Shown piece after piece: positions 1-64,000 of a stretch of 64,000 nt of DNA. Source of the DNA: Tabrizicola oligotrophica (GTDB taxonomy: Bacteria > Pseudomonadota > Alphaproteobacteria > Rhodobacterales > Rhodobacteraceae). The stretch lies in contig NZ_JAAIVJ010000003.1 in assembly GCF_011008935.1 (NCBI RefSeq), positions 248,001 to 312,000 of the forward strand, read 5' to 3'. The first letter of the stretch is position 1; every line of letters begins with the position of its first letter. The notes beneath the pieces were generated by a model. The model searched no databases. It had not been told where the DNA came from and was given only the letters and a program-made list of their open reading frames with translations. A program made the position numbers and the translations under genes.

Positions 1-264
1 CGCGCCATAGATGATCGCCGCCTGCACCGGAAACCAGACCAGCGTGACCAGCCGATACCAGAACAGCTCACGCTCGTCGGTCGTCGTGTCGGGGTTTTCC
101 TCGTTCAGCCCCAGCAGCAGATCCAGCACCGTGACCAGCGCCCAGGCGTACAGCGGCATCAGCACCACCGACCAGCCGCCAACCGTGACACCGATCACGG
201 CCAGGGGCACCAGCCCGAGCGACAGCCAGAACGGCAAGGCGGCACGCAAGGTCTTGGACATCAT
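1..264 (-). CDS. AlkB-like alkane 1-monooxygenase, N-terminal fragment (cut by window edge)
   Basis: The first 88 residues are visible, reading leftward from an ATG at 262-264; the rest lies outside the window. A second in-frame ATG follows immediately. The visible part has two hydrophobic segments (about residues 8-28 and 30-50), an acidic loop (LNEENPD) and an aromatic stretch (ELFWYRLVTLVWFPVQ). This order resembles the start of the integral-membrane, non-haem di-iron alkane hydroxylases, which oxidise alkanes to 1-alkanols. The histidine boxes that would prove the family lie beyond the edge, so a related membrane desaturase cannot be excluded. Confidence 0.6.
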   Translation of the reverse strand, partial: MMSKTLRAALPFWLSLGLVPLAVIGVTVGGWSVVLMPLYAWALVTVLDLLLGLNEENPDTTTDERELFWYRLVTLVWFPVQAAIIYGA

Positions 265-304
265 GAAACTCCCCTTCGCCACAAGTCTAGGTGGGGATTT
301 GCCA

Positions 305-1351
305 TCACTCAACCGCGCGCAGGGTCGCAGCATCCCAGGCCTTGCGCATCACGGTCGGAAGATCGTCAGGGCGGAAGTCGGCCATGAACCCACCCCGCTC
401 GGGGTTACCCGCGCCGGTTGCCACCATCACCCGCAACTGCAGATGAAAATGCGTGAAGGTGTGCCGCACCTCACCCGCGTCCGTCCAATTGGCCGACACC
501 GGGGCCGGGCCGCCACCGCCATCCCAGGCGTCGCCGGGAAACCCCAGCATCCCCCCCAAGAGCCCGCGCTCCGGCCGGCGCTCGACCAGCACTGCGCCGT
601 CGGGCCGCTGCAAGACCCAGACCACCCCCTGCCGCACCGGCTTGACCGGTTTGGCAAGCTTGCGCGGCAGCTCCGCCGCAGCCCCTGCCGCCTGACCCGC
701 ACAAAGCCCAAGCAACGGGCAAATGCCGCACGTCGGATTGCGCGGCGTGCAGATCGTTGCGCCGAGATCCATCATCGCCTGCGCATGATCGCCCGGGCGA
801 AGGTCTGGCGTCAGAAGCCCGGCCAGCCGCACCAGCTCTGGCTTGGCCGCGGGCAGCGGCGTCTGCACGGCAAAGAGCCGCGCGCAAACCCGCTCCACAT
901 TGCCGTCCACCACCACCGCAGGCGCATCAAAGGCGATCGAGGCCACCGCCGCCGCCGTGTAGGGCCCCACGCCCGGCAAGGCACGCAAGCCTTCCACCGT
1001 CTTGGGAAACTGCCCGCCATGGTCGCGCACCACCGCCCGCGCACAGGCCAGCAAATTCCGCGCCCGGGCGTAATAGCCAAGCCCGGCCCATTCCCCCATC
1101 ACCGCGGCATCCTCTGCCGCCGCCAGATCCTCCACCCGCGGCCAGCGCGCCAGGAACCGCCGGAAATAGTCGCGCACCGCTGCAACCGTGGTCTGCTGCA
1201 ACATCACTTCCGAAAGCCAGACGTGATAGGGATCGGGCCGCACCCCCACCGCCCGATCTGCCGGCCCGACGCGCCAAGGCATCGCCCGCGCGTGGGCGTC
1301 ATACCAGCGCAACAGCCGCGCCCCTGCCACTTCACAGTCGATCTCACGCAA
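305..1351 (-). CDS. mutY: A/G-specific adenine DNA glycosylase MutY
   Basis: Base-excision repair enzyme that removes adenine mispaired with 8-oxoguanine or guanine. At 348 residues it is family-sized. The N-terminal part shows the catalytic glutamate region (SEVMLQQTTV) and the helix-hairpin-helix with catalytic aspartate (LPGVGPYTAAA ... VVVDGNVERV). The 4Fe-4S ligands follow as C-X6-C-X2-C-X5-C (CTPRNPTCGICPLLGLC). A NUDIX-like C-terminal domain that recognises 8-oxoG begins around residue 235. The start used is TTG at 1351; an in-frame GTG at 1330 is an alternative. It is transcribed divergently from the DUF721 gene across 194 bp. Confidence 0.95.
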   Translation of the reverse strand: MREIDCEVAGARLLRWYDAHARAMPWRVGPADRAVGVRPDPYHVWLSEVMLQQTTVAAVRDYFRRFLARWPRVEDLAAAEDAAVMGEWAGLGYYARARNLLACARAVVRDHGGQFPKTVEGLRALPGVGPYTAAAVASIAFDAPAVVVDGNVERVCARLFAVQTPLPAAKPELVRLAGLLTPDLRPGDHAQAMMDLGATICTPRNPTCGICPLLGLCAGQAAGAAAELPRKLAKPVKPVRQGVVWVLQRPDGAVLVERRPERGLLGGMLGFPGDAWDGGGGPAPVSANWTDAGEVRHTFTHFHLQLRVMVATGAGNPERGGFMADFRPDDLPTVMRKAWDAATLRAVE

Positions 1352-1545
1352 GATTTATCCCTGCCATCCCACTTCTGCCCCCCGACTGAAAACTCATATC
1401 CAGTTGAGAAAAATTGCCTTTCATCTGGTCCACAAATGGCCCACGGGGGGGTGGGGGGAGGATCCTCCCGGCGGCCAGAGCCACGCAATACGCTTCCCTT
1501 TCCACCCCGCCGCCGTAGAATAGCGCCAATTCCGGATAGGACCAG

Positions 1546-2076
1546 ATGGCCCGCACACCGACCCCTCCTCCCACCCGCCGCGAGCGCGGCTTTGAACCCA
1601 CCGGTGGGCTGTTGAAGCAGCAGATCCGTGCCGCCGGGGAAGCGCGGGGCTTTGCGGTGGCGCGGCTGTTGACCCATTGGGCCGAAGTCGCAGGCGAAGA
1701 CCTTGCCCGCGTCACCCGGCCGGTGAAGGTGGGTTACGGGCGTGAAGGCATGGGCGCGACGCTGACGCTGCTGACCACGGGTGCCATGGCCCCCATGGTC
1801 GAGATGCAGAAGGAACGCCTGCGCGAACGGGTAAACGCCATCTACGGCTATGCCGCGATTTCACGCATCCTGCTGACCCAGACCGCCGCCTCCGGCTTTG
1901 CCGAAGGACAGGCCGAATTCGCCCCGGCCCCGAAAGCCGTGCCAAGGCCCGATCCGGCCATCGTAGCCAAGGCCGCCGAAACCGCCGCCCCGGTGCAGGA
2001 CCCCGCGCTTCGGGCCGCGCTTGAATCCATGGCGCAAAACATCTTAACCCGCCGCAATCCAAAGGAAGGCGCATGA
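1546..2076 (+). CDS. dciA: DUF721 / DciA-like protein
   Basis: A 176-residue protein with the DUF721 signature at about residues 20-105: GGLLKQQIRAAGEARG, then a W-x-E-VAGEDLA segment and an RL-E-VNAIYGY-type segment. DciA proteins of this family interact with and load the replicative helicase DnaB in bacteria lacking DnaC; assigning that role here is by family only. The C-terminal third is Ala/Pro-rich and probably disordered. It overlaps the next gene by four bases (ATGA), suggesting translational coupling with the DsbA-like protein, an arrangement I associate with Rhodobacterales. Confidence 0.75.
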   Translation: MARTPTPPPTRRERGFEPTGGLLKQQIRAAGEARGFAVARLLTHWAEVAGEDLARVTRPVKVGYGREGMGATLTLLTTGAMAPMVEMQKERLRERVNAIYGYAAISRILLTQTAASGFAEGQAEFAPAPKAVPRPDPAIVAKAAETAAPVQDPALRAALESMAQNILTRRNPKEGA

Positions 2077-2702
2077 CCATGAAAACCACCCTTGCCTCCG
2101 GCCTTATGGCCCTGACGCTGGCCTTTGGCCTCGGCGGCTATGCCTCGGCGCAGGAGGCCGCCCCGGCGGCAGTCACCGAGCTGAAGGATTTCTCCATCGG
2201 CGCTCCGGATGCCAAGGTGCAGATCATCGAATATGCGTCTTTCACCTGCCCGCATTGCGCGAACTTCCACGAGACCGTGTTCAAGTCGCTGAAGACCGAT
2301 TACATAGACACCGGCAAGGTGCAGTTCACCTACCGCGAGGTCTATTTCGACCGCCCCGGCCTTTGGGCCGCGATGATCGCCCGCTGCGGTGGTGACATGC
2401 GCTATTTCGGGATCTCCGACATCCTGTTCGAAACCCAGCAGGAATGGCCCGCCTCGGATGACCCGGCCGTCATCTTCGAAAACCTGAAGAAGATCGGCCG
2501 CACCGCCGGGATGGACGATGCGGCGATGGATGTCTGCATGAAGGACGCCAACACCGCGCAGGCCATGATCGACCGCTCCGAAGCCAACATGACCGCCGAT
2601 GGCGTCGAAGGCACGCCTACCCTGATGATCAACGGGGTCAAGCATTCGAACATGACCTATGCCGACCTGAAGGCGATCCTCGACGAAGAGCTGGCCAAAT
2701 AA
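2073..2702 (+). CDS. Periplasmic DsbA-family thiol:disulfide oxidoreductase
   Basis: A 209-residue secreted thioredoxin-fold protein. Residues 1-27 are a signal peptide ending near YASAQEA. The redox motif CPHC lies in ASFTCPHCANFHE (about residue 62) and the cis-proline loop is VEGTPTLMING near residue 180. The fold is the DsbA/ScsC type with a helical insertion, so it likely forms or isomerises disulfides in periplasmic proteins. The start at 2073 overlaps the upstream stop; an ATG at 2079 (MKTTLASG) gives a more typical signal peptide and is an equally good start. The next gene follows after one base. Confidence 0.85.
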   Translation: MTMKTTLASGLMALTLAFGLGGYASAQEAAPAAVTELKDFSIGAPDAKVQIIEYASFTCPHCANFHETVFKSLKTDYIDTGKVQFTYREVYFDRPGLWAAMIARCGGDMRYFGISDILFETQQEWPASDDPAVIFENLKKIGRTAGMDDAAMDVCMKDANTAQAMIDRSEANMTADGVEGTPTLMINGVKHSNMTYADLKAILDEELAK

Positions 2703-2703
2703 G

Positions 2704-3831
2704 ATGAATACTCCGCTTGCCGGCATCAAGGTTGTCGAACTCGCCCGTATTCTGGCCGGTCCCTGGGCCGGTCAGACCCTTGCCGATCTGGGGGCTGACG
2801 TAATCAAGGTGGAGGCGCCGGAGGGTGACGACACCCGCCGCTGGGGCCCCCCCTTCATTGACCGCGACGGCGAGAAATCGGCAGCCTATTTCCACGCCAC
2901 CAACCGCGGCAAGCGTGGCATCACCTGCGATTTCCGCACGCCCGAGGGGCAGGAAACCGTGCGCCGTCTGGTTGCCGACGCCGATGTGCTGATCGAGAAT
3001 TTCAAGGTCGGCGGGCTGACGAAATACGGGCTGGACTATGAAAGCCTGAAGAAGGTGAACCCCCGGCTGATCTATTGCTCGATCACCGGCTTTGGCCAGA
3101 CCGGGCCTTATGCCCACCGCGCGGGTTATGACTTCATCATCCAGGGCATGGCCGGGCTGATGAGTGTCACCGGCGAAAAGGGCGGCCAGCCGCAAAAGGT
3201 GGGCGTCGCGGTGACCGATGTGTTCACCGGCATCTATGGCGCGACAGCCATTCTGGCGGCGCTGGTGCAGCGCGGGCGCACAGGCGAAGGCCAGCACATC
3301 GACATGGCTTTGCTGGACGTGGCCACCTCGATCATGGCCAATCAGGCGATGAATTTCCTCGTCTCGGGCAAGGCCCCGGCCATGATGGGCAACGCCCACC
3401 CCAACCTTGCCCCCTATGCGGTCTTTGATTGCGCCGATGGCTGGATCATCCTCGCCACGGGCAATGATGCGCAATACCAGCGGTTGTGCGCCATTCTGGG
3501 GCTGGACGATATGGCCCAAGCGCCCGAATACCTGACCAACGCCGACCGCATCGCCAACCGGACCGAAATGACCGACCGGATCACCGAGGCGACGAAACGC
3601 TGGGCCAAGGCCGACCTTCTGCAAGCCTGCGAGGATCAGGGCGTTCCTGCCGGGCCGATCAACAATCTGGCCGAGGTCTTCGACGACCCGCAGGTGCAGG
3701 CGCGGGGCATGAAGATCACCCCCGGCGGCCTGCCCGGCGTGCGCAGTCCGATGACCTTCTCGGGGGCCGATCTGGCGCTGGATCGTCCTGCGCCGAAACT
3801 CGGGGAACATCAGGACGAGGTCTTGGGTTAA
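2704..3831 (+). CDS. CaiB/BaiF-type (family III) CoA transferase
   Basis: A 375-residue protein with the family III CoA-transferase pattern: N-terminal ILAGPWAGQTLADLGADVIKVE, the segment VLIENFKVGGLTKYGLDYE, and the catalytic-aspartate region GQHIDMALLDV near residue 200. Such enzymes move CoA between carboxylic acids through an aspartyl-CoA anhydride. The acid used here cannot be told from sequence; formyl-, succinyl- and crotonobetainyl-type members look alike. Its stop codon overlaps that of the convergent HutD-like gene (shared bases 3828-3831). Confidence 0.85.
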   Translation: MNTPLAGIKVVELARILAGPWAGQTLADLGADVIKVEAPEGDDTRRWGPPFIDRDGEKSAAYFHATNRGKRGITCDFRTPEGQETVRRLVADADVLIENFKVGGLTKYGLDYESLKKVNPRLIYCSITGFGQTGPYAHRAGYDFIIQGMAGLMSVTGEKGGQPQKVGVAVTDVFTGIYGATAILAALVQRGRTGEGQHIDMALLDVATSIMANQAMNFLVSGKAPAMMGNAHPNLAPYAVFDCADGWIILATGNDAQYQRLCAILGLDDMAQAPEYLTNADRIANRTEMTDRITEATKRWAKADLLQACEDQGVPAGPINNLAEVFDDPQVQARGMKITPGGLPGVRSPMTFSGADLALDRPAPKLGEHQDEVLG

Positions 3832-4346
3832 TCCAGAAGACGGACGACAATCACCTGACCGGCAATGCTCAGGGCATCGTCGGTCAGAAGCAGGTCTTGC
3901 GCCGCCATGTCACGGCCATTCACCCTGCTTGGTGCAAGGGCATAGACCGCCAGCAACCCGCCCGCCGGAACCTGCGCCGCGCCGGTGACAACAGCCACTT
4001 CCGGGCGTGGCAAGGCACGGTCCGTCATCACGTTGAAATCATCCGACGGGGCGCTGACGCCTTCGGCGCGGATCGGCAGATCGCCGGCAAAGGCGACCGG
4101 CACCAACGGACGCGCGGGCAGATGCAGCCCCTGCCCCACCAGATCAAACCCCGGCCCGGTCAGCACAGTCAGGTTCCGTTCCACCCCCGGAAAGATCGAG
4201 AAATCGCCGTTCTCCACCACCGAGGCGCGGGAAAGCCGCCATTTCAGCTGGCCACCATCCAAGGTCTTCAGCATCTCGATCGTCGTGCCCTTGCCATTGG
4301 CCCAAGGCATCACGGTGTAATCGGCGGGGGTCAGATGGCGCATCAT
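3828..4346 (-). CDS. HutD/Ves-family cupin protein
   Basis: A 172-residue protein of the HutD (Ves) bicupin family. Recognisable segments are MPWANGKGTTIEM near the N-terminus, WRLSRASVVENGDFSIFPGVER (residues about 38-58) and the DFNVMTDR motif near residue 112. HutD is often found with histidine-utilisation genes and has been suggested to bind formylglutamate. No hut gene is adjacent here, although an N-formylglutamate amidohydrolase lies at 47.9 kb. It starts inside the stop of rmuC (ATGA at 4343-4346), so the two are likely cotranscribed. Confidence 0.8.
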   Translation of the reverse strand: MMRHLTPADYTVMPWANGKGTTIEMLKTLDGGQLKWRLSRASVVENGDFSIFPGVERNLTVLTGPGFDLVGQGLHLPARPLVPVAFAGDLPIRAEGVSAPSDDFNVMTDRALPRPEVAVVTGAAQVPAGGLLAVYALAPSRVNGRDMAAQDLLLTDDALSIAGQVIVVRLLD

Positions 4347-5503
4347 TCGGCGGCTTGCGGTCCAAGGAGGGGGGAAGGGTCGCTCGGCTTCAATTCCTCG
4401 AAGTCGAAATTGTCCAGCCGCGCGGCCCGTTTGCCCGCGCGTTCGGCGGCGGTGGAGATCCCGTCAAGGTCTTGTCGCGCCTGATTGAAATGGGTGTTCA
4501 GCTTGTCCACCCGCTCCACCACGATCTCCACATCGCGGTGCAACTGGCGCAGCGCAGTGCGGATCGCCCCGGCCTGTTCGCGCATCCGGGCGTCTTTCAG
4601 CACGGCGCGCATGGTGTTCAGCGTCGCCATGCAGGTGGTGGGCGACACGATCCAGACCCGCGCGGCAAAGCCCTCGCGCACCACTTCGGGGAAATTGGCG
4701 TGCAACTCGGCATAGACGGCTTCCGAGGGCAGGAACATCAGCGCGCCATCCGCCGTTTCGCCTTCAAGAATATACTTCTCGGCAATTGCCTTGATGTGGG
4801 CGCGGACGGCGCCACGCAGCAGGGTCTGCGCCTCAGCCAAGGCGCGCGGATTGTCGGCGCGGCGCAGGGCCTCATAGGCCTCCAGCGGGAATTTCGCGTC
4901 GATCACGATGGGGCCGGGTGGATTGGGCAGATGGATCAGGCAATCGGCCCGCTTGCCGTTCGACAGCGTCGCCTGCATGGAATAGGCGTCCGCGGGCAGG
5001 GCCTTTTGCACGATGTCGTTCAACTGAATTTCGCCAAATGCGCCGCGCGCCTGTTTGTTGGCCAGAATATCCTGCAAGTTCAGCACATTGCCGGAAAGCT
5101 TTTCGATATTGGCCTGCGCCTTGTCGATGGTTTCCAGCCGCTGCTGCAACTCGCCCAAAGACCGCGCCGTGCGGGTCGCCGTACCCTGCAGGCTTTCGCC
5201 CATCTGCCGCGTGACCTCGGCCAGACGTTGCTCCATCACCTTCAGCATCGCGGTCTGGCTGACCGCCTGATTTTCCGACACATGGTGCAGGCCACCGGCG
5301 AGCCGCTCCTGTCCATCGGACAGGGACTGCACCCGCTGCGACATCCACGCCATTTCGCGCATCAACGGCTCGGCCGATTTCGCCGACCGCCCCGCGCTGC
5401 GCAGCGTCAGGAGGAGAAGGCCGACGAGCAGCACAAGCAACCCGCCGACCAGCAATACCTCGGGGGAGTTCCACGCATAGCTTTGGCCAAAAAGCGTAAT
5501 CAT
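4343..5503 (-). CDS. rmuC: RmuC-family DNA recombination-limiting protein
   Basis: A 386-residue protein. It has an N-terminal membrane helix (about residues 14-34, LLVGGLLVLLVGLLLLTLR), a long coiled coil to about residue 150, and an RmuC nuclease-like core containing GAFGEIQLNDIV, PIVIDAKFPLEAY and SPTTCMATLNTM. RmuC limits recombination at short inverted repeats and has a restriction-endonuclease-like fold. It overlaps mutL upstream (ATGA at 5500-5503) and the HutD-like gene downstream, so mutL-rmuC-hutD reads as one leftward operon. Confidence 0.92.
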   Translation of the reverse strand: MITLFGQSYAWNSPEVLLVGGLLVLLVGLLLLTLRSAGRSAKSAEPLMREMAWMSQRVQSLSDGQERLAGGLHHVSENQAVSQTAMLKVMEQRLAEVTRQMGESLQGTATRTARSLGELQQRLETIDKAQANIEKLSGNVLNLQDILANKQARGAFGEIQLNDIVQKALPADAYSMQATLSNGKRADCLIHLPNPPGPIVIDAKFPLEAYEALRRADNPRALAEAQTLLRGAVRAHIKAIAEKYILEGETADGALMFLPSEAVYAELHANFPEVVREGFAARVWIVSPTTCMATLNTMRAVLKDARMREQAGAIRTALRQLHRDVEIVVERVDKLNTHFNQARQDLDGISTAAERAGKRAARLDNFDFEELKPSDPSPLLGPQAAE

Positions 5504-7371
5504 CTGCGACCAAACAATCGTTCAATATCGTGAAGCTGCAACTCGACATAGGTCGGGCGGCCATGGTTGCACTGGCCGGAATGCGGCGTCGCCTCCATCT
5601 CACGCAGCAGGGCGTTCATCTCATCAGGCCGCAACTGGCGACCCGAGCGGACCGAGCCGTGGCAGGCCATACGGCTGAGGATCGCCTCGATCTTTGCCTG
5701 CAGGCTGTCGCTGCGGCCAAGATCAGCCAGTTCATCCAGCACATCGCGCAGCAGGGCGGCGGCAGACACGGTGCCCAGAATGGCCGGGGTTTCGCGCACC
5801 GCAACCGCGCTGCCTCCAAAGGGTTCGATGGACAGGCCAAGCCGGGCCAGTGCTTCGGCATGCTCCAGCAGGCGGCTGGCATCTGTGGCGGAAAGCTCCA
5901 CTATTTCAGGGATCAACAGCGCCTGCGCCTTGATCCCCGTCTCGGCCATCTGTCGCTTCAGCCGTTCATAAACCAGCCGTTCATGGGCGGCGTGCTGATC
6001 CACGATCACCATGCCGCGCGCGGTTTGGGCCACGATGTAATTGCCGTGCAGTTGCGCCTTGGCCGCACCCAAGGGGAAGGCCTCATCGTCAACTTGCGGG
6101 TTCTGCCCGGCGGGCTCCATTCTGGCTTGCGGCATTTCGGCAAAGCCATGGCTCTCACCCGCGACCTCGGGCGCTTGCCATGTCGCGGCGCGGGCGAAGC
6201 TGGCCTGCGACGGCCAATTCTGACCAGACCGGTCCATCTGATAGACGCGCGGGGCAAAGGCGGGCATTTCCGGGCGCATGGCGGCCAGCGTCGCATCGGC
6301 CACAGTGGTCGAGGCGCGGTGGCCTGCCCCCGAAAGCGCCGTGCGCAGACCGGTGATGATCAGACTGCGGGCGGCCTCGGGCTCGCGGAAACGCACCTCG
6401 GATTTCGCCGGATGCACGTTCACATCCACCCGCTCCGGATCGCAGATCAGGTTCAGCACGGCTGCGGGGTGACGGTCGCGCGACAGGAAGTCGAAATAAG
6501 CCACTCGCAGCGCCCCGAGAAGCATACGATCCAAGACCGGACGGCCATTCACAAACACGAATTGCTGCACCGAAGAGCCGCGCGAATAGGTCGGCAGCGC
6601 GGCATAGCCGGTCAGGTGCAACCCGTCGCGTTCGATGTCGATTTTCAAGGCATTGGCGGTAAACTCTGCTCCCAAGACCCCCGTCAGCCGCCCATGCAGC
6701 GCATCAAAGAAATCCCCTGACTGCGGATCAGCGCGGAAAATCACCCGGGGCGCTTCGCCCTCGGCCACTTCCGACAGGGTAAAGCCGACCGAGGGTTCGG
6801 CCATCGCCAGACGCCGCACCACCTCGGCAATCGCCTGCGCCTCTGCCCGATCCGAGCGCAGGAACTTCAGCCGCGCCGGCGTGGCATAGAACAGGTCGCG
6901 CAGCTCAATCACGGTGCCCTTTTGCGCCGCCGCCGGGCGCGGACCCGTCAGACGCCCCCCGGCCACGGTGATCTGCGCGCCATCGCCGCCCTCAACCCGG
7001 CTGGTGAGGGTCAGCCGCCCCACGGCCCCAAGACTGGCCAAGGCCTCGCCACGAAAGCCGAAGGAGCGGATGTTCAGCAGATCCGAGCCGTCGATTTTCG
7101 AAGTGGCATGGCGGGCGACGGCCAAGGGCAGATCTTCGGCCGTCATGCCGCAGCCGTCATCCGTGACCCGGATCAACACCTTGCCGCCCGCCGCGTAGTC
7201 GACCGCAATGCGCCGCGCGCCGGCGTCCAGCGCGTTTTCCACCAGTTCCTTGACCGCAGAAGCGGGGCGCTCCACCACCTCGCCCGCTGCAATGCGATTG
7301 ATCGCCGCCTCATCCAAGGGACGGATCACCGGGCGCGGAGAACCGGATATATTGGGGGCGTACAGCGTCAT
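5500..7371 (-). CDS. mutL: DNA mismatch repair protein MutL, endonuclease type
   Basis: A 623-residue GHKL ATPase. The N-terminal motifs are ELVENALDAGA, DDGCGM and SFGFRGEALASLGAVG. The C-terminal domain carries the metal-dependent nickase set: DQHAAHERLVYE (the DQHA-x2-E-x4-E motif), ACHGSVR, CNHGRP and a terminal FGR. This places it with nicking MutL proteins used where no MutH strand discrimination exists, unlike E. coli MutL. It heads the operon with rmuC. Fifty-seven bases separate its start from the M16 peptidase gene upstream. Confidence 0.95.
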   Translation of the reverse strand: MTLYAPNISGSPRPVIRPLDEAAINRIAAGEVVERPASAVKELVENALDAGARRIAVDYAAGGKVLIRVTDDGCGMTAEDLPLAVARHATSKIDGSDLLNIRSFGFRGEALASLGAVGRLTLTSRVEGGDGAQITVAGGRLTGPRPAAAQKGTVIELRDLFYATPARLKFLRSDRAEAQAIAEVVRRLAMAEPSVGFTLSEVAEGEAPRVIFRADPQSGDFFDALHGRLTGVLGAEFTANALKIDIERDGLHLTGYAALPTYSRGSSVQQFVFVNGRPVLDRMLLGALRVAYFDFLSRDRHPAAVLNLICDPERVDVNVHPAKSEVRFREPEAARSLIITGLRTALSGAGHRASTTVADATLAAMRPEMPAFAPRVYQMDRSGQNWPSQASFARAATWQAPEVAGESHGFAEMPQARMEPAGQNPQVDDEAFPLGAAKAQLHGNYIVAQTARGMVIVDQHAAHERLVYERLKRQMAETGIKAQALLIPEIVELSATDASRLLEHAEALARLGLSIEPFGGSAVAVRETPAILGTVSAAALLRDVLDELADLGRSDSLQAKIEAILSRMACHGSVRSGRQLRPDEMNALLREMEATPHSGQCNHGRPTYVELQLHDIERLFGRR

Positions 7372-7428
7372 ACCCCCAAGCCTAGCAGGGTGGGTGGGGC
7401 AAGGCCACAGATTCGAGCGGGCGTGACT

Positions 7429-8736
7429 CTATTCCGTAGCCACCACGCCTGCCGGTTCGCCCACCACGACAAAGGACAGATTTTCCGGTTTCAGCAACCG
7501 GGCAGCGACGCGACGGATGTCCTGCATCGTCACGGCGTTCACCTTGTCATTGCGGGTTTTCGGATAGTCAGAGGACAGGCCCAGCATCTGCATGCCGACA
7601 AGAATGCTGGCAATCGGGCCGTTTCCATCAAAGCGCAGCGGGTAGGCGCCGGTCATATAGGTCTTGGCGGTGGCCAGTTCCTGCTCGGTCACGCCCTCTG
7701 ACGCCATCCTGGCCCATTCGTCGCGCACGACCTTGATCGCCTCGGCCACCTTGTCATTGCTGGCCTGAAACTGCCCGACCCATTCCGCCGACAGGTCGCG
7801 GCTGGCCAGCCCCGTGCCGATGCCATAGGTCAGCCCGCGCTTTTCGCGCACCTCCTGCATCAGCCGGGACGAGAAACGCCCGCCGCCAAGGATGTCATTC
7901 AACAGGCTGGCGGCGAAGAAGTCCGGGTCGTCAAAGCCGATTCCCCCATGGCCGAACAGCACCACCGATTGCGGGCCGGGGAAGGCCTGCACCACAACCC
8001 CGGGCTTTTCGTCCAGTGCGGCTTTCGGCGGCATCGGCCAGCCGGTTGCGGGCAGGTCGGACAACAGCTTGTCAAGCAGCAGCCCCAGTTCCGCCGCCGA
8101 AATATCGCCCGCTGCCGCGACATAGAGGCGATCCTGCGCCATGGCCCCCTGCCACGCGGCCAGCACATCGTCACGGGTCAGCGAGGTGACGCCTTCAATC
8201 GTGCCGTCGCCTGATGATCCATAGGGTTGGTCGCCATAGGCCCGGGCGCGGGCAAGCCGGGCGGCAATCGCCGAGGGATCTTGCTCCTCGGCCCGCAGCC
8301 CGGCCAGAACCTGTCCCTTCACCCGCTCCACCGCGTCCTGATCAAAGCGCGGCGCGGTCAGCGCAAGGTGCAGAAGGCCCATCGTGGTATCGCGATTTTC
8401 GGTAAGGGTCTGGGCTGAGACGGAAATCTCATCCGACCCCGCGCCGAAGCCGATTTTCGCCGCCAGCCCGTCACGCGCCGCGGCAAAGCCCTGAGCGTCC
8501 ATCTCGCCCGCACCTTCCTCCAGCGTCGCGGCCATCAGGTTGATCGCGCCACGTTTGCCCGGCTGGTCCAACGAAGTGCCACCGCGAAAGCGCAGTTCCA
8601 GTGCCATGAAGGGAATGTTGTGATCTTCCACCAGCCAGGCCTTGATGCCGCCGGGCGAAGTAACTTCCTGAATGGCGATCTCGGCGCGCAGCGGGGTGGC
8701 CAGCGCCACAAGGAAAAGGGCAATGCGCAGGATCAT
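7429..8736 (-). CDS. M16-family peptidase-like subunit lacking the zinc motif
   Basis: A 435-residue exported protein starting with signal peptide MILRIALFLVALATPLRAE. It has the M16 fold (AINLMAATLEEGAGEMDAQG, SRLMQEVREKRGLTYGIG, ETARTYMTG-like segments) but no HxxEH zinc site in the first domain. It therefore looks like the non-catalytic partner of the upstream gene, as in mitochondrial processing peptidase beta/alpha-type pairs. The start at 8736 overlaps the stop of the active subunit (ATGA), indicating coupled synthesis of two subunits of a periplasmic heterodimer. Confidence 0.88.
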   Translation of the reverse strand: MILRIALFLVALATPLRAEIAIQEVTSPGGIKAWLVEDHNIPFMALELRFRGGTSLDQPGKRGAINLMAATLEEGAGEMDAQGFAAARDGLAAKIGFGAGSDEISVSAQTLTENRDTTMGLLHLALTAPRFDQDAVERVKGQVLAGLRAEEQDPSAIAARLARARAYGDQPYGSSGDGTIEGVTSLTRDDVLAAWQGAMAQDRLYVAAAGDISAAELGLLLDKLLSDLPATGWPMPPKAALDEKPGVVVQAFPGPQSVVLFGHGGIGFDDPDFFAASLLNDILGGGRFSSRLMQEVREKRGLTYGIGTGLASRDLSAEWVGQFQASNDKVAEAIKVVRDEWARMASEGVTEQELATAKTYMTGAYPLRFDGNGPIASILVGMQMLGLSSDYPKTRNDKVNAVTMQDIRRVAARLLKPENLSFVVVGEPAGVVATE

Positions 8737-10079
8737 TCCTTGGCCTCCTTCACCGGGGCGGGGGTTTGCAGCCAGCCGGTGACGGCGCGGCGCTTGTCGA
8801 AAACCTCGGTCGCGGCGGCCATGATCTCTTCCTCGGTGACAGATTGCAGGATGTCGGGCCAGTCCTGCACATCCTTGACCGTCAACCCGACGGCCAGCGC
8901 CTGCCCATACATGTTCGCCAATCCCTCGGCATTGTCGCGGCCATAGATGGTAGAAGCCCGGACCTGGGTCTTGATCCGGGCAAGTTCCTCGGGGTCCACG
9001 CCGTCCTTGAGAAAGCCGTCGATCACCGCGTCCAGGGCCGCTTCGGCATCGGCCAGTGCGACATCTGGAACCGGCATGACATAGACTCCGAATGTAGCGG
9101 GGTCGACCGACGTGCCGTCGTAAAACGCCGCCGACCACGTCGCCACACCGCGATTGAACTGCAATTCGCGGGCAAAGACCGAGGTGGTGGGATTGCCGCC
9201 CAGAAGCTCGGCCAGCAGGGTCAGGGCCGCGGCCTTGCGCTGGTCGCCCGGGTTGCGCTCGGTCGCAAGGTAGCTGCGGACGACATAGGGTTCCGAGACC
9301 CGCTCATCCTGCAGCACGATGCGGCGCTCCGACAGGTGCGGCGGCTCTGACGGACGCGCGCGGGGGGTGATGCTGGCCGAGGGCTCCAGCGGGCCGTAAT
9401 GGGTTTCGGCAAGCTTCAGCGCCGCATCCGGCGTCACATCGCCGGCGACCACGACAATCGCATTGTTCGGCGCGTAGTTGGCCCTGTAGAACGCCAGCGC
9501 ATCGTCGCGGGAAAGCGCGGTGATCTCGTGCAGCCAGCCGATCACGGGGCGGCCGTAGGGGTGGTTCAGGTACTGCGCCGCGCCCATCTGTTCGCGCAAG
9601 AGCGCGCCGGGGTCGCTGTCGGTGCGCTGGCCGCGTTCTTCGACGATGACCTGCCGTTCGGTTGCCACGTCCTGCTCGGACAGCGTCAGGTCGCGCATCC
9701 GGTCGGCCTCCATCTGCATCATCAGGTCCAGACGATCTGCGGCAACCCTTTGGAAATAGGCGGTATAATCCCAACTGGTGAAGGCATTGTCATTGCCGCC
9801 CTGCGCCTCGACCGTGGCGGAAAACTCGCCCGGCGCCAGATCATCGGTGCCCTGGAACATCAGGTGTTCGAAGAAGTGCGCGATGCCGGAATGGCCAGGC
9901 GCCTCGTCGGCGGCCCCGATGCGATACCAGACCATCTGCGTCACCACCGGGGCGCGGTGATCTTCGATCACCACCAGTTCCAGCCCGTTTTTCAAGGTGA
10001 AGGTCGAGACCTCTTCGGCAGCGCGGGCCGGTCCGGCACAGGCCAGACCCAGTGCGAGGGCAACAAGGGAAGGGCGCAT
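8733..10079 (-). CDS. M16-family zinc metallopeptidase (active subunit)
   Basis: A 448-residue exported protein with the inverted zinc motif HFFEH (in GIAHFFEHLMFQG, near residue 65) and the downstream glutamate region characteristic of M16 (pitrilysin/MPP-like) peptidases. The signal peptide is MRPSLVALALGLACAGPARA. I chose the ATG at 10079 rather than an upstream ATG at 10106 because GGAGG sits just before it and the signal peptide then begins correctly. It pairs with the downstream inactive-type M16 protein. The substrate is unknown; family members degrade peptides in the periplasm. Confidence 0.9.
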   Translation of the reverse strand: MRPSLVALALGLACAGPARAAEEVSTFTLKNGLELVVIEDHRAPVVTQMVWYRIGAADEAPGHSGIAHFFEHLMFQGTDDLAPGEFSATVEAQGGNDNAFTSWDYTAYFQRVAADRLDLMMQMEADRMRDLTLSEQDVATERQVIVEERGQRTDSDPGALLREQMGAAQYLNHPYGRPVIGWLHEITALSRDDALAFYRANYAPNNAIVVVAGDVTPDAALKLAETHYGPLEPSASITPRARPSEPPHLSERRIVLQDERVSEPYVVRSYLATERNPGDQRKAAALTLLAELLGGNPTTSVFARELQFNRGVATWSAAFYDGTSVDPATFGVYVMPVPDVALADAEAALDAVIDGFLKDGVDPEELARIKTQVRASTIYGRDNAEGLANMYGQALAVGLTVKDVQDWPDILQSVTEEEIMAAATEVFDKRRAVTGWLQTPAPVKEAKE

Positions 10080-10174
10080 CGGAAACCTCCGGCATAGGCA
10101 AGCCACGGATTAACCTAGGCCGTGGCGGCGAGCCATGAAAGCCCGCTTGCGGAAATGTGATGGGCAAGAAGGCC

Positions 10175-10717
10175 TTAGCGTTCGCCCAACTGGCGCGGCG
10201 GGGCCGATGGCGTACCTGCGCCCGCTGCGCGCCAGCGCTCCAGCTCCAGCTGCTGGTCCAGCGCCTGCTTGCGATAGGCGCGGAAATAGACGTTGGTGCC
10301 GAACAGCCGCTCCAGCAACCGGCCATTGTTCTTGCGCCGATGATCGACATCCTCCGCCGCGAGCGTCGGGCGGATGTCGGCCGCAATGCCGTTGCGGGCG
10401 GCATGGGACAGAAGCGCCCCATCTGCGGCCGGGACGCTTTCGCTGGCCGTGCGCGGGGTGCCGCCCAGCGCCAGCACGGCGTCGTCCTTGGGCCGCGGAT
10501 CGGTGAGGTTTTCGCCGCCCGGCGTCGGTTCGGGCAAGGCGGCCAGATCTTCGGGCATTTCCAGCGGCTTGGGCGGAACGATGGAAAACTCATCCGGGCC
10601 ATTGGTGGACGACCGCAGGTTCATCAGATGCGGGGGCTTGTCGCGCCAGCCGCCGCAACCCGCCAGCACCAGCAGCGAAGCGCCCGCAATTGCGAGTACC
10701 AAACGTGCTGCCGTCAT
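10175..10717 (-). CDS. DUF3035-type lipoprotein
   Basis: A 180-residue predicted lipoprotein: hydrophobic N-terminus with lipobox LVLAG-C21, followed by a Pro-rich, probably flexible region (NGPDEFSIVPPKPLEMP) typical of DUF3035 proteins. The C-terminal half is charged (EDVDHRRKNNGRLLERLFGT). Start at 10717 is supported by AAAGGAGG upstream; the open frame extends further but lacks a signal. It lies between lspA, which encodes the signal peptidase that would process it, and the M16 genes, all leftward. No biochemical role is known to me for the family. Confidence 0.75.
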   Translation of the reverse strand: MTAARLVLAIAGASLLVLAGCGGWRDKPPHLMNLRSSTNGPDEFSIVPPKPLEMPEDLAALPEPTPGGENLTDPRPKDDAVLALGGTPRTASESVPAADGALLSHAARNGIAADIRPTLAAEDVDHRRKNNGRLLERLFGTNVYFRAYRKQALDQQLELERWRAAGAGTPSAPPRQLGER

Positions 10718-10789
10718 GCCTGCCTCCTTTTTCCCCTTCGGGACTTTGGCCCTTCTAGCGCAAAGCCCTGCCCTCGTCACGGGGTCTTG

Positions 10790-11278
10790 TCAGCGCTTGC
10801 GCGCCGCCTTGCCACCTTGGCCTTTCCCGGTGAAGAGAACAAGGCCAATGGCCCCGGCAAAGATGGCGATGTCGGCGATGTTAAAGGCATAAGGGTTTTC
10901 GATGCCGCAGCAGGACATGTTCAGGAAATCGGCAACATAACCGTAAGCCAGCCGGTCGATCACATTGCCCATCGCGCCGCCGACCAAAAGCCCGGCGGCG
11001 ATCAGACCCCAGCGGCCAAAGCGGTCTTTCCTAGCCCAGCGGATCACCCAGCCCGATATCACCACCGCCAGCACGACCAAAAGCCAGCGCGTCACTTCGG
11101 AATCGCCCGACAGGAGCCCGAAGTTGACACCCCGGTTCTCCGCCCAGCGAAAATTCAGCAGCGGGTCGATCACGTCGATCTCGCCCCGCTCCGGCAGATC
11201 CAGCGCGTGGATCATCAGCAGCTTGGAGGCCTGATCGGCCACCAGGGACACGAACGCTGAAACGGCAAGAGCGCGCAT
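10790..11278 (-). CDS. lspA: Lipoprotein signal peptidase LspA (signal peptidase II)
   Basis: A 162-residue integral membrane aspartyl protease that cleaves lipoprotein signal peptides after diacylglyceryl modification. Four hydrophobic segments are visible. The conserved catalytic regions are [14 protein letters not shown] and YVADFLNM, which supply the two aspartates, and an upstream NRGVNFGLL segment matches the conserved N-x-G-x-x-F motif. It starts six bases after the purH stop, so it is likely transcribed with purH, and the DUF3035 lipoprotein gene follows downstream. Confidence 0.95.
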
Positions 11279-11284
11279 GACGAC

Positions 11285-12886
11285 TCAGTGCCGGAAATGC
11301 CGCTGGCCGGTGAAGACCATGGCAAGGCCCGCCTTGTCGGCCGCCTCGATCACGGCGGCGTCGTTCATGCTGCCGCCGGGTTGGATCAGCGCGGTGGCCC
11401 CGGCCTCGGCCGCCGTCAGCAGCCCGTCGGGGAAGGGGAAGAAGGCATCCGAGGCCACGACCGAACCGATGGTGGGCGATTGCGCCAGCCCCAGCACCTC
11501 GGCCATATCCTGCGCCTTGCGCGCGGCAATCCGGGTCGAATCCACGCGGCTCATCTGGCCGGCCCCGACGCCGACCGTCGCACCGTCCTTGACATAGACG
11601 ATGGCGTTCGACTTGACATGCTTGGCAACCTTCCACGCGAACAGAAGGTCGGCCAATTCGGCCTCGGACGGCGCGCGCTTTGTCACCACCTTCAGGTCGG
11701 CGGCAGTGATGCTGTCGACATCACCATCCTGCACCAGAAAGCCGCCTGCCACCTGCCGGAAGGCCAGCCCACCCTTTTTCGCATCGGGCAGCCCGGCGGT
11801 CGTCAGCAGCCGCAGGTTCTTCTTGGCGGCAAAGATCGCCTTGGCCTCGTCGCTGGCGCCGGGGGCGATGACGACCTCGGTGAAGATCTTCACAATCTCC
11901 TCGGCAGTCGCCGCGTCGAGCGGCTGGTTCAGCGCCACGATCCCGCCAAAGGCCGAGGTCTGGTCGCAGTGATAGGCGCGCTTGTAGGCCTCAAGCAGGC
12001 TTGCGCCCTTGCCGACGCCACAGGGGTTGGCGTGTTTGATGATCGCGCAGGCCGGGCCTTGGCCCGCAAATTCGGCCACCAGTTCAAAGGCGGCGTCGGT
12101 GTCGTTGATGTTGTTGTACGAAAGTTCCTTGCCCTGCCACTGCTTCGCGGTCGAAACGCCCTCGCGGCGCGAGCCGTCGGTGTAGAAGGCCGCCCCCTGA
12201 TGCGGGTTCTCGCCATAGCGCAGGGGCTGGGCCAGCTTGCCCGCGAAGGAGCGATAGCGCGGCGCGGTTTCCTGCAGCTCCCCGGCAAGCCAGGTGGAGA
12301 CCGCGGTGTCATAGGCGGCCGTGCGGGAATAGGCAGTCAGCGCCAGCTTTTGCCGGAACACAAGCGTCGTTGCCCCGTCATTGGCCTTCAACTGGTCAAG
12401 AAGCTGGGTATAGTCGCAGGGATCCGTCACCACAGTAACAAAGCGGTGGTTCTTCGCCGCGGCCCGGATCATCGCCGGCCCGCCGATGTCGATGTTCTCG
12501 ATGCAGGTGGCGTGATCGGCGCCTTTCGCAACAGTTTCCTCGAACGGGTAAAGGTTGACGATCAACAGGTCGATCGGGTCGATGCCATGCGCGGCCATCG
12601 CCAGAAGGTGTTCGTCATCATCACGCAGCGCCAGCAGCCCGCCATGCACATTCGGGTGCAGGGTTTTCACGCGGCCATCCATCATCTCTGGGAAACCGGT
12701 GATCTCGGAGACATCGCGCACGGCAAGCCCGGCCGTGCGCAGCATGCTGGAGGTCCCCCCGGTCGAGACCAGCTCCACCCCAAGGGCCGACAGCGCACGG
12801 GCAAGGTCCAGAAGCCCGGTCTTGTCGGAAACGGAAATCAATGCGCGTCCGACATAGACATGATCGGTGGCGACGGGATGGGTCAT
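11285..12886 (-). CDS. purH: Bifunctional AICAR transformylase / IMP cyclohydrolase PurH
   Basis: A 533-residue enzyme for the last two steps of de novo purine synthesis (AICAR to FAICAR to IMP). The N-terminal MGS-like cyclohydrolase domain includes [18 protein letters not shown] and [14 protein letters not shown]. The C-terminal transformylase domain includes [16 protein letters not shown] and the KHANPCGVG motif with the catalytic Lys-His. It ends with the usual [12 protein letters not shown] tail. I start at ATG 12886 (MTHPVATDH); upstream extension is non-homologous. It precedes lspA and follows the heparinase-like gene. Confidence 0.97.
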
Positions 12887-12911
12887 GGCAGCCTCACCTC
12901 TTGGGGGAACC

Positions 12912-14642
12912 TCAAAGGGGCACAGGCATTTCCCCAAGGTCCAGATCGCGGATGGCCAGCGGAGTATCCTGTGCCTTCGCCAAGGTCCAGCCCAGAGGGG
13001 TTTCAAACGCCATCGCACGGCCCGAAAGCACGATCTGGCGCGCCGGGCGGGGCTTCAACCGGCCCTTTTGCAGATAGACAGAGGGTTCCAGCGCCAGGAT
13101 TGCCGCCGAATTGTGCCGGAACACCCAGATCTCGCCGCTTTTCAGGGCAATCGAAACCGCGGTGCCGCCCATGTCCAAAGTCGCATCGGCATCGGGGTGC
13201 AGGTGAAAGCGCAGGGCAAAGCCCACGCCCGACAGGCGACCCTCGGTCATCAGTCGCTCGAATCGCGCGTGCTGGGCCGGTGTGACGGCAATCAGATTGT
13301 CCTGCCCGACCAGTCGGCGACCATCCGACGACAAGGTCAGCGTCCGCAGGTGTGACAGACCGTGGGTCTTGGCCCAGCCATCATGGCTGGCTGAAAAGAA
13401 CGGCCCACCCTCGCCCGCGCCCAGCCGCAGGTGATGCACCTCGGCCCGGTCCGACAGCAATTCGGATCCCGGCTTGAACCGCGACGAGGAGAACCCCTCC
13501 AAGGCCAGCGTCGAGTGGCTGGGCGTCGCCCGACCGGCCAGCCGCCACTCCGGCCCGAACGGCACGCCCGAGCCGCAAGAGACGATCAGGGGCCGCCGCC
13601 CCGAGGTCAGTTCAAAGGCCAGGGTCGAGGCATGCGCCGACGTCCCTGCCCGCCCTTCGGGCGGCGCGGCGGCATCGACGATCACGCTGGTACGCCCGCC
13701 CTGCAACCGGGCAAAGCCCATGGCCAGCCCTTGCCCACCCGTCGCCGCGGGCTTCACCCCGGCTGCGGCCAGGGCCTGCTCCAGCCGCCCTTCCATGCCG
13801 CGCCCGCCGGAGTGGAACCGGGCCAGGCCGCCATCCGAATGCCGCAGCGCCCGCAAGGTCGGGGCAATCCGCTCGATTGCACCGACCAGCGGCTCGGGCG
13901 CGATGCGCCCCGCTTCGGCCAGCGCCTTCTCGGCCCAGGTCAGCAGCGTGAAGACCTCCAGCAGGTCTTCGGGATTGCGCGTCGGAATACCGCCCTGCCG
14001 ATCCACCTCGCGCCCGCATTCGGCGGCCAGTGCTGCGACCGCCGGCGTCACCAGCTTTTCCATGCCCGTCAGCGCCAGCCCGGCAATCACCAGCCCCACC
14101 AGCGCCTCAAACCGCGGCAAACCCGGTGCGGCCTGTTTCCAGCGCCATGACAGGAACACCGTCTGCGCCGTGACCTGCGCGTAATAGGCATCCGATTGCG
14201 CCTTGTCGCGCCCCATCAGAAGAAACAGCGCATGGTTGATCCAGCGGATCAGCCGTCGCCCGGTCAGGTCGGGCGACCATCCGGGGCCACGCCCGACGCC
14301 AAACCGCTCGATCCATTCCCAAAGCCAGCCCTGCGCCCGCACCCGCGCCTGCCCGTCCCCCGCCGCAGCCAAATCGTCCAGCCAGACAAAGCCATGCACA
14401 TCATCGGCCTGCCCCGGATCGGGCTGCGCAATGTCCCACAGGCTTCGGCCCTGCAATTCCACCAATTGCCCGCCGAACAACACGTTTCCGGCAATCATCT
14501 GCCGGCCCTTGGCGTAAAGCCCGATCGAGCGCGGTTCAGGCTGCGAGACAAACCCGCTGGCCGGTCGCGCCCGCAACGCACGCGAAACAGCCCAGCGATT
14601 GCCGAGACTGCCCTTCGCCGTCGGGGTCCTGCGCGATGCCAT
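12912..14642 (-). CDS. Heparinase II/III family protein
   Basis: About 576 residues. The N-terminal half is an alpha-toroid-like helical region ([33 protein letters not shown]). The C-terminal half is a beta-sandwich with [19 protein letters not shown] and [11 protein letters not shown], matching heparinase II/III proteins that cleave uronic-acid polysaccharides by beta-elimination. There is no signal peptide, so it appears cytoplasmic, which is odd for a polysaccharide lyase. Start is uncertain: ATG at 14642 or in-frame GTG at 14663. I recall it beside purH in many Rhodobacterales; its substrate is not known to me. Confidence 0.8.
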
Positions 14643-14764
14643 GGGGTGATCTGCTCTCGTCACTCGCCCGCTGACCGGGCCGTCTTTGGCCCAGTCTACC
14701 CAAGCCGGCCCGGCCTGTCACGCCAAAGCCGGGCGAAAACGCATCGCCCGGCGCAAGTGGCGCA

Positions 14765-15916
14765 TCAGGCCAGATGATCGACGCGGGCCATGTATTGCGC
14801 CAGATGGCCCACCTGACCCAGGAACTTGGCGGTCAGTTTCGGATCATGCGGCGCAGCATGGACGCCTGCCGGGAACTCGCGCGCCAGAACCGATTCGATG
14901 GCCAGCGACACCGGCACCGACACCAGCCGCCCCATGGCCGAACCGCGCGCATCGCCCCAGGCATCCATCGCCCAGGTCCGGTCGAACACCGCACGGCCGT
15001 CGCGTTCCGCCTTCAGGCTGACGAACAGCACCACCCGGTCCGGCTCGCCCGGCGCATAGGAATTGACCTTGAGCAGCGCATCGGCCCGTGCGGTCAGCGC
15101 CGCGTTGATCTCGGCATCCGACTTGCCCTCCAGCCCCTCGATCTCGCGGAAGATCGGCGCCCAGGCCTCGGCCCAGCCGTTCAGGCGAATGGTGCCACGC
15201 ACGAAATCGCGCACCTTCCAGGCCTTGTCAAAGCGGTAATCCTCCATGAACGGATAGCTGTCGCGGTTCGGATAAACCTCAAAGCTTTCCGGTTGCGGCA
15301 GGGGCGCGTCATAACGGGTAATCGCGTCCCAGGGCCGGTTCACGCGCAGCTCGCTGAAGTTCTTCAGCGACCGCGAGGGCGAGCGCAACGCCTTCAGCAC
15401 GCCGGCGGGCGCCCAGGAGAACTTGTAGCGGAACGGGTTCGGGATCTTCGGCACGCCGCCGCAGTAGGAGACGAAGGAAAGCACGTTGTCGACATGATAG
15501 GCCGGCGAGGCGCGATAGGCCGCGACCAGATCATGCGCCATCAGATGGTCGATGCCCGGGTCAAGGCCGACCTCGTTGACCGAAACCAGACCCTTCTGGC
15601 GGAACTCCTCGTCCAGCGCCCGCATTTCCGGCGCGATATAGGAGGAGGAAACGAAATGCGCCCCCTTCGAAAGGCAGGCCTTGGCGATCGACACATGCTG
15701 GTCCGCCGGCAGCATCGACACCGCGATGTCACCCGGCTCCAGCGCGGCGGTCAGCGCCTCGAGGCTGTAGGCGCGGATGTCGCCGGTCAGATCGCCCACC
15801 ACCTCGCGGGCCTTCTCGACGGTGCGGTTCCAGACCACCACCTTCCGGCCGCCCTCCAGCAAGCGCCGCAGACCCGGCCCCGACGACAGCCCCGTGCCGC
15901 ACCAGTGAATCGTCAT
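14765..15916 (-). CDS. Saccharopine dehydrogenase (LYS9-type, glutamate-forming) family protein
   Basis: A 383-residue NAD(P)-binding protein beginning with a Rossmann segment (HWCGTGLSSGPGLRRLLEGG). It carries the LYS9/homospermidine-synthase-like core SSSYIAPEMRALDEE and VSVNEVGLDPGIDHLMAHDL. Family members interconvert saccharopine with glutamate and 2-aminoadipate semialdehyde. Its upstream neighbour is the lysine-forming partner, so the pair could run lysine catabolism to aminoadipate semialdehyde. The direction in vivo is inference. Its ribosome site is an alternating GA run immediately before ATG 15916. Confidence 0.85.
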   Translation of the reverse strand: MTIHWCGTGLSSGPGLRRLLEGGRKVVVWNRTVEKAREVVGDLTGDIRAYSLEALTAALEPGDIAVSMLPADQHVSIAKACLSKGAHFVSSSYIAPEMRALDEEFRQKGLVSVNEVGLDPGIDHLMAHDLVAAYRASPAYHVDNVLSFVSYCGGVPKIPNPFRYKFSWAPAGVLKALRSPSRSLKNFSELRVNRPWDAITRYDAPLPQPESFEVYPNRDSYPFMEDYRFDKAWKVRDFVRGTIRLNGWAEAWAPIFREIEGLEGKSDAEINAALTARADALLKVNSYAPGEPDRVVLFVSLKAERDGRAVFDRTWAMDAWGDARGSAMGRLVSVPVSLAIESVLAREFPAGVHAAPHDPKLTAKFLGQVGHLAQYMARVDHLA

Positions 15917-15965
15917 TCTCTCTCTCTCCCAGATTGCGCGACCCGGAGCTTTGCAAGACTCCGGA

Positions 15966-15987
15966 CCGATTTCTGCCCAGAAATCGG
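15966..15987. repeat. Perfect hairpin between the two saccharopine dehydrogenase genes
   Basis: CCGATTTCTG, two bases, then CAGAAATCGG: a perfect 10-bp inverted repeat that begins next to the stop codon of the LYS1-type gene. A second, weaker stem (CCGGAG...CTCCGG) lies a few bases further on. Neither is followed by a T-run, so they look more like mRNA-end stabilisers or attenuating structures between two cotranscribed genes than a clean intrinsic terminator. Confidence 0.6.
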
Positions 15988-15988
15988 C

Positions 15989-17041
15989 CTAAAGGCCGGA
16001 TGTGTGTTTGTCGAAATCCGCCTTTGCCCGACCCCAGACCCCTGCGTTCAGGTCAGTCAGGGTCAAGAGGCTGGGCAACAATTGCGCGGCGTAGTCGATG
16101 CTCGATTCCACCGGCATCAGCGAGGGCAGGTTGTCGATCGCGGTGACGTCCAGCACCGGGTTTTCAGCCACCCGCAGCGCGGGCGCGTCCCAGTCGGTCG
16201 CGCGGTCATAGACCTTGATCGGCGAAAAATCCGAGGTCGGATCGCAGGCGATGTCGCCGATCACCGTCAGCTTGCGCGCGGGATCAGTCTTGGCTGCAGC
16301 CGGCACGAAAACCGGGCAGCCCGGACGGGCCAGGATGCAGTTCAGGAAGATCTCGTGCTGCAGCACTTCGGGGAAGGGTCCGCCACTGGCGGTTTCCGCC
16401 ATGTCCCATTTGGTCACGGCAACGCCCATCGCTTCGCACAGGTCCGCCGCCCCGGTGCCGACCCGGCCATTCGCGCCGATGATGATGGCGCGGGGGCGGG
16501 AAAGGCCCTGCAGGTCCGCCGCCAGTTCGGTCAGAAGCGCATCTTTCGAGCCAACCTTCCTTACCGCTCCGGCAATGCCGCCGCGCGCCTGCGCCGCCCA
16601 GCATTTCAGCGAAACTGCCGCCCCGGCATAGCCCGCCCAATAGCCGAAGGCCGCCACGCGCCGCCCGGTCTCATCCACCAGATATTCCAGATCGTAAAGT
16701 GTGCCGCCGCCCGCCTTGAAGCGCTTGAGCAGCACCTGACCCGCCGGCTGGCCCTTGAAGGCATGGCCGAACATGATGTGGCGATGGGTCAGGGGCGTGC
16801 CATCCTCGGGCAGTTCCTTCAGCCCGAAGATGATCGCGTCGGCGGGCGCTTTCGGCCAGAGGTTTTCTTCTGCAATCTCGCAGCCCGCCTGCACGTAGCC
16901 CTCCAGCGCAATTGCCCGGACCGAGGATTTCTCCACCGTCACCCGGATACCCGCCTTGACCAAGGCCGCCGCGCCCTCGGGCGTCAGGCCCACGCGTTCC
17001 TCGTGCGGGCGCTGTTCGGCCCTTACCCAGAGATGAGTCAT
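15989..17041 (-). CDS. Saccharopine dehydrogenase (LYS1-type, lysine-forming)
   Basis: A 350-residue alanine-dehydrogenase/PNT-fold enzyme. The N-terminus MTHLWVRAEQRPHEERVGLT contains the R-x-E-x-x-x-H-E-x-R signature of saccharopine/lysine-2-oxoglutarate reductases. FGHAFKGQPAG and YDLEYLVDETGRRVAAFGYWAG are also typical of LYS1. It condenses lysine with 2-oxoglutarate or reverses the reaction. Start at 17041 gives the canonical family N-terminus. It is upstream of and cotranscribed with the LYS9-type gene, and diverges from the SGNH gene at 17125. Confidence 0.88.
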   Translation of the reverse strand: MTHLWVRAEQRPHEERVGLTPEGAAALVKAGIRVTVEKSSVRAIALEGYVQAGCEIAEENLWPKAPADAIIFGLKELPEDGTPLTHRHIMFGHAFKGQPAGQVLLKRFKAGGGTLYDLEYLVDETGRRVAAFGYWAGYAGAAVSLKCWAAQARGGIAGAVRKVGSKDALLTELAADLQGLSRPRAIIIGANGRVGTGAADLCEAMGVAVTKWDMAETASGGPFPEVLQHEIFLNCILARPGCPVFVPAAAKTDPARKLTVIGDIACDPTSDFSPIKVYDRATDWDAPALRVAENPVLDVTAIDNLPSLMPVESSIDYAAQLLPSLLTLTDLNAGVWGRAKADFDKHTSGL

Positions 17042-17124
17042 GCATGCCCCCGGCGACTGGTTTTTCCCGCGCCGAAATACCAGATATGACGGCAATGAAC
17101 AGGGGGCGAATTCGGAGGCGGGGA

Positions 17125-18018
17125 ATGCGGCGCAGGATGATTTTTGCCCTGCCTCTGGCGCTGGGCACATGGGCCGCGGCAGCGTTCTGGCTTCGCCCGC
17201 CCCTCCGGCAGGCGCCGCGCCGGATGGACGCCCTGCCCCGGCCGAAAGGCCCGCTGAAAACCTTCCACTTGGGCCACAGCCTTGTGGGCCGCGACATGCC
17301 CGCCATGCTGGCCCAACTCGCGGGACATGGCTATCACAGCCAGCTGGGCTCGGGCGCCTCGCTTGCAGATCACTGGAACGGAACGGTCAAAGGCTTTGCC
17401 GAGGGAAATGCCCATCCTGCGCATCGCCCGGTGCGCGAGGCGCTGGAAAGCGGCGATTATGATGCGGTGATCTTCACCGAGATGGTCGAGCTGAAAGATG
17501 CCATCCGCTATCACGACAGCCCCGCCATGCTGGCCGAGTGGGCCAGTCTGGCGCGAAAGGCCCGCCCCGAGGTGCGGCTTTACCTTTACGAGACGTGGCA
17601 CCGGCTGGATGACCCCGCAGGCTGGTTGCAGCGCATCGATTCCGATCTTCGGGCGCTTTGGGAAGATCAGATCCTTGGCCCCGCCATCCTGCAGGCGGGT
17701 GACATTCGCATGATCCCCGCCGGGCAAGCCATGGGTGCCGCCGCCCGTGCGGCAGAGGCGGGACAATTGCCCGGCATCTCCGACCGCCACTCCTTTTTCA
17801 GCGATGACATTCACCTGAATGATCTGGGCAACTGGCTGGTGGCGATGACCCATTATGCAGTGCTTTACCACCGCGCCCCGATTGGCCTGCCCGCCCACCT
17901 GACCCGGGCCGATGGCATGCCCGCCACGCCGCCACCTGCTGATGCGGTTCGCCCCTTGCAGGAACTGGTCTGGCGGGTGGTGACAGGCTATCCTCTCGCC
18001 GGAATGTCAAAGGGATAG
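17125..18018 (+). CDS. SGNH/GDSL-fold hydrolase-like protein, membrane-anchored
   Basis: A 297-residue protein with an N-terminal signal anchor (MRRRMIFALPLALGTWAAAAF). Block I is HLGHSLVG with Ser52, a GxSL-type nucleophile motif. Block V is SDDIHLND with Asp227 and His230, the D-x-x-H pair of SGNH hydrolases. Start at 17125 is favoured over earlier in-frame ATGs by GGAGG six bases upstream. The domain is visibly related to the N-terminal domain of the next protein, which begins three bases after this stop, so the two arose by duplication. Likely an exported O-acyl-carbohydrate esterase or transferase; this is inference. Confidence 0.75.
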   Translation: MRRRMIFALPLALGTWAAAAFWLRPPLRQAPRRMDALPRPKGPLKTFHLGHSLVGRDMPAMLAQLAGHGYHSQLGSGASLADHWNGTVKGFAEGNAHPAHRPVREALESGDYDAVIFTEMVELKDAIRYHDSPAMLAEWASLARKARPEVRLYLYETWHRLDDPAGWLQRIDSDLRALWEDQILGPAILQAGDIRMIPAGQAMGAAARAAEAGQLPGISDRHSFFSDDIHLNDLGNWLVAMTHYAVLYHRAPIGLPAHLTRADGMPATPPPADAVRPLQELVWRVVTGYPLAGMSKG

Positions 18019-18021
18019 TCG

Positions 18022-20448
18022 ATGTCGGTGTTTTCCTTCCTTGCAGATGTGCTGATGGTCGGGCACAGCCTGTTCGGCGGCGACACCGCGGTTCTGACCG
18101 AATCCGCCCTGCGCGAGATGACCGGTCCATCGGTGGTGGAAACCCAGATCATCAACGGCGCCAGCCTTGCCTACAACTGGGAGAACTCTGCCAAGGCCGA
18201 GGGTGCCGACGCCCGCGCTCGCCTTGCGACCCGGCCCGCCGATGTGCTGATCCTGACCGAGGCGATTCCGGTTGCAGGCCATGTGCAGTGGTCCGACACC
18301 GCAGGGAATGTCGCCAGGTTTGCGGGCCTCGCCCGCGACGCCAACCCCGAGGTGCGGGTCTATCTCTTTGAAGGCTGGCCCAGCCGCGCCTCCGGCCCCG
18401 GTGCCGATGCCGCGGATGATCCCGATGCCAGCCTGCCTTGGCGGGAACGGCTGGTGAAAGACTTGCCGCTTTGGCAGGCCGCGGCTGGCGAAGGGGTAAA
18501 GGTCATCCCGGCCGGCCAGGCCTTGGCCCGGCTGGAGGACGAGACTGCCGCAGGCAGGGTGCCGGGCATCGACCGGCTTGACGATCTGTTTTCTGACGAC
18601 ATCCACCTGAACGGCAAGGGCCAGTATTTCATTGCCATGGTGATCGCAGGCGCCATCACCGGACAATCCCCCGAAGGCCTGCCCGCCCGGCTGACCCGGG
18701 CCTGGAGCAGCCGGGACGACTATCTTTCCGCCGCTCAGGCTGCGGCCCTGCAGCGGGTGGCGTGGCAAGCGGTGTCAGCCAGCGCTGCCGCAGCCCCGGC
18801 AAGCGCCGCGCCAAAGGCTGCACCCACACCGCAGAAGGATCCGCCCGCTCAGGTTCAGGCGCTGCCGATGGGCGCCTTCGCGCCTGTCACCAACCCCAAT
18901 CTCGCCTTGGGCCTTGCGGGCGTGACCGACTGGTCGGTGCAGCAACCTTTCCTTGACGTGATGAAAACCGCCCGGCCCTGGGTGGGACATCTGCCCGGCC
19001 AATGGGGCGGCTGGGGCCATGACGATCTTGCCGCCAAGGGCTATCTTGACGAAAACGGCTGGCCGAAGGCCCTGCCGCCGGACCTCTCCGGCATCACGAC
19101 GCTGATCCTGACCGACCTGCCCGAAGAGGCAGGCGGCGTTGCCGGGCGCTATCTGCTGACATGGGCGGGCAAGGGTACGCTCGTCCTTGAGGGCCGGGCG
19201 GTCGTGGCAGAGGCGCAGCCCGGGCGCATCCTGTTCGACTACACCCCCGGGGAAGGGGCGGTGTTGCTGACGGTGACTGCGATCGACCCCTCTGACCCGA
19301 TCCACGACATCGTGGTCGTGCGGCAGGACCGGGCCGAAGCCCTGGCGGCGGGGCAGATCTTCAACCCCGACTGGCTGGCACGCATCCGGGGGGTGACAGC
19401 CCTGCGCTTCATGGACTGGATGGCCACGAATGACAGCCCCCTGTCCCGCCGCTCCGATCGCCCCAAGCCCGCCGATTACACCTGGGCGCGTCAGGGCGTG
19501 CCGATGGAGGTGATGATCGCGCTGGCCAACGAGCTGAACGCCGACCCGTGGTTCACCCTGCCGCACCTGTCCGAAGATGCCTTGGTGCGGGACTGGGCCG
19601 AGCTTGCCCACAAGGATCTGAACCCCGGCCTTGTTGCGCATGTGGAATATTCCAACGAGGTCTGGAACTGGCAGTTCGCGCAGGCCAGGTGGGCCGAGGA
19701 ACAGGGCAAGGCGCTGTGGCACAAGGATGGCACATGGGTGCAGTTCTACGCCCGCCGCGCCGCCGAGGTGGCTGACATCTGGGCCGATGTGTTCAGGGAC
19801 GATCCCCGGCGGCTGATGCGGGTGATTGCCATGCAGACCGGCTGGCTGGGGCTTGAGGACCAGATCCTCGACGCCCCTCTTGTGGTGGCCGAAGGTCGCA
19901 AGGCCCCGGTCGCAAGCTTTGATGCCTATGCCGTAACCGGCTATTTCAGCGCCCTTTTGGGCGCGGATGACAAGGCGGCGCTGGTCAGGGGCTGGCTCGC
20001 GCAATCGCGCGACGCCGATCCCGCGCAGCCCTACCGGCTTGCCAATGAAATGGCCGCGAAGGAACTGCGCGACGGTTCGATTTCCGGCAACCGGGAAGAC
20101 ACGCTTGCCCGGCTCCTCGCCGAGCTTCTGCCCTATCACGCCGCCATCGCCGCCGACCGGGGGTTGAAACTGGTGATGTATGAAGGCGGCACGCATGTCG
20201 TGGGCTTTGGCGCGCAGATGGAAGACGCAGACCTGACCGCCTTCTTCGAACAGCTGAACTATGCACCGGAAATGGGAATGCTTTATGCAGAGCTTCTGGC
20301 GGGGTGGGGCCAGATCTCCGATCAACCTTTCAACGCCTTTGTCGATGTCTACGCCCCCGGCAAATGGGGCTCATGGGGCGCGCTGCGGCATCTGGGCGAT
20401 GATAACCCGCGCTGGCAGGTTCTGGCGAAAGGCTGCGCAAAGTGCTGA
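18022..20448 (+). CDS. Fused SGNH domain and clan GH-A-like glycoside hydrolase
   Basis: An 808-residue two-domain protein. Residues 1-250 are an SGNH-like domain: VGHSLFGG with Ser16 and SDDIHLNG with Asp192/His195. Residues about 252-290 are an Ala/Pro-rich linker. From about 290 onward a TIM-barrel-like domain carries EYSNEVWN, where Asn545-Glu546 would be the clan GH-A acid/base motif, and VMYEGGTH, where Glu721 would be the nucleophile. No clear signal peptide is visible. It overlaps the glycosyltransferase start (GTGCTGA at 20442-20448). Role in deacylating and trimming an exported polysaccharide is inferred; the exact GH family is not assigned. Confidence 0.65.
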   Translation: MSVFSFLADVLMVGHSLFGGDTAVLTESALREMTGPSVVETQIINGASLAYNWENSAKAEGADARARLATRPADVLILTEAIPVAGHVQWSDTAGNVARFAGLARDANPEVRVYLFEGWPSRASGPGADAADDPDASLPWRERLVKDLPLWQAAAGEGVKVIPAGQALARLEDETAAGRVPGIDRLDDLFSDDIHLNGKGQYFIAMVIAGAITGQSPEGLPARLTRAWSSRDDYLSAAQAAALQRVAWQAVSASAAAAPASAAPKAAPTPQKDPPAQVQALPMGAFAPVTNPNLALGLAGVTDWSVQQPFLDVMKTARPWVGHLPGQWGGWGHDDLAAKGYLDENGWPKALPPDLSGITTLILTDLPEEAGGVAGRYLLTWAGKGTLVLEGRAVVAEAQPGRILFDYTPGEGAVLLTVTAIDPSDPIHDIVVVRQDRAEALAAGQIFNPDWLARIRGVTALRFMDWMATNDSPLSRRSDRPKPADYTWARQGVPMEVMIALANELNADPWFTLPHLSEDALVRDWAELAHKDLNPGLVAHVEYSNEVWNWQFAQARWAEEQGKALWHKDGTWVQFYARRAAEVADIWADVFRDDPRRLMRVIAMQTGWLGLEDQILDAPLVVAEGRKAPVASFDAYAVTGYFSALLGADDKAALVRGWLAQSRDADPAQPYRLANEMAAKELRDGSISGNREDTLARLLAELLPYHAAIAADRGLKLVMYEGGTHVVGFGAQMEDADLTAFFEQLNYAPEMGMLYAELLAGWGQISDQPFNAFVDVYAPGKWGSWGALRHLGDDNPRWQVLAKGCAKC

Positions 20449-21263
20449 GCGTCATCATCCCCGCCTGCAATGAAGAGGGCTACATCGGCGCCTGCCTGAC
20501 GGCGCTGTTTGAAAGTCACGCCATCCCCGGCGGGGCCGAGGCGATTGTCGTGGCCAATGGCTGCCGCGACAACACCGCTGATCGTGCCCGCGCCATGGCA
20601 AATGCGGCCAGGGCGGCGGGTTGGGGGTTTCAGGTGCTGGATCTTGCCGAGGGCGGCAAGCCCAAGGCGCTGAACGCCGGCGACCGGGCAGCAAGCGGCG
20701 CGACGCGCGCCTATCTCGACGCCGATGTGATCGTTTCGCCAGCTGTGATGGCCGACCTAGCCCATGTGCTGAACGGTGACTCCCCCCTCTATGCCGGAGC
20801 CACTCCACGCATTCCGCGCGCGCGCAGCGCCATCACCCGCGCCTATGCCAGGTTCTGGCTGCGCCTGCCCTTTGCCCGAAGTGTAGCTCCGGGATATGGC
20901 CTGTTCGCCGTCAACGCCGCGGGACGCGCCCGTTGGGGCGAATTTCCCGCCATCATTTCGGATGACACTTTCGTCCGCCTGCAATTCACCCCTGCCGAGC
21001 GGGTGCAAGTCGCCAGCCTCTACGACTGGCCGATGATCGAAGGCTTCGCAGCCTTGGCCCGCGTGCGCCGCCGACAAGACGCGGGTGTGGCCGAGATCGA
21101 CCGGCTTTACCCCGGCCTGTCGGACCGCGACGGCAAGACCCCGCTGACCAAGATCAACCTCGCGAAGTTGGCACTACAAGATCCCGTCGGCTTTGCCACC
21201 TATGCCGCCGTCTCGCTGGCGGTGCGCCTTGGCGGGTCGGGCGGCTGGACGCGAGGACGCTAG
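20442..21263 (+). CDS. Family 2 glycosyltransferase
   Basis: A 273-residue GT-A fold enzyme. SVIIPACNEEGYIGACL opens the nucleotide-sugar domain, VVANGCRDNTAD follows, YLDADVIV holds the metal-binding DxD-type motif, and ISDDTFVRL is the acceptor-side acidic motif. It has a short hydrophobic region near the C-terminus but no multi-pass membrane domain, so it probably adds a single sugar to a membrane-linked acceptor. Start is GTG at 20442, overlapping the upstream gene by seven bases, which ties it to the SGNH/GH-like proteins. Donor and acceptor are unknown. Confidence 0.85.
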   Translation: MLSVIIPACNEEGYIGACLTALFESHAIPGGAEAIVVANGCRDNTADRARAMANAARAAGWGFQVLDLAEGGKPKALNAGDRAASGATRAYLDADVIVSPAVMADLAHVLNGDSPLYAGATPRIPRARSAITRAYARFWLRLPFARSVAPGYGLFAVNAAGRARWGEFPAIISDDTFVRLQFTPAERVQVASLYDWPMIEGFAALARVRRRQDAGVAEIDRLYPGLSDRDGKTPLTKINLAKLALQDPVGFATYAAVSLAVRLGGSGGWTRGR

Positions 21264-21301
21264 GCCTTGCCCCCGCGCCGCCCGCATGACACCAAGGGTG
21301 C

Positions 21302-22240
21302 ATGCTGCCGATCCTTCTGAAAACCCTGCCGTTCTTTGCGATCATCGGCCTAGGCTTCTGGGCCGGGCGGACGAAGTTCTTCTCCTCGGAAGCCACGGTT
21401 TTCCTGACGAAGTTCGTGTTCTATTTCCCGCTTTCGGCGATGCTGTTCCGCTTTGCCTCGAACCTGTCGTTGGCGGAAATCTTTGAGCCGCGCTTTGTCG
21501 CGGCCTATCTCCTCGCCTCTTTCGCGCTGTACGCGCTGGTGCTGGCGGTCGGCAAACTCCGCGCCCTGCCATGGCCCGAGGCGGCGATGGAGGCCCATGC
21601 GGCAGTGTCCGGCAATACCGGGTTTCTGGGTGTGCCGATGCTGGTGATGCTGCTTGGACCCGCCGCCGCCGGCCCGGTGATGATGGTGCTGAGCGTCGAC
21701 ATGGTGATCTTTTCCAGCCTCATCACCCTTGTCGTCACCGGCGCGCGGGAAGGACAGCTCCGCCTGCAAACCCTCGCGGTTCTGGGCAGGGGGCTGCTGG
21801 CCAATCCGATGATCGTGTCGATCGTCCTTGGCTTCCTCTGGTCCGGCCTCGGCCTGCCGTTGCCCGACGTGGTCAACGATTTCATGGCGCTCCTCGGCAA
21901 TGCCGCCACCCCTTGCGCGCTCTTTGCCATCGGCGCAAGCCTTGCTGGGCGGCGCGCAGACCGGCTGCAACTCGCGGGCTGGATCGCGGCGGCAAAACTC
22001 TTGATCCACCCCGCGCTGGTCGCCGCTTCTGCCTTTGCCTTCGGCGTGGAGCCCTTTGCGGCAGGCGTGATGATCGCGGCAGCCAGCCTGCCCGTTGCGG
22101 GCAATGTTTTCATCCTTGCCCAGCATTACGGGGTTGCGCCGCAGCGGGTTTCAACGGCAATTCTGATCTCGACGGCAATCTCGGTGCTGACAGTTTCGGG
22201 CGTGATCGCCCTGATCGGGCCAATGGTGGGGAAGATATGA
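21302..22240 (+). CDS. AEC-family (auxin efflux carrier-like) transporter
   Basis: A 312-residue membrane protein with about ten hydrophobic segments in two halves. Typical AEC features are the N-terminal LPFFAIIGLGFWAGRTKFF, the SGNTGFLGVPML signature near residue 103, and a second half with ATPCALFAIGASLAG. Members of this family move small organic anions such as malonate or malate; the substrate here is unknown. It overlaps the S-formylglutathione hydrolase gene (ATGA at 22237-22240). Confidence 0.88.
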   Translation: MLPILLKTLPFFAIIGLGFWAGRTKFFSSEATVFLTKFVFYFPLSAMLFRFASNLSLAEIFEPRFVAAYLLASFALYALVLAVGKLRALPWPEAAMEAHAAVSGNTGFLGVPMLVMLLGPAAAGPVMMVLSVDMVIFSSLITLVVTGAREGQLRLQTLAVLGRGLLANPMIVSIVLGFLWSGLGLPLPDVVNDFMALLGNAATPCALFAIGASLAGRRADRLQLAGWIAAAKLLIHPALVAASAFAFGVEPFAAGVMIAAASLPVAGNVFILAQHYGVAPQRVSTAILISTAISVLTVSGVIALIGPMVGKI

Positions 22241-23067
22241 AGACGATCTCGGAGAACCGGTGTTTCGGCGGCGTGCAGGGGGTGTATTCGCACGCCTCGC
22301 AGTCCACGGGCGGCGACATGACCTTTGGCCTTTTCCTGCCGGAAGAGGCAGAGACCGGCGCGGTTCCGGTGATCTGGTATCTCTCGGGCCTGACCTGCAC
22401 CCATGAAAACGCCATGACCAAGGCCGGCGCCCAGCGCTGGGCGGCCGAGATGGGCGTGGCGCTGGTCTTTCCCGACACCTCGCCGCGCGGCGAGGGTGTG
22501 GCCAATGACCCGGCCTATGATCTGGGTCAGGGCGCAGGATTTTATGTCAACGCCACGCAGGCGCCCTGGGCTCCGCATTTCCGGATGTGGGATTATGTGA
22601 CCGATGAGCTGCCGCGCGTGCTGTTCAACTCCTTCCCGCTGGCCGAAGAGGCGCAGGCGATCACCGGGCATTCCATGGGGGGCCACGGCGCACTTACCAT
22701 CGCCATGAGTTTCCCCGGCCGGTTCCGGTCGGTCTCGGCCTTTTCGCCGATCTGCAACCCGACCGCCAGCGACTGGGGCCGCAAGCAGTTCACCGCCTAT
22801 CTCGGCAGCGATGAGGCGACATGGGCGCCCCACGACGCCACCCTGCTGATGAAGAAGCGCGGCTTTGACGGGCCGATGCTGATCGACCAGGGCACAGCTG
22901 ACCAGTTCATCGACTTGCTGAAGCCCGAGGCGCTGGCCGGCGCCATGGCCGAGCGCCGTCAGGGCGGCACTTTCCGCATGCAGAAGGGCTATGACCACAG
23001 CTATTTCTTCGTCTCCAGCTTCATGGAGGAGCATGTCGCCTTCCACGCGCAGGCGCTGCATGGGTAA
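22237..23067 (+). CDS. fghA: S-formylglutathione hydrolase
   Basis: A 276-residue esterase-D-type alpha/beta hydrolase that splits S-formylglutathione to formate and glutathione in formaldehyde detoxification. Family marks: IWYLSGLTCTHENAMTK, FPDTSPRG, nucleophile in GHSMGGHGAL, acid in DQGTADQF and histidine in GYDHSYFF. The start at 22237 gives the canonical N-terminus MKTISENRCFGGVQ. The glutathione-dependent formaldehyde dehydrogenase that usually accompanies it is not in this window; formaldehyde from demethylation of methylated amines could be its source. Confidence 0.95.
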   Translation: MKTISENRCFGGVQGVYSHASQSTGGDMTFGLFLPEEAETGAVPVIWYLSGLTCTHENAMTKAGAQRWAAEMGVALVFPDTSPRGEGVANDPAYDLGQGAGFYVNATQAPWAPHFRMWDYVTDELPRVLFNSFPLAEEAQAITGHSMGGHGALTIAMSFPGRFRSVSAFSPICNPTASDWGRKQFTAYLGSDEATWAPHDATLLMKKRGFDGPMLIDQGTADQFIDLLKPEALAGAMAERRQGGTFRMQKGYDHSYFFVSSFMEEHVAFHAQALHG

Positions 23068-23106
23068 GGGAATGGTGGGTGGATCACCCACCCGACGGGG
23101 CCGGAA

Positions 23107-23550
23107 ATGACGATATGGATCGACGCCGACGCCTGCCCGGTCAAGGACGAGGCCGAGCGGGTGGCGACGCGCCACCGCATCCGCATGGTGCTGGTGTCGA
23201 ACGGCGGCATCCGGCCAAGCCAGAACCCGCTTGTCGAAAGCGTCTATGTCACGTCCGGCCCGGATGAGGCCGACAAACACATCGCCAGCCATTGCCAGCC
23301 CGGCGATGTGGTGGTGACGGGCGATATTCCCCTTGCCGCCAAATGCGTTGCCGCCGGCGCACAGGTCATCAAGCCCAATGGCGAGGTGTTGACCTCTGCC
23401 AACATCGGCATGGCGCTGGCCACCCGCGACCTCATGCAGGACCTGCGTTCGGCCGATCCGTTCCGTCAGGGTGGCGGCAGGCCGTTTTCCAAGGCGGACC
23501 GCTCACGCTTACTTGACCAGTTGGACCGTTTGGTCAAAGCCGTCCTTTGA
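23107..23550 (+). CDS. DUF188 (YaiI/YqxD) family protein
   Basis: A 147-residue PIN-like-fold protein with the family's aspartate motifs: [13 protein letters not shown] at the N-terminus, [11 protein letters not shown] and [11 protein letters not shown] in the middle, and a C-terminal [13 protein letters not shown]. The acidic residues suggest metal-dependent nuclease-like chemistry, but I know of no defined function for the family. It sits 39 bases after fghA. Confidence 0.9.
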
Positions 23551-23599
23551 TGTCGCGAGCAAGACAGATTCCGGTGTTCGGCCGGCCTTGATTGTCGCC

Positions 23600-24562
23600 A
23601 TGAACGCGCATCCGAAAAGCAATGCCTCGGGCATTCTGCTGGCCTTGGGCGGCGGGGTGATCCTGTCAATGAACGATCTGGCGATCAAGGCGCTGTCGGG
23701 CGCCTATGCGCTGCACCAGATCATCCTGATCCGCGCCTTCATCGGAATTTCACTGGCGCTGGCGCTGATGTGGATATCGAAGGCCGGGTTCCGCCAGATC
23801 CTGACCCGACGGCCCGGGGCGCATCTGATCCGCGTGACGATCGTCATGGTGTCGAACATCACCTATTTCGTCGGCCTGTCGCTGATGCCACTGGCCGATG
23901 CGGTGGCGGTGGCGTTCGTCGCCCCGCTGTTCGTGACCATGATGTCGGCGCTGATCCTTGGCGAACAGGTCGGCCCCCGCCGCTGGGCCGCCGTGGCGAT
24001 GGGGCTTCTGGGCGTCGTCATCATGACCCGCCCCGGCCAGGGCATGATCCAGCCTGCCGCGATCCTCGTGCTGATTTCGGCCTTCTGCTATGCCTCGAGC
24101 CACATGATGACGCGGCGGATGCGCGACACCGAAAGCGCGGCGACCCTGTCCTTCTATGTGCAGGTCGGCTTCATCCTCGTGTCCTCCACCTTCGGCATCC
24201 TGACCGGAGACGGCCAGATGGCCCAGGCCCCCGGCACGACATGGGAATTCCTGTTCCGCCCCTGGATCCTGCCCCCCGTGGCCGACTGGTGGGCCTTCGT
24301 CGCCACCGGCCTTGCGGTGGGCATCGGCGGGTTGATGATGAGCCAGGCCTACCGCACCACCGAAGCCGCGCTGGTAGCTCCCTTCGAATATGTCGGCATG
24401 CCGATGGCAATCTTCTGGGGCGTGGCGGTTTTCGGTACCTGGCCCGATCAGACCGCCTGGGCAGGGATTGCGCTGATCTGCGGGGCGGGGCTTTATACGC
24501 TCTGGCGCGAAACGGTCAGAAGGAAAGTGGAAGATGTCGCAGCCCCAAGCGGTGATCTTTGA
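23600..24562 (+). CDS. DMT-family (EamA) transporter
   Basis: A 320-residue protein with ten hydrophobic segments in two EamA repeats, starting LLALGGGVILSMNDLAIKALSG and including ISAFCYASSHMMTRRMR at the start of the second repeat. Drug/metabolite exporters of this kind usually export small metabolites; the substrate is not predictable. I start at ATG 23600 because the frame upstream is not membrane-like. Its C-terminus overlaps the HAD gene by 29 bases. Confidence 0.85.
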   Translation: MNAHPKSNASGILLALGGGVILSMNDLAIKALSGAYALHQIILIRAFIGISLALALMWISKAGFRQILTRRPGAHLIRVTIVMVSNITYFVGLSLMPLADAVAVAFVAPLFVTMMSALILGEQVGPRRWAAVAMGLLGVVIMTRPGQGMIQPAAILVLISAFCYASSHMMTRRMRDTESAATLSFYVQVGFILVSSTFGILTGDGQMAQAPGTTWEFLFRPWILPPVADWWAFVATGLAVGIGGLMMSQAYRTTEAALVAPFEYVGMPMAIFWGVAVFGTWPDQTAWAGIALICGAGLYTLWRETVRRKVEDVAAPSGDL

Positions 24563-25160
24563 CATCGGAAATGTGCTGACCCGCTGGCAACCCGAAGCCT
24601 TCTACGACCGGGTGATCGGCGAGGAGCGCCGCCGGGCGCTCTTTGCCGAGGTCGATCTGCACCACATGAACGATCTGGTGGATGGCGGCGGGCTTTTCCG
24701 CGAAACCATCTACGGCTGGGCCGAGACCTATCCGCAGTGGCGCGATGAAATCCGCATGTGGTACGACCGCTGGATCGAACTTGCCTCGCCGCGCATCGAA
24801 GGCTCCGTCGCCCTGCAACGGGCGCTCAGGGCCAAGGGTGTCCCGGTCTTTGCCCTGACCAACTTCGGCAAGCATTCCTTCGAGGAAGCCTTGCCGAAGA
24901 TGGATTTCCTGACCGACTTCGACCGACTTTATGTCTCGGGCCGGATGGGCGTCATCAAGCCTGATCCGCGCATCTATCAGATGGTGGAAGACGATTGCGG
25001 CTTGCCCCCGCAAAGCCTGCTCTTTACCGATGACCGCGCCGACAACATCACGGCGGCGGCACGGCGCGGCTGGCGGACGCACCAGTTCGAAAGCTGGCAA
25101 GGCTGGGCGGCGCGACTGGTGTCCGAGGGACTTTTGACAAGGGAAGAGGCGGGGATATGA
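24534..25160 (+). CDS. HAD-superfamily hydrolase (YihX-like)
   Basis: A 208-residue HAD phosphatase: motif I VIFDIGNVL, motif II ALTNFG, motif III lysine in GVIKPDPRIY and motif IV FTDDRADN. The helical cap between residues 15 and 80 resembles YihX/2-haloacid-dehalogenase subfamily caps. In motif I the second aspartate is glycine (DIGN), as in YihX-like phosphatases. It is translationally coupled at both ends, to the DMT transporter (29-base overlap) and to the ornithine-cyclodeaminase-like gene (ATGA). Confidence 0.87.
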   Translation: MSQPQAVIFDIGNVLTRWQPEAFYDRVIGEERRRALFAEVDLHHMNDLVDGGGLFRETIYGWAETYPQWRDEIRMWYDRWIELASPRIEGSVALQRALRAKGVPVFALTNFGKHSFEEALPKMDFLTDFDRLYVSGRMGVIKPDPRIYQMVEDDCGLPPQSLLFTDDRADNITAAARRGWRTHQFESWQGWAARLVSEGLLTREEAGI

Positions 25161-26056
25161 CCATGCAGATCGTGCCGAAAGAGGCGGAAAGCCTGCTGAG
25201 CTGGGCCGGGCTTCTGGACGCTTTCGAGGCTGGCCATCGCCTGCCCATGCCCGACATCAAGGACTTGTTCGTCTATCGCGGCGCCGACACCATTCTGGAT
25301 CGGGCGACCTGGATTGACGGCCTTGGCGCGCTGGTGAAGGTTGCCACCGTCGTTCCCGGAAATTCCCAGCGCGGGCTGCCGACGATCTTCGGCTCGGTCA
25401 CGCTTTACGACGACATCACCGGGGAGCTGACTGCGCTGGTCGACTTCCATCTGGTGACGAAATGGAAAACCGCGGGCGACAGCCTGCTTTCCGCCCGCCG
25501 ACTGGCCCGCAAGGACGCTCGCAACATCCTTCTGGTCGGCGCCGGCACTGTGGCGCGCTCAATGGTCGAGGCCTATTCCTCGATCATCCCGGACGCCAGG
25601 TTCACCGTCTGGAACCGCAGCCGCGCCGGGGCCGAAGCGATGGGTCTGGCGGTGGCGGACAATCTGGAAACGGCTGTGAAGCAGGCCGACGTCATCTGTT
25701 CGGCCACTATGGCGACCGAGCCGCTGATCAAGGGAGACTGGCTGCAGCCCGGCCAGCACATCGACTTGATCGGCGCCTTCAAGCCCGGCATGCGCGAGGT
25801 GGACGACACCGCCATGTCTCGCGCACGACTGTTCGTCGACAACCGGGCAACCACGATCCACCACATCGGTGAGTTGATCGAGCCGTTGAAATCGGGCGCG
25901 ATCACCGAAAATCACATCGTCGCCGATTTTTACGACGACCCGGCGCTCTATGCCCGCCGCTCGGACGACGAGATCACCATTGCCAAGAACGGCGGCGGAG
26001 CGCATCTCGACCTGATGACGGCCAGCTACATCGCCGCAATGTGGTCGCAGCGCTAG
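25157..26056 (+). CDS. Ornithine cyclodeaminase / mu-crystallin family protein
   Basis: A 299-residue NAD(P)-dependent enzyme. The Rossmann motif is LLVGAGTVARSMVEAY, preceded by DFHLVTKWKTAGDSLLSARRLAR, where the conserved Lys and Arg sit, and followed by VICSATMATEPL. Family members include ornithine cyclodeaminase, alanine dehydrogenase and ketimine (pyrroline-2-carboxylate) reductases. The last is worth considering because the window carries hydroxyproline-type clusters, but the neighbourhood here (transporter, phosphatase) gives no proof. Third gene of a coupled operon. Confidence 0.85.
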   Translation: MTMQIVPKEAESLLSWAGLLDAFEAGHRLPMPDIKDLFVYRGADTILDRATWIDGLGALVKVATVVPGNSQRGLPTIFGSVTLYDDITGELTALVDFHLVTKWKTAGDSLLSARRLARKDARNILLVGAGTVARSMVEAYSSIIPDARFTVWNRSRAGAEAMGLAVADNLETAVKQADVICSATMATEPLIKGDWLQPGQHIDLIGAFKPGMREVDDTAMSRARLFVDNRATTIHHIGELIEPLKSGAITENHIVADFYDDPALYARRSDDEITIAKNGGGAHLDLMTASYIAAMWSQR

Positions 26057-26129
26057 GGCAAAAAATACCCTCCCGGCGAAGCGGGTTTCCCCGAAACCTG
26101 CGCAGGGGGCAAACCCCCGGGGCGTCCTG

Positions 26130-27371
26130 TCAGCCCGCCCCCAGGATCGGCGGCTGGGCATTCAGGATCTCGACCGAAAACCCGGACAACTGCTTGTATT
26201 TCTCGGCATGGGCCGCCAGTTCGGCGCGAGGGATGACGGTCTCGATATCGTCATAGACCCCACCCGAGCGGTCCTCGACCATCTGCATCACCGCATCCGG
26301 CCCCTTGCCGCGATTGGCGCGCAAGACACCCTCGGCACGCGGGCGCATCTCGGCCTCATAGGCCAGCAGTGCCGCCCGGTTCACCCCATGGGCGCGAAAG
26401 GCCGCGCCAAGCTTGCGGGCGTCGATGATCGCCAGCGACGCGCCGTTGGAGCCGACCGGATAGGTCGCATGCGCCGCATCCCCCATCAGCGTGACGCAGC
26501 CGTCGGTCCAGCTAGGCAGCGGCTCACGGTCCACCATCGGATATTCGTAAACCGTCCCCGAGGCGCGGATCATCGCGGGGCAGTCCAGCCAGTCAAAAAC
26601 CCAATCCTCGAAAGCGGGCAGGAAATCGGCCTTGTCAGCGGGGCGGTTCCAGTCGCCCTTGGACAGTGCGCGTGACGGATCAACCCGCAATTCGGCAATC
26701 CAGTTGATCTCGGCCAACCCGGTCACGGGGTCTTCCCCGGAAATCGGATAGGCGACAAAGCGCTGGCTGTCATGGCCCGCCAGCGCCATGGCATGGCCGC
26801 CCAGAAAGTGCCGGGCCTGCGTAGTGCCGCGCCACATGATCGCACCATTCCAGATCGGGTCGCCCTCGGTCGGAACCATCTGTTTGCGGATGGCGGAATG
26901 AATGCCGTCTGCGGCGATCACCACATCGCCCGCCACCCGCCGCCCGTCGGCAAGGATCAGCGTCGCGTCGGTGTCGGTGGTCTCAAAGCCCGCCACGCCC
27001 GCGCCGGTGACTACGCATTCCGCCCCGGCCCGTTCCCGCAGCACGCGCAAGAGCATCATCTGGAACTGGCCGCGATGAATGGAGTACTGCGGCCAGTGAT
27101 AGCCCGCATGCAACCCGCGCGGCTCCACCCAGATCTTGCGGCCGGTCTTGGAATAAAAGCCATATTGCCGGGTGCGCACGCCAATCGCCTCCAGCTCGTC
27201 CTCCAGCCCCAGATCGAACAGTTCCCGCACCGAATTCGGCTGCAGGTTGATCCCGACGCCCAAGGGTCGCGGCTCTGCCACCCGCTCATACACCCGGAAG
27301 GGCAGGCCCAGTTGATGCGCCGTCAGCCCCATCACCAGCCCTGCGATGCCGCCGCCTGCGATCAGGATCAT
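26130..27371 (-). CDS. FAD-dependent aromatic-type monooxygenase
   Basis: A 413-residue class A flavoprotein hydroxylase. It has the N-terminal dinucleotide motif ILIAGGGIAGLVMGLTAHQLG, the DG-type motif VVIAADGIHSAIRKQM, and the FAD-contacting VTLMGDAAHATYPVGSNGAS. It resembles salicylate or 3-hydroxybenzoate 6-hydroxylase-like enzymes that use NAD(P)H and O2. The substrate is unknown. It is divergent from the DUF3237 gene across 66 bp, where shared promoters probably lie. Confidence 0.88.
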   Translation of the reverse strand: MILIAGGGIAGLVMGLTAHQLGLPFRVYERVAEPRPLGVGINLQPNSVRELFDLGLEDELEAIGVRTRQYGFYSKTGRKIWVEPRGLHAGYHWPQYSIHRGQFQMMLLRVLRERAGAECVVTGAGVAGFETTDTDATLILADGRRVAGDVVIAADGIHSAIRKQMVPTEGDPIWNGAIMWRGTTQARHFLGGHAMALAGHDSQRFVAYPISGEDPVTGLAEINWIAELRVDPSRALSKGDWNRPADKADFLPAFEDWVFDWLDCPAMIRASGTVYEYPMVDREPLPSWTDGCVTLMGDAAHATYPVGSNGASLAIIDARKLGAAFRAHGVNRAALLAYEAEMRPRAEGVLRANRGKGPDAVMQMVEDRSGGVYDDIETVIPRAELAAHAEKYKQLSGFSVEILNAQPPILGAG

Positions 27372-27437
27372 GGTCTTCCCCCTTGCCCTCCGGCACCGAC
27401 TGCGGGCACCATCCGCCCCGACCATAGGGAGAAAGCC

Positions 27438-27902
27438 ATGACCGCGACAAGTCTCGGCGCAGAGGCCAGCCCCGGAAAACCTGCGCTGCGCTCCGTCTGC
27501 GCGATCCGCGCCGATCTGGGTGCGGCGGTAGAGTTCGAGACGGCAGAGGGCACGGTGAGGGCGATGTTCCCGATCGTCTCCGGCGCAGTACAAGGCGCGG
27601 CTCTGGCGGGCGAAATTCTTCCCGGCGGCGCCGATTTCGCCCGGCGCCGCCCCGATGGCGCCTATGACATCGAGGCGCGCTATTGCCTGCGCCTGAATGA
27701 CGGAACGCCGCTGATGGTGACGAACGCCGGCCGCATGCAGCCGATGGCCGACGGCAGCTATCAGGGGCGCACGCGAGCCGTGATCGAGGCCCCGCCCGGC
27801 CCGCATGGTTGGCTGTCGGATGCGGTGCTGTTCGGCACCGTCTGGACCGAACCGGACGATGAGGCGCGGGTGTTCATCGAGTTGTGGCAAGCCGTGATCT
27901 GA
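27438..27902 (+). CDS. DUF3237 domain protein
   Basis: A 154-residue protein of the DUF3237 family, a small beta-barrel. Recognisable segments are RAMFPIVSGAVQGAALAGEILPGGADF, DIEARYCLRLNDG and a C-terminal DAVLFGTVW. Function is unknown to me; such genes often lie near aromatic or side-chain degradation genes, consistent with the divergent flavoprotein monooxygenase. Start at ATG 27438 has a GGGAGAAAG ribosome site. Confidence 0.82.
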   Translation: MTATSLGAEASPGKPALRSVCAIRADLGAAVEFETAEGTVRAMFPIVSGAVQGAALAGEILPGGADFARRRPDGAYDIEARYCLRLNDGTPLMVTNAGRMQPMADGSYQGRTRAVIEAPPGPHGWLSDAVLFGTVWTEPDDEARVFIELWQAVI

Positions 27903-27997
27903 AGGCCCTCCGATCATGGCGGATTTCCAACTCATACCTTGACCCCCCGGCCCTTGAGTGCCACTTCATCCTTTGACCAAAGCCGGAGGAATCCCCC

Positions 27998-29839
27998 ATG
28001 CCCGCCTATCGTTCCCGCACCACCACCCATGGCCGCAACATGGCGGGCGCGCGTGGCCTCTGGCGCGCCACCGGCATGAAGGACGGCGATTTCGGCAAGC
28101 CGATCATCGCCATCGTCAACAGCTTCACCCAGTTCGTCCCCGGCCACGTCCACCTGAAGGATCTTGGCCAGATGGTCGCCCGCGAGGTCGAGGCGGCGGG
28201 CGGCGTGGCGAAGGAGTTCAACACAATCGCGGTCGATGACGGCATCGCCATGGGCCATGACGGCATGCTCTATTCGCTGCCCTCGCGCGAGATCATCGCC
28301 GACAGCGTGGAATACATGGTCAACGCCCATTGCGCCGATGCCATGGTCTGCATTTCCAACTGCGACAAGATCACCCCCGGCATGCTGATGGCCGCGATGC
28401 GGCTGAACATTCCGGCGGTGTTTGTGTCGGGCGGGCCGATGGAGGCCGGCAAGGCGCTGGTGAAGGGCAAGGAACTGGCGCTCGATCTTGTCGACGCCAT
28501 GGTTTCGGCCGCCGACGACAAATATACCGACGAAGAGGTCGAGGCGATCGAAAAGGCCGCCTGCCCGACCTGCGGCTCCTGCTCGGGCATGTTCACCGCC
28601 AATTCGATGAACTGCCTGACCGAGGCCCTTGGCCTGTCGCTGCCCGGCAACGGCTCGACCCTTGCCACCCATTCCGACCGCCAGCGCCTGTTCGTCGAGG
28701 CGGGGCACCTGATCGTCGATCTGGCCAAGCGCTATTACGAGCAGGACGACGCCAGCATCCTGCCGCGCAACGTGGCCAACAAGCAGGCGTTCGAAAACGC
28801 CATGGCGCTGGATATTGCGATGGGCGGGTCGACGAACACCATCCTGCATATCCTTGCCACCGCGCATGAGGGCGGGATCGACTTCGATCAGGACGACATC
28901 GACCAGCTGTCGCGCCGGGTGCCCTGCCTGTGCAAGGTGGCCCCGGCCAAGCAGGACGTGCATATGGAGGACGTCCACCGCGCCGGCGGCATCATGGCGA
29001 TCCTTGGCCAGCTCGACAATGCGGGCCTGCTGAACCGCGATTGCGTGACGGTGCATTCGCCCAGCATGGGGGCCGCGCTGGACCATTGGGACATCAGCCG
29101 CACCAACCACGACAACGTGCGCCAGTTCTTCAAGGCCGCGCCGGGCAATGTGCGAAGCGCCACCGCCTTCAGCCAGTCCAAACGCTATGCCGAGTTGGAC
29201 CTTGACAGGCAGCACGGTGTGATCCGGTCAGCCGAACATGCCTTCACCAAAGAGGGCGGGCTTGCGGTCTTGAAAGGCAATATCGCGCTGGACGGCTGCA
29301 TCGTGAAAACCGCAGGCGTGGATGAGAGCATTTTCGTGTTCTCGGGTCCGGCCCGGGTGTTCGAAAGCCAGAATGCCGCCGTCGAGGCGATCCTGTCGAA
29401 CAAGATCGTGGCGGGCGATGTGGTGGTGATCCGCTATGAGGGGCCGAAGGGCGGGCCGGGCATGCAGGAGATGCTGTATCCGACCAGCTATCTGAAATCG
29501 AAGGGCCTTGGCAAAGCCTGTGCGCTTCTGACCGACGGGCGGTTCTCGGGCGGCACCTCGGGCCTGTCGATCGGCCACGCCAGCCCCGAAGCGGCGGCGG
29601 GCGGGGCGATTGGCCTTGTGCGCGAAGGCGACATGATCGACATCGACATCCCGGGCCGCCAGATCAGCCTGCGGGTCAGCGATGCCGATCTGGCCAAGCG
29701 CCGGGCAGAACAGGACGCGAAGGGCTGGAAGCCGGAAAAAGCCCGCCCGCGCAAGGTGTCGGCGGCGCTCAGGGCCTATGCCCTGCTGGCGACCTCGGCT
29801 GACAGGGGCGCGGTGCGGCAGTTGCCCGACGATCTGTGA
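27998..29839 (+). CDS. ilvD: Dihydroxy-acid dehydratase IlvD
   Basis: A 613-residue iron-sulfur enzyme of branched-chain amino-acid synthesis that dehydrates 2,3-dihydroxy-isovalerate and -methylvalerate. Cluster cysteines appear in [10 protein letters not shown] and [18 protein letters not shown]. The metal/substrate region [14 protein letters not shown] is near the C-terminus. The start has GGAGGA upstream, and a clear intrinsic terminator follows at 29862. It appears monocistronic. Confidence 0.97.
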
Positions 29840-29861
29840 TCCGGGAAAGATGTTCGGAAAG

Positions 29862-29886
29862 GCCCGGCATTCTTGCCGGGCTTTTT
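29862..29886 (+). terminator. Intrinsic terminator of ilvD
   Basis: GCCCGGCA, loop TTCT, TGCCGGGC, then five T: a perfect 8-bp GC-rich stem with T-run, 22 bases after the ilvD stop. The last base touches the stop of the convergent proC-like gene, so it may also serve that gene weakly. Confidence 0.85.
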
Positions 29887-30650
29887 CATTTCGGGCCGCC
29901 GATCCGGGCCATGACCGCATCCATGCCGGCGTGCAGGGCCTGCGGACCGCCTTGCTCTCCGAACACCCGCCAGATCTGTTCGTTCAGCCCGCCCCTGGTG
30001 GCGTGATCGTGGCGCAAGGTCTCAAGGCTGCGGCTTTGGTCGCGGATGGTCTGGCCCAGATTGGCGAAAAGCCCGCGCATGTAGGTTTGCGCATCGGCCG
30101 CCGGGATGCCGTGATCTGCCATCCAGCCCGCCGCCGTCTCGGCCATCCCGAACCAGGTCGCCATCACGGCGCTGCCGGTGGCATAGGCGTCGAAGGCCGG
30201 CAGATCGTGGACCGGCAGGGCCTGACCCAGCGCGCCGAACAGCTGCATCGCCGCGGGGTGCGGCGGGAAAACCGGAGTGACGCAGGCCCGATCCTCGACC
30301 GAGGGCAGGGGAATGGCGCGGCAGATCTCGCGCGCGCGCGTCCAGGCCGCAAGATCTTCGCGCGAGGTGGCCGCGATCAGGCTGATGACCGGGCGGTCCG
30401 GGCGAAACCGCAAAGGCTTCAACACCTCGGCGGCGACCTGCGGGCGCACCGCCAACACCACCACATCCGCCGCGTCAAGGACGGCCTGATTGTCGGCCGC
30501 CACGTTGACACCGGGCAGGCGGGCGAGTTCGGCGGCAATCGCCTCGCTGCGCGGTGACAGGATGACCTGCCAGTCGGCAAGCCCGGACCCTTTCAGCCCC
30601 CGCACGATATGGGCGGTGATGGTGCCTGTACCGATAAACCCCAGCCGCAT
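29886..30650 (-). CDS. Pyrroline-5-carboxylate reductase-like protein (ProC family)
   Basis: A 254-residue Rossmann protein: N-terminal RLGFIGTGTITAHIVRGL, AVRPQVAAEVLKPL and the ProC-type C-terminal helical domain with GSAVMATWFGMAET and TRGGLNEQIWRVF, which corresponds to the ATxGGxNEQ motif. It would reduce 1-pyrroline-5-carboxylate to proline with NADPH. Its place downstream of cluster A, nine bases after an SDR gene in the same direction, suggests a role linked to proline-type catabolism rather than housekeeping synthesis. That link is inference. Confidence 0.85.
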   Translation of the reverse strand: MRLGFIGTGTITAHIVRGLKGSGLADWQVILSPRSEAIAAELARLPGVNVAADNQAVLDAADVVVLAVRPQVAAEVLKPLRFRPDRPVISLIAATSREDLAAWTRAREICRAIPLPSVEDRACVTPVFPPHPAAMQLFGALGQALPVHDLPAFDAYATGSAVMATWFGMAETAAGWMADHGIPAADAQTYMRGLFANLGQTIRDQSRSLETLRHDHATRGGLNEQIWRVFGEQGGPQALHAGMDAVMARIGGPK

Positions 30651-30659
30651 CTGTCCCCC

Positions 30660-31412
30660 TTACGCCACCGCTTGCGCGCCGGTGATTTCCACCAGCGAAC
30701 CGCACATGAAAGCGGCTTCGTCCGAGGCAAGGAAGGCCACCAGCGCCGCCACTTCCTCGGGCTTGCCGATGCGGCCATAGGGCACGAGTTTGTCGAGATC
30801 GGCAATGGTGCGGCCCGAGCGTTTCACGCCGGCCTCCAGCATGGGCGTGTGAATCTCGCCGGGGCAGACTGCATTGACGCGGATCTTTTGCGGCGCGTAG
30901 TCGCGGGCGAGGTTCTGGGTGAAACTCGCCACCGCCGCCTTGGTGACGTTATAGGCAATGTGGTTCGGCGCCGGATAAAGCCCCCATTGCGAGGCGGTGT
31001 TCACGATGGCGCCGCCGCCGGCTGCGATCATATGCGGCAACGCCGCCTGGCAAAGGTGGAACATCGCATCGACGTTGACGGCGAACGACAGATCCCAGTC
31101 CTCGGCGCTCAGCGACAGCAGCGGGCCGCGCCGGTTGATCCCGGCATTGTTGCACAGCACGTCGATCCGGCCTTCGTTCGCCATGGCATCGGTGATGACG
31201 GCCTTGCAGCCTGCCGCGCCGGAAATGTCCGACGCAAAGCCCCGCGCACGGCCGCCGGTGGCGCGAATGGCAGCGGCGGTGGCCTCCACCCCTTCGGCGT
31301 TGACGTCGGTGACGATGACGCGCGCACCCTCGTCGGCGAACCGCTGGGCGATGGCGGTACCGATGCCGCCCGCCGCTCCGGTGACGATGACGACCTTGTC
31401 CTGAAAGCGCAT
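30660..31412 (-). CDS. SDR-family oxidoreductase
   Basis: A 250-residue classical short-chain dehydrogenase with TGAAGGIG at the cofactor site, NNAG, catalytic NTAS...Y-N-V-T-K, and a C-terminal GSLVEITGAQ. The substrate is not predictable. It is part of the leftward cluster A operon, 10 bases after the next SDR and 9 before the proC-like gene, so it probably oxidises or reduces a hydroxy/keto intermediate of that route. Confidence 0.85.
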   Translation of the reverse strand: MRFQDKVVIVTGAAGGIGTAIAQRFADEGARVIVTDVNAEGVEATAAAIRATGGRARGFASDISGAAGCKAVITDAMANEGRIDVLCNNAGINRRGPLLSLSAEDWDLSFAVNVDAMFHLCQAALPHMIAAGGGAIVNTASQWGLYPAPNHIAYNVTKAAVASFTQNLARDYAPQKIRVNAVCPGEIHTPMLEAGVKRSGRTIADLDKLVPYGRIGKPEEVAALVAFLASDEAAFMCGSLVEITGAQAVA

Positions 31413-31422
31413 GCTGTTCTCC

Positions 31423-32172
31423 TTAGCGCAGATAGCTGCCGCCGTTCACATCCAGAACCGCGCCGTTGAGCGAGGCCTGTGTGGGGCGGAAAATGAAGGC
31501 GACCAGTTCGCCAATCTCGTTGGGGGTGGCCATGCGGCCGATGGGAATGCCGTTCAGCGCTGCCGCCTCGCCGTGTTGGGCGATGAAGGCCTCGGCCATT
31601 TCGGTGCGCACCCAGCCGGGGGCCAGCGCGACGGCGGTGATGCCCTCGGCCCCGTGGCTTTGGGCCACCGATTTCGTCAGATTGATGAGCGCGGCCTTCG
31701 AGGCGCCATAAGCCATGGCGTTCGAGGCATAGCCGCGCTGGCCGGCGCGGCTGGCCATGTTCACGATGCGCCCGCCGCCAAGGCTGCGGAAGTGCAGGAT
31801 GGCCGCGCGGGTCAGATCGACGGCGGACAGGAAATTCACCCGCATTTCCCGTTCCCATGTCGCCTGCCAGTCGGCCAGATCGGCGGTGACGGCAACCTCC
31901 GAGCGGATGCCGGCATTGTTCACCAACCCGGTGATCTGGCCCTCGGCGCGCACCGCGGCATCGAACAGCGCAGGTGCCGCGGCAGGGTCGGAAAGATCGG
32001 CCGGAAGACAGGTGCCCTTGCCACCAATGCTGCGCAGCAATGCATCTGCGGCATCGCGGTTGCGACCATAGTGGATGACCACACGGGCGCCCTCGGCGGC
32101 AAGGCGTTCGCAGATCGCCCGCCCGATGGCGCCCGTGGCGCCGGTGACAAGGATGGTCTGGTTTGCCAGCAT
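31423..32172 (-). CDS. SDR-family oxidoreductase
   Basis: A 249-residue FabG-like classical SDR: TGATGAIG, NNAG, NMAS and Y-G-A-S-K are all intact. The start at 32172 overlaps the stop of the racemase-family gene by one base (TGATG); an ATG at 32184 is also possible. Tight coupling suggests it acts in the same pathway as that enzyme. It differs clearly from the neighbouring SDR in cluster A, so it is not a recent duplicate. Confidence 0.85.
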   Translation of the reverse strand: MLANQTILVTGATGAIGRAICERLAAEGARVVIHYGRNRDAADALLRSIGGKGTCLPADLSDPAAAPALFDAAVRAEGQITGLVNNAGIRSEVAVTADLADWQATWEREMRVNFLSAVDLTRAAILHFRSLGGGRIVNMASRAGQRGYASNAMAYGASKAALINLTKSVAQSHGAEGITAVALAPGWVRTEMAEAFIAQHGEAAALNGIPIGRMATPNEIGELVAFIFRPTQASLNGAVLDVNGGSYLR

Positions 32173-33188
32173 CAACTTCCCCATGTGTCCGAAAGCGTAA
32201 ACCCCTGCGGGAAGGGATCGGTCGGGTCCAGCCCGATCTGGCTGATGCCATAGATCCAGGCCTGACCGGAAACCCGGTTCCTTGTGGCGGTGTAGGGGCC
32301 GACCCTGGTTTCCTCGACAAACTCGGTCTGGAACTCGCCACCGATGATGGAGCGCGACACGACCACATCGCCGGGCTTCACCCGACCGCGCGCCGCCCAT
32401 GCCGCCATGTTGGAATTTGACCCCGTGCCACAGGGCGAGCGATCCGCCCGGCCGGGGCGCAGCGTGGTGCAGGTGCGAAGAGCGCCGTCGGGTTCGTTAC
32501 TGCGGAACATCACATAGGAGACGCCATTCAGGGCCGGTGTCGTCGGGTGCAGCGCCGGTTCCAGCCCGGCAATCCGGGCGCGCAGGTCGACGCCGGTCAT
32601 CGCCAACTGGCGGGCGTTTTCGGGCGCGATGGTCAGGGCGATCTGATCCACGTCGATCAGCGCATAAAAGATGCCGCCGAAGCACAGGTCATAGCGGACC
32701 GGCCCCCATTCCGGCGTGTCGATCACCGCATCCTTGGCCACCACGAACGACGGCGGCATGTCCAGCGTCACCTTCACCACCTTGCCACCCTGACAAGTGG
32801 CCGTGGCCTTCACCAGCCCTGCGGCGGTATCGAAGGTCACCACGCTGACCGGCTCCACCATCGGGATCATGCCGGTTTCCAGAAGCGCCGTCGTCGCGCA
32901 CATGGCGTTGGAGCCGGACATCGCATGCGCCTGATCGGGTTGCAGGATGATGAGCCCCACATCCGCCGCCGGATCGCAGGCCGGAACCAAGAGGCAGAAC
33001 GACCCGGCCGGACCGGAGCGCGGCTCCGAGCAGAGCCAGCGCCGCAGGTCATCGTTGCCGCTGTTCAGATGCGCCAGTTTTTCCGCCATGGTCGCGCCGG
33101 GGATGTTCAGCACGCCTCCGGTGATGACGCGGCCGATCTCGCCCGCGCAATGCACGTCAACGGTTTGTATGGTCCGGTTCCAACGCAT
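32172..33188 (-). CDS. Proline racemase-family enzyme, Ser/Cys type (4-hydroxyproline epimerase or trans-3-hydroxyproline dehydratase)
   Basis: A 338-residue proline-racemase-fold protein. The first catalytic position is serine (Ser91 in AHAMSGSNAM) instead of the usual MCGH cysteine; the second is Cys253 in DRSPCGTG. Within this superfamily the Ser/Cys pairing is reported for 4-hydroxyproline 2-epimerases and trans-3-hydroxy-L-proline dehydratases, some bifunctional. Neighbours (FAD oxidase, DapA-family deaminase, aldehyde dehydrogenase) fit hydroxyproline breakdown. It is the second gene after the aldehyde dehydrogenase, with a 3-base gap. Confidence 0.85.
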   Translation of the reverse strand: MRWNRTIQTVDVHCAGEIGRVITGGVLNIPGATMAEKLAHLNSGNDDLRRWLCSEPRSGPAGSFCLLVPACDPAADVGLIILQPDQAHAMSGSNAMCATTALLETGMIPMVEPVSVVTFDTAAGLVKATATCQGGKVVKVTLDMPPSFVVAKDAVIDTPEWGPVRYDLCFGGIFYALIDVDQIALTIAPENARQLAMTGVDLRARIAGLEPALHPTTPALNGVSYVMFRSNEPDGALRTCTTLRPGRADRSPCGTGSNSNMAAWAARGRVKPGDVVVSRSIIGGEFQTEFVEETRVGPYTATRNRVSGQAWIYGISQIGLDPTDPFPQGFTLSDTWGS

Positions 33189-33191
33189 GTC

Positions 33192-34661
33192 TTACCCTTT
33201 CAGATACCAGCCCCAGGGCTCGTCGCTGACCAGCCGGGTGATCTGTTTGGTCTCAAGGTAGTTGTCCAACCCCCAGCGGCCCAGTTCACGCCCGATGCCG
33301 GACTGCTTCATGCCGCCCCAAGGCGCTTCGGTGAAGGTGGGTTGGCTGCAGTTGATCCAGACGATCCCGGCGCGGAAGGCGGCGGCGACCCGCTCGGCCC
33401 GCGCGCTGTCGGCGGACATCACGGCGGCGGCAAGGCCAAAGCGGCTGTCATTGGCAAGGGCAATCGCCTCGGCCTCGGTGTCGAAGGGGCGGATGCAGAC
33501 AACGGGGCCGAAGATTTCCTCAACCCAGGCCTCCGCGTCCGGGGCCACATCGGTCAGGATGGTGGGGGTGACGAAATAGCCCCTGTCCTTTGCCGCCTTG
33601 CCCCCGGTGGCCAGTGTCGCCCCGGCCGCGACGGCGCGGCTGATAAAGCCCAGAATCTTCTGATATTGCTGCTCGTTGACCAGAGGGCCAAGCAAGGTTC
33701 CGGCGGCCAGCCCGTCCCCGATGGTGATCTTTTCTGCCTCGGTGACCAGACGCGCCAGAAGCGGAGCGTAAAGGCTGCGCTCCACCAGCACCCGAGACGT
33801 CGCCGAACAGACCTGCCCCTGATTCCAGAAGATGCCGAACATGATCCATTCGACGGCCTGTTCGATGTCGGCATCGCCAAAGACCACGAAGGGCGACTTG
33901 CCGCCCAGTTCAAGGCTGATGTTCTTCACATCGCGCGCCGCCGCCGCCATCAGCCGCGCGCCGGTCGGGACCGAGCCGGTAAAGGCCAGCTTGTCGATCT
34001 TCGGGTGGTCGACCAGCGCCTGGCCGACATCAGCCCCAAGACCCGTGACGATGTTCAAGACCCCCGGCGGCAGGCCTGCCTCGGCCACGATGGCGCCAAG
34101 TTCCAGCGCGGTCAGTGACGTGTGTTCCGACGGTTTCAACACCATGGCGCAGCCCGCCGCCAGCGCCGGGGCAACCTTCCACGCCGCCATGAGCAGGGGG
34201 TAATTCCACGGGATGATCGCCACGGCGACGCCCACCGGCTCGCGAACCACTTTTGAAGTAAAGCGGTGGTCGGGCAGCGCGATCTGCTGCACCTCGCCGT
34301 CCAACTCCTCCGCCAGCCCGGCGTAGAAGTCGAAACACCCGGCCGCGTCGCCCAGGTCCCATTCGGCTTCGGGCAGCGGCTTGCCGTTGTCGATCACTTC
34401 CAGCCTGGCAAGCTCCGGCAGACGGGCGCGAATGCCCGCTGCGATGGACCGCAAGACCTTGGCCCGCTCGGCCCCCGACATCCTGGGCCAAGGCCCATGG
34501 TCAAACGCCGCGCGGGCGGCTTGCACGGCAGCTTCGGCGTCTTCAGCGGCGGCGGCGGGGATGTGGTGAACCACCTCCTCGGTTGCCGGATTGATAACCG
34601 GAAGGGTGCGACCCCTGGCCGGGGCGACCCATGCGCCGTTGATGAAAAGCTGCGTCTGCAT
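33192..34661 (-). CDS. NAD(P)-dependent aldehyde dehydrogenase
   Basis: A 489-residue ALDH: glutamate in LELGGKSP, nucleophile in NQGQVCSATSRVLVE, and NAD site around GLGADVGQALVDHPKIDKLAFTGS. By context it could be the 2-oxoglutarate-semialdehyde dehydrogenase that ends 4-hydroxyproline catabolism. Betaine- and gamma-aminobutyraldehyde dehydrogenases are close look-alikes, so the substrate is inferred only. No aldehyde dehydrogenase lies in cluster B within the window, so this enzyme may serve both. Confidence 0.9.
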   Translation of the reverse strand: MQTQLFINGAWVAPARGRTLPVINPATEEVVHHIPAAAAEDAEAAVQAARAAFDHGPWPRMSGAERAKVLRSIAAGIRARLPELARLEVIDNGKPLPEAEWDLGDAAGCFDFYAGLAEELDGEVQQIALPDHRFTSKVVREPVGVAVAIIPWNYPLLMAAWKVAPALAAGCAMVLKPSEHTSLTALELGAIVAEAGLPPGVLNIVTGLGADVGQALVDHPKIDKLAFTGSVPTGARLMAAAARDVKNISLELGGKSPFVVFGDADIEQAVEWIMFGIFWNQGQVCSATSRVLVERSLYAPLLARLVTEAEKITIGDGLAAGTLLGPLVNEQQYQKILGFISRAVAAGATLATGGKAAKDRGYFVTPTILTDVAPDAEAWVEEIFGPVVCIRPFDTEAEAIALANDSRFGLAAAVMSADSARAERVAAAFRAGIVWINCSQPTFTEAPWGGMKQSGIGRELGRWGLDNYLETKQITRLVSDEPWGWYLKG

Positions 34662-34667
34662 TTGGCC

Positions 34668-35366
34668 TCAGATATGTTTGGTCACACCGCCATCCACCCG
34701 CAGACTTTGGCCGGTGACATAAGAGCTGTCGTCTGTCAGAAGGAAGGCCGCCGCCTTGGCCTGTTCCTCAACCCGGCCTATCCGCTTCAGCGCGGTGAGT
34801 TCGCCGTATTTCGCCACGTCCAGACTGTCGGTAAAGCCCGGCATCAGGCAGTTCATGCGGATGTTGTCCGGGCCGTAGCGGTCGGCGTAAAGCTTGGCAA
34901 AAGCCGACACCCCGGCACGGTAGACGCAGGAAGCCGGGAACCAGAGCGAAGGCTCAAAAGCGGCATAGGTGGTGATGTTCACGATCGACCCGCCACCCTG
35001 CGCCTGCATGATCGGCGTCACCAGACGGGCCATGCGCACGACCGACTTGACGATCATGTCATTGGCCAGATCCCAGTTTTCATCGGAGATATCCAGAAGA
35101 TCACCCTTCGGCGGGTGGCCGGTGTGATTCAGAACCGCGTCGATGCGGCCATAGGCGGCCATGGCGGCATCGACGATGCCCTTCAGGTCGGCCTCGGACT
35201 GAGCCACCCCGCGCCGGGCAACGCCGCCCAGTTCGGCCGCGAGCGTTTCGCAGCTTTCCGAGGGCGACATCAGCGCCAGCCTGTAGCCGCGGGCGTGCAT
35301 TTCGCGGGCGACCGCGGCACCAATTCCGCGGCCTCCGCCGGTAACGAGACAGACTTTTTGCGTCAT
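34668..35366 (-). CDS. Atypical SDR-family protein with altered catalytic residues
   Basis: A 232-residue SDR fold with an intact cofactor motif (TGGGRGIG). The active-site marks are changed: NNAG is NHTG, the serine region reads NITTYAA, and the Y-x-x-x-K motif reads Y-R-A-G-V, so the catalytic lysine is missing. The C-terminal GQSLRVDGG is normal. It may bind NAD(P) without normal SDR catalysis or use another mechanism. It sits between the oxidase and aldehyde dehydrogenase genes of cluster A with gaps of about ten bases or fewer. Confidence 0.8.
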   Translation of the reverse strand: MTQKVCLVTGGGRGIGAAVAREMHARGYRLALMSPSESCETLAAELGGVARRGVAQSEADLKGIVDAAMAAYGRIDAVLNHTGHPPKGDLLDISDENWDLANDMIVKSVVRMARLVTPIMQAQGGGSIVNITTYAAFEPSLWFPASCVYRAGVSAFAKLYADRYGPDNIRMNCLMPGFTDSLDVAKYGELTALKRIGRVEEQAKAAAFLLTDDSSYVTGQSLRVDGGVTKHI

Positions 35367-35376
35367 TTCTTGCTCC

Positions 35377-36609
35377 TTAGAACCGGTTGACCCGATAGGG
35401 ATGCAGATCGACCGAGGGCTTGGCCCCGGTGATAAGCTCGCCCATCAGCCGCGCTGTGGTGGCGGCATAGGTCAGACCAAGGTGTCCGTGTCCGGTGGCA
35501 TAGTAAACCCCGCGCGTCCGGGCGCTGGCCGAGAGGATCGGCACCGTATCCGGCAGCGCCGGGCGGTGTCCCATCCATTCGCTGGTGGTCTCCCGGCGAA
35601 GGTTCGGCAGCGCAGTCATCGCCCGCTTCACCGTCACCTTGGCGCGGCGATAATCCGGCGCGGCCTCCAGCCCCGCCATCTCCACCGTGCCGCCGACGCG
35701 GATGCCGCCCGCGGTCGGTGTCACCATGAAAACCCGTGCAGGCCAGATGATCGAATGACGCATCGAAATACCCGGCGCCATGATCTGCGTATGATAGCCG
35801 CGCTCGGTCTCCAGCGGGATCGGTTCGCCCAACAGCTTCGACAGCCGGTGCGAGAAGGCCCCGGCGGCGATCACCACCTCATCAGCGGACAGACGGCGGC
35901 CGTCCTTCAGCACCACCTCGCGGATGGTCTCGCCGCGGGCAAAGCCCACGACCTCGCCGCGCTCGATCCGCCCCCCCTGGGCGGTGAAGCGTTCGGCCAA
36001 GGCCAGGACCAGCTTGTAGGGGTCTTTCATCGAGCGGTTCTGCGGGAACAGCACGGCAAGGCCGATGGTCTTGGCCAGCTCCGGCTCCAGCTCTCGCGCT
36101 TGATCGCCGGTCAGCCGTTGATGGGCAAAGCCGAAGCGTTCGAGGATTTCAATGTGATCGCGGTCAGCGCGGAATTCGGCCTCGTCGGTGTAAAGCGAGA
36201 GGCAGCCTTCGGTGCTGATCTGGTCCGACAAGCCGGTTTCGGCCAGCAGCGCCAGCGTGTCGTCCAGCGCCCGGGCGCAAAGCACCGCGCCCTGCGCTTC
36301 CAGCGCGCGCAGCTTCGAAGGGCGCGAGGCGGCGATGAAGCGCAGGAACCACGGCATCAGTTTCGGCACATAGCCGGGCCGCACCCGCACCGGGCCTTCA
36401 GGATCCAGCATCCAGCCGGGCATCTGCTTCCAGACTTGCGGGCGCGAGGCGGGCATGAATTCGGTCACGGCAATCGACGCCATGTTGCCGAACGAGGCGC
36501 CCATGCCGGGGCTGTCCCGGTCGATCAGCACCACCTGACGCCCGCGCTTTTGCAGGTCATGGGCAATCGCCGTGCCGATGATGCCTGCGCCCACGACGAC
36601 CGTGACCAT
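35377..36609 (-). CDS. DadA-like FAD-dependent D-amino acid oxidase/dehydrogenase
   Basis: A 410-residue flavoprotein: N-terminal VVVGAGIIGTAIAHDLQKRG, GASFGNMASIA, and C-terminal GHRPALPDTVPIL and ATGHGHLGLTYAATTA. By gene context a good candidate for oxidising cis-4-hydroxy-D-proline to pyrroline-4-hydroxy-2-carboxylate. It is the same length as, and clearly paralogous to, the oxidase at 58487. It starts four bases before the DapA-family gene in reading order, giving a tight operon. Confidence 0.87.
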   Translation of the reverse strand: MVTVVVGAGIIGTAIAHDLQKRGRQVVLIDRDSPGMGASFGNMASIAVTEFMPASRPQVWKQMPGWMLDPEGPVRVRPGYVPKLMPWFLRFIAASRPSKLRALEAQGAVLCARALDDTLALLAETGLSDQISTEGCLSLYTDEAEFRADRDHIEILERFGFAHQRLTGDQARELEPELAKTIGLAVLFPQNRSMKDPYKLVLALAERFTAQGGRIERGEVVGFARGETIREVVLKDGRRLSADEVVIAAGAFSHRLSKLLGEPIPLETERGYHTQIMAPGISMRHSIIWPARVFMVTPTAGGIRVGGTVEMAGLEAAPDYRRAKVTVKRAMTALPNLRRETTSEWMGHRPALPDTVPILSASARTRGVYYATGHGHLGLTYAATTARLMGELITGAKPSVDLHPYRVNRF

Positions 36610-36613
36610 GGGC

Positions 36614-37498
36614 TTATTTCCAGTTCAGGATCGGCTGCATGGCGGCGGCAAACTCCGCCTTCTCGGCCTCGGTCAGCGGGCCGAAGGGCATGCGGCATTC
36701 GCCCACCGGATTGCCCTGCAACTCGCAACCGTATTTCAGCTTTTGCACGAACTTGCCGGATTCCAGCACGTTCATCGCCGGCCAGACCGCCTGCATGATC
36801 TCCTTGGCGCGGGCGTGGTTGCCTGCCCGGAAGGCCGTATCCATCTCGCAGACCGGCTTGGCCATGCAGTTCGCCGGACCGCAGATCCAGCTGTCAGCGC
36901 CCCAATGCATGAAATCCCAGGCGATGTCGTCGGACCCCGACACCAGCTGGATGCGCCCGGCATAGCGGGTGGAGATGCCGATGGCGCGCTGCATCACGCC
37001 CGAGGATTCCTTGATGCCGATCACGCGCGGATTGTCGGCCAGCGCGTCCAGCGACTCATACTCGATCTCCACCCCGTCCTTGCCGGGATAGGAATACAGC
37101 ACGATGTTCATGTCGGTGGCATCGATCACCGCGTTGAAGTGGCGGATGATCTCGGCCTGCGTCGGCTTGGTGTAGAACGGCACGGCCAGCAGCACCGCGT
37201 CATAGCCCATCGCCTTGGCGCGCTTGGTATTGGCAATGACCCCGGCGGTTGACGGCGCATTGGTGCCGGCGATCAGGGTTTCACCGGGCTTGGCGAAATC
37301 CTTGACGAATTGCAGGACCGAATCGCGCTCGGCATTCGACATCAGATTGTATTCGCCCGAAGACCCGCAAGGCACCCAGCCCGACACGCCCGCAGCCCGG
37401 AGCGCGGTCAGATGCGCCTCGAATGCCACAAAGTCGATCTCGCCCCCGGCGTCATAGGGGGTGACCAGCGCGGGCATCACGCCTTGCAGTTTCAGCAT
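36614..37498 (-). CDS. DapA-family lyase; candidate pyrroline-4-hydroxy-2-carboxylate deaminase
   Basis: A 294-residue (beta/alpha)8 aldolase of the dihydrodipicolinate synthase family. The Schiff-base lysine is in VIGIKESSG, the conserved tyrosine in VLYSYPGK, and the substrate loop in CGSSGEY. In hydroxyproline clusters this family supplies the deaminase forming 2-oxoglutarate semialdehyde; dedicated lysine synthesis is less likely in this context. Start at 37498 (AAAGG upstream) gives the family N-terminus. It is the first gene of the cluster A operon, facing the GntR gene. Confidence 0.85.
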   Translation of the reverse strand: MLKLQGVMPALVTPYDAGGEIDFVAFEAHLTALRAAGVSGWVPCGSSGEYNLMSNAERDSVLQFVKDFAKPGETLIAGTNAPSTAGVIANTKRAKAMGYDAVLLAVPFYTKPTQAEIIRHFNAVIDATDMNIVLYSYPGKDGVEIEYESLDALADNPRVIGIKESSGVMQRAIGISTRYAGRIQLVSGSDDIAWDFMHWGADSWICGPANCMAKPVCEMDTAFRAGNHARAKEIMQAVWPAMNVLESGKFVQKLKYGCELQGNPVGECRMPFGPLTEAEKAEFAAAMQPILNWK

Positions 37499-37550
37499 GG
37501 GAAGACCTTTCGGATCGGGCCGCGCAAAACGAGGTGTCCGGGCGGCAGTA

Positions 37551-37616
37551 GACTTGTCGCCCATCTTGCCGACACCGTGCCGACAAGTCAATGGGAAGAA
37601 TGTTCCGTGTCGACAC
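37551..37616. promoter_or_regulatory. Inverted repeats in the dapA-family/GntR divergent promoter region
   Basis: GACTTGTCG (37551-37559) and CGACAAGTC (37581-37589) form an exact 9-bp inverted repeat. GTGTCGACAC (37607-37616) is a perfect 10-bp palindrome, and CCGACA occurs twice between. The cluster of CGACA-type half-sites in a 139-166 bp divergent region is a likely binding zone for the adjacent GntR/FCD protein. Confidence 0.5.
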
Positions 37617-37664
37617 GCTGCACCGCAAAGGCTAACCATGGCTCAAAGCAAGGGGATCGGAACG

Positions 37665-38384
37665 ATGGACGTTGAAAGCGACGTGAAACGCACCAAGGGC
37701 ACGGGCGCGCGCTTTGCCTACGAGACACTGCGCGACGAGATCCTGTCGCTGGCGCTGGCCCCGGGCCAGCTTCTTGACGAGACAACCTTCGCCGAGCGAT
37801 TCGGCATGTCGCGCTCTCCCGTGCGCGAGGCGTTCATCCGGCTGGCGGGGGAAGGCATGGTGGTGACGCTGGCCAACCGCTCCACCATTGTTGCGCCGAT
37901 CGATGTGCAGAGCTTTCCGAAATACGTCGAGGCGCTCGACATTGCCCAGCGCATGAACACAAGGCTGGCGGCGGATCTGCGAACCGACGCCGATCTGGTC
38001 CGCATCGCCGAAGCACAGAAGGTCTTTGTCGAAGCCGCGCGCCGCGGCAATCATCTGGAAATGTCGGAGGCGAACAAACGCTTCCACATGACCATCGCCG
38101 AGGCAGGCCGGAACCCCTATCTCGCGGGGTTCTACGAGCGCCTTCTCGATCAGGGCCGGCGCATGTTGCACCTGCATTTCGACTATCTCGAACGCACCCA
38201 TGACGGCCATCTTCTGACCGACGACCATGTTGCCATGCTGGAAGCCATCCGCGCCCGCGACGTCGAGCGCGCCGATGCGCTGGCCCATGCCCATACCCGG
38301 CAATTCCGCGACAACTTCATCCGCTTCATGCAGGAAAACTATGCGCAGGCCATGCCCTTGGCCGGGCCGGCAAAGCCGCTGTGA
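37665..38384 (+). CDS. GntR-family regulator, FCD type (cluster A)
   Basis: A 239-residue regulator: winged helix at about residues 12-75 ([32 protein letters not shown]) and a C-terminal all-helical FCD ligand domain with [18 protein letters not shown], whose histidines usually bind a metal. It is divergent from the cluster A operon and likely controls it through the repeats at 37551-37616. Its N-terminal domain is strikingly similar to that of the cluster B regulator at 56731. Start chosen at 37665 with AGGGGA upstream; ATG 37638 is an alternative. Confidence 0.87.
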
Positions 38385-38409
38385 AATGGAAGCAAGTGAA
38401 AGGAAAATT

Positions 38410-38486
38410 TGGTCGGAGCGAGAGGATTCGAACCTCCGACCCCCTGCTCCCGAAGCAGGTGCGCTACCAGACTGCGCTACGCTCCG
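38410..38486 (-). tRNA. tRNA-Pro (CGG)
   Basis: A 77-nt cloverleaf on the minus strand: acceptor CGGAGCG paired with CGCTCCG, discriminator A and encoded CCA. The anticodon stem CCTGC/GCAGG encloses loop TTCGGGA, giving anticodon CGG with G37. The T-loop GTTCGAATC is present. It reads proline CCG codons, which are frequent in this high-GC DNA. It is convergent with the GntR gene. Confidence 0.96.
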
Positions 38487-38551
38487 ACCGTGGAGGGCGG
38501 GTTAAACGCTTCTGGCGGGAATGGCAAGGGGATTCCCGGCGGGAATTCCAG

Positions 38552-39499
38552 TCAATCTGAGCCGCGGCGCAACAGCAGGCCGATGCGCGGCATCAACCCG
38601 GTCTCGGCGCGGGATTTGTTCGACAGGACGGGGCTGTTCTTCGACACCGTGGGCGTGCCTTCACGCAATACGATGTAGACCCCCGAGGCGATGATGACCG
38701 CGGTGCCGACCATGGTCCACATGTCGATGCTTTCTTCGAAGAACACCGTGCCATAGACCGCGGCCCAGAGGATCTGCGAATACTGCATCGGCGCCACGAT
38801 CACCGCGGGCGCGGTGCGATAGGCGGCGATGGTCAGCATGGCGGCAACAAAGCCAAGACCGGCAATCACCCCCATCAGCGCCAGATGCTCCATCTCCATC
38901 GGACGATAGACGAAGGGCATCGTCGCCCCGGTGAGGAAGAAGGTGGCAATCATCGGATAAAGCATCAGCACGGCCGACCGCTCCGCCGTACCGATCTTGC
39001 GCACGATGACAGAGTTCAGCGCGCCGCTGAAGGCCGCGCAAAGCCCGATCAGGTGGCCGAATTGCAACTCGGCCTGACCGGGGCGCAGCACGATCATCAC
39101 GCCGATCAGGCCCACCAGAACCGCCATTCCGCGCCGGATGCCGACATGTTCGCCCAACATGGGGATCGACAGCAGCGTGATGAGCAAGGGCATGGCGAAG
39201 AAGATGGCATAGGTCTGCGCCAGCGGCAGCACCGAGAAGGCATAGAAGGCCGCCGCCCCGGTCGTCACTGTGGTCAGCGCCCGCGTCACCGACCACCAGG
39301 GATGGCGGGCGATCAGGTTGCCGTCGGTACGGTCCGACAGCAGCATGATCGTGACTAGAGGAAAGCCCAGCAACCCCGAGAAGAACAGGATCTGGAAGGC
39401 CGAATACTCCGAGCCCAGCACTTTGATCGCAACGTCATGCGTGGCGTAGATGCCAAAGGCGGCAAGCGCCAGCAGCGCGCCTTTCAGGTTCGGTCCCAT
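38552..39499 (-). CDS. DMT-family (EamA) transporter
   Basis: A 315-residue ten-helix membrane protein. The first repeat begins LKGALLALAAFGIYATHDVAIKVLG, the internal RHPWWSVTRALTTVTTGAAAFYAFS is typical of Rhodobacterales DMT proteins, and the second repeat begins IGLCAAFSGALNSVIVRKIG. Substrate unknown. Its C-terminal tail (residues about 285-315) is basic and cytoplasmic. It stands alone between tRNA-Pro and leuB, all on the minus strand. Confidence 0.87.
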   Translation of the reverse strand: MGPNLKGALLALAAFGIYATHDVAIKVLGSEYSAFQILFFSGLLGFPLVTIMLLSDRTDGNLIARHPWWSVTRALTTVTTGAAAFYAFSVLPLAQTYAIFFAMPLLITLLSIPMLGEHVGIRRGMAVLVGLIGVMIVLRPGQAELQFGHLIGLCAAFSGALNSVIVRKIGTAERSAVLMLYPMIATFFLTGATMPFVYRPMEMEHLALMGVIAGLGFVAAMLTIAAYRTAPAVIVAPMQYSQILWAAVYGTVFFEESIDMWTMVGTAVIIASGVYIVLREGTPTVSKNSPVLSNKSRAETGLMPRIGLLLRRGSD

Positions 39500-39693
39500 G
39501 AGTTCGCCCTATCCGCGCAGCAGGCCGTGTTGCGCTGGCGGCTTGTCGCAGAAAGGCGCGCAAGGCTCAAGCCGGGGTGGCGGCGGTTTTGGGCAAGTCG
39601 GCAAGAATTAACAGCCCCGCCGCAATGATGTTGGCCAGAGCGAAAGCGGCGCCGCGCCGACGGGCAGGGACCGAGGCGTTGCCCTTGAGCGGG

Positions 39694-39716
39694 AAACGGC
39701 CCCCGCAACGGGGGCC
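39694..39716 (-). terminator. Hairpin downstream of leuB
   Basis: GGCCCCCG, CAA, CGGGGGCC: a perfect 8-bp GC stem seven bases after the leuB stop, followed on the minus strand by a short GTTT run. A probable, though weak, intrinsic terminator for leuB. Confidence 0.6.
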
Positions 39717-39723
39717 GAAGATC

Positions 39724-40830
39724 TTACAGGCTGGCGTCCAGCGCGGCGATGATCGCATCGCCCATCGCCGAGGTCGACACCGGGGTGCCGCCTTCGGGAC
39801 CCATCAGGTCGGCGGTGCGCACGCCGTCGGCCAGCACCTTTTCCACCGCCTTCTCGACGCGGGTCGCCTCGTCGCCCATGCTGAACGAATAGCGCAGCGC
39901 CATGGCGAAGGACAGGATGCAGGCGATCGGGTTGGCCTTGCCCTGACCGGCAATGTCCGGGGCCGAACCGTGGACCGGCTCATACAGCGCCTTCGGGCGG
40001 CCATTGGCCATCGGGCTGCCAAGCGAGGCCGAGGGCAGCATGCCGAGCGAGCCGGTCAGCATCGCCGCCATGTCCGACAGCACGTCGCCAAAGAGGTTGT
40101 CGGTGACGATCACATCGAACTGCTTGGGCCAGCGACAGAGTTGCATCGCGCCGTTGTCGGCATACATGTGGGTCAGGGCGACATCCGGGTATTCCCGGTC
40201 ATGCACTTCCTGCACCACTTCGCGCCACAGGATGCCCGATTCCATCACATTGGCCTTCTCCATCGAGCAGACCTTGTTGCCCCGCTTGCGGGCCAGCTCG
40301 AACGCCGACCGCGCCACGCGGGCAATCTCGGATTCGGTATAGCGCTGGGTGTTGATGCCGACGCGCTCATTGCCTTCCTTGAAGATGCCGCGCGGCTCGC
40401 CGAAATAGACGCCCGAGGTCAGCTCGCGCACGATCACGATGTCCAGCCCCGCGACCACGTCCTTTTTCAGCGACGAGAAATCGGCCAGCGCGTCAAAGCA
40501 CTGGGCCGGGCGCAGGTTGGAAAACAGGTCCATCTCCTTGCGCAGGCGCAGAAGGCCGCGCTCGGGCTTCACCGAGAAATCCAGCACGTCGTATTTCGGC
40601 CCGCCCACGGCGCCCAAGAGAACCGCGTCGACTTGCTGCGCGCGTGCCATGGTGTCGTCGTGCAAGGGTGTGCCGTGCTTGTCATAGGCGCAACCACCGA
40701 CGAGGTCTTCACTGACGTCGAACTGGACGCCGCGTTTGGCCCCCATCCAGCCGATGATCTTTTTCACTTCGGCCATGACTTCGGGGCCGATGCCGTCGCC
40801 GGCGAGGATAAGAAGGGAGGGGTTGGCCAT
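39724..40830 (-). CDS. leuB: 3-isopropylmalate dehydrogenase LeuB
   Basis: A 368-residue beta-decarboxylating dehydrogenase for the third step of leucine synthesis. Typical segments: [17 protein letters not shown] at the N-terminus, [15 protein letters not shown] with the substrate arginine/tyrosine region, [14 protein letters not shown] with the metal-binding aspartates, and [15 protein letters not shown] at the NAD site. It is separated from leuD/leuC by the EEP-like and membrane-protein genes on the same strand. Confidence 0.97.
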
Positions 40831-40912
40831 CGGGCGCTCCTGCTGAAATGGGTCGCGGTTGGCCTAGCCAAAGGGGCGCGCGGGGTCAAGCAGGCAAGGG
40901 CGCAGCGGGGCC

Positions 40913-41959
40913 TCAGGGCAGGCGCAGATCGACCCAGACCGGGCGGTGCCGGGAGGCGGTGGCAAGCGTCCTTGCCATCTCGTCCTCTTCTGGCGGCCCC
41001 AGCACCCCCGCTGCCGCCACCGGCAGATCGGCCGAGGGCAGGATCACCTCCACCCGCAGGCCGCCGAGATCGTCATAAAGCGCGGTATCCAGCGCCGGAT
41101 CGCCCTGTTGCCCCGGATCTTCCCGACCAGACTGGCCGCGTGGTGCCGGGTCCTGCAGGGCTGGATGGGAAAGAAGCGCGCGCAGGGCCTCTGGCCTGCC
41201 ACCGCCATCTTCCGGGTCAAGACTGGTTTGTCCCAGAATCACGAACGGCGGCTCGGGCGGGGCAAGCGGCAGATCGCCCGCCAGAAGCCGCAGCCAGAAG
41301 GCCGCCTCGTCATGGTTGCGGCGGCCATTGCGATCCTCTGGCCCGTCGAATGCGGGCGGGGAGGCGTAAAAGGCCAGAAGCCGCAGGGTCCGGCCATCGG
41401 GCAAAAGCACCGGCACCTCATGCGCGCCGGTGGTGTGCAACCGCTGGACGTCGCGGGCCGGGTCGGTGTCGGGCATCAGATTGCCCTGCAGATCGGCCCA
41501 GAGATAGGTCGAGAAATCCCGCCCATCCGCGCCCAGAGGCAGACGGGACAGAACCGCCATCCCGCCTTCACCCGGAAAGCGGCCCCACCCCTGCGCATCG
41601 CGGGCCTCGCCCAACTGGCCGTTGCCGTCCAGGTCGCGGCCGGTCGGCACCCCGGTATTCGGACGCAGGGCGATGCGGTGCGGATAGGAAAGCCCCGCCG
41701 CCTCAAGCCTGTCCGCCAGCGCGCCCAAGGCCTCTCCGCCCAGATCGAAGTCGATGCCGGTCAGCAGCAGCACATCCGCATCCAGCGCGGTGATCGCCTC
41801 GACCACGGCAGCGCGCTGCGCAGGAAGCTCCTTCTTGCGCAGGTCAAACAGCAAAAGCCCCGGACCGGGGGCGGAAAGATCGGCATTGTAGGTGGCAATC
41901 CGCAGCGTTTCGGCCGACGCGCCCAGCGCCCAGAGGCCCGCGGCGAAAGCGGCAATCAG
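40913..41959 (-). CDS. Endonuclease/exonuclease/phosphatase-family secreted protein (start uncertain)
   Basis: About 348 residues with an exported N-terminus (LIAAFAAGLWALGASAETL) followed by LRIATYNADLS, DADVLLLTGIDFDLGG, an EDRNGRRNHDEAA segment and a C-terminal ATASRHRPVWVDLRL, the EEP fold order. No ATG, GTG or TTG is in frame near the signal peptide; the nearest is ATG 42085, deep in the upstream gene. The coordinate given uses a CTG that overlaps the upstream stop; ATT at 41956 is also possible. A usual Asp/His pair in the middle is hard to place, so activity is unsure. Confidence 0.65.
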   Translation of the reverse strand: MIAAFAAGLWALGASAETLRIATYNADLSAPGPGLLLFDLRKKELPAQRAAVVEAITALDADVLLLTGIDFDLGGEALGALADRLEAAGLSYPHRIALRPNTGVPTGRDLDGNGQLGEARDAQGWGRFPGEGGMAVLSRLPLGADGRDFSTYLWADLQGNLMPDTDPARDVQRLHTTGAHEVPVLLPDGRTLRLLAFYASPPAFDGPEDRNGRRNHDEAAFWLRLLAGDLPLAPPEPPFVILGQTSLDPEDGGGRPEALRALLSHPALQDPAPRGQSGREDPGQQGDPALDTALYDDLGGLRVEVILPSADLPVAAAGVLGPPEEDEMARTLATASRHRPVWVDLRLP

Positions 41960-42939
41960 GCCGCGGCAAGCCCGTCGCGCGCGCCCTGCAGCGCGCGGTT
42001 GGCATTGCGGCGTTCCTGAATCATGTCGGCGACCCGTCCCATGGCAATGCCGCGCATGAACAAGCTTGCAGGTAGAAAGGCCCATGCCGTCATCGTCCAG
42101 ATCAGGGTTTGCGAATTTGCCGCGGACAGCGGCTCAAAGCTGGTGGAGGAGATCATCACCACGGCGGGGGTCAGGAAGGGCAACAGGAACCCAAGGGCAA
42201 TGTTGATGCGCGCATCGCGTTGCAGGCGCACCACGACATCGCCGCCTGCTGTCGGATCAAACGTCGGCAGGTTGACCCAGACATTGAAGGTCCGGCCCCG
42301 CGACGGCCAGTTGCCCGACTTCAGCGCAACGACAAAGACCGACAGCGACACCAGCGAGATCAGATAGGCCATCCCCGCAGCAGTGCGCACTTCGGCAATC
42401 TCTTGTGCCGATGCCCCATCGGACATCATCAGCGTGGCCAGACGCACCGGGCTATAGGCGAAATCCATCGAGGCGCCGACCACCATGCCCACGGCGCTGG
42501 TGAATTCGGTAAAGGAGGTCGGCGCAACCTTGCCGCGTTCGATGGTCGACAGGAAGAACACGATGGCAAACAGCATCAGGAAACGGATGCGGTTGAACGG
42601 CGGCGCATCGCGGAATTCGACAAGGCTCGGGTAGGTGGAGTTGTATTCGACAAAGGTCAGCAGGCCCAGGAACAGCGCCACAAGCGCCACCATCTGCTTG
42701 GTGTCAGAGGTCACGTCCAGAAGCAGCATGGAGGGTGTTGCCACCACAACCATTACCAAGACTGCACGCATGAGCGCACTTGTCAGTTGCGATACCACTG
42801 CCTTGCCATCCTCAACCCGATCGAGGCTGGTACTGTGCCAGCCCCTTGTCCCGGAATTGCCCCGCACTTTGTGGCGGATTGCCTCAATCTTGCCCAATTT
42901 GTGCCTTCTTTCGACGAATCCCGCAATCGGATGATTCAT
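41956..42939 (-). CDS. Six-helix membrane protein of unknown function
   Basis: I do not recognise this 327-residue protein. After a basic, cytoplasmic N-terminus (about 60 residues) it has about six hydrophobic helices, among them VMVVVATPSMLLLDV, MVALVALFLGLLTFVEYN, FLMLFAIVFFLSTIERG and INIALGFLLPFLTPAVVMISS. The C-terminus is basic (RVADMIQERRNANRAL). Start at ATG 42939 is chosen because upstream codons are non-homologous in composition and an ATG at 43044 would run into the leuD terminator. Its stop overlaps the EEP-like gene. Confidence 0.65.
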   Translation of the reverse strand: MNHPIAGFVERRHKLGKIEAIRHKVRGNSGTRGWHSTSLDRVEDGKAVVSQLTSALMRAVLVMVVVATPSMLLLDVTSDTKQMVALVALFLGLLTFVEYNSTYPSLVEFRDAPPFNRIRFLMLFAIVFFLSTIERGKVAPTSFTEFTSAVGMVVGASMDFAYSPVRLATLMMSDGASAQEIAEVRTAAGMAYLISLVSLSVFVVALKSGNWPSRGRTFNVWVNLPTFDPTAGGDVVVRLQRDARINIALGFLLPFLTPAVVMISSTSFEPLSAANSQTLIWTMTAWAFLPASLFMRGIAMGRVADMIQERRNANRALQGARDGLAAA

Positions 42940-43004
42940 CTTGCGCCCACAGTTTGGCGATTTCGCGGTCGGGGTGTCGCCGGAATGCATCAAACTTGCG
43001 GTCG

Positions 43005-43040
43005 AAAAAAGGCCGCCCTGATTGTTTCCAATCGGGCGGC
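43005..43040 (-). terminator. Intrinsic terminator of leuCD
   Basis: On the minus strand GCCGCCC-GATT, six-base loop, AATC(bulge)GGGCGGC, then CTTTTTT. A strong GC stem with a T-run 26 bases after the leuD stop. Confidence 0.85.
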
Positions 43041-43065
43041 GCAAGATATTGTGGTTATTGGCTTA

Positions 43066-43671
43066 TCAAGCCCAAGGACGCAGGGCGGCGTTCTTGGCCT
43101 CGAAGCTGTCAATTGCGGCGGCCTTCTCAAGCGTCAGGCCGATATCGTCCAGACCGTTCATCAGGCAGTGCTTGCGGTGCGGGTCCACGGCAAATCCGAA
43201 GGACAGCCCGTCCGAGGTGGTGACGGTCTGGGCGTCCAGATCAACCGTGATCCGCGCATTGGCGCCCTTGCGGGCATCGGCCATCAGCACATCCACCTGA
43301 TCCTGCGGCAGCACGATCGGCAGGATGCCGTTCTTGAAGCAGTTGTTGAAGAAGATGTCGGCAAAGCTGGTGGAGATCACGCAGCGGATGCCGAAATCCA
43401 GAAGCGCCCAGGGCGCATGCTCTCGCGACGAACCGCAGCCGAAATTGTCGCCCGCCACAAGGATTTCCGCCTTGCGATAGGCCGGCTGGTTCAGCACGAA
43501 ATCGGCCACTTCGTTGCCGTCGCGGTCAAAGCGCATCTCATCGAACAGGTTCTTGCCCAGGCCCGAGCGCTGAATGGTCTTCAGGAACTGCTTGGGGATG
43601 ATCATGTCGGTGTCGATGTTGACCAGCGGCATCGGCGCGGCAATGCCGGTCAGGGTGGTGAATTTTTCCAT
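43066..43671 (-). CDS. leuD: 3-isopropylmalate dehydratase small subunit LeuD
   Basis: A 201-residue swivelling-domain subunit that isomerises 2- to 3-isopropylmalate with LeuC. Typical marks: [18 protein letters not shown] at the N-terminus and the substrate-contact loop [17 protein letters not shown]. It lies 11 bases after leuC and ends at a strong terminator. Confidence 0.96.
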
Positions 43672-43682
43672 GTTTCGGTTCC

Positions 43683-45101
43683 TTACACCTTTTCGCCCAT
43701 CATCTCGCGCACGTCGGTCAGATGACCGGTGATCGCGGCGGCGGCGGCCATGGCCGGGCTCATCAGATGGGTGCGGCCCTTGTAGCCCTGACGCCCCTCA
43801 AAGTTGCGGTTCGAGGTGGAGGCGCAGCGTTCGCCCGGCGCCAGCTGGTCGGGGTTCATCGCAAGGCACATCGAGCAGCCGGCCAGACGCCATTCAAACC
43901 CGGCGTCGATGAAGATCTGCGCCAGACCTTCTTCCTCGGCCTGCGCGCGGACCAGACCGGAACCCGGCACCACCATGGCGCGCAGCCCGGCCTTGATCTT
44001 CTTGCCCTTCAGCACGGCCGCAGCCGCACGCAGGTCCTCGATCCGGCCATTGGTGCACGAGCCGATGAACACGGTGTCGATCTGGATGTCGGTCAGCTTC
44101 TGACCGGCCGTCAGGCCCATGTAGTCGATCGAGCGGGCCGCAGCCTCGACCTTGCCGCCGGTGAAATCCGAAGGCGCCGGCACGACACCGGTGATCGGCA
44201 GCACGTCCTCGGGGCTGGTACCCCAGGTCACGACCGGGGCGATATCTTCGCCCTTGATCGTCACCACCTTGTCGAAATGCGCGCCTTCATCGGTAAACAA
44301 GGTCTTCCAATAGGCCAGCGCGGCCTCCCACTTTGCGCCTTTCGGGGCATGCGGGCGGCCCATGCAATAGGCGAAGGTCTTTTCATCCGGCGCAATCAGG
44401 CCGGCGCGAGCGCCGCCTTCGATCGCCATGTTGCAGACCGTCATCCGGCCTTCCATCGACAGCTCGCGGATCGCCTGACCGCAATATTCGATGACATAGC
44501 CGGTGCCGCCCGCCGTGCCGGTTTCGCCGATCACCGACAGCGTGATGTCCTTGGCGGTGACGCCGGGGCGCAGGCTGCCGGTGATTTCCACCTTCATGTT
44601 CTTGCCCTTGCGCTGGATCAGCGTCTGGGTGGCCAGCACATGCTCCACTTCCGAGGTGCCGATGCCATGCGCCAGCGCGCCGAACGCGCCATGCGTCGCG
44701 GTGTGGCTGTCGCCGCAAACCACGGTCATGCCCGGCAGGGTCCAGCCCTGTTCGGGGCCGACGATATGCACGATGCCCTGCCGCACATCGGAGACCGGGT
44801 AATAGTTGATGCCGAAATCCTTGGCGTTCTTGTCGAGCGCCGCGACCTGAATCCGGCTGTCCTCGGTCATGGTCGAGGCATTGGCGCGGTCCAGCGTGGT
44901 GGGCACGTTGTGATCCGGCACCGCGATGGTCTTTTCTGGCGCGCGCACCTTGCGGCCGGTCATCCGCAACCCTTCAAAGGCCTGCGGGCTGGTGACTTCG
45001 TGCACCAGATGGCGGTCGATGTAGAGCAGGCAGGTGCCATCTTCGGCCTGATGGACGACGTGATCGTCCCAGATCTTGTCATAGAGTGTACGCGGAGCCA
45101 T
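43683..45101 (-). CDS. leuC: 3-isopropylmalate dehydratase large subunit LeuC
   Basis: A 472-residue aconitase-fold subunit. It binds a 4Fe-4S cluster through cysteines in [14 protein letters not shown] and in the [10 protein letters not shown] segment near the C-terminus. [14 protein letters not shown] holds active-site residues. It is first in the leuCD operon, with a good sigma-70-type promoter at 45263-45291 and a leader of about 150 nt. Confidence 0.97.
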
Positions 45102-45262
45102 GGCTCATCCTTTTTGGAGTTGGCTGTGATGGAGAACGGGCAAAGCGGGCGCGTCGGCGCCGGTTTACCGAAGTCGTGCCAGAACAGACCGATCCAATGC
45201 GGTGAAACGCCAAGGCAGGCGTTCGTGATCGGCCATGTCGAAAAAGCGGGTCATGGGGGCGT

Positions 45263-45291
45263 TCTATACGCCCGAATCCCCGGCCGATCAA
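45263..45291 (-). promoter_or_regulatory. Sigma-70-type promoter upstream of leuC
   Basis: Reading the minus strand: TTGATC, 17 bases, TATAGA. This is a near-consensus -35/-10 pair at optimal spacing. The predicted start would fall near 45256, just before an ATG at 45254 opening a 29-codon frame (45254-45165). It lies immediately downstream of the DUF3563-type gene. Confidence 0.65.
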
Positions 45292-45306
45292 TCGCTATGC
45301 TGGGTG

Positions 45307-45447
45307 TCAGTAGCCTGCGAACTTGCCCAGATCGACTTCGCGCTCGCGGCGCTCGAGGTCGTAAAGGCTGACGGATTGCGCCAGATAGGCAAGTTCGGCC
45401 TCGCGGCGGGACTGGCGGCGCGGAAAGAAGGTGCGAAGGAAGGTCAT
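45307..45447 (-). CDS. Small DUF3563-type protein
   Basis: A 46-residue protein: basic N-terminus (MTFLRTFFPRRQSRREAE), then AYLAQSVSLYDLERRER and a short acidic tail. The conserved YLA segment and the L-x-DLE-R-x-R-E pattern fit the small DUF3563 family, whose function is unknown to me. GGAGA lies seven bases before the ATG at 45447. It precedes the leuC promoter on the same strand. Confidence 0.72.
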   Translation of the reverse strand: MTFLRTFFPRRQSRREAELAYLAQSVSLYDLERREREVDLGKFAGY

Positions 45448-45671
45448 GTGCGTGTCTCCTGATGCTCTCCCTCGCCCCCAGAGATGCTGCACCGCGGCAT
45501 CCATGTGAAGGCCCAGCGCCGCAAAGGCGGCATGACGAGAGCGCATGGCTTGCAGTTTCACCCGGCAGCCTGTATCCGCGCGCACTTGCCGCCGTTGAGA
45601 AACCCGATTCCCGGTGTTACTCTGGGGCATGGCCCGGTGCCGGGGATGTCAGGCACGCCGCATGGAGGACC

Positions 45672-46088
45672 ATGGTCCTGTCACATTCTGACCCGTCGAC
45701 CGGATTGCCGGTCGGACCGCGCGCAGACCGCATGGCTGCCCCGGACTACACTTCCGAACAGATTCTGGCCGCTGTGCTGGCGTCAGTGGACGACGACAAG
45801 GCCGAGGACATCGTGCAGATCGACCTGCGCGGCCGGTCCGACGTGGCCGATTACATGGTGATCTGCTCGGGCCGGTCCTCGCGTCAGGTGGCGGCGATTT
45901 CGGAAAAGCTGGCCGAGCGGCTGAAGGACGCCTTCCGCATCGTGGTCAAGATGGAAGGCAAGGAAACCGGCGACTGGGTGCTGATCGATTCGGGCGATGT
46001 CATCGTCCATGTCTTCCGCCCCGAGGTCCGCGACTTCTACCAGCTTGAAAAGATGTGGATGCCGGGCAGCGCCCATCGCGGGGCCTGA
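45672..46088 (+). CDS. rsfS: Ribosomal silencing factor RsfS
   Basis: A 138-residue protein of the DUF143/RsfS family that binds L14 and blocks subunit joining. Core segments: DKAEDIVQIDLRGRSDVADYMVICSGRSSRQVAAI and GDWVLIDSGDVIVHVF (given here in shortened sense; both are visible between residues 45 and 120). ATG 45672 has a GGAGG just upstream; ATG 45732 gives a shorter 118-residue form close to the usual length. It lies three bases before rlmH, the usual pairing. Confidence 0.92.
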   Translation: MVLSHSDPSTGLPVGPRADRMAAPDYTSEQILAAVLASVDDDKAEDIVQIDLRGRSDVADYMVICSGRSSRQVAAISEKLAERLKDAFRIVVKMEGKETGDWVLIDSGDVIVHVFRPEVRDFYQLEKMWMPGSAHRGA

Positions 46089-46091
46089 TCC

Positions 46092-46562
46092 TTGCGGGTG
46101 CATCTGTGCGCCGTGGGCCGGCTGCGGTCCGGCCCCGAGCGCGAGCTGATCGCCGATTACGTCCAGCGTTTCGACCGCACCGGGCGGCCCCTTGGTCTGG
46201 GTCCGCTGGTCGAGCATGAGGTCGAGAACAAGAAGAACGCCGGCATGGGGGCTGAGGCCGATTTGCTGGCCCGCGCCGTGCCGGCGGGTGCGGTGCTGGT
46301 GACGCTGGACGAACGCGGCAAGTTGCTGACCAGCCCCGAGTTCGCGGCGCAGCTTGCGCGCTGGCGCGACGGCGGGCGGCAGGACGTGGCCTTTGTCATC
46401 GGCGGGGCGGACGGGATTGATCCATCCTTGCGCGCGAAAGCCGACTTCCCGATGTCCTTCGGCGCGATGGTCTGGCCGCATATGCTGGTGCGCGTCATGC
46501 TGGCCGAACAGCTTTACCGCGCGGCCAATATCCTGTCTGGCGGGCCCTATCACCGGGCCTGA
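46092..46562 (+). CDS. rlmH: 23S rRNA pseudouridine1915 N3-methyltransferase RlmH
   Basis: A 156-residue SPOUT methyltransferase that modifies pseudouridine 1915 of 23S rRNA in assembled ribosomes. The knot region VAFVIGGADGIDPSL and C-terminal VWPHMLVRVMLAEQLYRA are characteristic. The start codon is TTG at 46092, giving the family N-terminus RVHLCAVGRLRSGPE. It is cotranscribed with rsfS. Confidence 0.95.
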   Translation: MRVHLCAVGRLRSGPERELIADYVQRFDRTGRPLGLGPLVEHEVENKKNAGMGAEADLLARAVPAGAVLVTLDERGKLLTSPEFAAQLARWRDGGRQDVAFVIGGADGIDPSLRAKADFPMSFGAMVWPHMLVRVMLAEQLYRAANILSGGPYHRA

Positions 46563-46633
46563 GGTTCGGGTGATCGCGCCGACCGCCATGGCCGAGGCTA
46601 CCGCCGAGGCCAAGCAGCACATCAGCCCCATTT

Positions 46634-46740
46634 CCGCCGGAGGCCAGAAGCCTCCGGCGGGCGCCGGCCTCCGTCTGTTCTGGTGGAGCCGGTCCTGCGG
46701 GACGGGGATTTCTGCGGGCGGGGAAAAGCGGTGCTTTTCC
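46634..46740. repeat. Two hairpins in the rlmH/paiB convergent gap
   Basis: CCGCCGGAGGC, five bases, GCCTCCGGCGG (46634-46660) is a perfect 11-bp stem. GGAAAAGC, GGT, GCTTTTCC (46722-46740) is a second perfect 8-bp stem, extended outward by GC-rich flanks. Together they occupy the 224-bp gap between two converging genes and probably end transcription from both sides. No gene is visible in the gap. Confidence 0.55.
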
Positions 46741-46786
46741 TTGCCCGCCCGATCTGGCCTTGGGTCAACTGGGTTTTTGCCCCCCG

Positions 46787-47419
46787 TCAGCCAGAGACCC
46801 GTCGCATCAGCGCCGCAAGTTCGGCCCGCGGGCTGGCCTCGGCCCAGCCTTCCAGCCCCGCCGCCGCGCCGGCGCGCTGGTCGGGCGTCTTGTTCTGGCC
46901 CAGCTTCCAGGTGCCGTCCACGGCTTCAATGACCAGCCGGTAGGGCAGGATCATCCGCAGCATCCGCTCCATCACCCCGTCCGACATCTTGCTGCTGACC
47001 CAGGGCTTCTTGGGCAGAAGCCGGGCCTCGAACAGGGCCGACAGGTCGTCGACCATCGGGCGCAGGGCCTCAAGCGGCAACGGCTCCAGCCGCCCGCGCA
47101 GATGCACGGCGACATAGTTCCACGTCGGCACCTGATCGGCCGACCCGTACCAATCGGGCGAGATATAGCTTTCCGGCCCCGTCACCGCGATCACCGCCGG
47201 CGCGGGCAGGGCAGAACGGGCAATCGCGTTCGACCGGGCGAGATGCACCAAAGCACACAGCCCGCCGGTTTCCGTCACCAGAAACGGCACATGCGCCAGA
47301 AGCGGCCCCGATTCACCCGCCGCCTCCCCGTTCACGCACAGCGTGCCAAAGCCGCGCGCTCGAGCAAAGGCCAGACTGTCTTCGGCGGGCACCTGACGGA
47401 AGGCAGGGTTGGGATGCAT
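46787..47419 (-). CDS. PaiB-like FMN-binding protein
   Basis: A 210-residue split-barrel flavin-binding protein of the PaiB (FMN-binding negative transcriptional regulator) family. Typical segments: MHPNPAFR at the start, HVPFLVTETGG, ARSNAIARS, ISPDWYGSADQVPTWNYVAVH and a C-terminal WKLGQNKTPDQRAGA. The name comes from Bacillus; in proteobacteria a transcriptional role is not established, and a small flavin enzyme is equally plausible. It lies just beyond the rpmJ terminator on the same strand. Confidence 0.88.
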   Translation of the reverse strand: MHPNPAFRQVPAEDSLAFARARGFGTLCVNGEAAGESGPLLAHVPFLVTETGGLCALVHLARSNAIARSALPAPAVIAVTGPESYISPDWYGSADQVPTWNYVAVHLRGRLEPLPLEALRPMVDDLSALFEARLLPKKPWVSSKMSDGVMERMLRMILPYRLVIEAVDGTWKLGQNKTPDQRAGAAAGLEGWAEASPRAELAALMRRVSG

Positions 47420-47443
47420 GGCGCGAACCTTTCGGGACAAATG

Positions 47444-47474
47444 AAAAAGCCGCCCCGGGTTTCCCCTCGGCGGC
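47444..47474 (-). terminator. Intrinsic terminator of rpmJ
   Basis: On the minus strand GCCGCC-GA-GGG, GAAA tetraloop, CCC-GG-GGCGGC, followed by TTTTT. It is 25 bases after the rpmJ stop and before the PaiB-like start. Confidence 0.8.
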
Positions 47475-47499
47475 CCTGTCATGCTTGCTGGCGCAACAC

Positions 47500-47625
47500 T
47501 CAGCCCTGACGGGCCTTGTAGCGCTTTTGCGTCTTGTTGATCACATAGACGCGGCCTTTGCGGCGCACGATCTGGCAATCGCGGTGACGCGTCTTCAGCG
47601 AGCGGAGCGAGTTCGCAACTTTCAT
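47500..47625 (-). CDS. rpmJ: 50S ribosomal protein L36 (RpmJ, zinc-free type)
   Basis: A 41-residue protein: [17 protein letters not shown], then [16 protein letters not shown] and KRYKARQG. It has only one cysteine (Cys17), so it is the C-minus form lacking the zinc ribbon, the usual form in Rhodobacterales. AGGAGAAGG precedes the start. It is downstream of tRNA-Val on the same strand, followed by its own terminator. Confidence 0.96.
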
Positions 47626-47693
47626 CGGCCTTCTCCTCTACGCGGCGCGTCTGCGCCGATTGAAAACAACGTGCCCCACAAGGGGGCGGTGAA

Positions 47694-47768
47694 TGGTGGG
47701 CGGTACTGGGATCGAACCAGTGGCCACTACGATGTCAACGTAGTGCTCTACCGCTGAGCTAACCGCCC
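47694..47768 (-). tRNA. tRNA-Val (GAC)
   Basis: A 75-nt cloverleaf on the minus strand: acceptor GGGCGGT/ACCGCCC, discriminator A, encoded CCA. The anticodon stem CTACG/CGTAG encloses TTGACAT, anticodon GAC. The T-loop GGTTCGATCC is present. A promoter at 47835-47863 points to it. Confidence 0.96.
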
Positions 47769-47834
47769 ACGTTCCAGCCTGATTCCACCCGTCCCCAAAG
47801 AAAAGGACGCGGGCGGAACCGCGTCGGATGGGGG

Positions 47835-47863
47835 GGCTATAAACAGAGTCGCCGGCACGTTCA
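47835..47863 (-). promoter_or_regulatory. Sigma-70-type promoter for tRNA-Val
   Basis: Minus strand: TTGAAC, 17 bases, TATAGC. Good -35/-10 match and spacing about 65 bases upstream of the tRNA 5' end. Confidence 0.55.
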
Positions 47864-47950
47864 AGGGGGTATCGACAGGATATGGGCTACCTTTCCGTGC
47901 AGTTTTGCCCTTATATCAACAGCGTGAGCAACTGGCGCGTGATTTGACCG

Positions 47951-48811
47951 ATGACCGCAGGGGTTTTTCGTCTTCACCAACCCGCCCGGCAGGAAACGCC
48001 GGTCATCTTCGCCTCTCCCCATAGCGGAGCGGCCTACCACCCCGATTTTCTGGCACAATCCGTGCTGGATGCCCGGCAAATCCGCTCGTCCGAGGATGCA
48101 TTCGTTGACCGCCTGCTGGCCGATGCCCCGTCTCATGGCGCGGCCCTGCTGGTGGCCGAGGTGCCGCGCGCCTATCTTGACCTGAACCGCGCCCCGGACG
48201 AACTGGATCCGGCGGTGATCGAAGGCATCAGCCGCGCGCCGCACAACCCGCGCGTCTCCTCGGGGCTTGGGGTGATTCCCCGCGTGGTTTCGGGCGGGCG
48301 GTCGATCTATCGCGGCAAGCTGAGCCGCGCCGAGGCCGAAACCCGCATCACCGGATTCTGGCATCCCTATCACCGCGCGCTGCGCGATCTGGTGGAGGCC
48401 ACCCACTCCCGTTTTGGCCAGGCCATCCTGATCGACTGCCATTCCATGCCCCACGAGGCGCTGGAACATCACAGCCGCCCCGGTGTTGATCTGCCCGATG
48501 TGGTTCTGGGTGATCGCTTTGGCGCGGCCTCGGCGCCCTGGGTGATGACCGCCGTTGAGGCCGCCTTTCAGGCCGAAGGCTTTCGCGTGTCGCGCAACAC
48601 CCCCTTTGCCGGGGCCTTCATCGCGCAAAGCTATGGCCGCCCCTCGGCGGGCCGCCATGTCGTGCAGGTCGAGATCGACCGCTCGCTTTACATGGACGAA
48701 GACGCCATTGCCCCCCTGCCGCAATTCGACGCCTTTTCCGCGCGCATGGGGCAGGTGGTGCGGCGCCTGTCGGGGATCGGACGGCAGGACATACCGCTGG
48801 CCGCCGAATAG
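47951..48811 (+). CDS. N-formylglutamate amidohydrolase family protein
   Basis: A 286-residue protein with the family signature: PVIFASPHSGAAYHPDFL at the N-terminus, VPRAYLDLNRAPDELDP, ILIDCHSMPHEALE with probable metal ligands, and GRHVVQVEIDRSLYM near the C-terminus. Members hydrolyse N-formyl-L-glutamate in histidine breakdown, though standalone copies like this one may act on other N-acyl amino acids. The stop abuts the stop of convergent dinB with no gap. Confidence 0.9.
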   Translation: MTAGVFRLHQPARQETPVIFASPHSGAAYHPDFLAQSVLDARQIRSSEDAFVDRLLADAPSHGAALLVAEVPRAYLDLNRAPDELDPAVIEGISRAPHNPRVSSGLGVIPRVVSGGRSIYRGKLSRAEAETRITGFWHPYHRALRDLVEATHSRFGQAILIDCHSMPHEALEHHSRPGVDLPDVVLGDRFGAASAPWVMTAVEAAFQAEGFRVSRNTPFAGAFIAQSYGRPSAGRHVVQVEIDRSLYMDEDAIAPLPQFDAFSARMGQVVRRLSGIGRQDIPLAAE

Positions 48812-50065
48812 TCAGCGCAAGGACCGCCCCTTTACAATCGCATCATGCCCGAACCTAGCCCGGATGGCATCGGTCGCCCGCTCGGCCTTGGCCCGCTTCG
48901 CGGCGTCCGGGTCCAGCAGATCGCCGGAAAGATCGGCCTGTTCTTCCGGCGCCAGATCGGCAATCCCGACGCCGATCAGCCGGAACGGCCCGCGCCCCGC
49001 CTCGAGCCGGAACATCTCGACGGCGGCGCGATAGATGCGGTCGGTCAGCTGCGTCGGATCAGACAGCGCGTGCCGCCGCGAGAGCAACTGGAAGTCGCCC
49101 TTCTTCAGCTTCAACGTCACTGTTCGCCCACTTAGAGCCTTTGCCTTGGCGCGATCTGCCACTTGCTCTGCCAATCTCCAAAGATGGCCGTCAAGAATAT
49201 CCGGGTCGGACGTGTCTTCGAAAAACGTCGTCTCCTTCGAGATGGATTTCAGCTTTTCATCGCGGTTGACCCGGCGATGATCCTCGCCCCGCGCCAGATG
49301 CCAAAGCCGTTCCCCCATGGATCCGAAGCGCGCCACCAGATCGGCGCGGTCCCAGCGCAAGAGATCGGCAATCGAGCGGATGCCTGCCTTTTCCAGCGCG
49401 CCCTGCGTCGCCGTCCCCACGCCCCAGATGATCCGCACCGGCCTTGGCCGCAGAAAATCCGCCGTTTCCGCCCGTCCGATCACCGAAAACCCCCGAGGCT
49501 TATCAAGATCGGAGGCGATTTTCGCCAGAAACTTGTTGTGCGACAGCCCGATGGAGCCGGACAGGCCCAGTTCCGTCTCCATCCGCCGGACCAGCCGCGC
49601 CAGCGTCACGGCCGGCGGGGCGCCGTGCAACCGGTCGGTTCCGGTCAGGTCAAGAAACGCTTCATCCAGCGACAGGGGTTCGATGGCGGGCGTCAGCTCT
49701 TCCATCATCGCCCGGATCGCCCGGCTGACTTGCACATAGACCTGCATCCGCGGCTTCACCACCACCGCCTGCGGGCAAAGTTTCAGCGCCTGAAACATCG
49801 GCATGGCCGAGCGCACACCATGGATGCGCGCCAGATAGCAGCAGGTCGAGACAACGCCCCTCTGCCCGCCGCCGACGATCACAGGAACGTCTCTAAGTGC
49901 CGGATTGTCACGTTTTTCGACGCTGGCATAAAACGCGTCACAATCCATATGGGCGATGGAGAGGCTGCTCAACTCTGCATGCGCAAGGACACGCGGGCTG
50001 CGACAGGCGGGGCAGCGCGGTCCGGTCTCGAACGGGGTCAGGCAATCGCGGCAAAGGCTGGGCAT
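48812..50065 (-). CDS. dinB: DNA polymerase IV (DinB) with N-terminal zinc-ribbon-like extension
   Basis: A 417-residue Y-family polymerase. Palm motifs are HMDCDAFYASVE and LSLDEAFLDLT, and GSIGLSHNKFLAKIASDLDKP marks the conserved Y-family segment. Before these, residues 5-21 carry C-x2-C and C-x2-C pairs (CRDC ... CPAC), a zinc-ribbon-like addition absent from E. coli DinB. I see no GTTC-N7-GTTC SOS box in the 100 bp upstream, so LexA control is not evident. It performs error-prone translesion synthesis. Confidence 0.94.
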   Translation of the reverse strand: MPSLCRDCLTPFETGPRCPACRSPRVLAHAELSSLSIAHMDCDAFYASVEKRDNPALRDVPVIVGGGQRGVVSTCCYLARIHGVRSAMPMFQALKLCPQAVVVKPRMQVYVQVSRAIRAMMEELTPAIEPLSLDEAFLDLTGTDRLHGAPPAVTLARLVRRMETELGLSGSIGLSHNKFLAKIASDLDKPRGFSVIGRAETADFLRPRPVRIIWGVGTATQGALEKAGIRSIADLLRWDRADLVARFGSMGERLWHLARGEDHRRVNRDEKLKSISKETTFFEDTSDPDILDGHLWRLAEQVADRAKAKALSGRTVTLKLKKGDFQLLSRRHALSDPTQLTDRIYRAAVEMFRLEAGRGPFRLIGVGIADLAPEEQADLSGDLLDPDAAKRAKAERATDAIRARFGHDAIVKGRSLR

Positions 50066-50165
50066 GGCGAATTATCCGCGCCTTCCGGCCCGCTGTCCAT
50101 GCCGGTTTCCCTTGCGCGCCGCCCCCTTCCCGCTCATCCTGACGGCAAATTTAGGGGAGGCCGAA

Positions 50166-51047
50166 ATGAATTTCCAACAGATTGCCGGCAGCGGTGCGGT
50201 TTACCTCGCCATCGCGCTGTTCATCATTGTCGCGATTTTCAAGGCGGTGCGCATCGTGCCGCAATCGGAGAAATTCGTCGTCGAGCGTTTCGGCCGCCTC
50301 CGCGCCGTTCTGGGGCCGGGGATCAACTTTACCGTGCCCTTCCTGGACCGCGTGGCGCACAAGGTTTCCATTCTTGAACGTCAGCTGCCCAATGCCCGGC
50401 AGGATGCCATCACCGCCGACAACGTGCTGTTGCAGGTGGAAACCAGCGTGTTCTACCGGGTGACCGAGCCGGAAAAGACCGTCTACCGCATCCGCGATGT
50501 CGATGCCGCCATTGCCACCACGGTTGCGGGCATCGTCCGGTCGGAGATCGGCAAGCTGGAACTGGATCAGGTGCAGTCGAACCGCGCGCAACTGATCGAC
50601 CGCGTGCGCGAACATGTGAAGGCCATGGTCGATGACTGGGGCGTCGAGGTGACACGCGCCGAGATCCTTGACGTCGCGTTGGATGAAGCCACCCGCCACG
50701 CCATGCTGCAGCAGTTGAACGCCGAACGCGCCCGCCGCGCACAGGTGATGGAAGCCGAGGGCAAGAAGCGCGCCGTCGAGCTGGCCTCGGATGCCGACCT
50801 TTACGCCGCCGAGCAACAGGCCAAGGCCCGCCGCATCACCGCCGATGCTGAAGCCTATGCCACCGGCGTCATTGCCGGGGCGATCAAGGAGAACGGGCTG
50901 GAGGCAGCGCAGTTTCAGGTGGCACTCAAGCAGGTGGAGGCCTTGCAGGCGGTGGCCTCGGGTCAGGGCAAGCAGACCATTCTGGTGCCGGCCAATGCGC
51001 TTGAGGCCTTTGGCGACGCTTTCAAGATGCTGAAAGGGCGCGGGTAA
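50166..51047 (+). CDS. SPFH/stomatin-like membrane protease-associated protein (QmcA type)
   Basis: A 293-residue protein with an N-terminal membrane helix (YLAIALFIIVAIFKAV). The SPFH domain follows at residues 20-200 (VPQSEKFVVERFGRLRAVLGPGINFTVPFLD; ATTVAGIVRSEIGKLELD), then a coiled coil rich in Ala/Glu (AERARRAQVMEAEGKKRAVE). Such proteins form rings in membranes and regulate proteases. It pairs with an NfeD-like gene one base downstream, the standard arrangement. Start at 50166 is fixed by the family N-terminus. Confidence 0.93.
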   Translation: MNFQQIAGSGAVYLAIALFIIVAIFKAVRIVPQSEKFVVERFGRLRAVLGPGINFTVPFLDRVAHKVSILERQLPNARQDAITADNVLLQVETSVFYRVTEPEKTVYRIRDVDAAIATTVAGIVRSEIGKLELDQVQSNRAQLIDRVREHVKAMVDDWGVEVTRAEILDVALDEATRHAMLQQLNAERARRAQVMEAEGKKRAVELASDADLYAAEQQAKARRITADAEAYATGVIAGAIKENGLEAAQFQVALKQVEALQAVASGQGKQTILVPANALEAFGDAFKMLKGRG

Positions 51048-51048
51048 G

Positions 51049-51315
51049 ATGTGGAATGTCTGGTGGGTCTGGATCGTGGCGGGCTTCGCGCTGGGGGTGC
51101 TGGAAATCCTTGCGCCCGGCTACATCTTCCTTGGCTTTGCCATGGGGGCGCTGCTGACCGGGGTGCTTCTGGGTTTTGGCGTGTTGGGCGGCTCGTTGCC
51201 CTTGCTGCTCATGGTCTTTGCCGTCCTGTCACTGATCACCTGGCTCATCCTGCGCCGGGTTGTCGGGGTGACGAAGGGGCAGGCGAAGATCTGGCACAAG
51301 GACATCAATGACTGA
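51049..51315 (+). CDS. NfeD-like short membrane protein
   Basis: An 88-residue protein with two or three hydrophobic segments (VWIVAGFALGVLEILAPGYIFLGFAMG; LPLLLMVFAVLSLITWLILRRVV). It matches the membrane part of NfeD, the usual partner of SPFH proteins, but lacks the soluble OB-fold domain and serine-protease domain of longer NfeD forms. It overlaps the NUDIX gene by eight bases. Confidence 0.82.
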   Translation: MWNVWWVWIVAGFALGVLEILAPGYIFLGFAMGALLTGVLLGFGVLGGSLPLLLMVFAVLSLITWLILRRVVGVTKGQAKIWHKDIND

Positions 51316-51733
51316 CGTCATCGGCGCCAAGGCGGCGCTTCTGTGCGGCGGCACCATCCTGACCTATCTGCGCGACGACAAGCCCGGCCTGCCGTGGCCC
51401 GGCCATTGGGATCTGCCCGGCGGCGGTCTGGAAACGTCAGAAACCGCCGAACAGGGACTGTTTCGCGAGGTCCACGAAGAATTCGGCCTGCACCTGTCGT
51501 CGTCGCATCTGGTCTGGCGCGCGACCTTTCCGACCCTGCACACACCGGGCAAGATGGCGGCCTTTTTCGTCGGTCACCTTGCCCCGCAGGATGTCGCCGC
51601 CATCCGGTTTGGCAGCGAGGGTCAGTTCTGGCGCATGATGCCGCTTGCCGAATGGCTGACGCTCGACCGGGCGGTTCCCGACCTGCAACGCCGTACCGCG
51701 CTTGCGCTGCAAGCATTGGGGCTGGCGCCCTGA
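51308..51733 (+). CDS. NUDIX hydrolase
   Basis: A 141-residue protein with a full NUDIX box, G-x5-E-x7-R-E-x2-E-E-x-G-L, between residues about 41 and 63 (GGGLETSETAE ... REVHEEFGL). It hydrolyses a nucleoside-diphosphate-linked compound, unknown which. It is read through from the SPFH/NfeD pair and converges on the SDR gene with a two-base gap. Confidence 0.9.
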   Translation: MTDVIGAKAALLCGGTILTYLRDDKPGLPWPGHWDLPGGGLETSETAEQGLFREVHEEFGLHLSSSHLVWRATFPTLHTPGKMAAFFVGHLAPQDVAAIRFGSEGQFWRMMPLAEWLTLDRAVPDLQRRTALALQALGLAP

Positions 51734-51735
51734 GG

Positions 51736-52467
51736 TCAGGGCAGGCTGAGCTTGGCCATCCGCCCGCCGTCCACCGTCCAGACCTGCCCGGTGACAAAGC
51801 CCGCCTCCTCCGAGGCCAGCCATGCCACCAGTGCCGCGACTTCCTCGGGCTTGCCGGTGCGCCCGACCGGGTGAATGCGGCCGATGTTGGCGCGGAAGGC
51901 GGCCGGATCGGGCATGGCCTCGACGAAGGCTTCGTTCAGCTCGGTGTCGATCCAGCCCGGCGCGACCGCATTGCAGCGCACGCTGGTCGATTCGTCCACC
52001 GCCACGGCGCGCGTCAACCCGTGCAGGCCGGCCTTGGACGCTGAGTAGGCCGCGTGGGCCGGGTTCGACCCCAGCCCCTCGATCGAGCCGATGTTGACGA
52101 TGGCGCCCTTTGCGGCGCGCAGATGCGGCATGGCCGCCTTGATGAACAGGAACGGGGCCGTCAGGTTCACCCGGATATTCCGCTCCCAATCGGCAAGGCT
52201 CATGTCCTCGACGCGGGCTTCCTGCATCATGCCCGCGTTGTTGACCAGCACATCCAGACGGCCGGCGCGGGCGACTACCTCAGCCACCACCTTTTCCGGG
52301 CTGGCGGTGTCGGTGAAGTCGGCCTCAATGCCTGCAAACTCGGCATCCGGCCCCCGCTGGGCGGTGAACACCCGCGCGCCTTCTGATGCCAGACGCCGGG
52401 CAATCGCTTGCCCGATGCCAGACCGCCCGCCGGTCACAAGGGCGGTTTCCCCAGCAAAACGGCTCAT
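51736..52467 (-). CDS. SDR-family oxidoreductase (HpbD operon)
   Basis: A 243-residue classical [24 protein letters not shown], and C-terminal GQVWTVDGG. It is the last gene of the TetR-HpbD-SDR-SDR operon and starts inside the stop of the preceding SDR (ATGA). Substrate unknown; by position it should act on a ring-hydroxyl or keto intermediate of the HpbD substrate. Confidence 0.86.
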
Positions 52468-53192
52468 TTGACAGGCTTCCCGCCGTTCACCTCGACCACC
52501 GTGCCGACCATGTAGCGCGCGGCGTCCGAGGCGAGGAACAGGATGACATCGGCGATATCCTCGGGTTCGGCAATCCGGCCCAAGGGCACCGTCTTGCCCA
52601 GTTCCGCCACGGCGGTATCCGGGTCAAAGCCGCGCTTGGCAAAGCCGGTGCGCAGCATCGGCGTGTTCACCTCGTTCGGTGCAACCGCGTTGATGCGAAT
52701 ACCCTTGTCGGCATGATCCATGCCCATGCACTGCGTCAGCGAGGCAATCGCCGCCTTGGTCATGCAGTAAACCGCATGGCCGGGACCAGGGCGCAGCCCC
52801 CAGCAGGAGGCGACGTTGACGATGGCCGATCCGGGCGGCAGAAGCGGAATGGCGGCGCGGCAGATGCGGAACGGCGCCTGCACGTTCACCCCGACCGAGA
52901 GGTCCCAGTCGGCATCGGTGGTCTCGTCCACCTTGCCGCGCGTGATGACGCCGGCGTTATTGACGACGATGTCCAGCCCGCCAAGCGCCGCCTTTGCCGC
53001 CGCCGGCAGGCCATCGGCATAGGCCGCTTCCAGAAGATTGCCCGGCAGATGGGCTTCCGCCTCAATCCCCGAGACATCGCGGTCCGCCACCGCGACCTGC
53101 GCGCCGCGCGCCCGCAGTGCGCGCACCACCGCGGCACCGATGCCGCCCGCGGCCCCAGTGACCAGCGCCTTCTTTCCCTTCAGATCGCTCAT
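52464..53192 (-). CDS. SDR-family oxidoreductase (HpbD operon)
   Basis: A 242-residue classical SDR with [21 protein letters not shown] and a C-terminal GTVVEVNGG. It lies 12 bases after the HpbD-like gene and is coupled to the next SDR. It resembles the cluster A enzyme at 30660 (shared GLxPxPx[11 protein letters not shown]-like region), suggesting parallel roles in the two clusters. Confidence 0.86.
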
Positions 53193-53204
53193 CTTCTCTT
53201 ACCC

Positions 53205-54311
53205 TCAGCCGAATGACAGAACCGGATTGCCGAAAATCCCCTCGTCGGGCACCACGCCCAGACCGGGGCCGGCGGGCAGCCTGATGTGCCCGCCCTCGAT
53301 CTTCACGCCGTTGCGGCTGTCGTAATTGCCCTCGATATAGGGTTGCGCCAGCCAGGCGCCTTCCATGAGCCGCGGATGCACGGTTGCCCCGACATGAGTG
53401 CAGGCGGCCGCAATGATGTCACCGCCCCAACTGTCGTCGCAGGTGTGCGGCAGGTTGCGCACGGCGCAGATGTCACGGAAGATCCGCATCGGGTGCAAAC
53501 CGCCGATACGCGTCACCTTCATGCCAAAGCCATCCACCAGCCCGGTGCCGACGGCAGAGATCACGGTGTTCAGGTTGACGCTGTTTTCGTCCATGTAGAT
53601 GCCGTGGCGAACCTGCGGGCGGATCTTCTGCAGATCCTCGACCGTGTTGCAGGGCTGCTCCATGATGAAGGGGATGTCGGAGCATTCGCGGCTGAGCGTC
53701 AGCGCATCGCGGGTGATCAGGCTGCGGTTGCCGTCCACCGCCATGCGTACGCCTGTACCGCGGATTGCTTCCCAGACCTTGCGGACGGTTTCGATGTCGA
53801 TCTCCACCGGGCGGCCGCCGACCTTGATCTGCAGGCGCGGATAGCCCTCGGCGGCCTTTTCGGCAGCGATGCGGGCGGTCTCGTCGGGGCTGCCGACGAT
53901 GGTGGAATAATAGGAGGGCACCCGGTCGGTCAGCGCCCCGCCCAGCAGTGTTGCGACCGAAACACCAAGGGCGCGCGCCATGAGGTCATGGGCGGCAATG
54001 TCGATGGCGGCCTTGGCATAGTTATGGCCGTTCAGAAGCGCGTCCATCCGGGCGTGCAGCAGGACCGGGGCGACCTCGGCCCCGATCAGGCCGGGCGCCA
54101 TCGCCTGCAAGGCGGCGCGCGCGCCACCCACATGCATTTCGGCATAGGTCGAGCCGACTGGGCAGGTTTCGCCCCAGCCGACATGTCCGGTATCCGAGAC
54201 AAGCTTCACCAGCGTCGTCGGCAGGGTCCAGACCTCGGTCATCGCCATGCGGTAGGGGCCGTTCTTGACCGGCAGGTCATGGGCGTAGATGTGGACTTCG
54301 GTGATCTTCAT
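53205..54311 (-). CDS. hpbD: HpbD-like 4-hydroxyproline-betaine (proline-betaine) 2-epimerase
   Basis: A 368-residue enolase-superfamily enzyme (MLE subgroup). Acid/base lysines fall at Lys163 (in LQIKVGG) and Lys265 (in [11 protein letters not shown]). Metal ligands are Asp193 (AVDGN), Glu218 (MEQPC) and Glu242 (MDENS). [30 protein letters not shown] and GGALTD agree closely with my memory of HpbD, which epimerises trans-4-hydroxy-L-proline betaine and proline betaine at C2. Start at 54311 gives this N-terminus. It follows the TetR gene by 13 bases and shares its operators. A related MLE epimerase of other specificity cannot be excluded. Confidence 0.85.
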
Positions 54312-54324
54312 GAAAGCCTCTGGG

Positions 54325-54873
54325 TCAGCGGATATTGGCGGCGGCCAGCGCGGCGCGCGCGGCATGCATGGCCGCCTCATAGGCAATCTCGCGGCCCTGC
54401 AGCCGGGCGGCCTGCGTCATGCCTTCGTGCAGGAGAAACAGGGTTTCGGCGAGATGGCCGGTATCCTGCCCCGGCGCAACATGGGCCAGACGCAGGCGGA
54501 ACTCGTCGGCCAGACGGGCCTTGTGATCCTTGACCACCGCGGCAATCGCCACGCTGTCGGGATATTCCGCCCAGGCGTTCAGGAACAGACAGCCGGTGTT
54601 GGCCACCTCGCCCAGCCAGTCGCCAAGGCGCACCAAGGGGTGCAGCACATGCGCCGCGCCGTCTGCAGGCCCGCCCGCCAGCCATTCGGCATAGGCCGCA
54701 TCGCGGTGTTGCAACGCGCCGATGATCATCGCCTCGCGCGAGGGGAAGTGCTTGTAAAGTGTGCGCAAGGAGACGTCAGCCTGCCCGCGCAAGGCCTCGA
54801 CCCCCTGCTCGGCAAAGCCGAGGCTGGCGAAGCTGCGTTCCAGATCGGATGCGATTCGTTGTTTGGTGTTCAT
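54325..54873 (-). CDS. TetR-family regulator of the HpbD operon
   Basis: A 182-residue regulator: N-terminal helix-turn-helix with [15 protein letters not shown] near residue 35, and a helical ligand domain with [15 protein letters not shown] near residue 90. It is first in the operon with hpbD and two SDRs and should bind the two palindromes at 54883-54933 just upstream, repressing itself and the operon until a betaine or derivative is present. Confidence 0.88.
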
Positions 54874-54882
54874 GGCACGATG

Positions 54883-54900
54883 GTAGAGCGATCACTCTAC
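54883..54900. promoter_or_regulatory. TetR operator 1
   Basis: GTAGAGCGATCACTCTAC: an 18-bp near-perfect palindrome (one mismatched pair) ten bases upstream of the TetR ATG. A possible -35 (TTGCAT) and -10 (TACCAT) pair at 17-base spacing flanks it, so binding would block polymerase. Confidence 0.8.
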
Positions 54901-54915
54901 CTATGCAAAGGAAAA

Positions 54916-54933
54916 GTAGAGTGATCGCTCTAC
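54916..54933. promoter_or_regulatory. TetR operator 2
   Basis: GTAGAGTGATCGCTCTAC: the exact reverse complement of operator 1. Centres are 33 bp apart, about three helical turns, so two dimers could bind the same face of the DNA. Confidence 0.8.
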
Positions 54934-54951
54934 TTTTACCGCTCAGGCCAG

Positions 54952-54979
54952 AAAAAATGGCCGCCCCGAAGGGCGGCCA
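54952..54979 (-). terminator. Intrinsic terminator of the MttB-family gene
   Basis: On the minus strand TGGCCGCCC, loop TTCG, GGGCGGCCA, then TTTTTT: a perfect 9-bp stem with a six-T run, 13 bases after the stop. Confidence 0.92.
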
Positions 54980-54991
54980 GTCACAGGGAGA

Positions 54992-56545
54992 TCAGTGTTC
55001 GGTGTTCAGCTCGTCCACCGCCGGAATCTCGCGTTCACGCCGGGCGATGTAATCCAGAAGCGCCTCGTTCACGCCGTCGTCCAGCTTCGGCTCCTCGTAG
55101 TCGGCCAAGAGCTTTTTCGCGTGGGTCAGCGCGCGTTCGGTGATCTCGACCGAGCCTTCGGCCTGCCATTGTTCGATGGAATTGTTGTCGAACATCTTCG
55201 GCATGAAGAAGGCGCGTTCAAAGTTTTCCAGCGTATGCGGATGGCCAAGGTAATGCCCGCCGGGGCCGACATCGCGCACTGCGCCCATCGCCTCGTCGAA
55301 GTCGTCCCAGCGCGGGCCTTCGGCCATACGGTAGCCCATGGCGCACATCTCGGCATCGACCACGAATTTCGCGGTGGAGCAATGCATCCCGGCCTCATTC
55401 CAGCCCGCCGAATGCCAGATGTAGTTGGCCCCCGCGTGCAGCACGGCGTTCATCGTCATGGCGGACTCGTAGCCGGCCTGCGCGTCAAAGGTCTTGGCCC
55501 CGCCCAGCAGGTTCGAAGTCCGCCACGGCACGCCATAGAACCGCGCCATCTGGCCGATCATGAAGTTCATGAGGGAAATCTCGGGCGTCCCCGCCATCGG
55601 AGCGCCGGACTTCATGCTGACAGTGGAAAGGTAATGCCCATAGATCGCCGGGGCGCCCTTGCGGATGACCTGCGTATAGGCCAGCGCCGACAGCGCCTCG
55701 GCATTCAGTTGTGCGACGGCGGGGGCAACCGACGCCGGAGTGTTCGCCCCGCCAAGAACGAAGGGCGAGCACAGAACCGGCTGCTTGCGCTTTACGAAGG
55801 CGCGCATCGCCGACAGCATGGTTTCGTCCCAGACAAGCGGCGAGTTGCCGTTGCAGTTGCCGGTGGTGACGGGGGTTTCTTCCATCGCCTCACGACCGAA
55901 CAGGATCTCGCACATCGCCATGACATCCTCGGCGTTCTTGCCGCTGGTGGTCATGCCCATGAAGGTCTTGTCGGAGTGCTTCATCGACGAATAGGTGATG
56001 TGAAGGTGCCGGTGCGACACCTTGATGTCCATCGGCTCCACGATGTGATGGGCGGTGGAATGCAGCGCCGGCGACATGTGCGCCAGCTTGTGGAACATGT
56101 TCAGGTCGGCAATCGTCGGCCAGCGCCGCACATCATCGAGATCGCGGATGAACGGTGCGCCGGTCATCGGTACGAAGATCGAATGCTTGCCGCCGAAGGG
56201 CAGGCTTTTCTCCGGGTTGCGCGCCCGGTAGGACCAGCCCGAGGGGATGGTGGAAATCAGCTCGCGCACCAGATGGCGGTCAAGATAGACCCGCTCGCCC
56301 ACCACCTTTGCGCCTGCCCGCTTCCAGTCGGCCAGCGCAATCTCGTCGCGGAAGATCACCCCGACTTCTTCCAGAATGGCCATCGACGCCTCGTCGATCC
56401 GGCGCACCTGTTCGGGCGTCATCGGCTCGCATTCCGGCAAGCCGCGTTTCAGGCTGGGCAGCATCTCGAAGTCCGGAGCCGCCCTCATTGCCCTGCGCGC
56501 GCCGCGACCACCTGCTCGTGCCGTTCGAATGGAAAGGTCCGACAT
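54992..56545 (-). CDS. MttB-family (trimethylamine methyltransferase-like) protein, non-pyrrolysine
   Basis: A 517-residue MttB-superfamily barrel: MTPEQVRRIDEASMAILEEVG near the N-terminus, STAHHIVEPMD, TTGNCNGNSPLVWDETML, and HSAGWNEAGMHCSTAKFV. No in-frame amber codon is present, so it is the MtgB/MtpB-like non-pyrrolysine type. Characterised members move a methyl from glycine betaine, proline betaine or carnitine to a corrinoid protein. Next to an HpbD-like epimerase, a hydroxyproline- or proline-betaine substrate is likely. No corrinoid-protein or reactivase gene is in the window. AAAAGGAG precedes the ATG. Confidence 0.85.
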   Translation of the reverse strand: MSDLSIRTARAGGRGARRAMRAAPDFEMLPSLKRGLPECEPMTPEQVRRIDEASMAILEEVGVIFRDEIALADWKRAGAKVVGERVYLDRHLVRELISTIPSGWSYRARNPEKSLPFGGKHSIFVPMTGAPFIRDLDDVRRWPTIADLNMFHKLAHMSPALHSTAHHIVEPMDIKVSHRHLHITYSSMKHSDKTFMGMTTSGKNAEDVMAMCEILFGREAMEETPVTTGNCNGNSPLVWDETMLSAMRAFVKRKQPVLCSPFVLGGANTPASVAPAVAQLNAEALSALAYTQVIRKGAPAIYGHYLSTVSMKSGAPMAGTPEISLMNFMIGQMARFYGVPWRTSNLLGGAKTFDAQAGYESAMTMNAVLHAGANYIWHSAGWNEAGMHCSTAKFVVDAEMCAMGYRMAEGPRWDDFDEAMGAVRDVGPGGHYLGHPHTLENFERAFFMPKMFDNNSIEQWQAEGSVEITERALTHAKKLLADYEEPKLDDGVNEALLDYIARREREIPAVDELNTEH

Positions 56546-56624
56546 GTCTTGCTCCTTTTGGGCCGATACCCCCCTTAAAAGCAGGCAAATCGGCCGCCGC
56601 AACAGCCCCCGAGGCGAAGCGAAC

Positions 56625-56686
56625 GGGACAAAATGCGACATGGCAAAACAACAGGGCGCCTTCGGGCAAGCAGCTTGCATTGTCCC
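56625..56686. promoter_or_regulatory. Half-sites between the MttB-family and GntR genes
   Basis: GGGACAA (56625-56631) and TTGTCCC (56680-56686) form an inverted pair, with GCAAG-CAG-CTTGC (56666-56678) between them. They lie in the 185-bp divergent gap and are candidate operators for the GntR protein. Confidence 0.35.
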
Positions 56687-56730
56687 TTGCTCGGGGTATT
56701 CCTGAGCGGGATCAGAAGGGGTGCAAGGCA

Positions 56731-57438
56731 ATGGCAGATCAGACCGACGGCGACCAGACCGACCGCAAGCGCGGATCGGGGGCAAGGCTGGTCTATGACA
56801 CGTTACGCGATGAGATCCTGAGCCTGACCCTCGCCCCCGGCGAGACCATCGACGAGGCCGCGCTGGCAGACCGTCTTGCCATGTCGCGCACGCCGATTCG
56901 CGAGGCGCTGGTGCGGCTGGCTGCCGATGGGCTGGTGTCGATGCTGCCGAACCGCTCCACCATCGTCGCCCCCATCGACTTTCTGAACCTGCCGCATTTC
57001 TTCGATGCGATGACGCTGATGTATCGCGTGACGACGCGGCTCGCCGCCACCAACCACACGCCCGCCGATCTGACGACCATCCTTGAGCGGCAGGCGATCT
57101 TTGCGCGCGCGGTGGCTGCGGGCGAGTCGATGGCGATGATCGCCGCCAACCGCGATTTCCACCTCTCCATCGCCGAGGCGGGCGGCAACCCCTATTACAG
57201 CCAGCTTTTCGCCCGGCTTCTGGACGAGGGCCGCCGCATCCTTTTGCTTTACTACTACCCCAGTTTCGAATCCCGCCTGCCGCATCCCTACATTGTCGAG
57301 CATGAGGCAATCATTGCCGCCGTCATCGCCCGCGATGTCGAGGAATGCGACCGGCTGGCGCGCGACCATGCCGATCAGATCGTGGCGCAGATCCAGGCAC
57401 TGATTGCCCGGGACCGCCGGCAACATCCGGCGCTCTGA
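56731..57438 (+). CDS. GntR-family regulator, FCD type (cluster B)
   Basis: A 235-residue regulator: winged helix ([39 protein letters not shown]) followed by [10 protein letters not shown] and an FCD domain with NRDFHLSIAEAGGNPYY. The N-terminal half is highly similar to the cluster A regulator at 37665, so the two share ancestry and perhaps half-sites. It probably controls the rightward genes at 57527-60753, the divergent MttB-family gene, or both. Confidence 0.88.
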   Translation: MADQTDGDQTDRKRGSGARLVYDTLRDEILSLTLAPGETIDEAALADRLAMSRTPIREALVRLAADGLVSMLPNRSTIVAPIDFLNLPHFFDAMTLMYRVTTRLAATNHTPADLTTILERQAIFARAVAAGESMAMIAANRDFHLSIAEAGGNPYYSQLFARLLDEGRRILLLYYYPSFESRLPHPYIVEHEAIIAAVIARDVEECDRLARDHADQIVAQIQALIARDRRQHPAL

Positions 57439-57526
57439 GGGTGCAGATTTTAGTCGACTTGAAAAATACTAGAGTTATACTGCCTGCATCACCAGCAGAT
57501 TCGCCCTCTTTTCAGGAGCCCGTCCC

Positions 57527-58483
57527 ATGAACGCGAACATCTTCTCCGGCACCATCCCCGCCCTGATGACCCCCTGCACCGCCGCTCGCAAACCCGACTT
57601 TGACAAGCTGGTCGAAAAGGCGCGGGAGCTTGTGGGACTTGGCATGTCCGCCGTGGTCTACTGCGGCTCCATGGGCGATTGGCCGCTTCTGACCACCGAA
57701 GAGCGGATGGAAGGCGTCGAACGTCTGGTGAAGGCCGGGATCAAGGTTGTCGTCGGCACGGGCGCGGTGAACACTGCCACCGCTGCGGCCATTGCGGCGC
57801 ACGCGCAAAAGGTGGGCGCCCATGGTCTGATGGTGATCCCTCGCCTGTTGTCGCGTGGTACCGTGGTGGCCGCCCAGCGCCTGCATTTCAAAACCGTCCT
57901 GGCCGCCGCGCCGAACCTGCCCGCCGTGATCTACAACAGCCCCTATTACGGCTATTCGACCAAGGCTGACCTCTTCAACCAGATCCGGGCCGAACACCCG
58001 AACCTTGTCGGCTTCAAGGAATTCGGCGGCTTTGCCGATCTGTCTTATGCCGGTGAGGCGATCACCAGCGCGGGCGATGACATCAAACTGATGATCGGCG
58101 TCGATACCGCTGTCTATCACGGCTACATCAACTGCAACGCCGATGGCGCGATCACCGGGATTGGTAACGTCTTCCCGCGTGAGGTTCTGCATCTGACCAA
58201 GCTGTGCAAGGCCGCCATGGCCGGGGATGCGACCGCACGGCGGTTGGCCTATGAACTGGACGGCGCCATGCAGGTTCTGTCCGAGGTCGATGCCGGGCCG
58301 GATCTGGTGCTGTTCTTCAAACACATGATGGTTCTGAAGGGCGACGCGGCCTACAAGCTGCACTTCAACGAAGGTGATGCGCTGTCGCCCAGCCAGCAAG
58401 GCTTTGTTGAAAAGCAATTCGCGCTGTTCAATGCATGGTATGCCGATTGGTCCAAGTCTTTGGACAAGAAACACGCGGCGTAA
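57527..58483 (+). CDS. DapA-family lyase; candidate pyrroline-4-hydroxy-2-carboxylate deaminase (cluster B)
   Basis: A 318-residue aldolase-family protein: CGSMGDWPLL substrate loop, VIYNSPYYGYST with the conserved tyrosine, and Schiff-base lysine in LVGFKEFGGFA. It is longer than the cluster A paralogue and diverged in the loop after the tyrosine. In context it should make 2-oxoglutarate semialdehyde from the imine produced by the next gene's oxidase. The 88-bp leader is AT-rich (TTGAAAAATACTAGAGTTATACTGC-like run, 57459-57483), unlike its surroundings. It is four bases before the oxidase gene. Confidence 0.85.
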   Translation: MNANIFSGTIPALMTPCTAARKPDFDKLVEKARELVGLGMSAVVYCGSMGDWPLLTTEERMEGVERLVKAGIKVVVGTGAVNTATAAAIAAHAQKVGAHGLMVIPRLLSRGTVVAAQRLHFKTVLAAAPNLPAVIYNSPYYGYSTKADLFNQIRAEHPNLVGFKEFGGFADLSYAGEAITSAGDDIKLMIGVDTAVYHGYINCNADGAITGIGNVFPREVLHLTKLCKAAMAGDATARRLAYELDGAMQVLSEVDAGPDLVLFFKHMMVLKGDAAYKLHFNEGDALSPSQQGFVEKQFALFNAWYADWSKSLDKKHAA

Positions 58484-58486
58484 ACC

Positions 58487-59719
58487 ATGACCGGGGTGAT
58501 CGTCATCGGCGCGGGCGTGGTGGGCTTGTCCGCCGCGCTCACGCTTCAGGCGCGGGGGATTTCCGTCACGGTGATCGACCGGGAAGGCCCGGCGGCAGGC
58601 GCTTCGGCGGGCAACGCCGGGGCCTTTGCCTTTACCGATATTCTGCCGCTCGCCTCGCCCGGTCTGATGAAGAAAGCCCCGAAATGGCTTTTGGACCCGC
58701 TTGGGCCGCTGTCCATCCCGCCCGCCTATGCGCTGCAAATCGCGCCGTGGATGTTCCGGTTCTGGCGGGCCTGCGCGCCGTCGCGGGTGGGGGCATCGAC
58801 CGCAGCACAGACCGCGCTGATGGACCTGTCTAAAGGCGCGTTAGAGCCTTTTTTGGCCGCGACTGGCACCGAGGGAATGCTGCGCAAGAAGGGCAACTTG
58901 CAGGTCTATGAATCCGAGGCCGAGTTTCGCGCCAGCCTGCCGGGTTGGCAGGCGCGGGCGGATCATGGGATCGAATTTCACCATATGACGCCTGCGGAGA
59001 TGGCCACGCTACAACCCGGCCTCTCACCCCGCTTTATCCACGGCACCTTTACCCCCGGCTGGTATTCCATCGCCGACCCCAAACTTTACACCGAGGCGCT
59101 GGCTGATCGGTTCCGCGCGAATGGCGGGCGGTTGGAGATTGCCGAGGTTCTCGCCCTGCGCCCTGTGGACGGCGGGGTTGAGGTGCTGGCTCAGGGGCAG
59201 AGCTTCACCGCCGATCAGGTGGTGCTGGCGGCGGGGGCGTTTTCGCACCGCATCGCGCGGACCTTGGGCGAGAAGATTCCGCTGGAAACCGAGCGCGGCT
59301 ATAACACGACCCTGCCCGGCACGGCCTTTGATCTGCGCGTGCAGGTCACCTTTGGCGGGCATGGCTTTGTCGTCAGCCCGCTTTCCACCGGGGTTCGGGT
59401 GGGCGGCGCGGTTGAACTTGGCGGCCTCAACCTGCCGCCGAACTACAAACGCTCCGAGGCGATGCTGAAAAAAGCGCAGGCCTTTTTGCCGGGGCTGAAC
59501 CCGACGGGCGGCGTGCAATGGATGGGGTTCCGCCCGTCCTTGCCCGACAGCCTTCCCGCCATTGGCCGCGCCCGCGCCACGGGTCGCGTCACCTATGCCT
59601 TTGGCCACGGCCATCTGGGCCTGACCCAATCGGTCGGCACCGCCCGGCTGGTGGCCGATCTGGTCACGGGCCAGACACCCGCCATCGACCTGACCCCGTT
59701 CAACCCGCAACGTTTCTAA
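58487..59719 (+). CDS. DadA-like FAD-dependent D-amino acid oxidase (cluster B)
   Basis: A 410-residue flavoprotein: VIVIGAGVVGLSAALTLQARG, GASAGNAGAFAF, AAGAFSHRIARTLGEKIPLETERGYN, and FGHGHLGLTQSVGTARL. Same length and order as the cluster A oxidase at 35377. It likely oxidises cis-4-hydroxy-D-proline, the product of the epimerase that follows. Three-base gap upstream and 32-base gap downstream. Confidence 0.87.
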   Translation: MTGVIVIGAGVVGLSAALTLQARGISVTVIDREGPAAGASAGNAGAFAFTDILPLASPGLMKKAPKWLLDPLGPLSIPPAYALQIAPWMFRFWRACAPSRVGASTAAQTALMDLSKGALEPFLAATGTEGMLRKKGNLQVYESEAEFRASLPGWQARADHGIEFHHMTPAEMATLQPGLSPRFIHGTFTPGWYSIADPKLYTEALADRFRANGGRLEIAEVLALRPVDGGVEVLAQGQSFTADQVVLAAGAFSHRIARTLGEKIPLETERGYNTTLPGTAFDLRVQVTFGGHGFVVSPLSTGVRVGGAVELGGLNLPPNYKRSEAMLKKAQAFLPGLNPTGGVQWMGFRPSLPDSLPAIGRARATGRVTYAFGHGHLGLTQSVGTARLVADLVTGQTPAIDLTPFNPQRF

Positions 59720-59751
59720 ATGCGGGCATCCGCCCGCGGAGGTTCTGACCC

Positions 59752-60753
59752 ATGGCTGTTTACACCTTCTCCTGCCTTGACGGGCATACTTGCGGCAATC
59801 CGGTGCGGTTGGTGTCGGGTGGCGGGCCGCGTCTGGAAGGCGCCACCATGCTGGAGCGCCGGGCGCATTTCCTGCGTGAATTTGACTGGGTGCGTACCGG
59901 GTTGATGTTTGAGCCGCGCGGGCATGACATGATGTCGGGGTCCATCCTTTACCCGCCGACGCGCCCCGATTGCGATGTGGCGGTGCTGTTTATCGAAACC
60001 TCGGGCTGTTTGCCGATGTGCGGCCATGGCACCATTGGCACCATCACCATGGCCATCGAAAACGGGCTGATCCAACCGCGCGAACCGGGGAAACTGTCGA
60101 TCGACGCGCCTGCGGGCAAGGTGGACATCACCTATCGGCAAGAGGGCCGCTTTGTTGAGGAAGTGCGGCTGACCAATGTGCCGTCATACCTCCACGCCGA
60201 AGGGCTGACCGCCCATGTCGAGGGCTTAGGTGAGGTGGTGGTCGATGTGGCCTATGGTGGCAATTTCTATGCCATCGTCGAGCCGCAAAAGAATTTCCGC
60301 GATATGGCCGACCATACGGCGGGGCAGTTGGTGGGCTGGTCGCCCAAGTTGCGCGCGGCGCTGAATGAGAAATACGAATTCATCCACCCCGAACACCCGG
60401 CCATTCAGGGCCTGAGCCATATCCAATGGACCGGCAAGCCGACCGTTGCGGGGGCGCATGCCCGCAATGCGGTGTTCTATGGCGACAAGGCGATTGACCG
60501 CAGCCCCTGCGGCACCGGCACCTCGGCCCGGATGGCGCAGTTGGCGGCCAAGGGCAAACTGGCCGTCGGCGATGCGTTTGTGCATGAATCGATCATCGGC
60601 AGCCTGTTCAACGGACGGGTTGAAGCGGCGGCAACGGTGGCGGGCAAAGCCGCCATCATCCCCTCCATCGCCGGATGGGCGCGGCAAACCGGGATCAACA
60701 CCATCTTCATCGATGATCGTGATCCCTTTGCCCACGGCTTTGTGGTGGTCTGA
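59752..60753 (+). CDS. 4-hydroxyproline 2-epimerase (Cys/Cys proline racemase family)
   Basis: A 333-residue enzyme with both catalytic cysteines: Cys90 in PMCGHGTIG and Cys253 in DRSPCGTG. The Cys/Cys pattern is that of proline racemases and 4-hydroxyproline epimerases, and the surrounding oxidase/deaminase pair points to the latter. It converts trans-4-hydroxy-L-proline to cis-4-hydroxy-D-proline. Contrast with the Ser/Cys member in cluster A. It is the last gene of the rightward cluster B operon. Confidence 0.92.
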   Translation: MAVYTFSCLDGHTCGNPVRLVSGGGPRLEGATMLERRAHFLREFDWVRTGLMFEPRGHDMMSGSILYPPTRPDCDVAVLFIETSGCLPMCGHGTIGTITMAIENGLIQPREPGKLSIDAPAGKVDITYRQEGRFVEEVRLTNVPSYLHAEGLTAHVEGLGEVVVDVAYGGNFYAIVEPQKNFRDMADHTAGQLVGWSPKLRAALNEKYEFIHPEHPAIQGLSHIQWTGKPTVAGAHARNAVFYGDKAIDRSPCGTGTSARMAQLAAKGKLAVGDAFVHESIIGSLFNGRVEAAATVAGKAAIIPSIAGWARQTGINTIFIDDRDPFAHGFVVV

Positions 60754-60765
60754 CGTGAAGACGCT

Positions 60766-61515
60766 TCAGGCGTAGATATAGCCGCCCGAAACGATGATGT
60801 TCTCGCCGGTCATATAGGTGTTCCTCGGACCACCGGCCATCAACACCCATTCTGCCATCTCCTCGGGCTCGCCGCCGCGACCCAAGGGGCTGGCCTTGGC
60901 AAGTTCACCTAGGAACCCCGCCTCACGCGCCTTTTCGGTGGCCATGCCAGCGGGCGCGACCGAATTCACCAGAATGCCATCGGGGGCCACCGCATGGGCC
61001 ATGGATTTCGTCAGCGACACCACGGCGGCCTTGGTGGCAGCATAATGCGCGTTCTGCGGATGGGCCTTGAAGGCGTCGACCGAGGTGATGTTGACGATCC
61101 GCCCGCGCACATGACCCTTGGGATCTTGCCCCTGCATCTGACGAATGGCGGCGACCATCATGTGATAGGTGCCTTTGACGTTGATCGCGTTTGAGGCATC
61201 CCAATCGGCGTCGGAAATCTCAAGGATCGGTTTGCGCGGATAGATCGCGGCAGAGTTGATGAGCGTATCGACGCCACCAAGATCAGCGGCCACCTTGGCA
61301 AAGGCAGCATGCGCCGCGTCTGCCGTGCGGATGTCACAGGCGGCAAAAGCTGTCTTGAGGCCTGCCGCGCGGGCGGGGGCCAGAACAGCCTCGGCGGCCT
61401 CGGCGTTCAGATCGATGATGCCCAGAGCTGTCGCCCCACGCTCTACCGCCATGCGGCCCAAAAGCGCGCCCAGACCCGCACCGCCGCCGACGATCACAAC
61501 CGAAAGTCCCCGCAT
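60766..61515 (-). CDS. SDR-family oxidoreductase
   Basis: A 249-residue SDR: GGGAGLGALLG at the cofactor site, which departs from the usual TGxxxGIG, then NSAA instead of NNAG, NITS and Y-A-A-T-K, with a C-terminal GENIIVSGG. The catalytic Ser-Tyr-Lys set is intact. It is last in a leftward operon (FAD oxidoreductase, LysR, SDR, SDR) and begins on the base after the previous stop (TAAATG). Confidence 0.83.
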   Translation of the reverse strand: MRGLSVVIVGGGAGLGALLGRMAVERGATALGIIDLNAEAAEAVLAPARAAGLKTAFAACDIRTADAAHAAFAKVAADLGGVDTLINSAAIYPRKPILEISDADWDASNAINVKGTYHMMVAAIRQMQGQDPKGHVRGRIVNITSVDAFKAHPQNAHYAATKAAVVSLTKSMAHAVAPDGILVNSVAPAGMATEKAREAGFLGELAKASPLGRGGEPEEMAEWVLMAGGPRNTYMTGENIIVSGGYIYA

Positions 61516-62250
61516 TTATTTGCCCTTTCCCTGGCCGCCCGTGGCTGTCGCCTGATGTGTTGGAAGAATGTCGAACCGCGCCACATCGACCGATTGCGGC
61601 AAGGCGAGGGTGGCCAGCACCATGTCGGCAAGGTCTTTGGGCTGCACAGCGGAATTGCCCGCATACATCGCCGCCCGCGCCTCGGGTGACAGAAGATCCT
61701 TGTAAAGCCCGGTTTCCACCCGGCCCGCGACAATTTCCGTCACCCGCACGCCATGCGGGGCCATGTCCAGCCGCAAGGCTTGGGCAAAGCCGCCAATCGC
61801 GGCCTTGGTGGCGCAGTAGACCGCCAGATTGGCAAAGGGCGCATGGCCTGCGGTTGATCCGGTGAAGAAGATATGCCCCTTGCCCGCCGCCCGCATCCCC
61901 GGCGCAACTGTGCGCGTCAGGTGGATCACGGCAGAAAGGTTCACCTCCAGCGCGCGGTCAATGTCGTCTTGCGCCTGATCGCAGAAATTGGCCATCGGCG
62001 GCATGATGCCTGCGTTCAGCACCAGAACATCGGGCGCAGAACCACCCAGACGCGCGGCCACCGCGGCGCGGTCGGTGACATCCAGCGCCTCGGCCTGAAG
62101 ACCTGCCGACCGCAATTCGGCCAGCGCGCCTGCGTCGCGCCCCAGGGCCAGCACCTGATAGCCCGCGCCATGAAGGCCAAGCGCAATCGCGCGGCCAATG
62201 CCGCTGGTGGCTCCGGTGACTATTGCATTGAAGTTTGGCGCCTGTCTCAT
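61516..62250 (-). CDS. SDR-family oxidoreductase
   Basis: A 244-residue SDR of the YdfG-like group: TGATSGIG, LNAG, FTGS, Y-C-A-T-K, and RVTEIVAGRVETGLY. Start at 62250 has GGGAGGAAAG upstream and overlaps the LysR stop (ATGA). YdfG-type enzymes oxidise serine/3-hydroxy acids, so it could act on a hydroxylated amino acid, though this is a guess from family. Confidence 0.85.
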   Translation of the reverse strand: MRQAPNFNAIVTGATSGIGRAIALGLHGAGYQVLALGRDAGALAELRSAGLQAEALDVTDRAAVAARLGGSAPDVLVLNAGIMPPMANFCDQAQDDIDRALEVNLSAVIHLTRTVAPGMRAAGKGHIFFTGSTAGHAPFANLAVYCATKAAIGGFAQALRLDMAPHGVRVTEIVAGRVETGLYKDLLSPEARAAMYAGNSAVQPKDLADMVLATLALPQSVDVARFDILPTHQATATGGQGKGK

Positions 62251-63179
62251 CTTTCCTCCCAGACCGGCTGCTGCCAGTTCTCGCCTTCGACCCAGGCGCA
62301 AAACGCTGCAATCGCCTTGACCCGCCGATGCGCCTTGGGCAGCACCATGTAGAACCCCGGGATCAGATGCGCCGGCATCTCGTGCATCAGCCGCGTGCCG
62401 AAGGGGGCGACCAGCTTGCCGGTGACAAGATCTTCCTCGGCATCAATTTCTGACAACAGACCCACGCCCAGACCCGCCAAGGTGGCCCGCCGCATCGTCG
62501 CCGCATCTTCGATGCGAATGTCTCCCTTGCCCGCCGTCGCATTCACCCCGAAATGCGCCAGAACCGAGACCCACAACCGATCGGTCAGCACCGGATGCAG
62601 AAGCGGCAGGTTTGCCAGGTCGGCCGGGGTCTTGATCTTGGCCGCCATATCAGGGGTGCAGCACAGGATTTTCACATCCTGCAAGAGCAGCACCTGATCC
62701 AGCCCCTTCCAGCCGCCAAAGCCCCATTGGATCGCCACATCGACATCATCGCGCACGAAATCCGGCAGGTCGACGATGGTGGTCAGCCGCAGATCCGCAT
62801 CCGGCATGATTTCCCGGAACCGCGCCAAGCGGTCGAGGAGATAGCGTGTGGCAAAATAGGGGCTGGCATTGACGTTGATCCGGCTGCGCAGGCCAAGTTT
62901 CGTCACCCGGCGCACGCCCTCGGCCATCTCGTCAAAGCCCGCCTGCACGAAATGGGCAAGTAGGATTGCCTGTTCGTTCGGCTCTACCGCGCGGCCCTTG
63001 CGGGCAAAGAGTTCCTGCCCCAGCGTGTCTTCCAACAGCTTGATCTGCTGGCTGACGGCCTGCGGTGTTACCAAAAGCTCATCCGCTGCCGCCCGGAAAC
63101 TGCGGTGCCGCACGACCACCTGAAACACGCGCAGCGCGTTCAGCGGCGGCAGGCGTGTCGGGCGGTCGGGCGGGGCCAT
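62247..63179 (-). CDS. LysR-family regulator (GcvA-like)
   Basis: A 310-residue LysR protein: LPPLNALRVFQVVVRHRSF and ELLVTPQAVSQQIKLLEDTLG form the N-terminal winged helix, the effector domain follows from residue about 90. The LPPLNALRxF start and GfGgWkGL region resemble GcvA-like members. It lies inside the operon rather than divergent from it, overlapping the FAD gene by one base (TGATG), so it may regulate the whole leftward operon from a promoter outside the window. Confidence 0.9.
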   Translation of the reverse strand: MAPPDRPTRLPPLNALRVFQVVVRHRSFRAAADELLVTPQAVSQQIKLLEDTLGQELFARKGRAVEPNEQAILLAHFVQAGFDEMAEGVRRVTKLGLRSRINVNASPYFATRYLLDRLARFREIMPDADLRLTTIVDLPDFVRDDVDVAIQWGFGGWKGLDQVLLLQDVKILCCTPDMAAKIKTPADLANLPLLHPVLTDRLWVSVLAHFGVNATAGKGDIRIEDAATMRRATLAGLGVGLLSEIDAEEDLVTGKLVAPFGTRLMHEMPAHLIPGFYMVLPKAHRRVKAIAAFCAWVEGENWQQPVWEER

Positions 63180-64000
63180 CAGATGACGGCCTTTTCCAGG
63201 AAGGGACGGCCCTCGACAATACGTTCATAGCCCACCTCCGAAAGGTCCAGCGTCCGGAAACCGCCATACGTGATCAGCTCCGCAACTCCGCGCCCGGCGG
63301 CGGGGCCTTGCTGAAGGCCATGGCCCGAGAACCCGTTGGCATAGATGAAGTTCGTCACCTCGGGATGCCGCCCGACGATCAGGTTATGGTCCAGCGTGTT
63401 GAAGTCGTAGTGTCCGGCCCACTGGTTGACCAGCTTGATCGCCTCGAACCCCGGCGAGCGGTTGGCAAGGTTCGGCCAGATGATGTCCTCGAACTCTTCC
63501 CAACGCGGCTCGAAGTCGTCCCAATCGACGCCGGGGTCTTCAACCGGCGGGCAACCGGCAAGGAAATAGCGCCCCTCGGGGCGGCAAAAGGTGCCCGTGG
63601 TGTCAATCATCAGGGGCAGGTGACCGCCGTTCACGGTGGCCGAACCCTCCGGCGTTCTGGCGCAGTCGAACACGAACAGCGTGCGCTTGCGCGGTTCCAC
63701 CGGCACATCCAGACCCGCCATCCGCGCCGTCAGCGCCGCGCGTGGACCGGAGGCGTTGACCACCGTCCCGCACGGCACCACCGCGCCGGATTTCAGCGTC
63801 ACCGACGTCACGCGCGCGCCGTCGCGGCCAATTGCAACCACCTCGTCATGCACATAATCCGCGCCCAACTCGCGCGCCTTGGCGCGGAAGCCGTTCATCA
63901 GCCCGGTGTTGGAGAACCACCCCTCGCCCGACTGGCCGTAGGAGGCGAGCGTGATGTCATCGACATTCAGATGCGGGAAAGCGCGAGCCAGTTCCTCCTG
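63179..64000 (-). CDS. FAD-dependent oxidoreductase, sarcosine oxidase-like (N-terminus outside window)
   Basis: The C-terminal 273 residues are visible; the start and FAD-binding motif lie beyond the right edge. Seen here are LASYGQSGEGWFSNTGLMNGF, VVNASGPRAALTARMAGLDVPVEPRKRTLFVF (as separate short blocks), GFEAIKLVNQWAGHYDFNTLDHN and YANGFSGHGLQQGPAAGRG, typical of DadA/sarcosine oxidase beta-like flavoproteins. Such enzymes oxidise N-methyl or secondary amino acids. Beside an HpbD/MttB locus, demethylation of an N-methylproline derivative is a possible role. Confidence 0.85.
   Translation of the reverse strand, partial: QEELARAFPHLNVDDITLASYGQSGEGWFSNTGLMNGFRAKARELGADYVHDEVVAIGRDGARVTSVTLKSGAVVPCGTVVNASGPRAALTARMAGLDVPVEPRKRTLFVFDCARTPEGSATVNGGHLPLMIDTTGTFCRPEGRYFLAGCPPVEDPGVDWDDFEPRWEEFEDIIWPNLANRSPGFEAIKLVNQWAGHYDFNTLDHNLIVGRHPEVTNFIYANGFSGHGLQQGPAAGRGVAELITYGGFRTLDLSEVGYERIVEGRPFLEKAVI

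Follow-up and report, generated by a model that had tools for sequence, protein, structure and literature searches.

A three-gene SGNH, GH-A and GT2 module as a probable part of a Rhodobacteraceae exopolysaccharide pathway that co-occurs with a PKS-NRPS pair

Three adjacent genes encode an SGNH protein (SGNH1), a second SGNH domain fused to a clan GH-A barrel (SGNH2-GH-A), and a GT2 glycosyltransferase. This module is reasonably likely to be the acyl-ester and glycosidase part of a conserved Rhodobacteraceae Wzx/Wzy exopolysaccharide pathway that is coupled to a PKS-NRPS. From genomic context and co-occurrence, the module very probably belongs to that pathway, which is widespread but unstudied in Rhodobacteraceae. 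The original prediction for this locus was a compact system for making, acylating or deacylating and trimming an exported glycan. That functional idea is right in outline. The surface-polysaccharide role and the coupling to GT2 are supported by context, but the three genes form one module of a larger pathway and are not self-contained. A stand-alone three-gene system was rejected on finding the partner genes elsewhere in the same genome.

Organization and predicted domains of the module

The locus comes from a 3.85 Mb Rhodobacteraceae genome in 62 contigs. The window is the whole stretch of DNA that was analysed, 64,000 nucleotides. Three co-directional, tightly packed genes were found at window positions 17125-21263. 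The stop codon of SGNH1 precedes the fusion gene's ATG by one codon, and the GTG start of GT2 (20442) lies inside the fusion gene, giving the predicted overlap a length of 7 bp. The features are as follows.

17125..18018, + strand: SGNH1, 297 aa, GHSL at S52, DDIHLN; N-terminal signal-anchor/signal peptide MRRRMIFALPLALGTWAAAAFWL and SGNH domain
18022..20448, + strand: SGNH2 and clan GH-A fusion, 808 aa, without signal peptide; kept full length in Rhodobacteraceae relatives
18022..18786, + strand: SGNH2 domain, residues 1-255; AF2 model, Foldseek match to DUF4886 protein 4i8i
18067..18069, + strand: Ser16, candidate SGNH nucleophile (GHSL), invariant in relatives
18595..18606, + strand: Asp192...His195, SGNH block V (DDIHLN), invariant in relatives
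18787..18876, + strand: Ala/Pro-rich linker, residues ~256-285, disordered in the AF2 model (pLDDT <50 at 258-276)
18877..20445, + strand: clan GH-A (beta/alpha)8 module, residues 286-808, eight barrel strands; Foldseek matches to GH10/GH51/GH53/GH5/GH2
19090..19323, + strand: beta-sandwich between barrel strands 1 and 2, residues 357-434, from the secondary structure of the AF2 models
19654..19659, + strand: Asn545-Glu546 (YSNEVWN), after barrel strand 4, candidate acid/base, invariant
20182..20184, + strand: Glu721 (MYEGG), on barrel strand 7, candidate nucleophile, invariant
20442..21263, + strand: GT2 glycosyltransferase, 273 aa, GTG start, PF00535 E 9e-17

An alanine dehydrogenase/PNT N-domain protein is encoded divergently upstream and an auxin-efflux-type carrier downstream; both genes are outside the module. 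About 3 kb upstream, beside purH, is a heparinase II/III-like gene (12912-14663, minus strand), separated from the module by two amino-acid-dehydrogenase-type genes. It is linked to the module in ~25 loci, mostly in the window's clade.

The expectation of two successive SGNH genes sharing GHSL and DDIHLN motifs held for these reading frames, and SGNH1 is 33-36% identical to the SGNH2 domain. An alignment of 53 relatives, whose identity to the window protein is 49-79%, shows residues S16, G46, D192 and H195 of the fusion to be invariant. SGNH1 is fixed at the same block I Ser and block V Asp and His positions. In a mixed alignment of both, the block II Gly is present in 100% of SGNH1 and 97% of SGNH2 sequences. 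The block III Asn of the oxyanion hole is a criterion for the SGNH superfamily (PMC9487903). The canonical Asn is absent from both SGNH1 and SGNH2, where Thr-Glu (T79-E80) is aligned instead; this block deviates in other SGNH families as well.

The SGNH2 model was compared with solved structures using Foldseek and matched many SGNH structures. The best match was the DUF4886 protein 4i8i (E 8.9e-9, TMt 0.69), and the GDSL acyltransferase SsfX3 (3skv) and PatB were also among the matches. Profile scores were under the cut-offs both for SGNH2 with PF13472 (30.3 bits, cut-off 32.9) and for SGNH1 with DUF4886, PF16227 (15.3 bits, Pfam gathering cut-off 26.7). The DUF4886 profile matched 1/53 fusion members, with an E value of 0.12. 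No DUF4886 member had a known function as of a 2022 review (PMC9487903). Judged by the modelled fold of SGNH2 and by blocks I, II and V in both, with the block III Asn as the exception, SGNH1 and SGNH2 are SGNH superfamily proteins. With Thr-Glu in place of Asn, the standard mechanism of hydrolysis cannot be taken for granted. The invariant Ser, Gly, Asp and His, the noncanonical block III and the DUF4886-like fold together make esterase or acyltransferase chemistry likely, though not assured. One SGNH-barrel protein (L114:8571-11243) has GNAA for GNSL, which replaces the nucleophile Ser, and its SGNH domain is apparently inactive.

An AlphaFold2 (AF2) model of the 808-residue fusion was built with 53 sequences. 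The model has a mean pLDDT of 90 and comprises the SGNH domain, a disordered linker and a second module, in agreement with the Ala/Pro linker (residues ~256-285) that had been proposed to join SGNH2 to a second domain. The C-terminal region had been expected to fold as a TIM barrel, and it does so when modelled alone (pLDDT 93, pTM 0.92). The eight barrel strands are at 294-297, 460-462, 508-513, 539-543, 598-603, 635-642, 716-724 and 770-772. The first of these precedes an insert, a seven-strand beta-sandwich of ~78 residues (357-434). N545-E546 follows strand 4 (539-543) and E721 is within strand 7 (716-724), which are the clan GH-A positions. All three residues, singled out in the original prediction, are invariant in the 53 relatives. 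A GCxxC motif at the C-terminus of the fusion is common in the alignment consensus of relatives.

Foldseek matched the barrel to GH10, GH51, GH53, GH5 and GH2 structures with E values of 5e-6 to 4e-3, ~6-14% identity and modest TM-scores. No Pfam or NCBIfam model covers the barrel, and the lone Pfam GH match in the 53 members was a chance match to GH76. No PDB chain was matched by sequence when the barrel-bearing protein or its profile was searched. The catalytic positions and fold matches, together with the empty sequence searches, therefore support the clan but not membership in a family. Clan GH-A membership of the modelled barrel is well supported. Judged by sequence against Pfam, NCBIfam and the PDB, the barrel appears to be an uncatalogued family, though it may have an entry in CAZy. 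It is quite likely to be an active GH-A glycosidase, with a predicted retaining activity.

Relatives and pathway context

Genome contigs were scanned for relatives, which generated 80 loci, nearly all from Rhodobacteraceae. The full-length fusion architecture was found in at least 75/80. Recurrence of the architecture and the invariant catalytic residues in 53 relatives indicate that the predicted SGNH and GH-A features are not chance. The three genes were expected to travel together. Among the 88 loci that span 12 kb or more, the barrel was accompanied by GT2 in 85, and SGNH1 was present in 68. The GT2 gene and the barrel hardly ever occur apart; SGNH1 and the SGNH2 domain of the fusion are dispensable parts.

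The variant architectures inspected keep the equivalents of N545, E546 and E721. A standalone barrel with its own signal peptide is located beside SGNH1 in some loci (L097-L105). Signal peptide-SGNH-barrel proteins, often with RTX repeats, adjoin GT4, GT2 and Wzx in others (L084, L106-L111), and both the standalone barrels and the SGNH-barrel-RTX relatives adjoin Wzx or Wzy. Fused and standalone forms are interleaved on the barrel tree, and the SGNH2 domain must therefore have been acquired or lost more than once. On that tree, the architectures assigned to L004, L012, L029, L037 and L049 are artefacts of frameshifts, truncation or motif search. Outside Rhodobacteraceae, clearly recognisable barrels were found in 3/289 alphaproteobacterial genomes sampled over the class, in two cases together with additional domains, for instance PA14 or cadherin-like/RTX. 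Two records named Exiguobacterium profundum and Nocardioides marinus (L045, L058) cluster inside Rhodobacteraceae and are likely mislabelled or contaminated. Two fusion matches contain internal stops, one TGA in G055:C1:2903197-2905716 and one TAG plus one TAA in G023:C15:172752-173630; each is a possible pseudogene or a run-on into neighbouring sequence.

In roseobacters with a single locus the gene order is PKS, GT2, NRPS, PPTase, [SGNH1, SGNH2-GH, GT2], GT4, Wzx, Wzz, kinase, sugar transferase. PKS, GT2b, NRPS, PPTase, GT4, Wzx, Wzz, kinase and sugar transferase all lie within ~10 kb in 31 loci. There the module is flanked by PKS/GT2b/NRPS/PPTase on one side and by GT4/Wzx/Wzz/ParA-like (BY-kinase-like)/sugar transferase on the other. 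Gemmobacter loci retain the Wzx/Wzz side alone. In the window's genome the pathway is divided over three loci, and the module's own neighbours are housekeeping genes. The second locus (C2:246-258 kb) contains GT2c, GT4, Wzx, three dTDP-sugar genes, a sugar transferase, Wzz, a kinase and GT2d. The third (C4:207-224 kb) contains NRPS, GT2b, PKS, a Wzy candidate, an AT3 acyltransferase and a WecG/TagA glycosyltransferase. The genes compared from these two loci are 36-71% identical to roseobacter or Gemmobacter genes adjoining the module, and PKS, GT2b and NRPS are 53-58% identical to Leisingera proteins.

Pfam matches were obtained for Wzx, Wzz, the sugar transferase and the glycosyltransferases of the pathway loci. 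The Wzy candidate scored 26.9 bits against a cut-off of 31.7, and it is conserved beside PKS or in barrel loci. With Wzx, Wzz, an initiating sugar transferase, glycosyltransferases and a Wzy candidate, this is a Wzx/Wzy-dependent exopolysaccharide pathway. An OafA-type AT3 acyltransferase gene (PF01757) lies beside the Wzy candidate at G000:C4:221707-222732 (L130:5708-6733), and its product is a possible acyl donor partner of the SGNH proteins. The AT3 gene was not found in the other loci compared.

The PKS has the domain order KS-AT-KR-DH-ACP-TE. The NRPS-like protein consists of a formyltransferase, an A domain with an inserted luciferase-like monooxygenase, and a PCP. The NRPS-like gene and the adjoining PKS (G000:C4:207070-216158, L126:5568-17638) occur in 57-58/150 Rhodobacteraceae genomes, and no report was found on the product of the conserved pair.

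Co-occurrence was examined in these 150 Rhodobacteraceae genomes, one per genus. Carriers numbered 56 for the barrel (leaving out G023, G084, G119 and G148, which have SGNH-only or broken matches), 58 for GT2, 59 for Wzx, 58 for NRPS and 57 for PKS. All five markers were present in 52/150 genomes and none in 84/150. Pairwise Fisher p values ranged from 1e-29 to 1e-41, with shared ancestry ignored. Three genomes (G078, G105, G106) have the barrel without PKS/NRPS. The markers are far apart and yet all kept in the window's own genome and in G034, G122, G136, G026, G037 and G072; on one contig of G034 the barrel is at 3.62 Mb, Wzx at 1.55 Mb and NRPS at 3.04 Mb. Retention of dispersed markers strengthens the argument from co-occurrence. 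An orphan roseobacter PKS-NRPS pair is thereby tied to exopolysaccharide synthesis, even where the genes are scattered.

Proposed role and site of action

The module probably acts on the glycan of its own pathway. In the cytoplasm, GT2 would extend the lipid-linked repeat unit by a sugar, after which Wzx would flip the unit and Wzy polymerise it, with Wzz and the kinase setting the length. Facing the periplasm, SGNH1 would transfer or remove an acyl ester on the glycan, and the SGNH2 domain of the fusion would carry out the same kind of ester chemistry. The acyl group may be acetyl or the product of the PKS-NRPS. The GH-A barrel may cut the same glycan by a retaining two-glutamate mechanism, with E546 as acid/base and E721 as nucleophile, and so trim, release or edit it. 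The PKS-NRPS may supply a substituent of the polymer. Attachment of its product to the polymer, a link drawn from co-occurrence, is put forward tentatively.

The main uncertainty in this scheme concerns the site of action of the fusion. In 75/76 fusion proteins 13 residues precede GHS, and in 64/76 these residues contain no K/R. A start held this close to GHS, in a stretch nearly free of basic residues, indicates that the fusion lacks a classical signal peptide. A longer start that would add one was ruled out by an in-frame stop one codon upstream in the window and by conservation of the start. The SGNH1 N-terminus, in contrast, has a hydrophobic segment behind basic residues that is kept in relatives, and in many roseobacters it includes a Tat-like RR. 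Export of the fusion by Tat 'hitchhiking' on SGNH1 was weighed as an option and found weak, since many SGNH1 N-termini of the window's clade are not Tat-like and 9 fusion loci are without an adjacent SGNH1. A leaderless fusion fits poorly with action on an exported polymer. For the fusion, the exported glycan of the original prediction is no more than a possible substrate; standalone barrels from the same pathway do have signal peptides.

The same observation leads to a different arrangement. Here the SGNH domains would work as acyltransferases, taking the PKS-NRPS product (or acetyl) from a carrier protein and attaching it to the sugar repeat unit; the leaderless fusion would stay in the cytoplasm, its barrel proofreading or trimming the lipid-linked unit before flipping. 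The barrel is almost always accompanied by PKS, NRPS and PPTase, SsfX3 and PatB are among the Foldseek matches of the SGNH domain, and the PKS terminates in ACP-TE and the NRPS in PCP, all of which suit this arrangement. We nevertheless consider it unlikely. Standalone barrels with signal peptides, from the same clade and locus, are interleaved with the fused forms, which argues for a shared extracytoplasmic site, and a PKS that carries its own TE may need no SGNH for product release.

It is improbable that the module is instead a catabolic carbohydrate esterase and glycosidase acting on an imported or environmental glycan. Across Rhodobacteraceae it goes together inseparably with a glycosyltransferase, Wzx and PKS-NRPS, neither a sugar transporter nor a TonB receptor was noticed in the conserved neighbourhood, and the fusion form is leaderless. 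These points outweigh three that favour catabolism: the SGNH and GH-A layout recalls degradative enzymes with two modules, relatives outside Rhodobacteraceae with PA14 or cadherin/RTX domains look like secreted degradative enzymes, and a heparinase II/III-like gene lies upstream. Still less probable is a barrel that no longer hydrolyses and instead binds or transglycosylates glycan as a scaffold, leaving SGNH1 or SGNH2 as the sole active enzyme: barrel activity is predicted and the beta-sandwich insert may bind glycan, but N545, E546 and E721 do not vary even among relatives as distant as 49% identity and persist in the variant architectures inspected.

Extending the preferred reading, action on the pathway's own polymer, to the family as a whole gives a more speculative picture. 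About one third of Rhodobacteraceae genera may make an exopolysaccharide with a polyketide/amino-acid substituent on the repeat unit, supplied by the dedicated PKS-NRPS. A new SGNH group would attach or remove the substituent, a new clan GH-A family would trim the glycan, and an SGNH domain would repeatedly replace the glycosidase signal peptide. If colonisers of surfaces and algae as important as the Rhodobacteraceae share a chemically unusual matrix polymer, this would matter for biofilms and for attachment to phytoplankton. The analysis also gives context to the DUF4886-like SGNH group and defines a GH-A barrel family beyond the coverage of the libraries used.

Comparison with known systems

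PelA (Pel) and PgaB (PNAG) are bifunctional deacetylase and glycoside hydrolase proteins of exopolysaccharide operons. Both are exported components of synthase-type systems, built from a CE4 deacetylase fold and a GH166 or GH153 barrel. The fusion resembles them in joining an esterase/deacetylase and a glycoside hydrolase in one protein of an exopolysaccharide biosynthesis system. It differs in combining SGNH with a GH-A barrel of no named family, in its Wzx/Wzy-type pathway and in lacking a signal peptide. No Pfam match to CE4, GH166 or GH153 domains was found in the fusion or its 53 members. PslG is the GH39 enzyme of the Psl pathway. Like the barrel, it is a clan GH-A enzyme encoded inside an exopolysaccharide biosynthesis locus, but it belongs to GH39 and has no SGNH domain, whereas the barrel has no sequence match to solved structures.

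DUF4886 provides the closest solved fold for SGNH2 (4i8i), and its profile match to SGNH1 is weak and sub-cut-off. PatB/OatA/AlgX-type O-acyltransferases likewise place an SGNH domain in a polysaccharide pathway, and an AT3 gene stands beside the Wzy candidate here. Those systems use a membrane acyl carrier, whereas here, among the loci compared, AT3 is in that of the window's own genome only and no MBOAT partner was noticed.

In Phaeobacter inhibens a PKS and an NRPS are one gene apart (Inhi_1972 and Inhi_1974), according to passages of PMC4062626 that draw no exopolysaccharide link for them. The spacing reported there fits the PKS-GT2b-NRPS order of the roseobacter loci, and judged by gene order rather than sequence they are probably the same cluster. 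No description of the SGNH-GH-A fusion, the barrel or the PKS-NRPS tie was found in the literature searched, which covers subscription journals thinly. The Wzx/Wzy pathway type is already known; what appears new is the fusion, the barrel outside named families and the association with PKS-NRPS.
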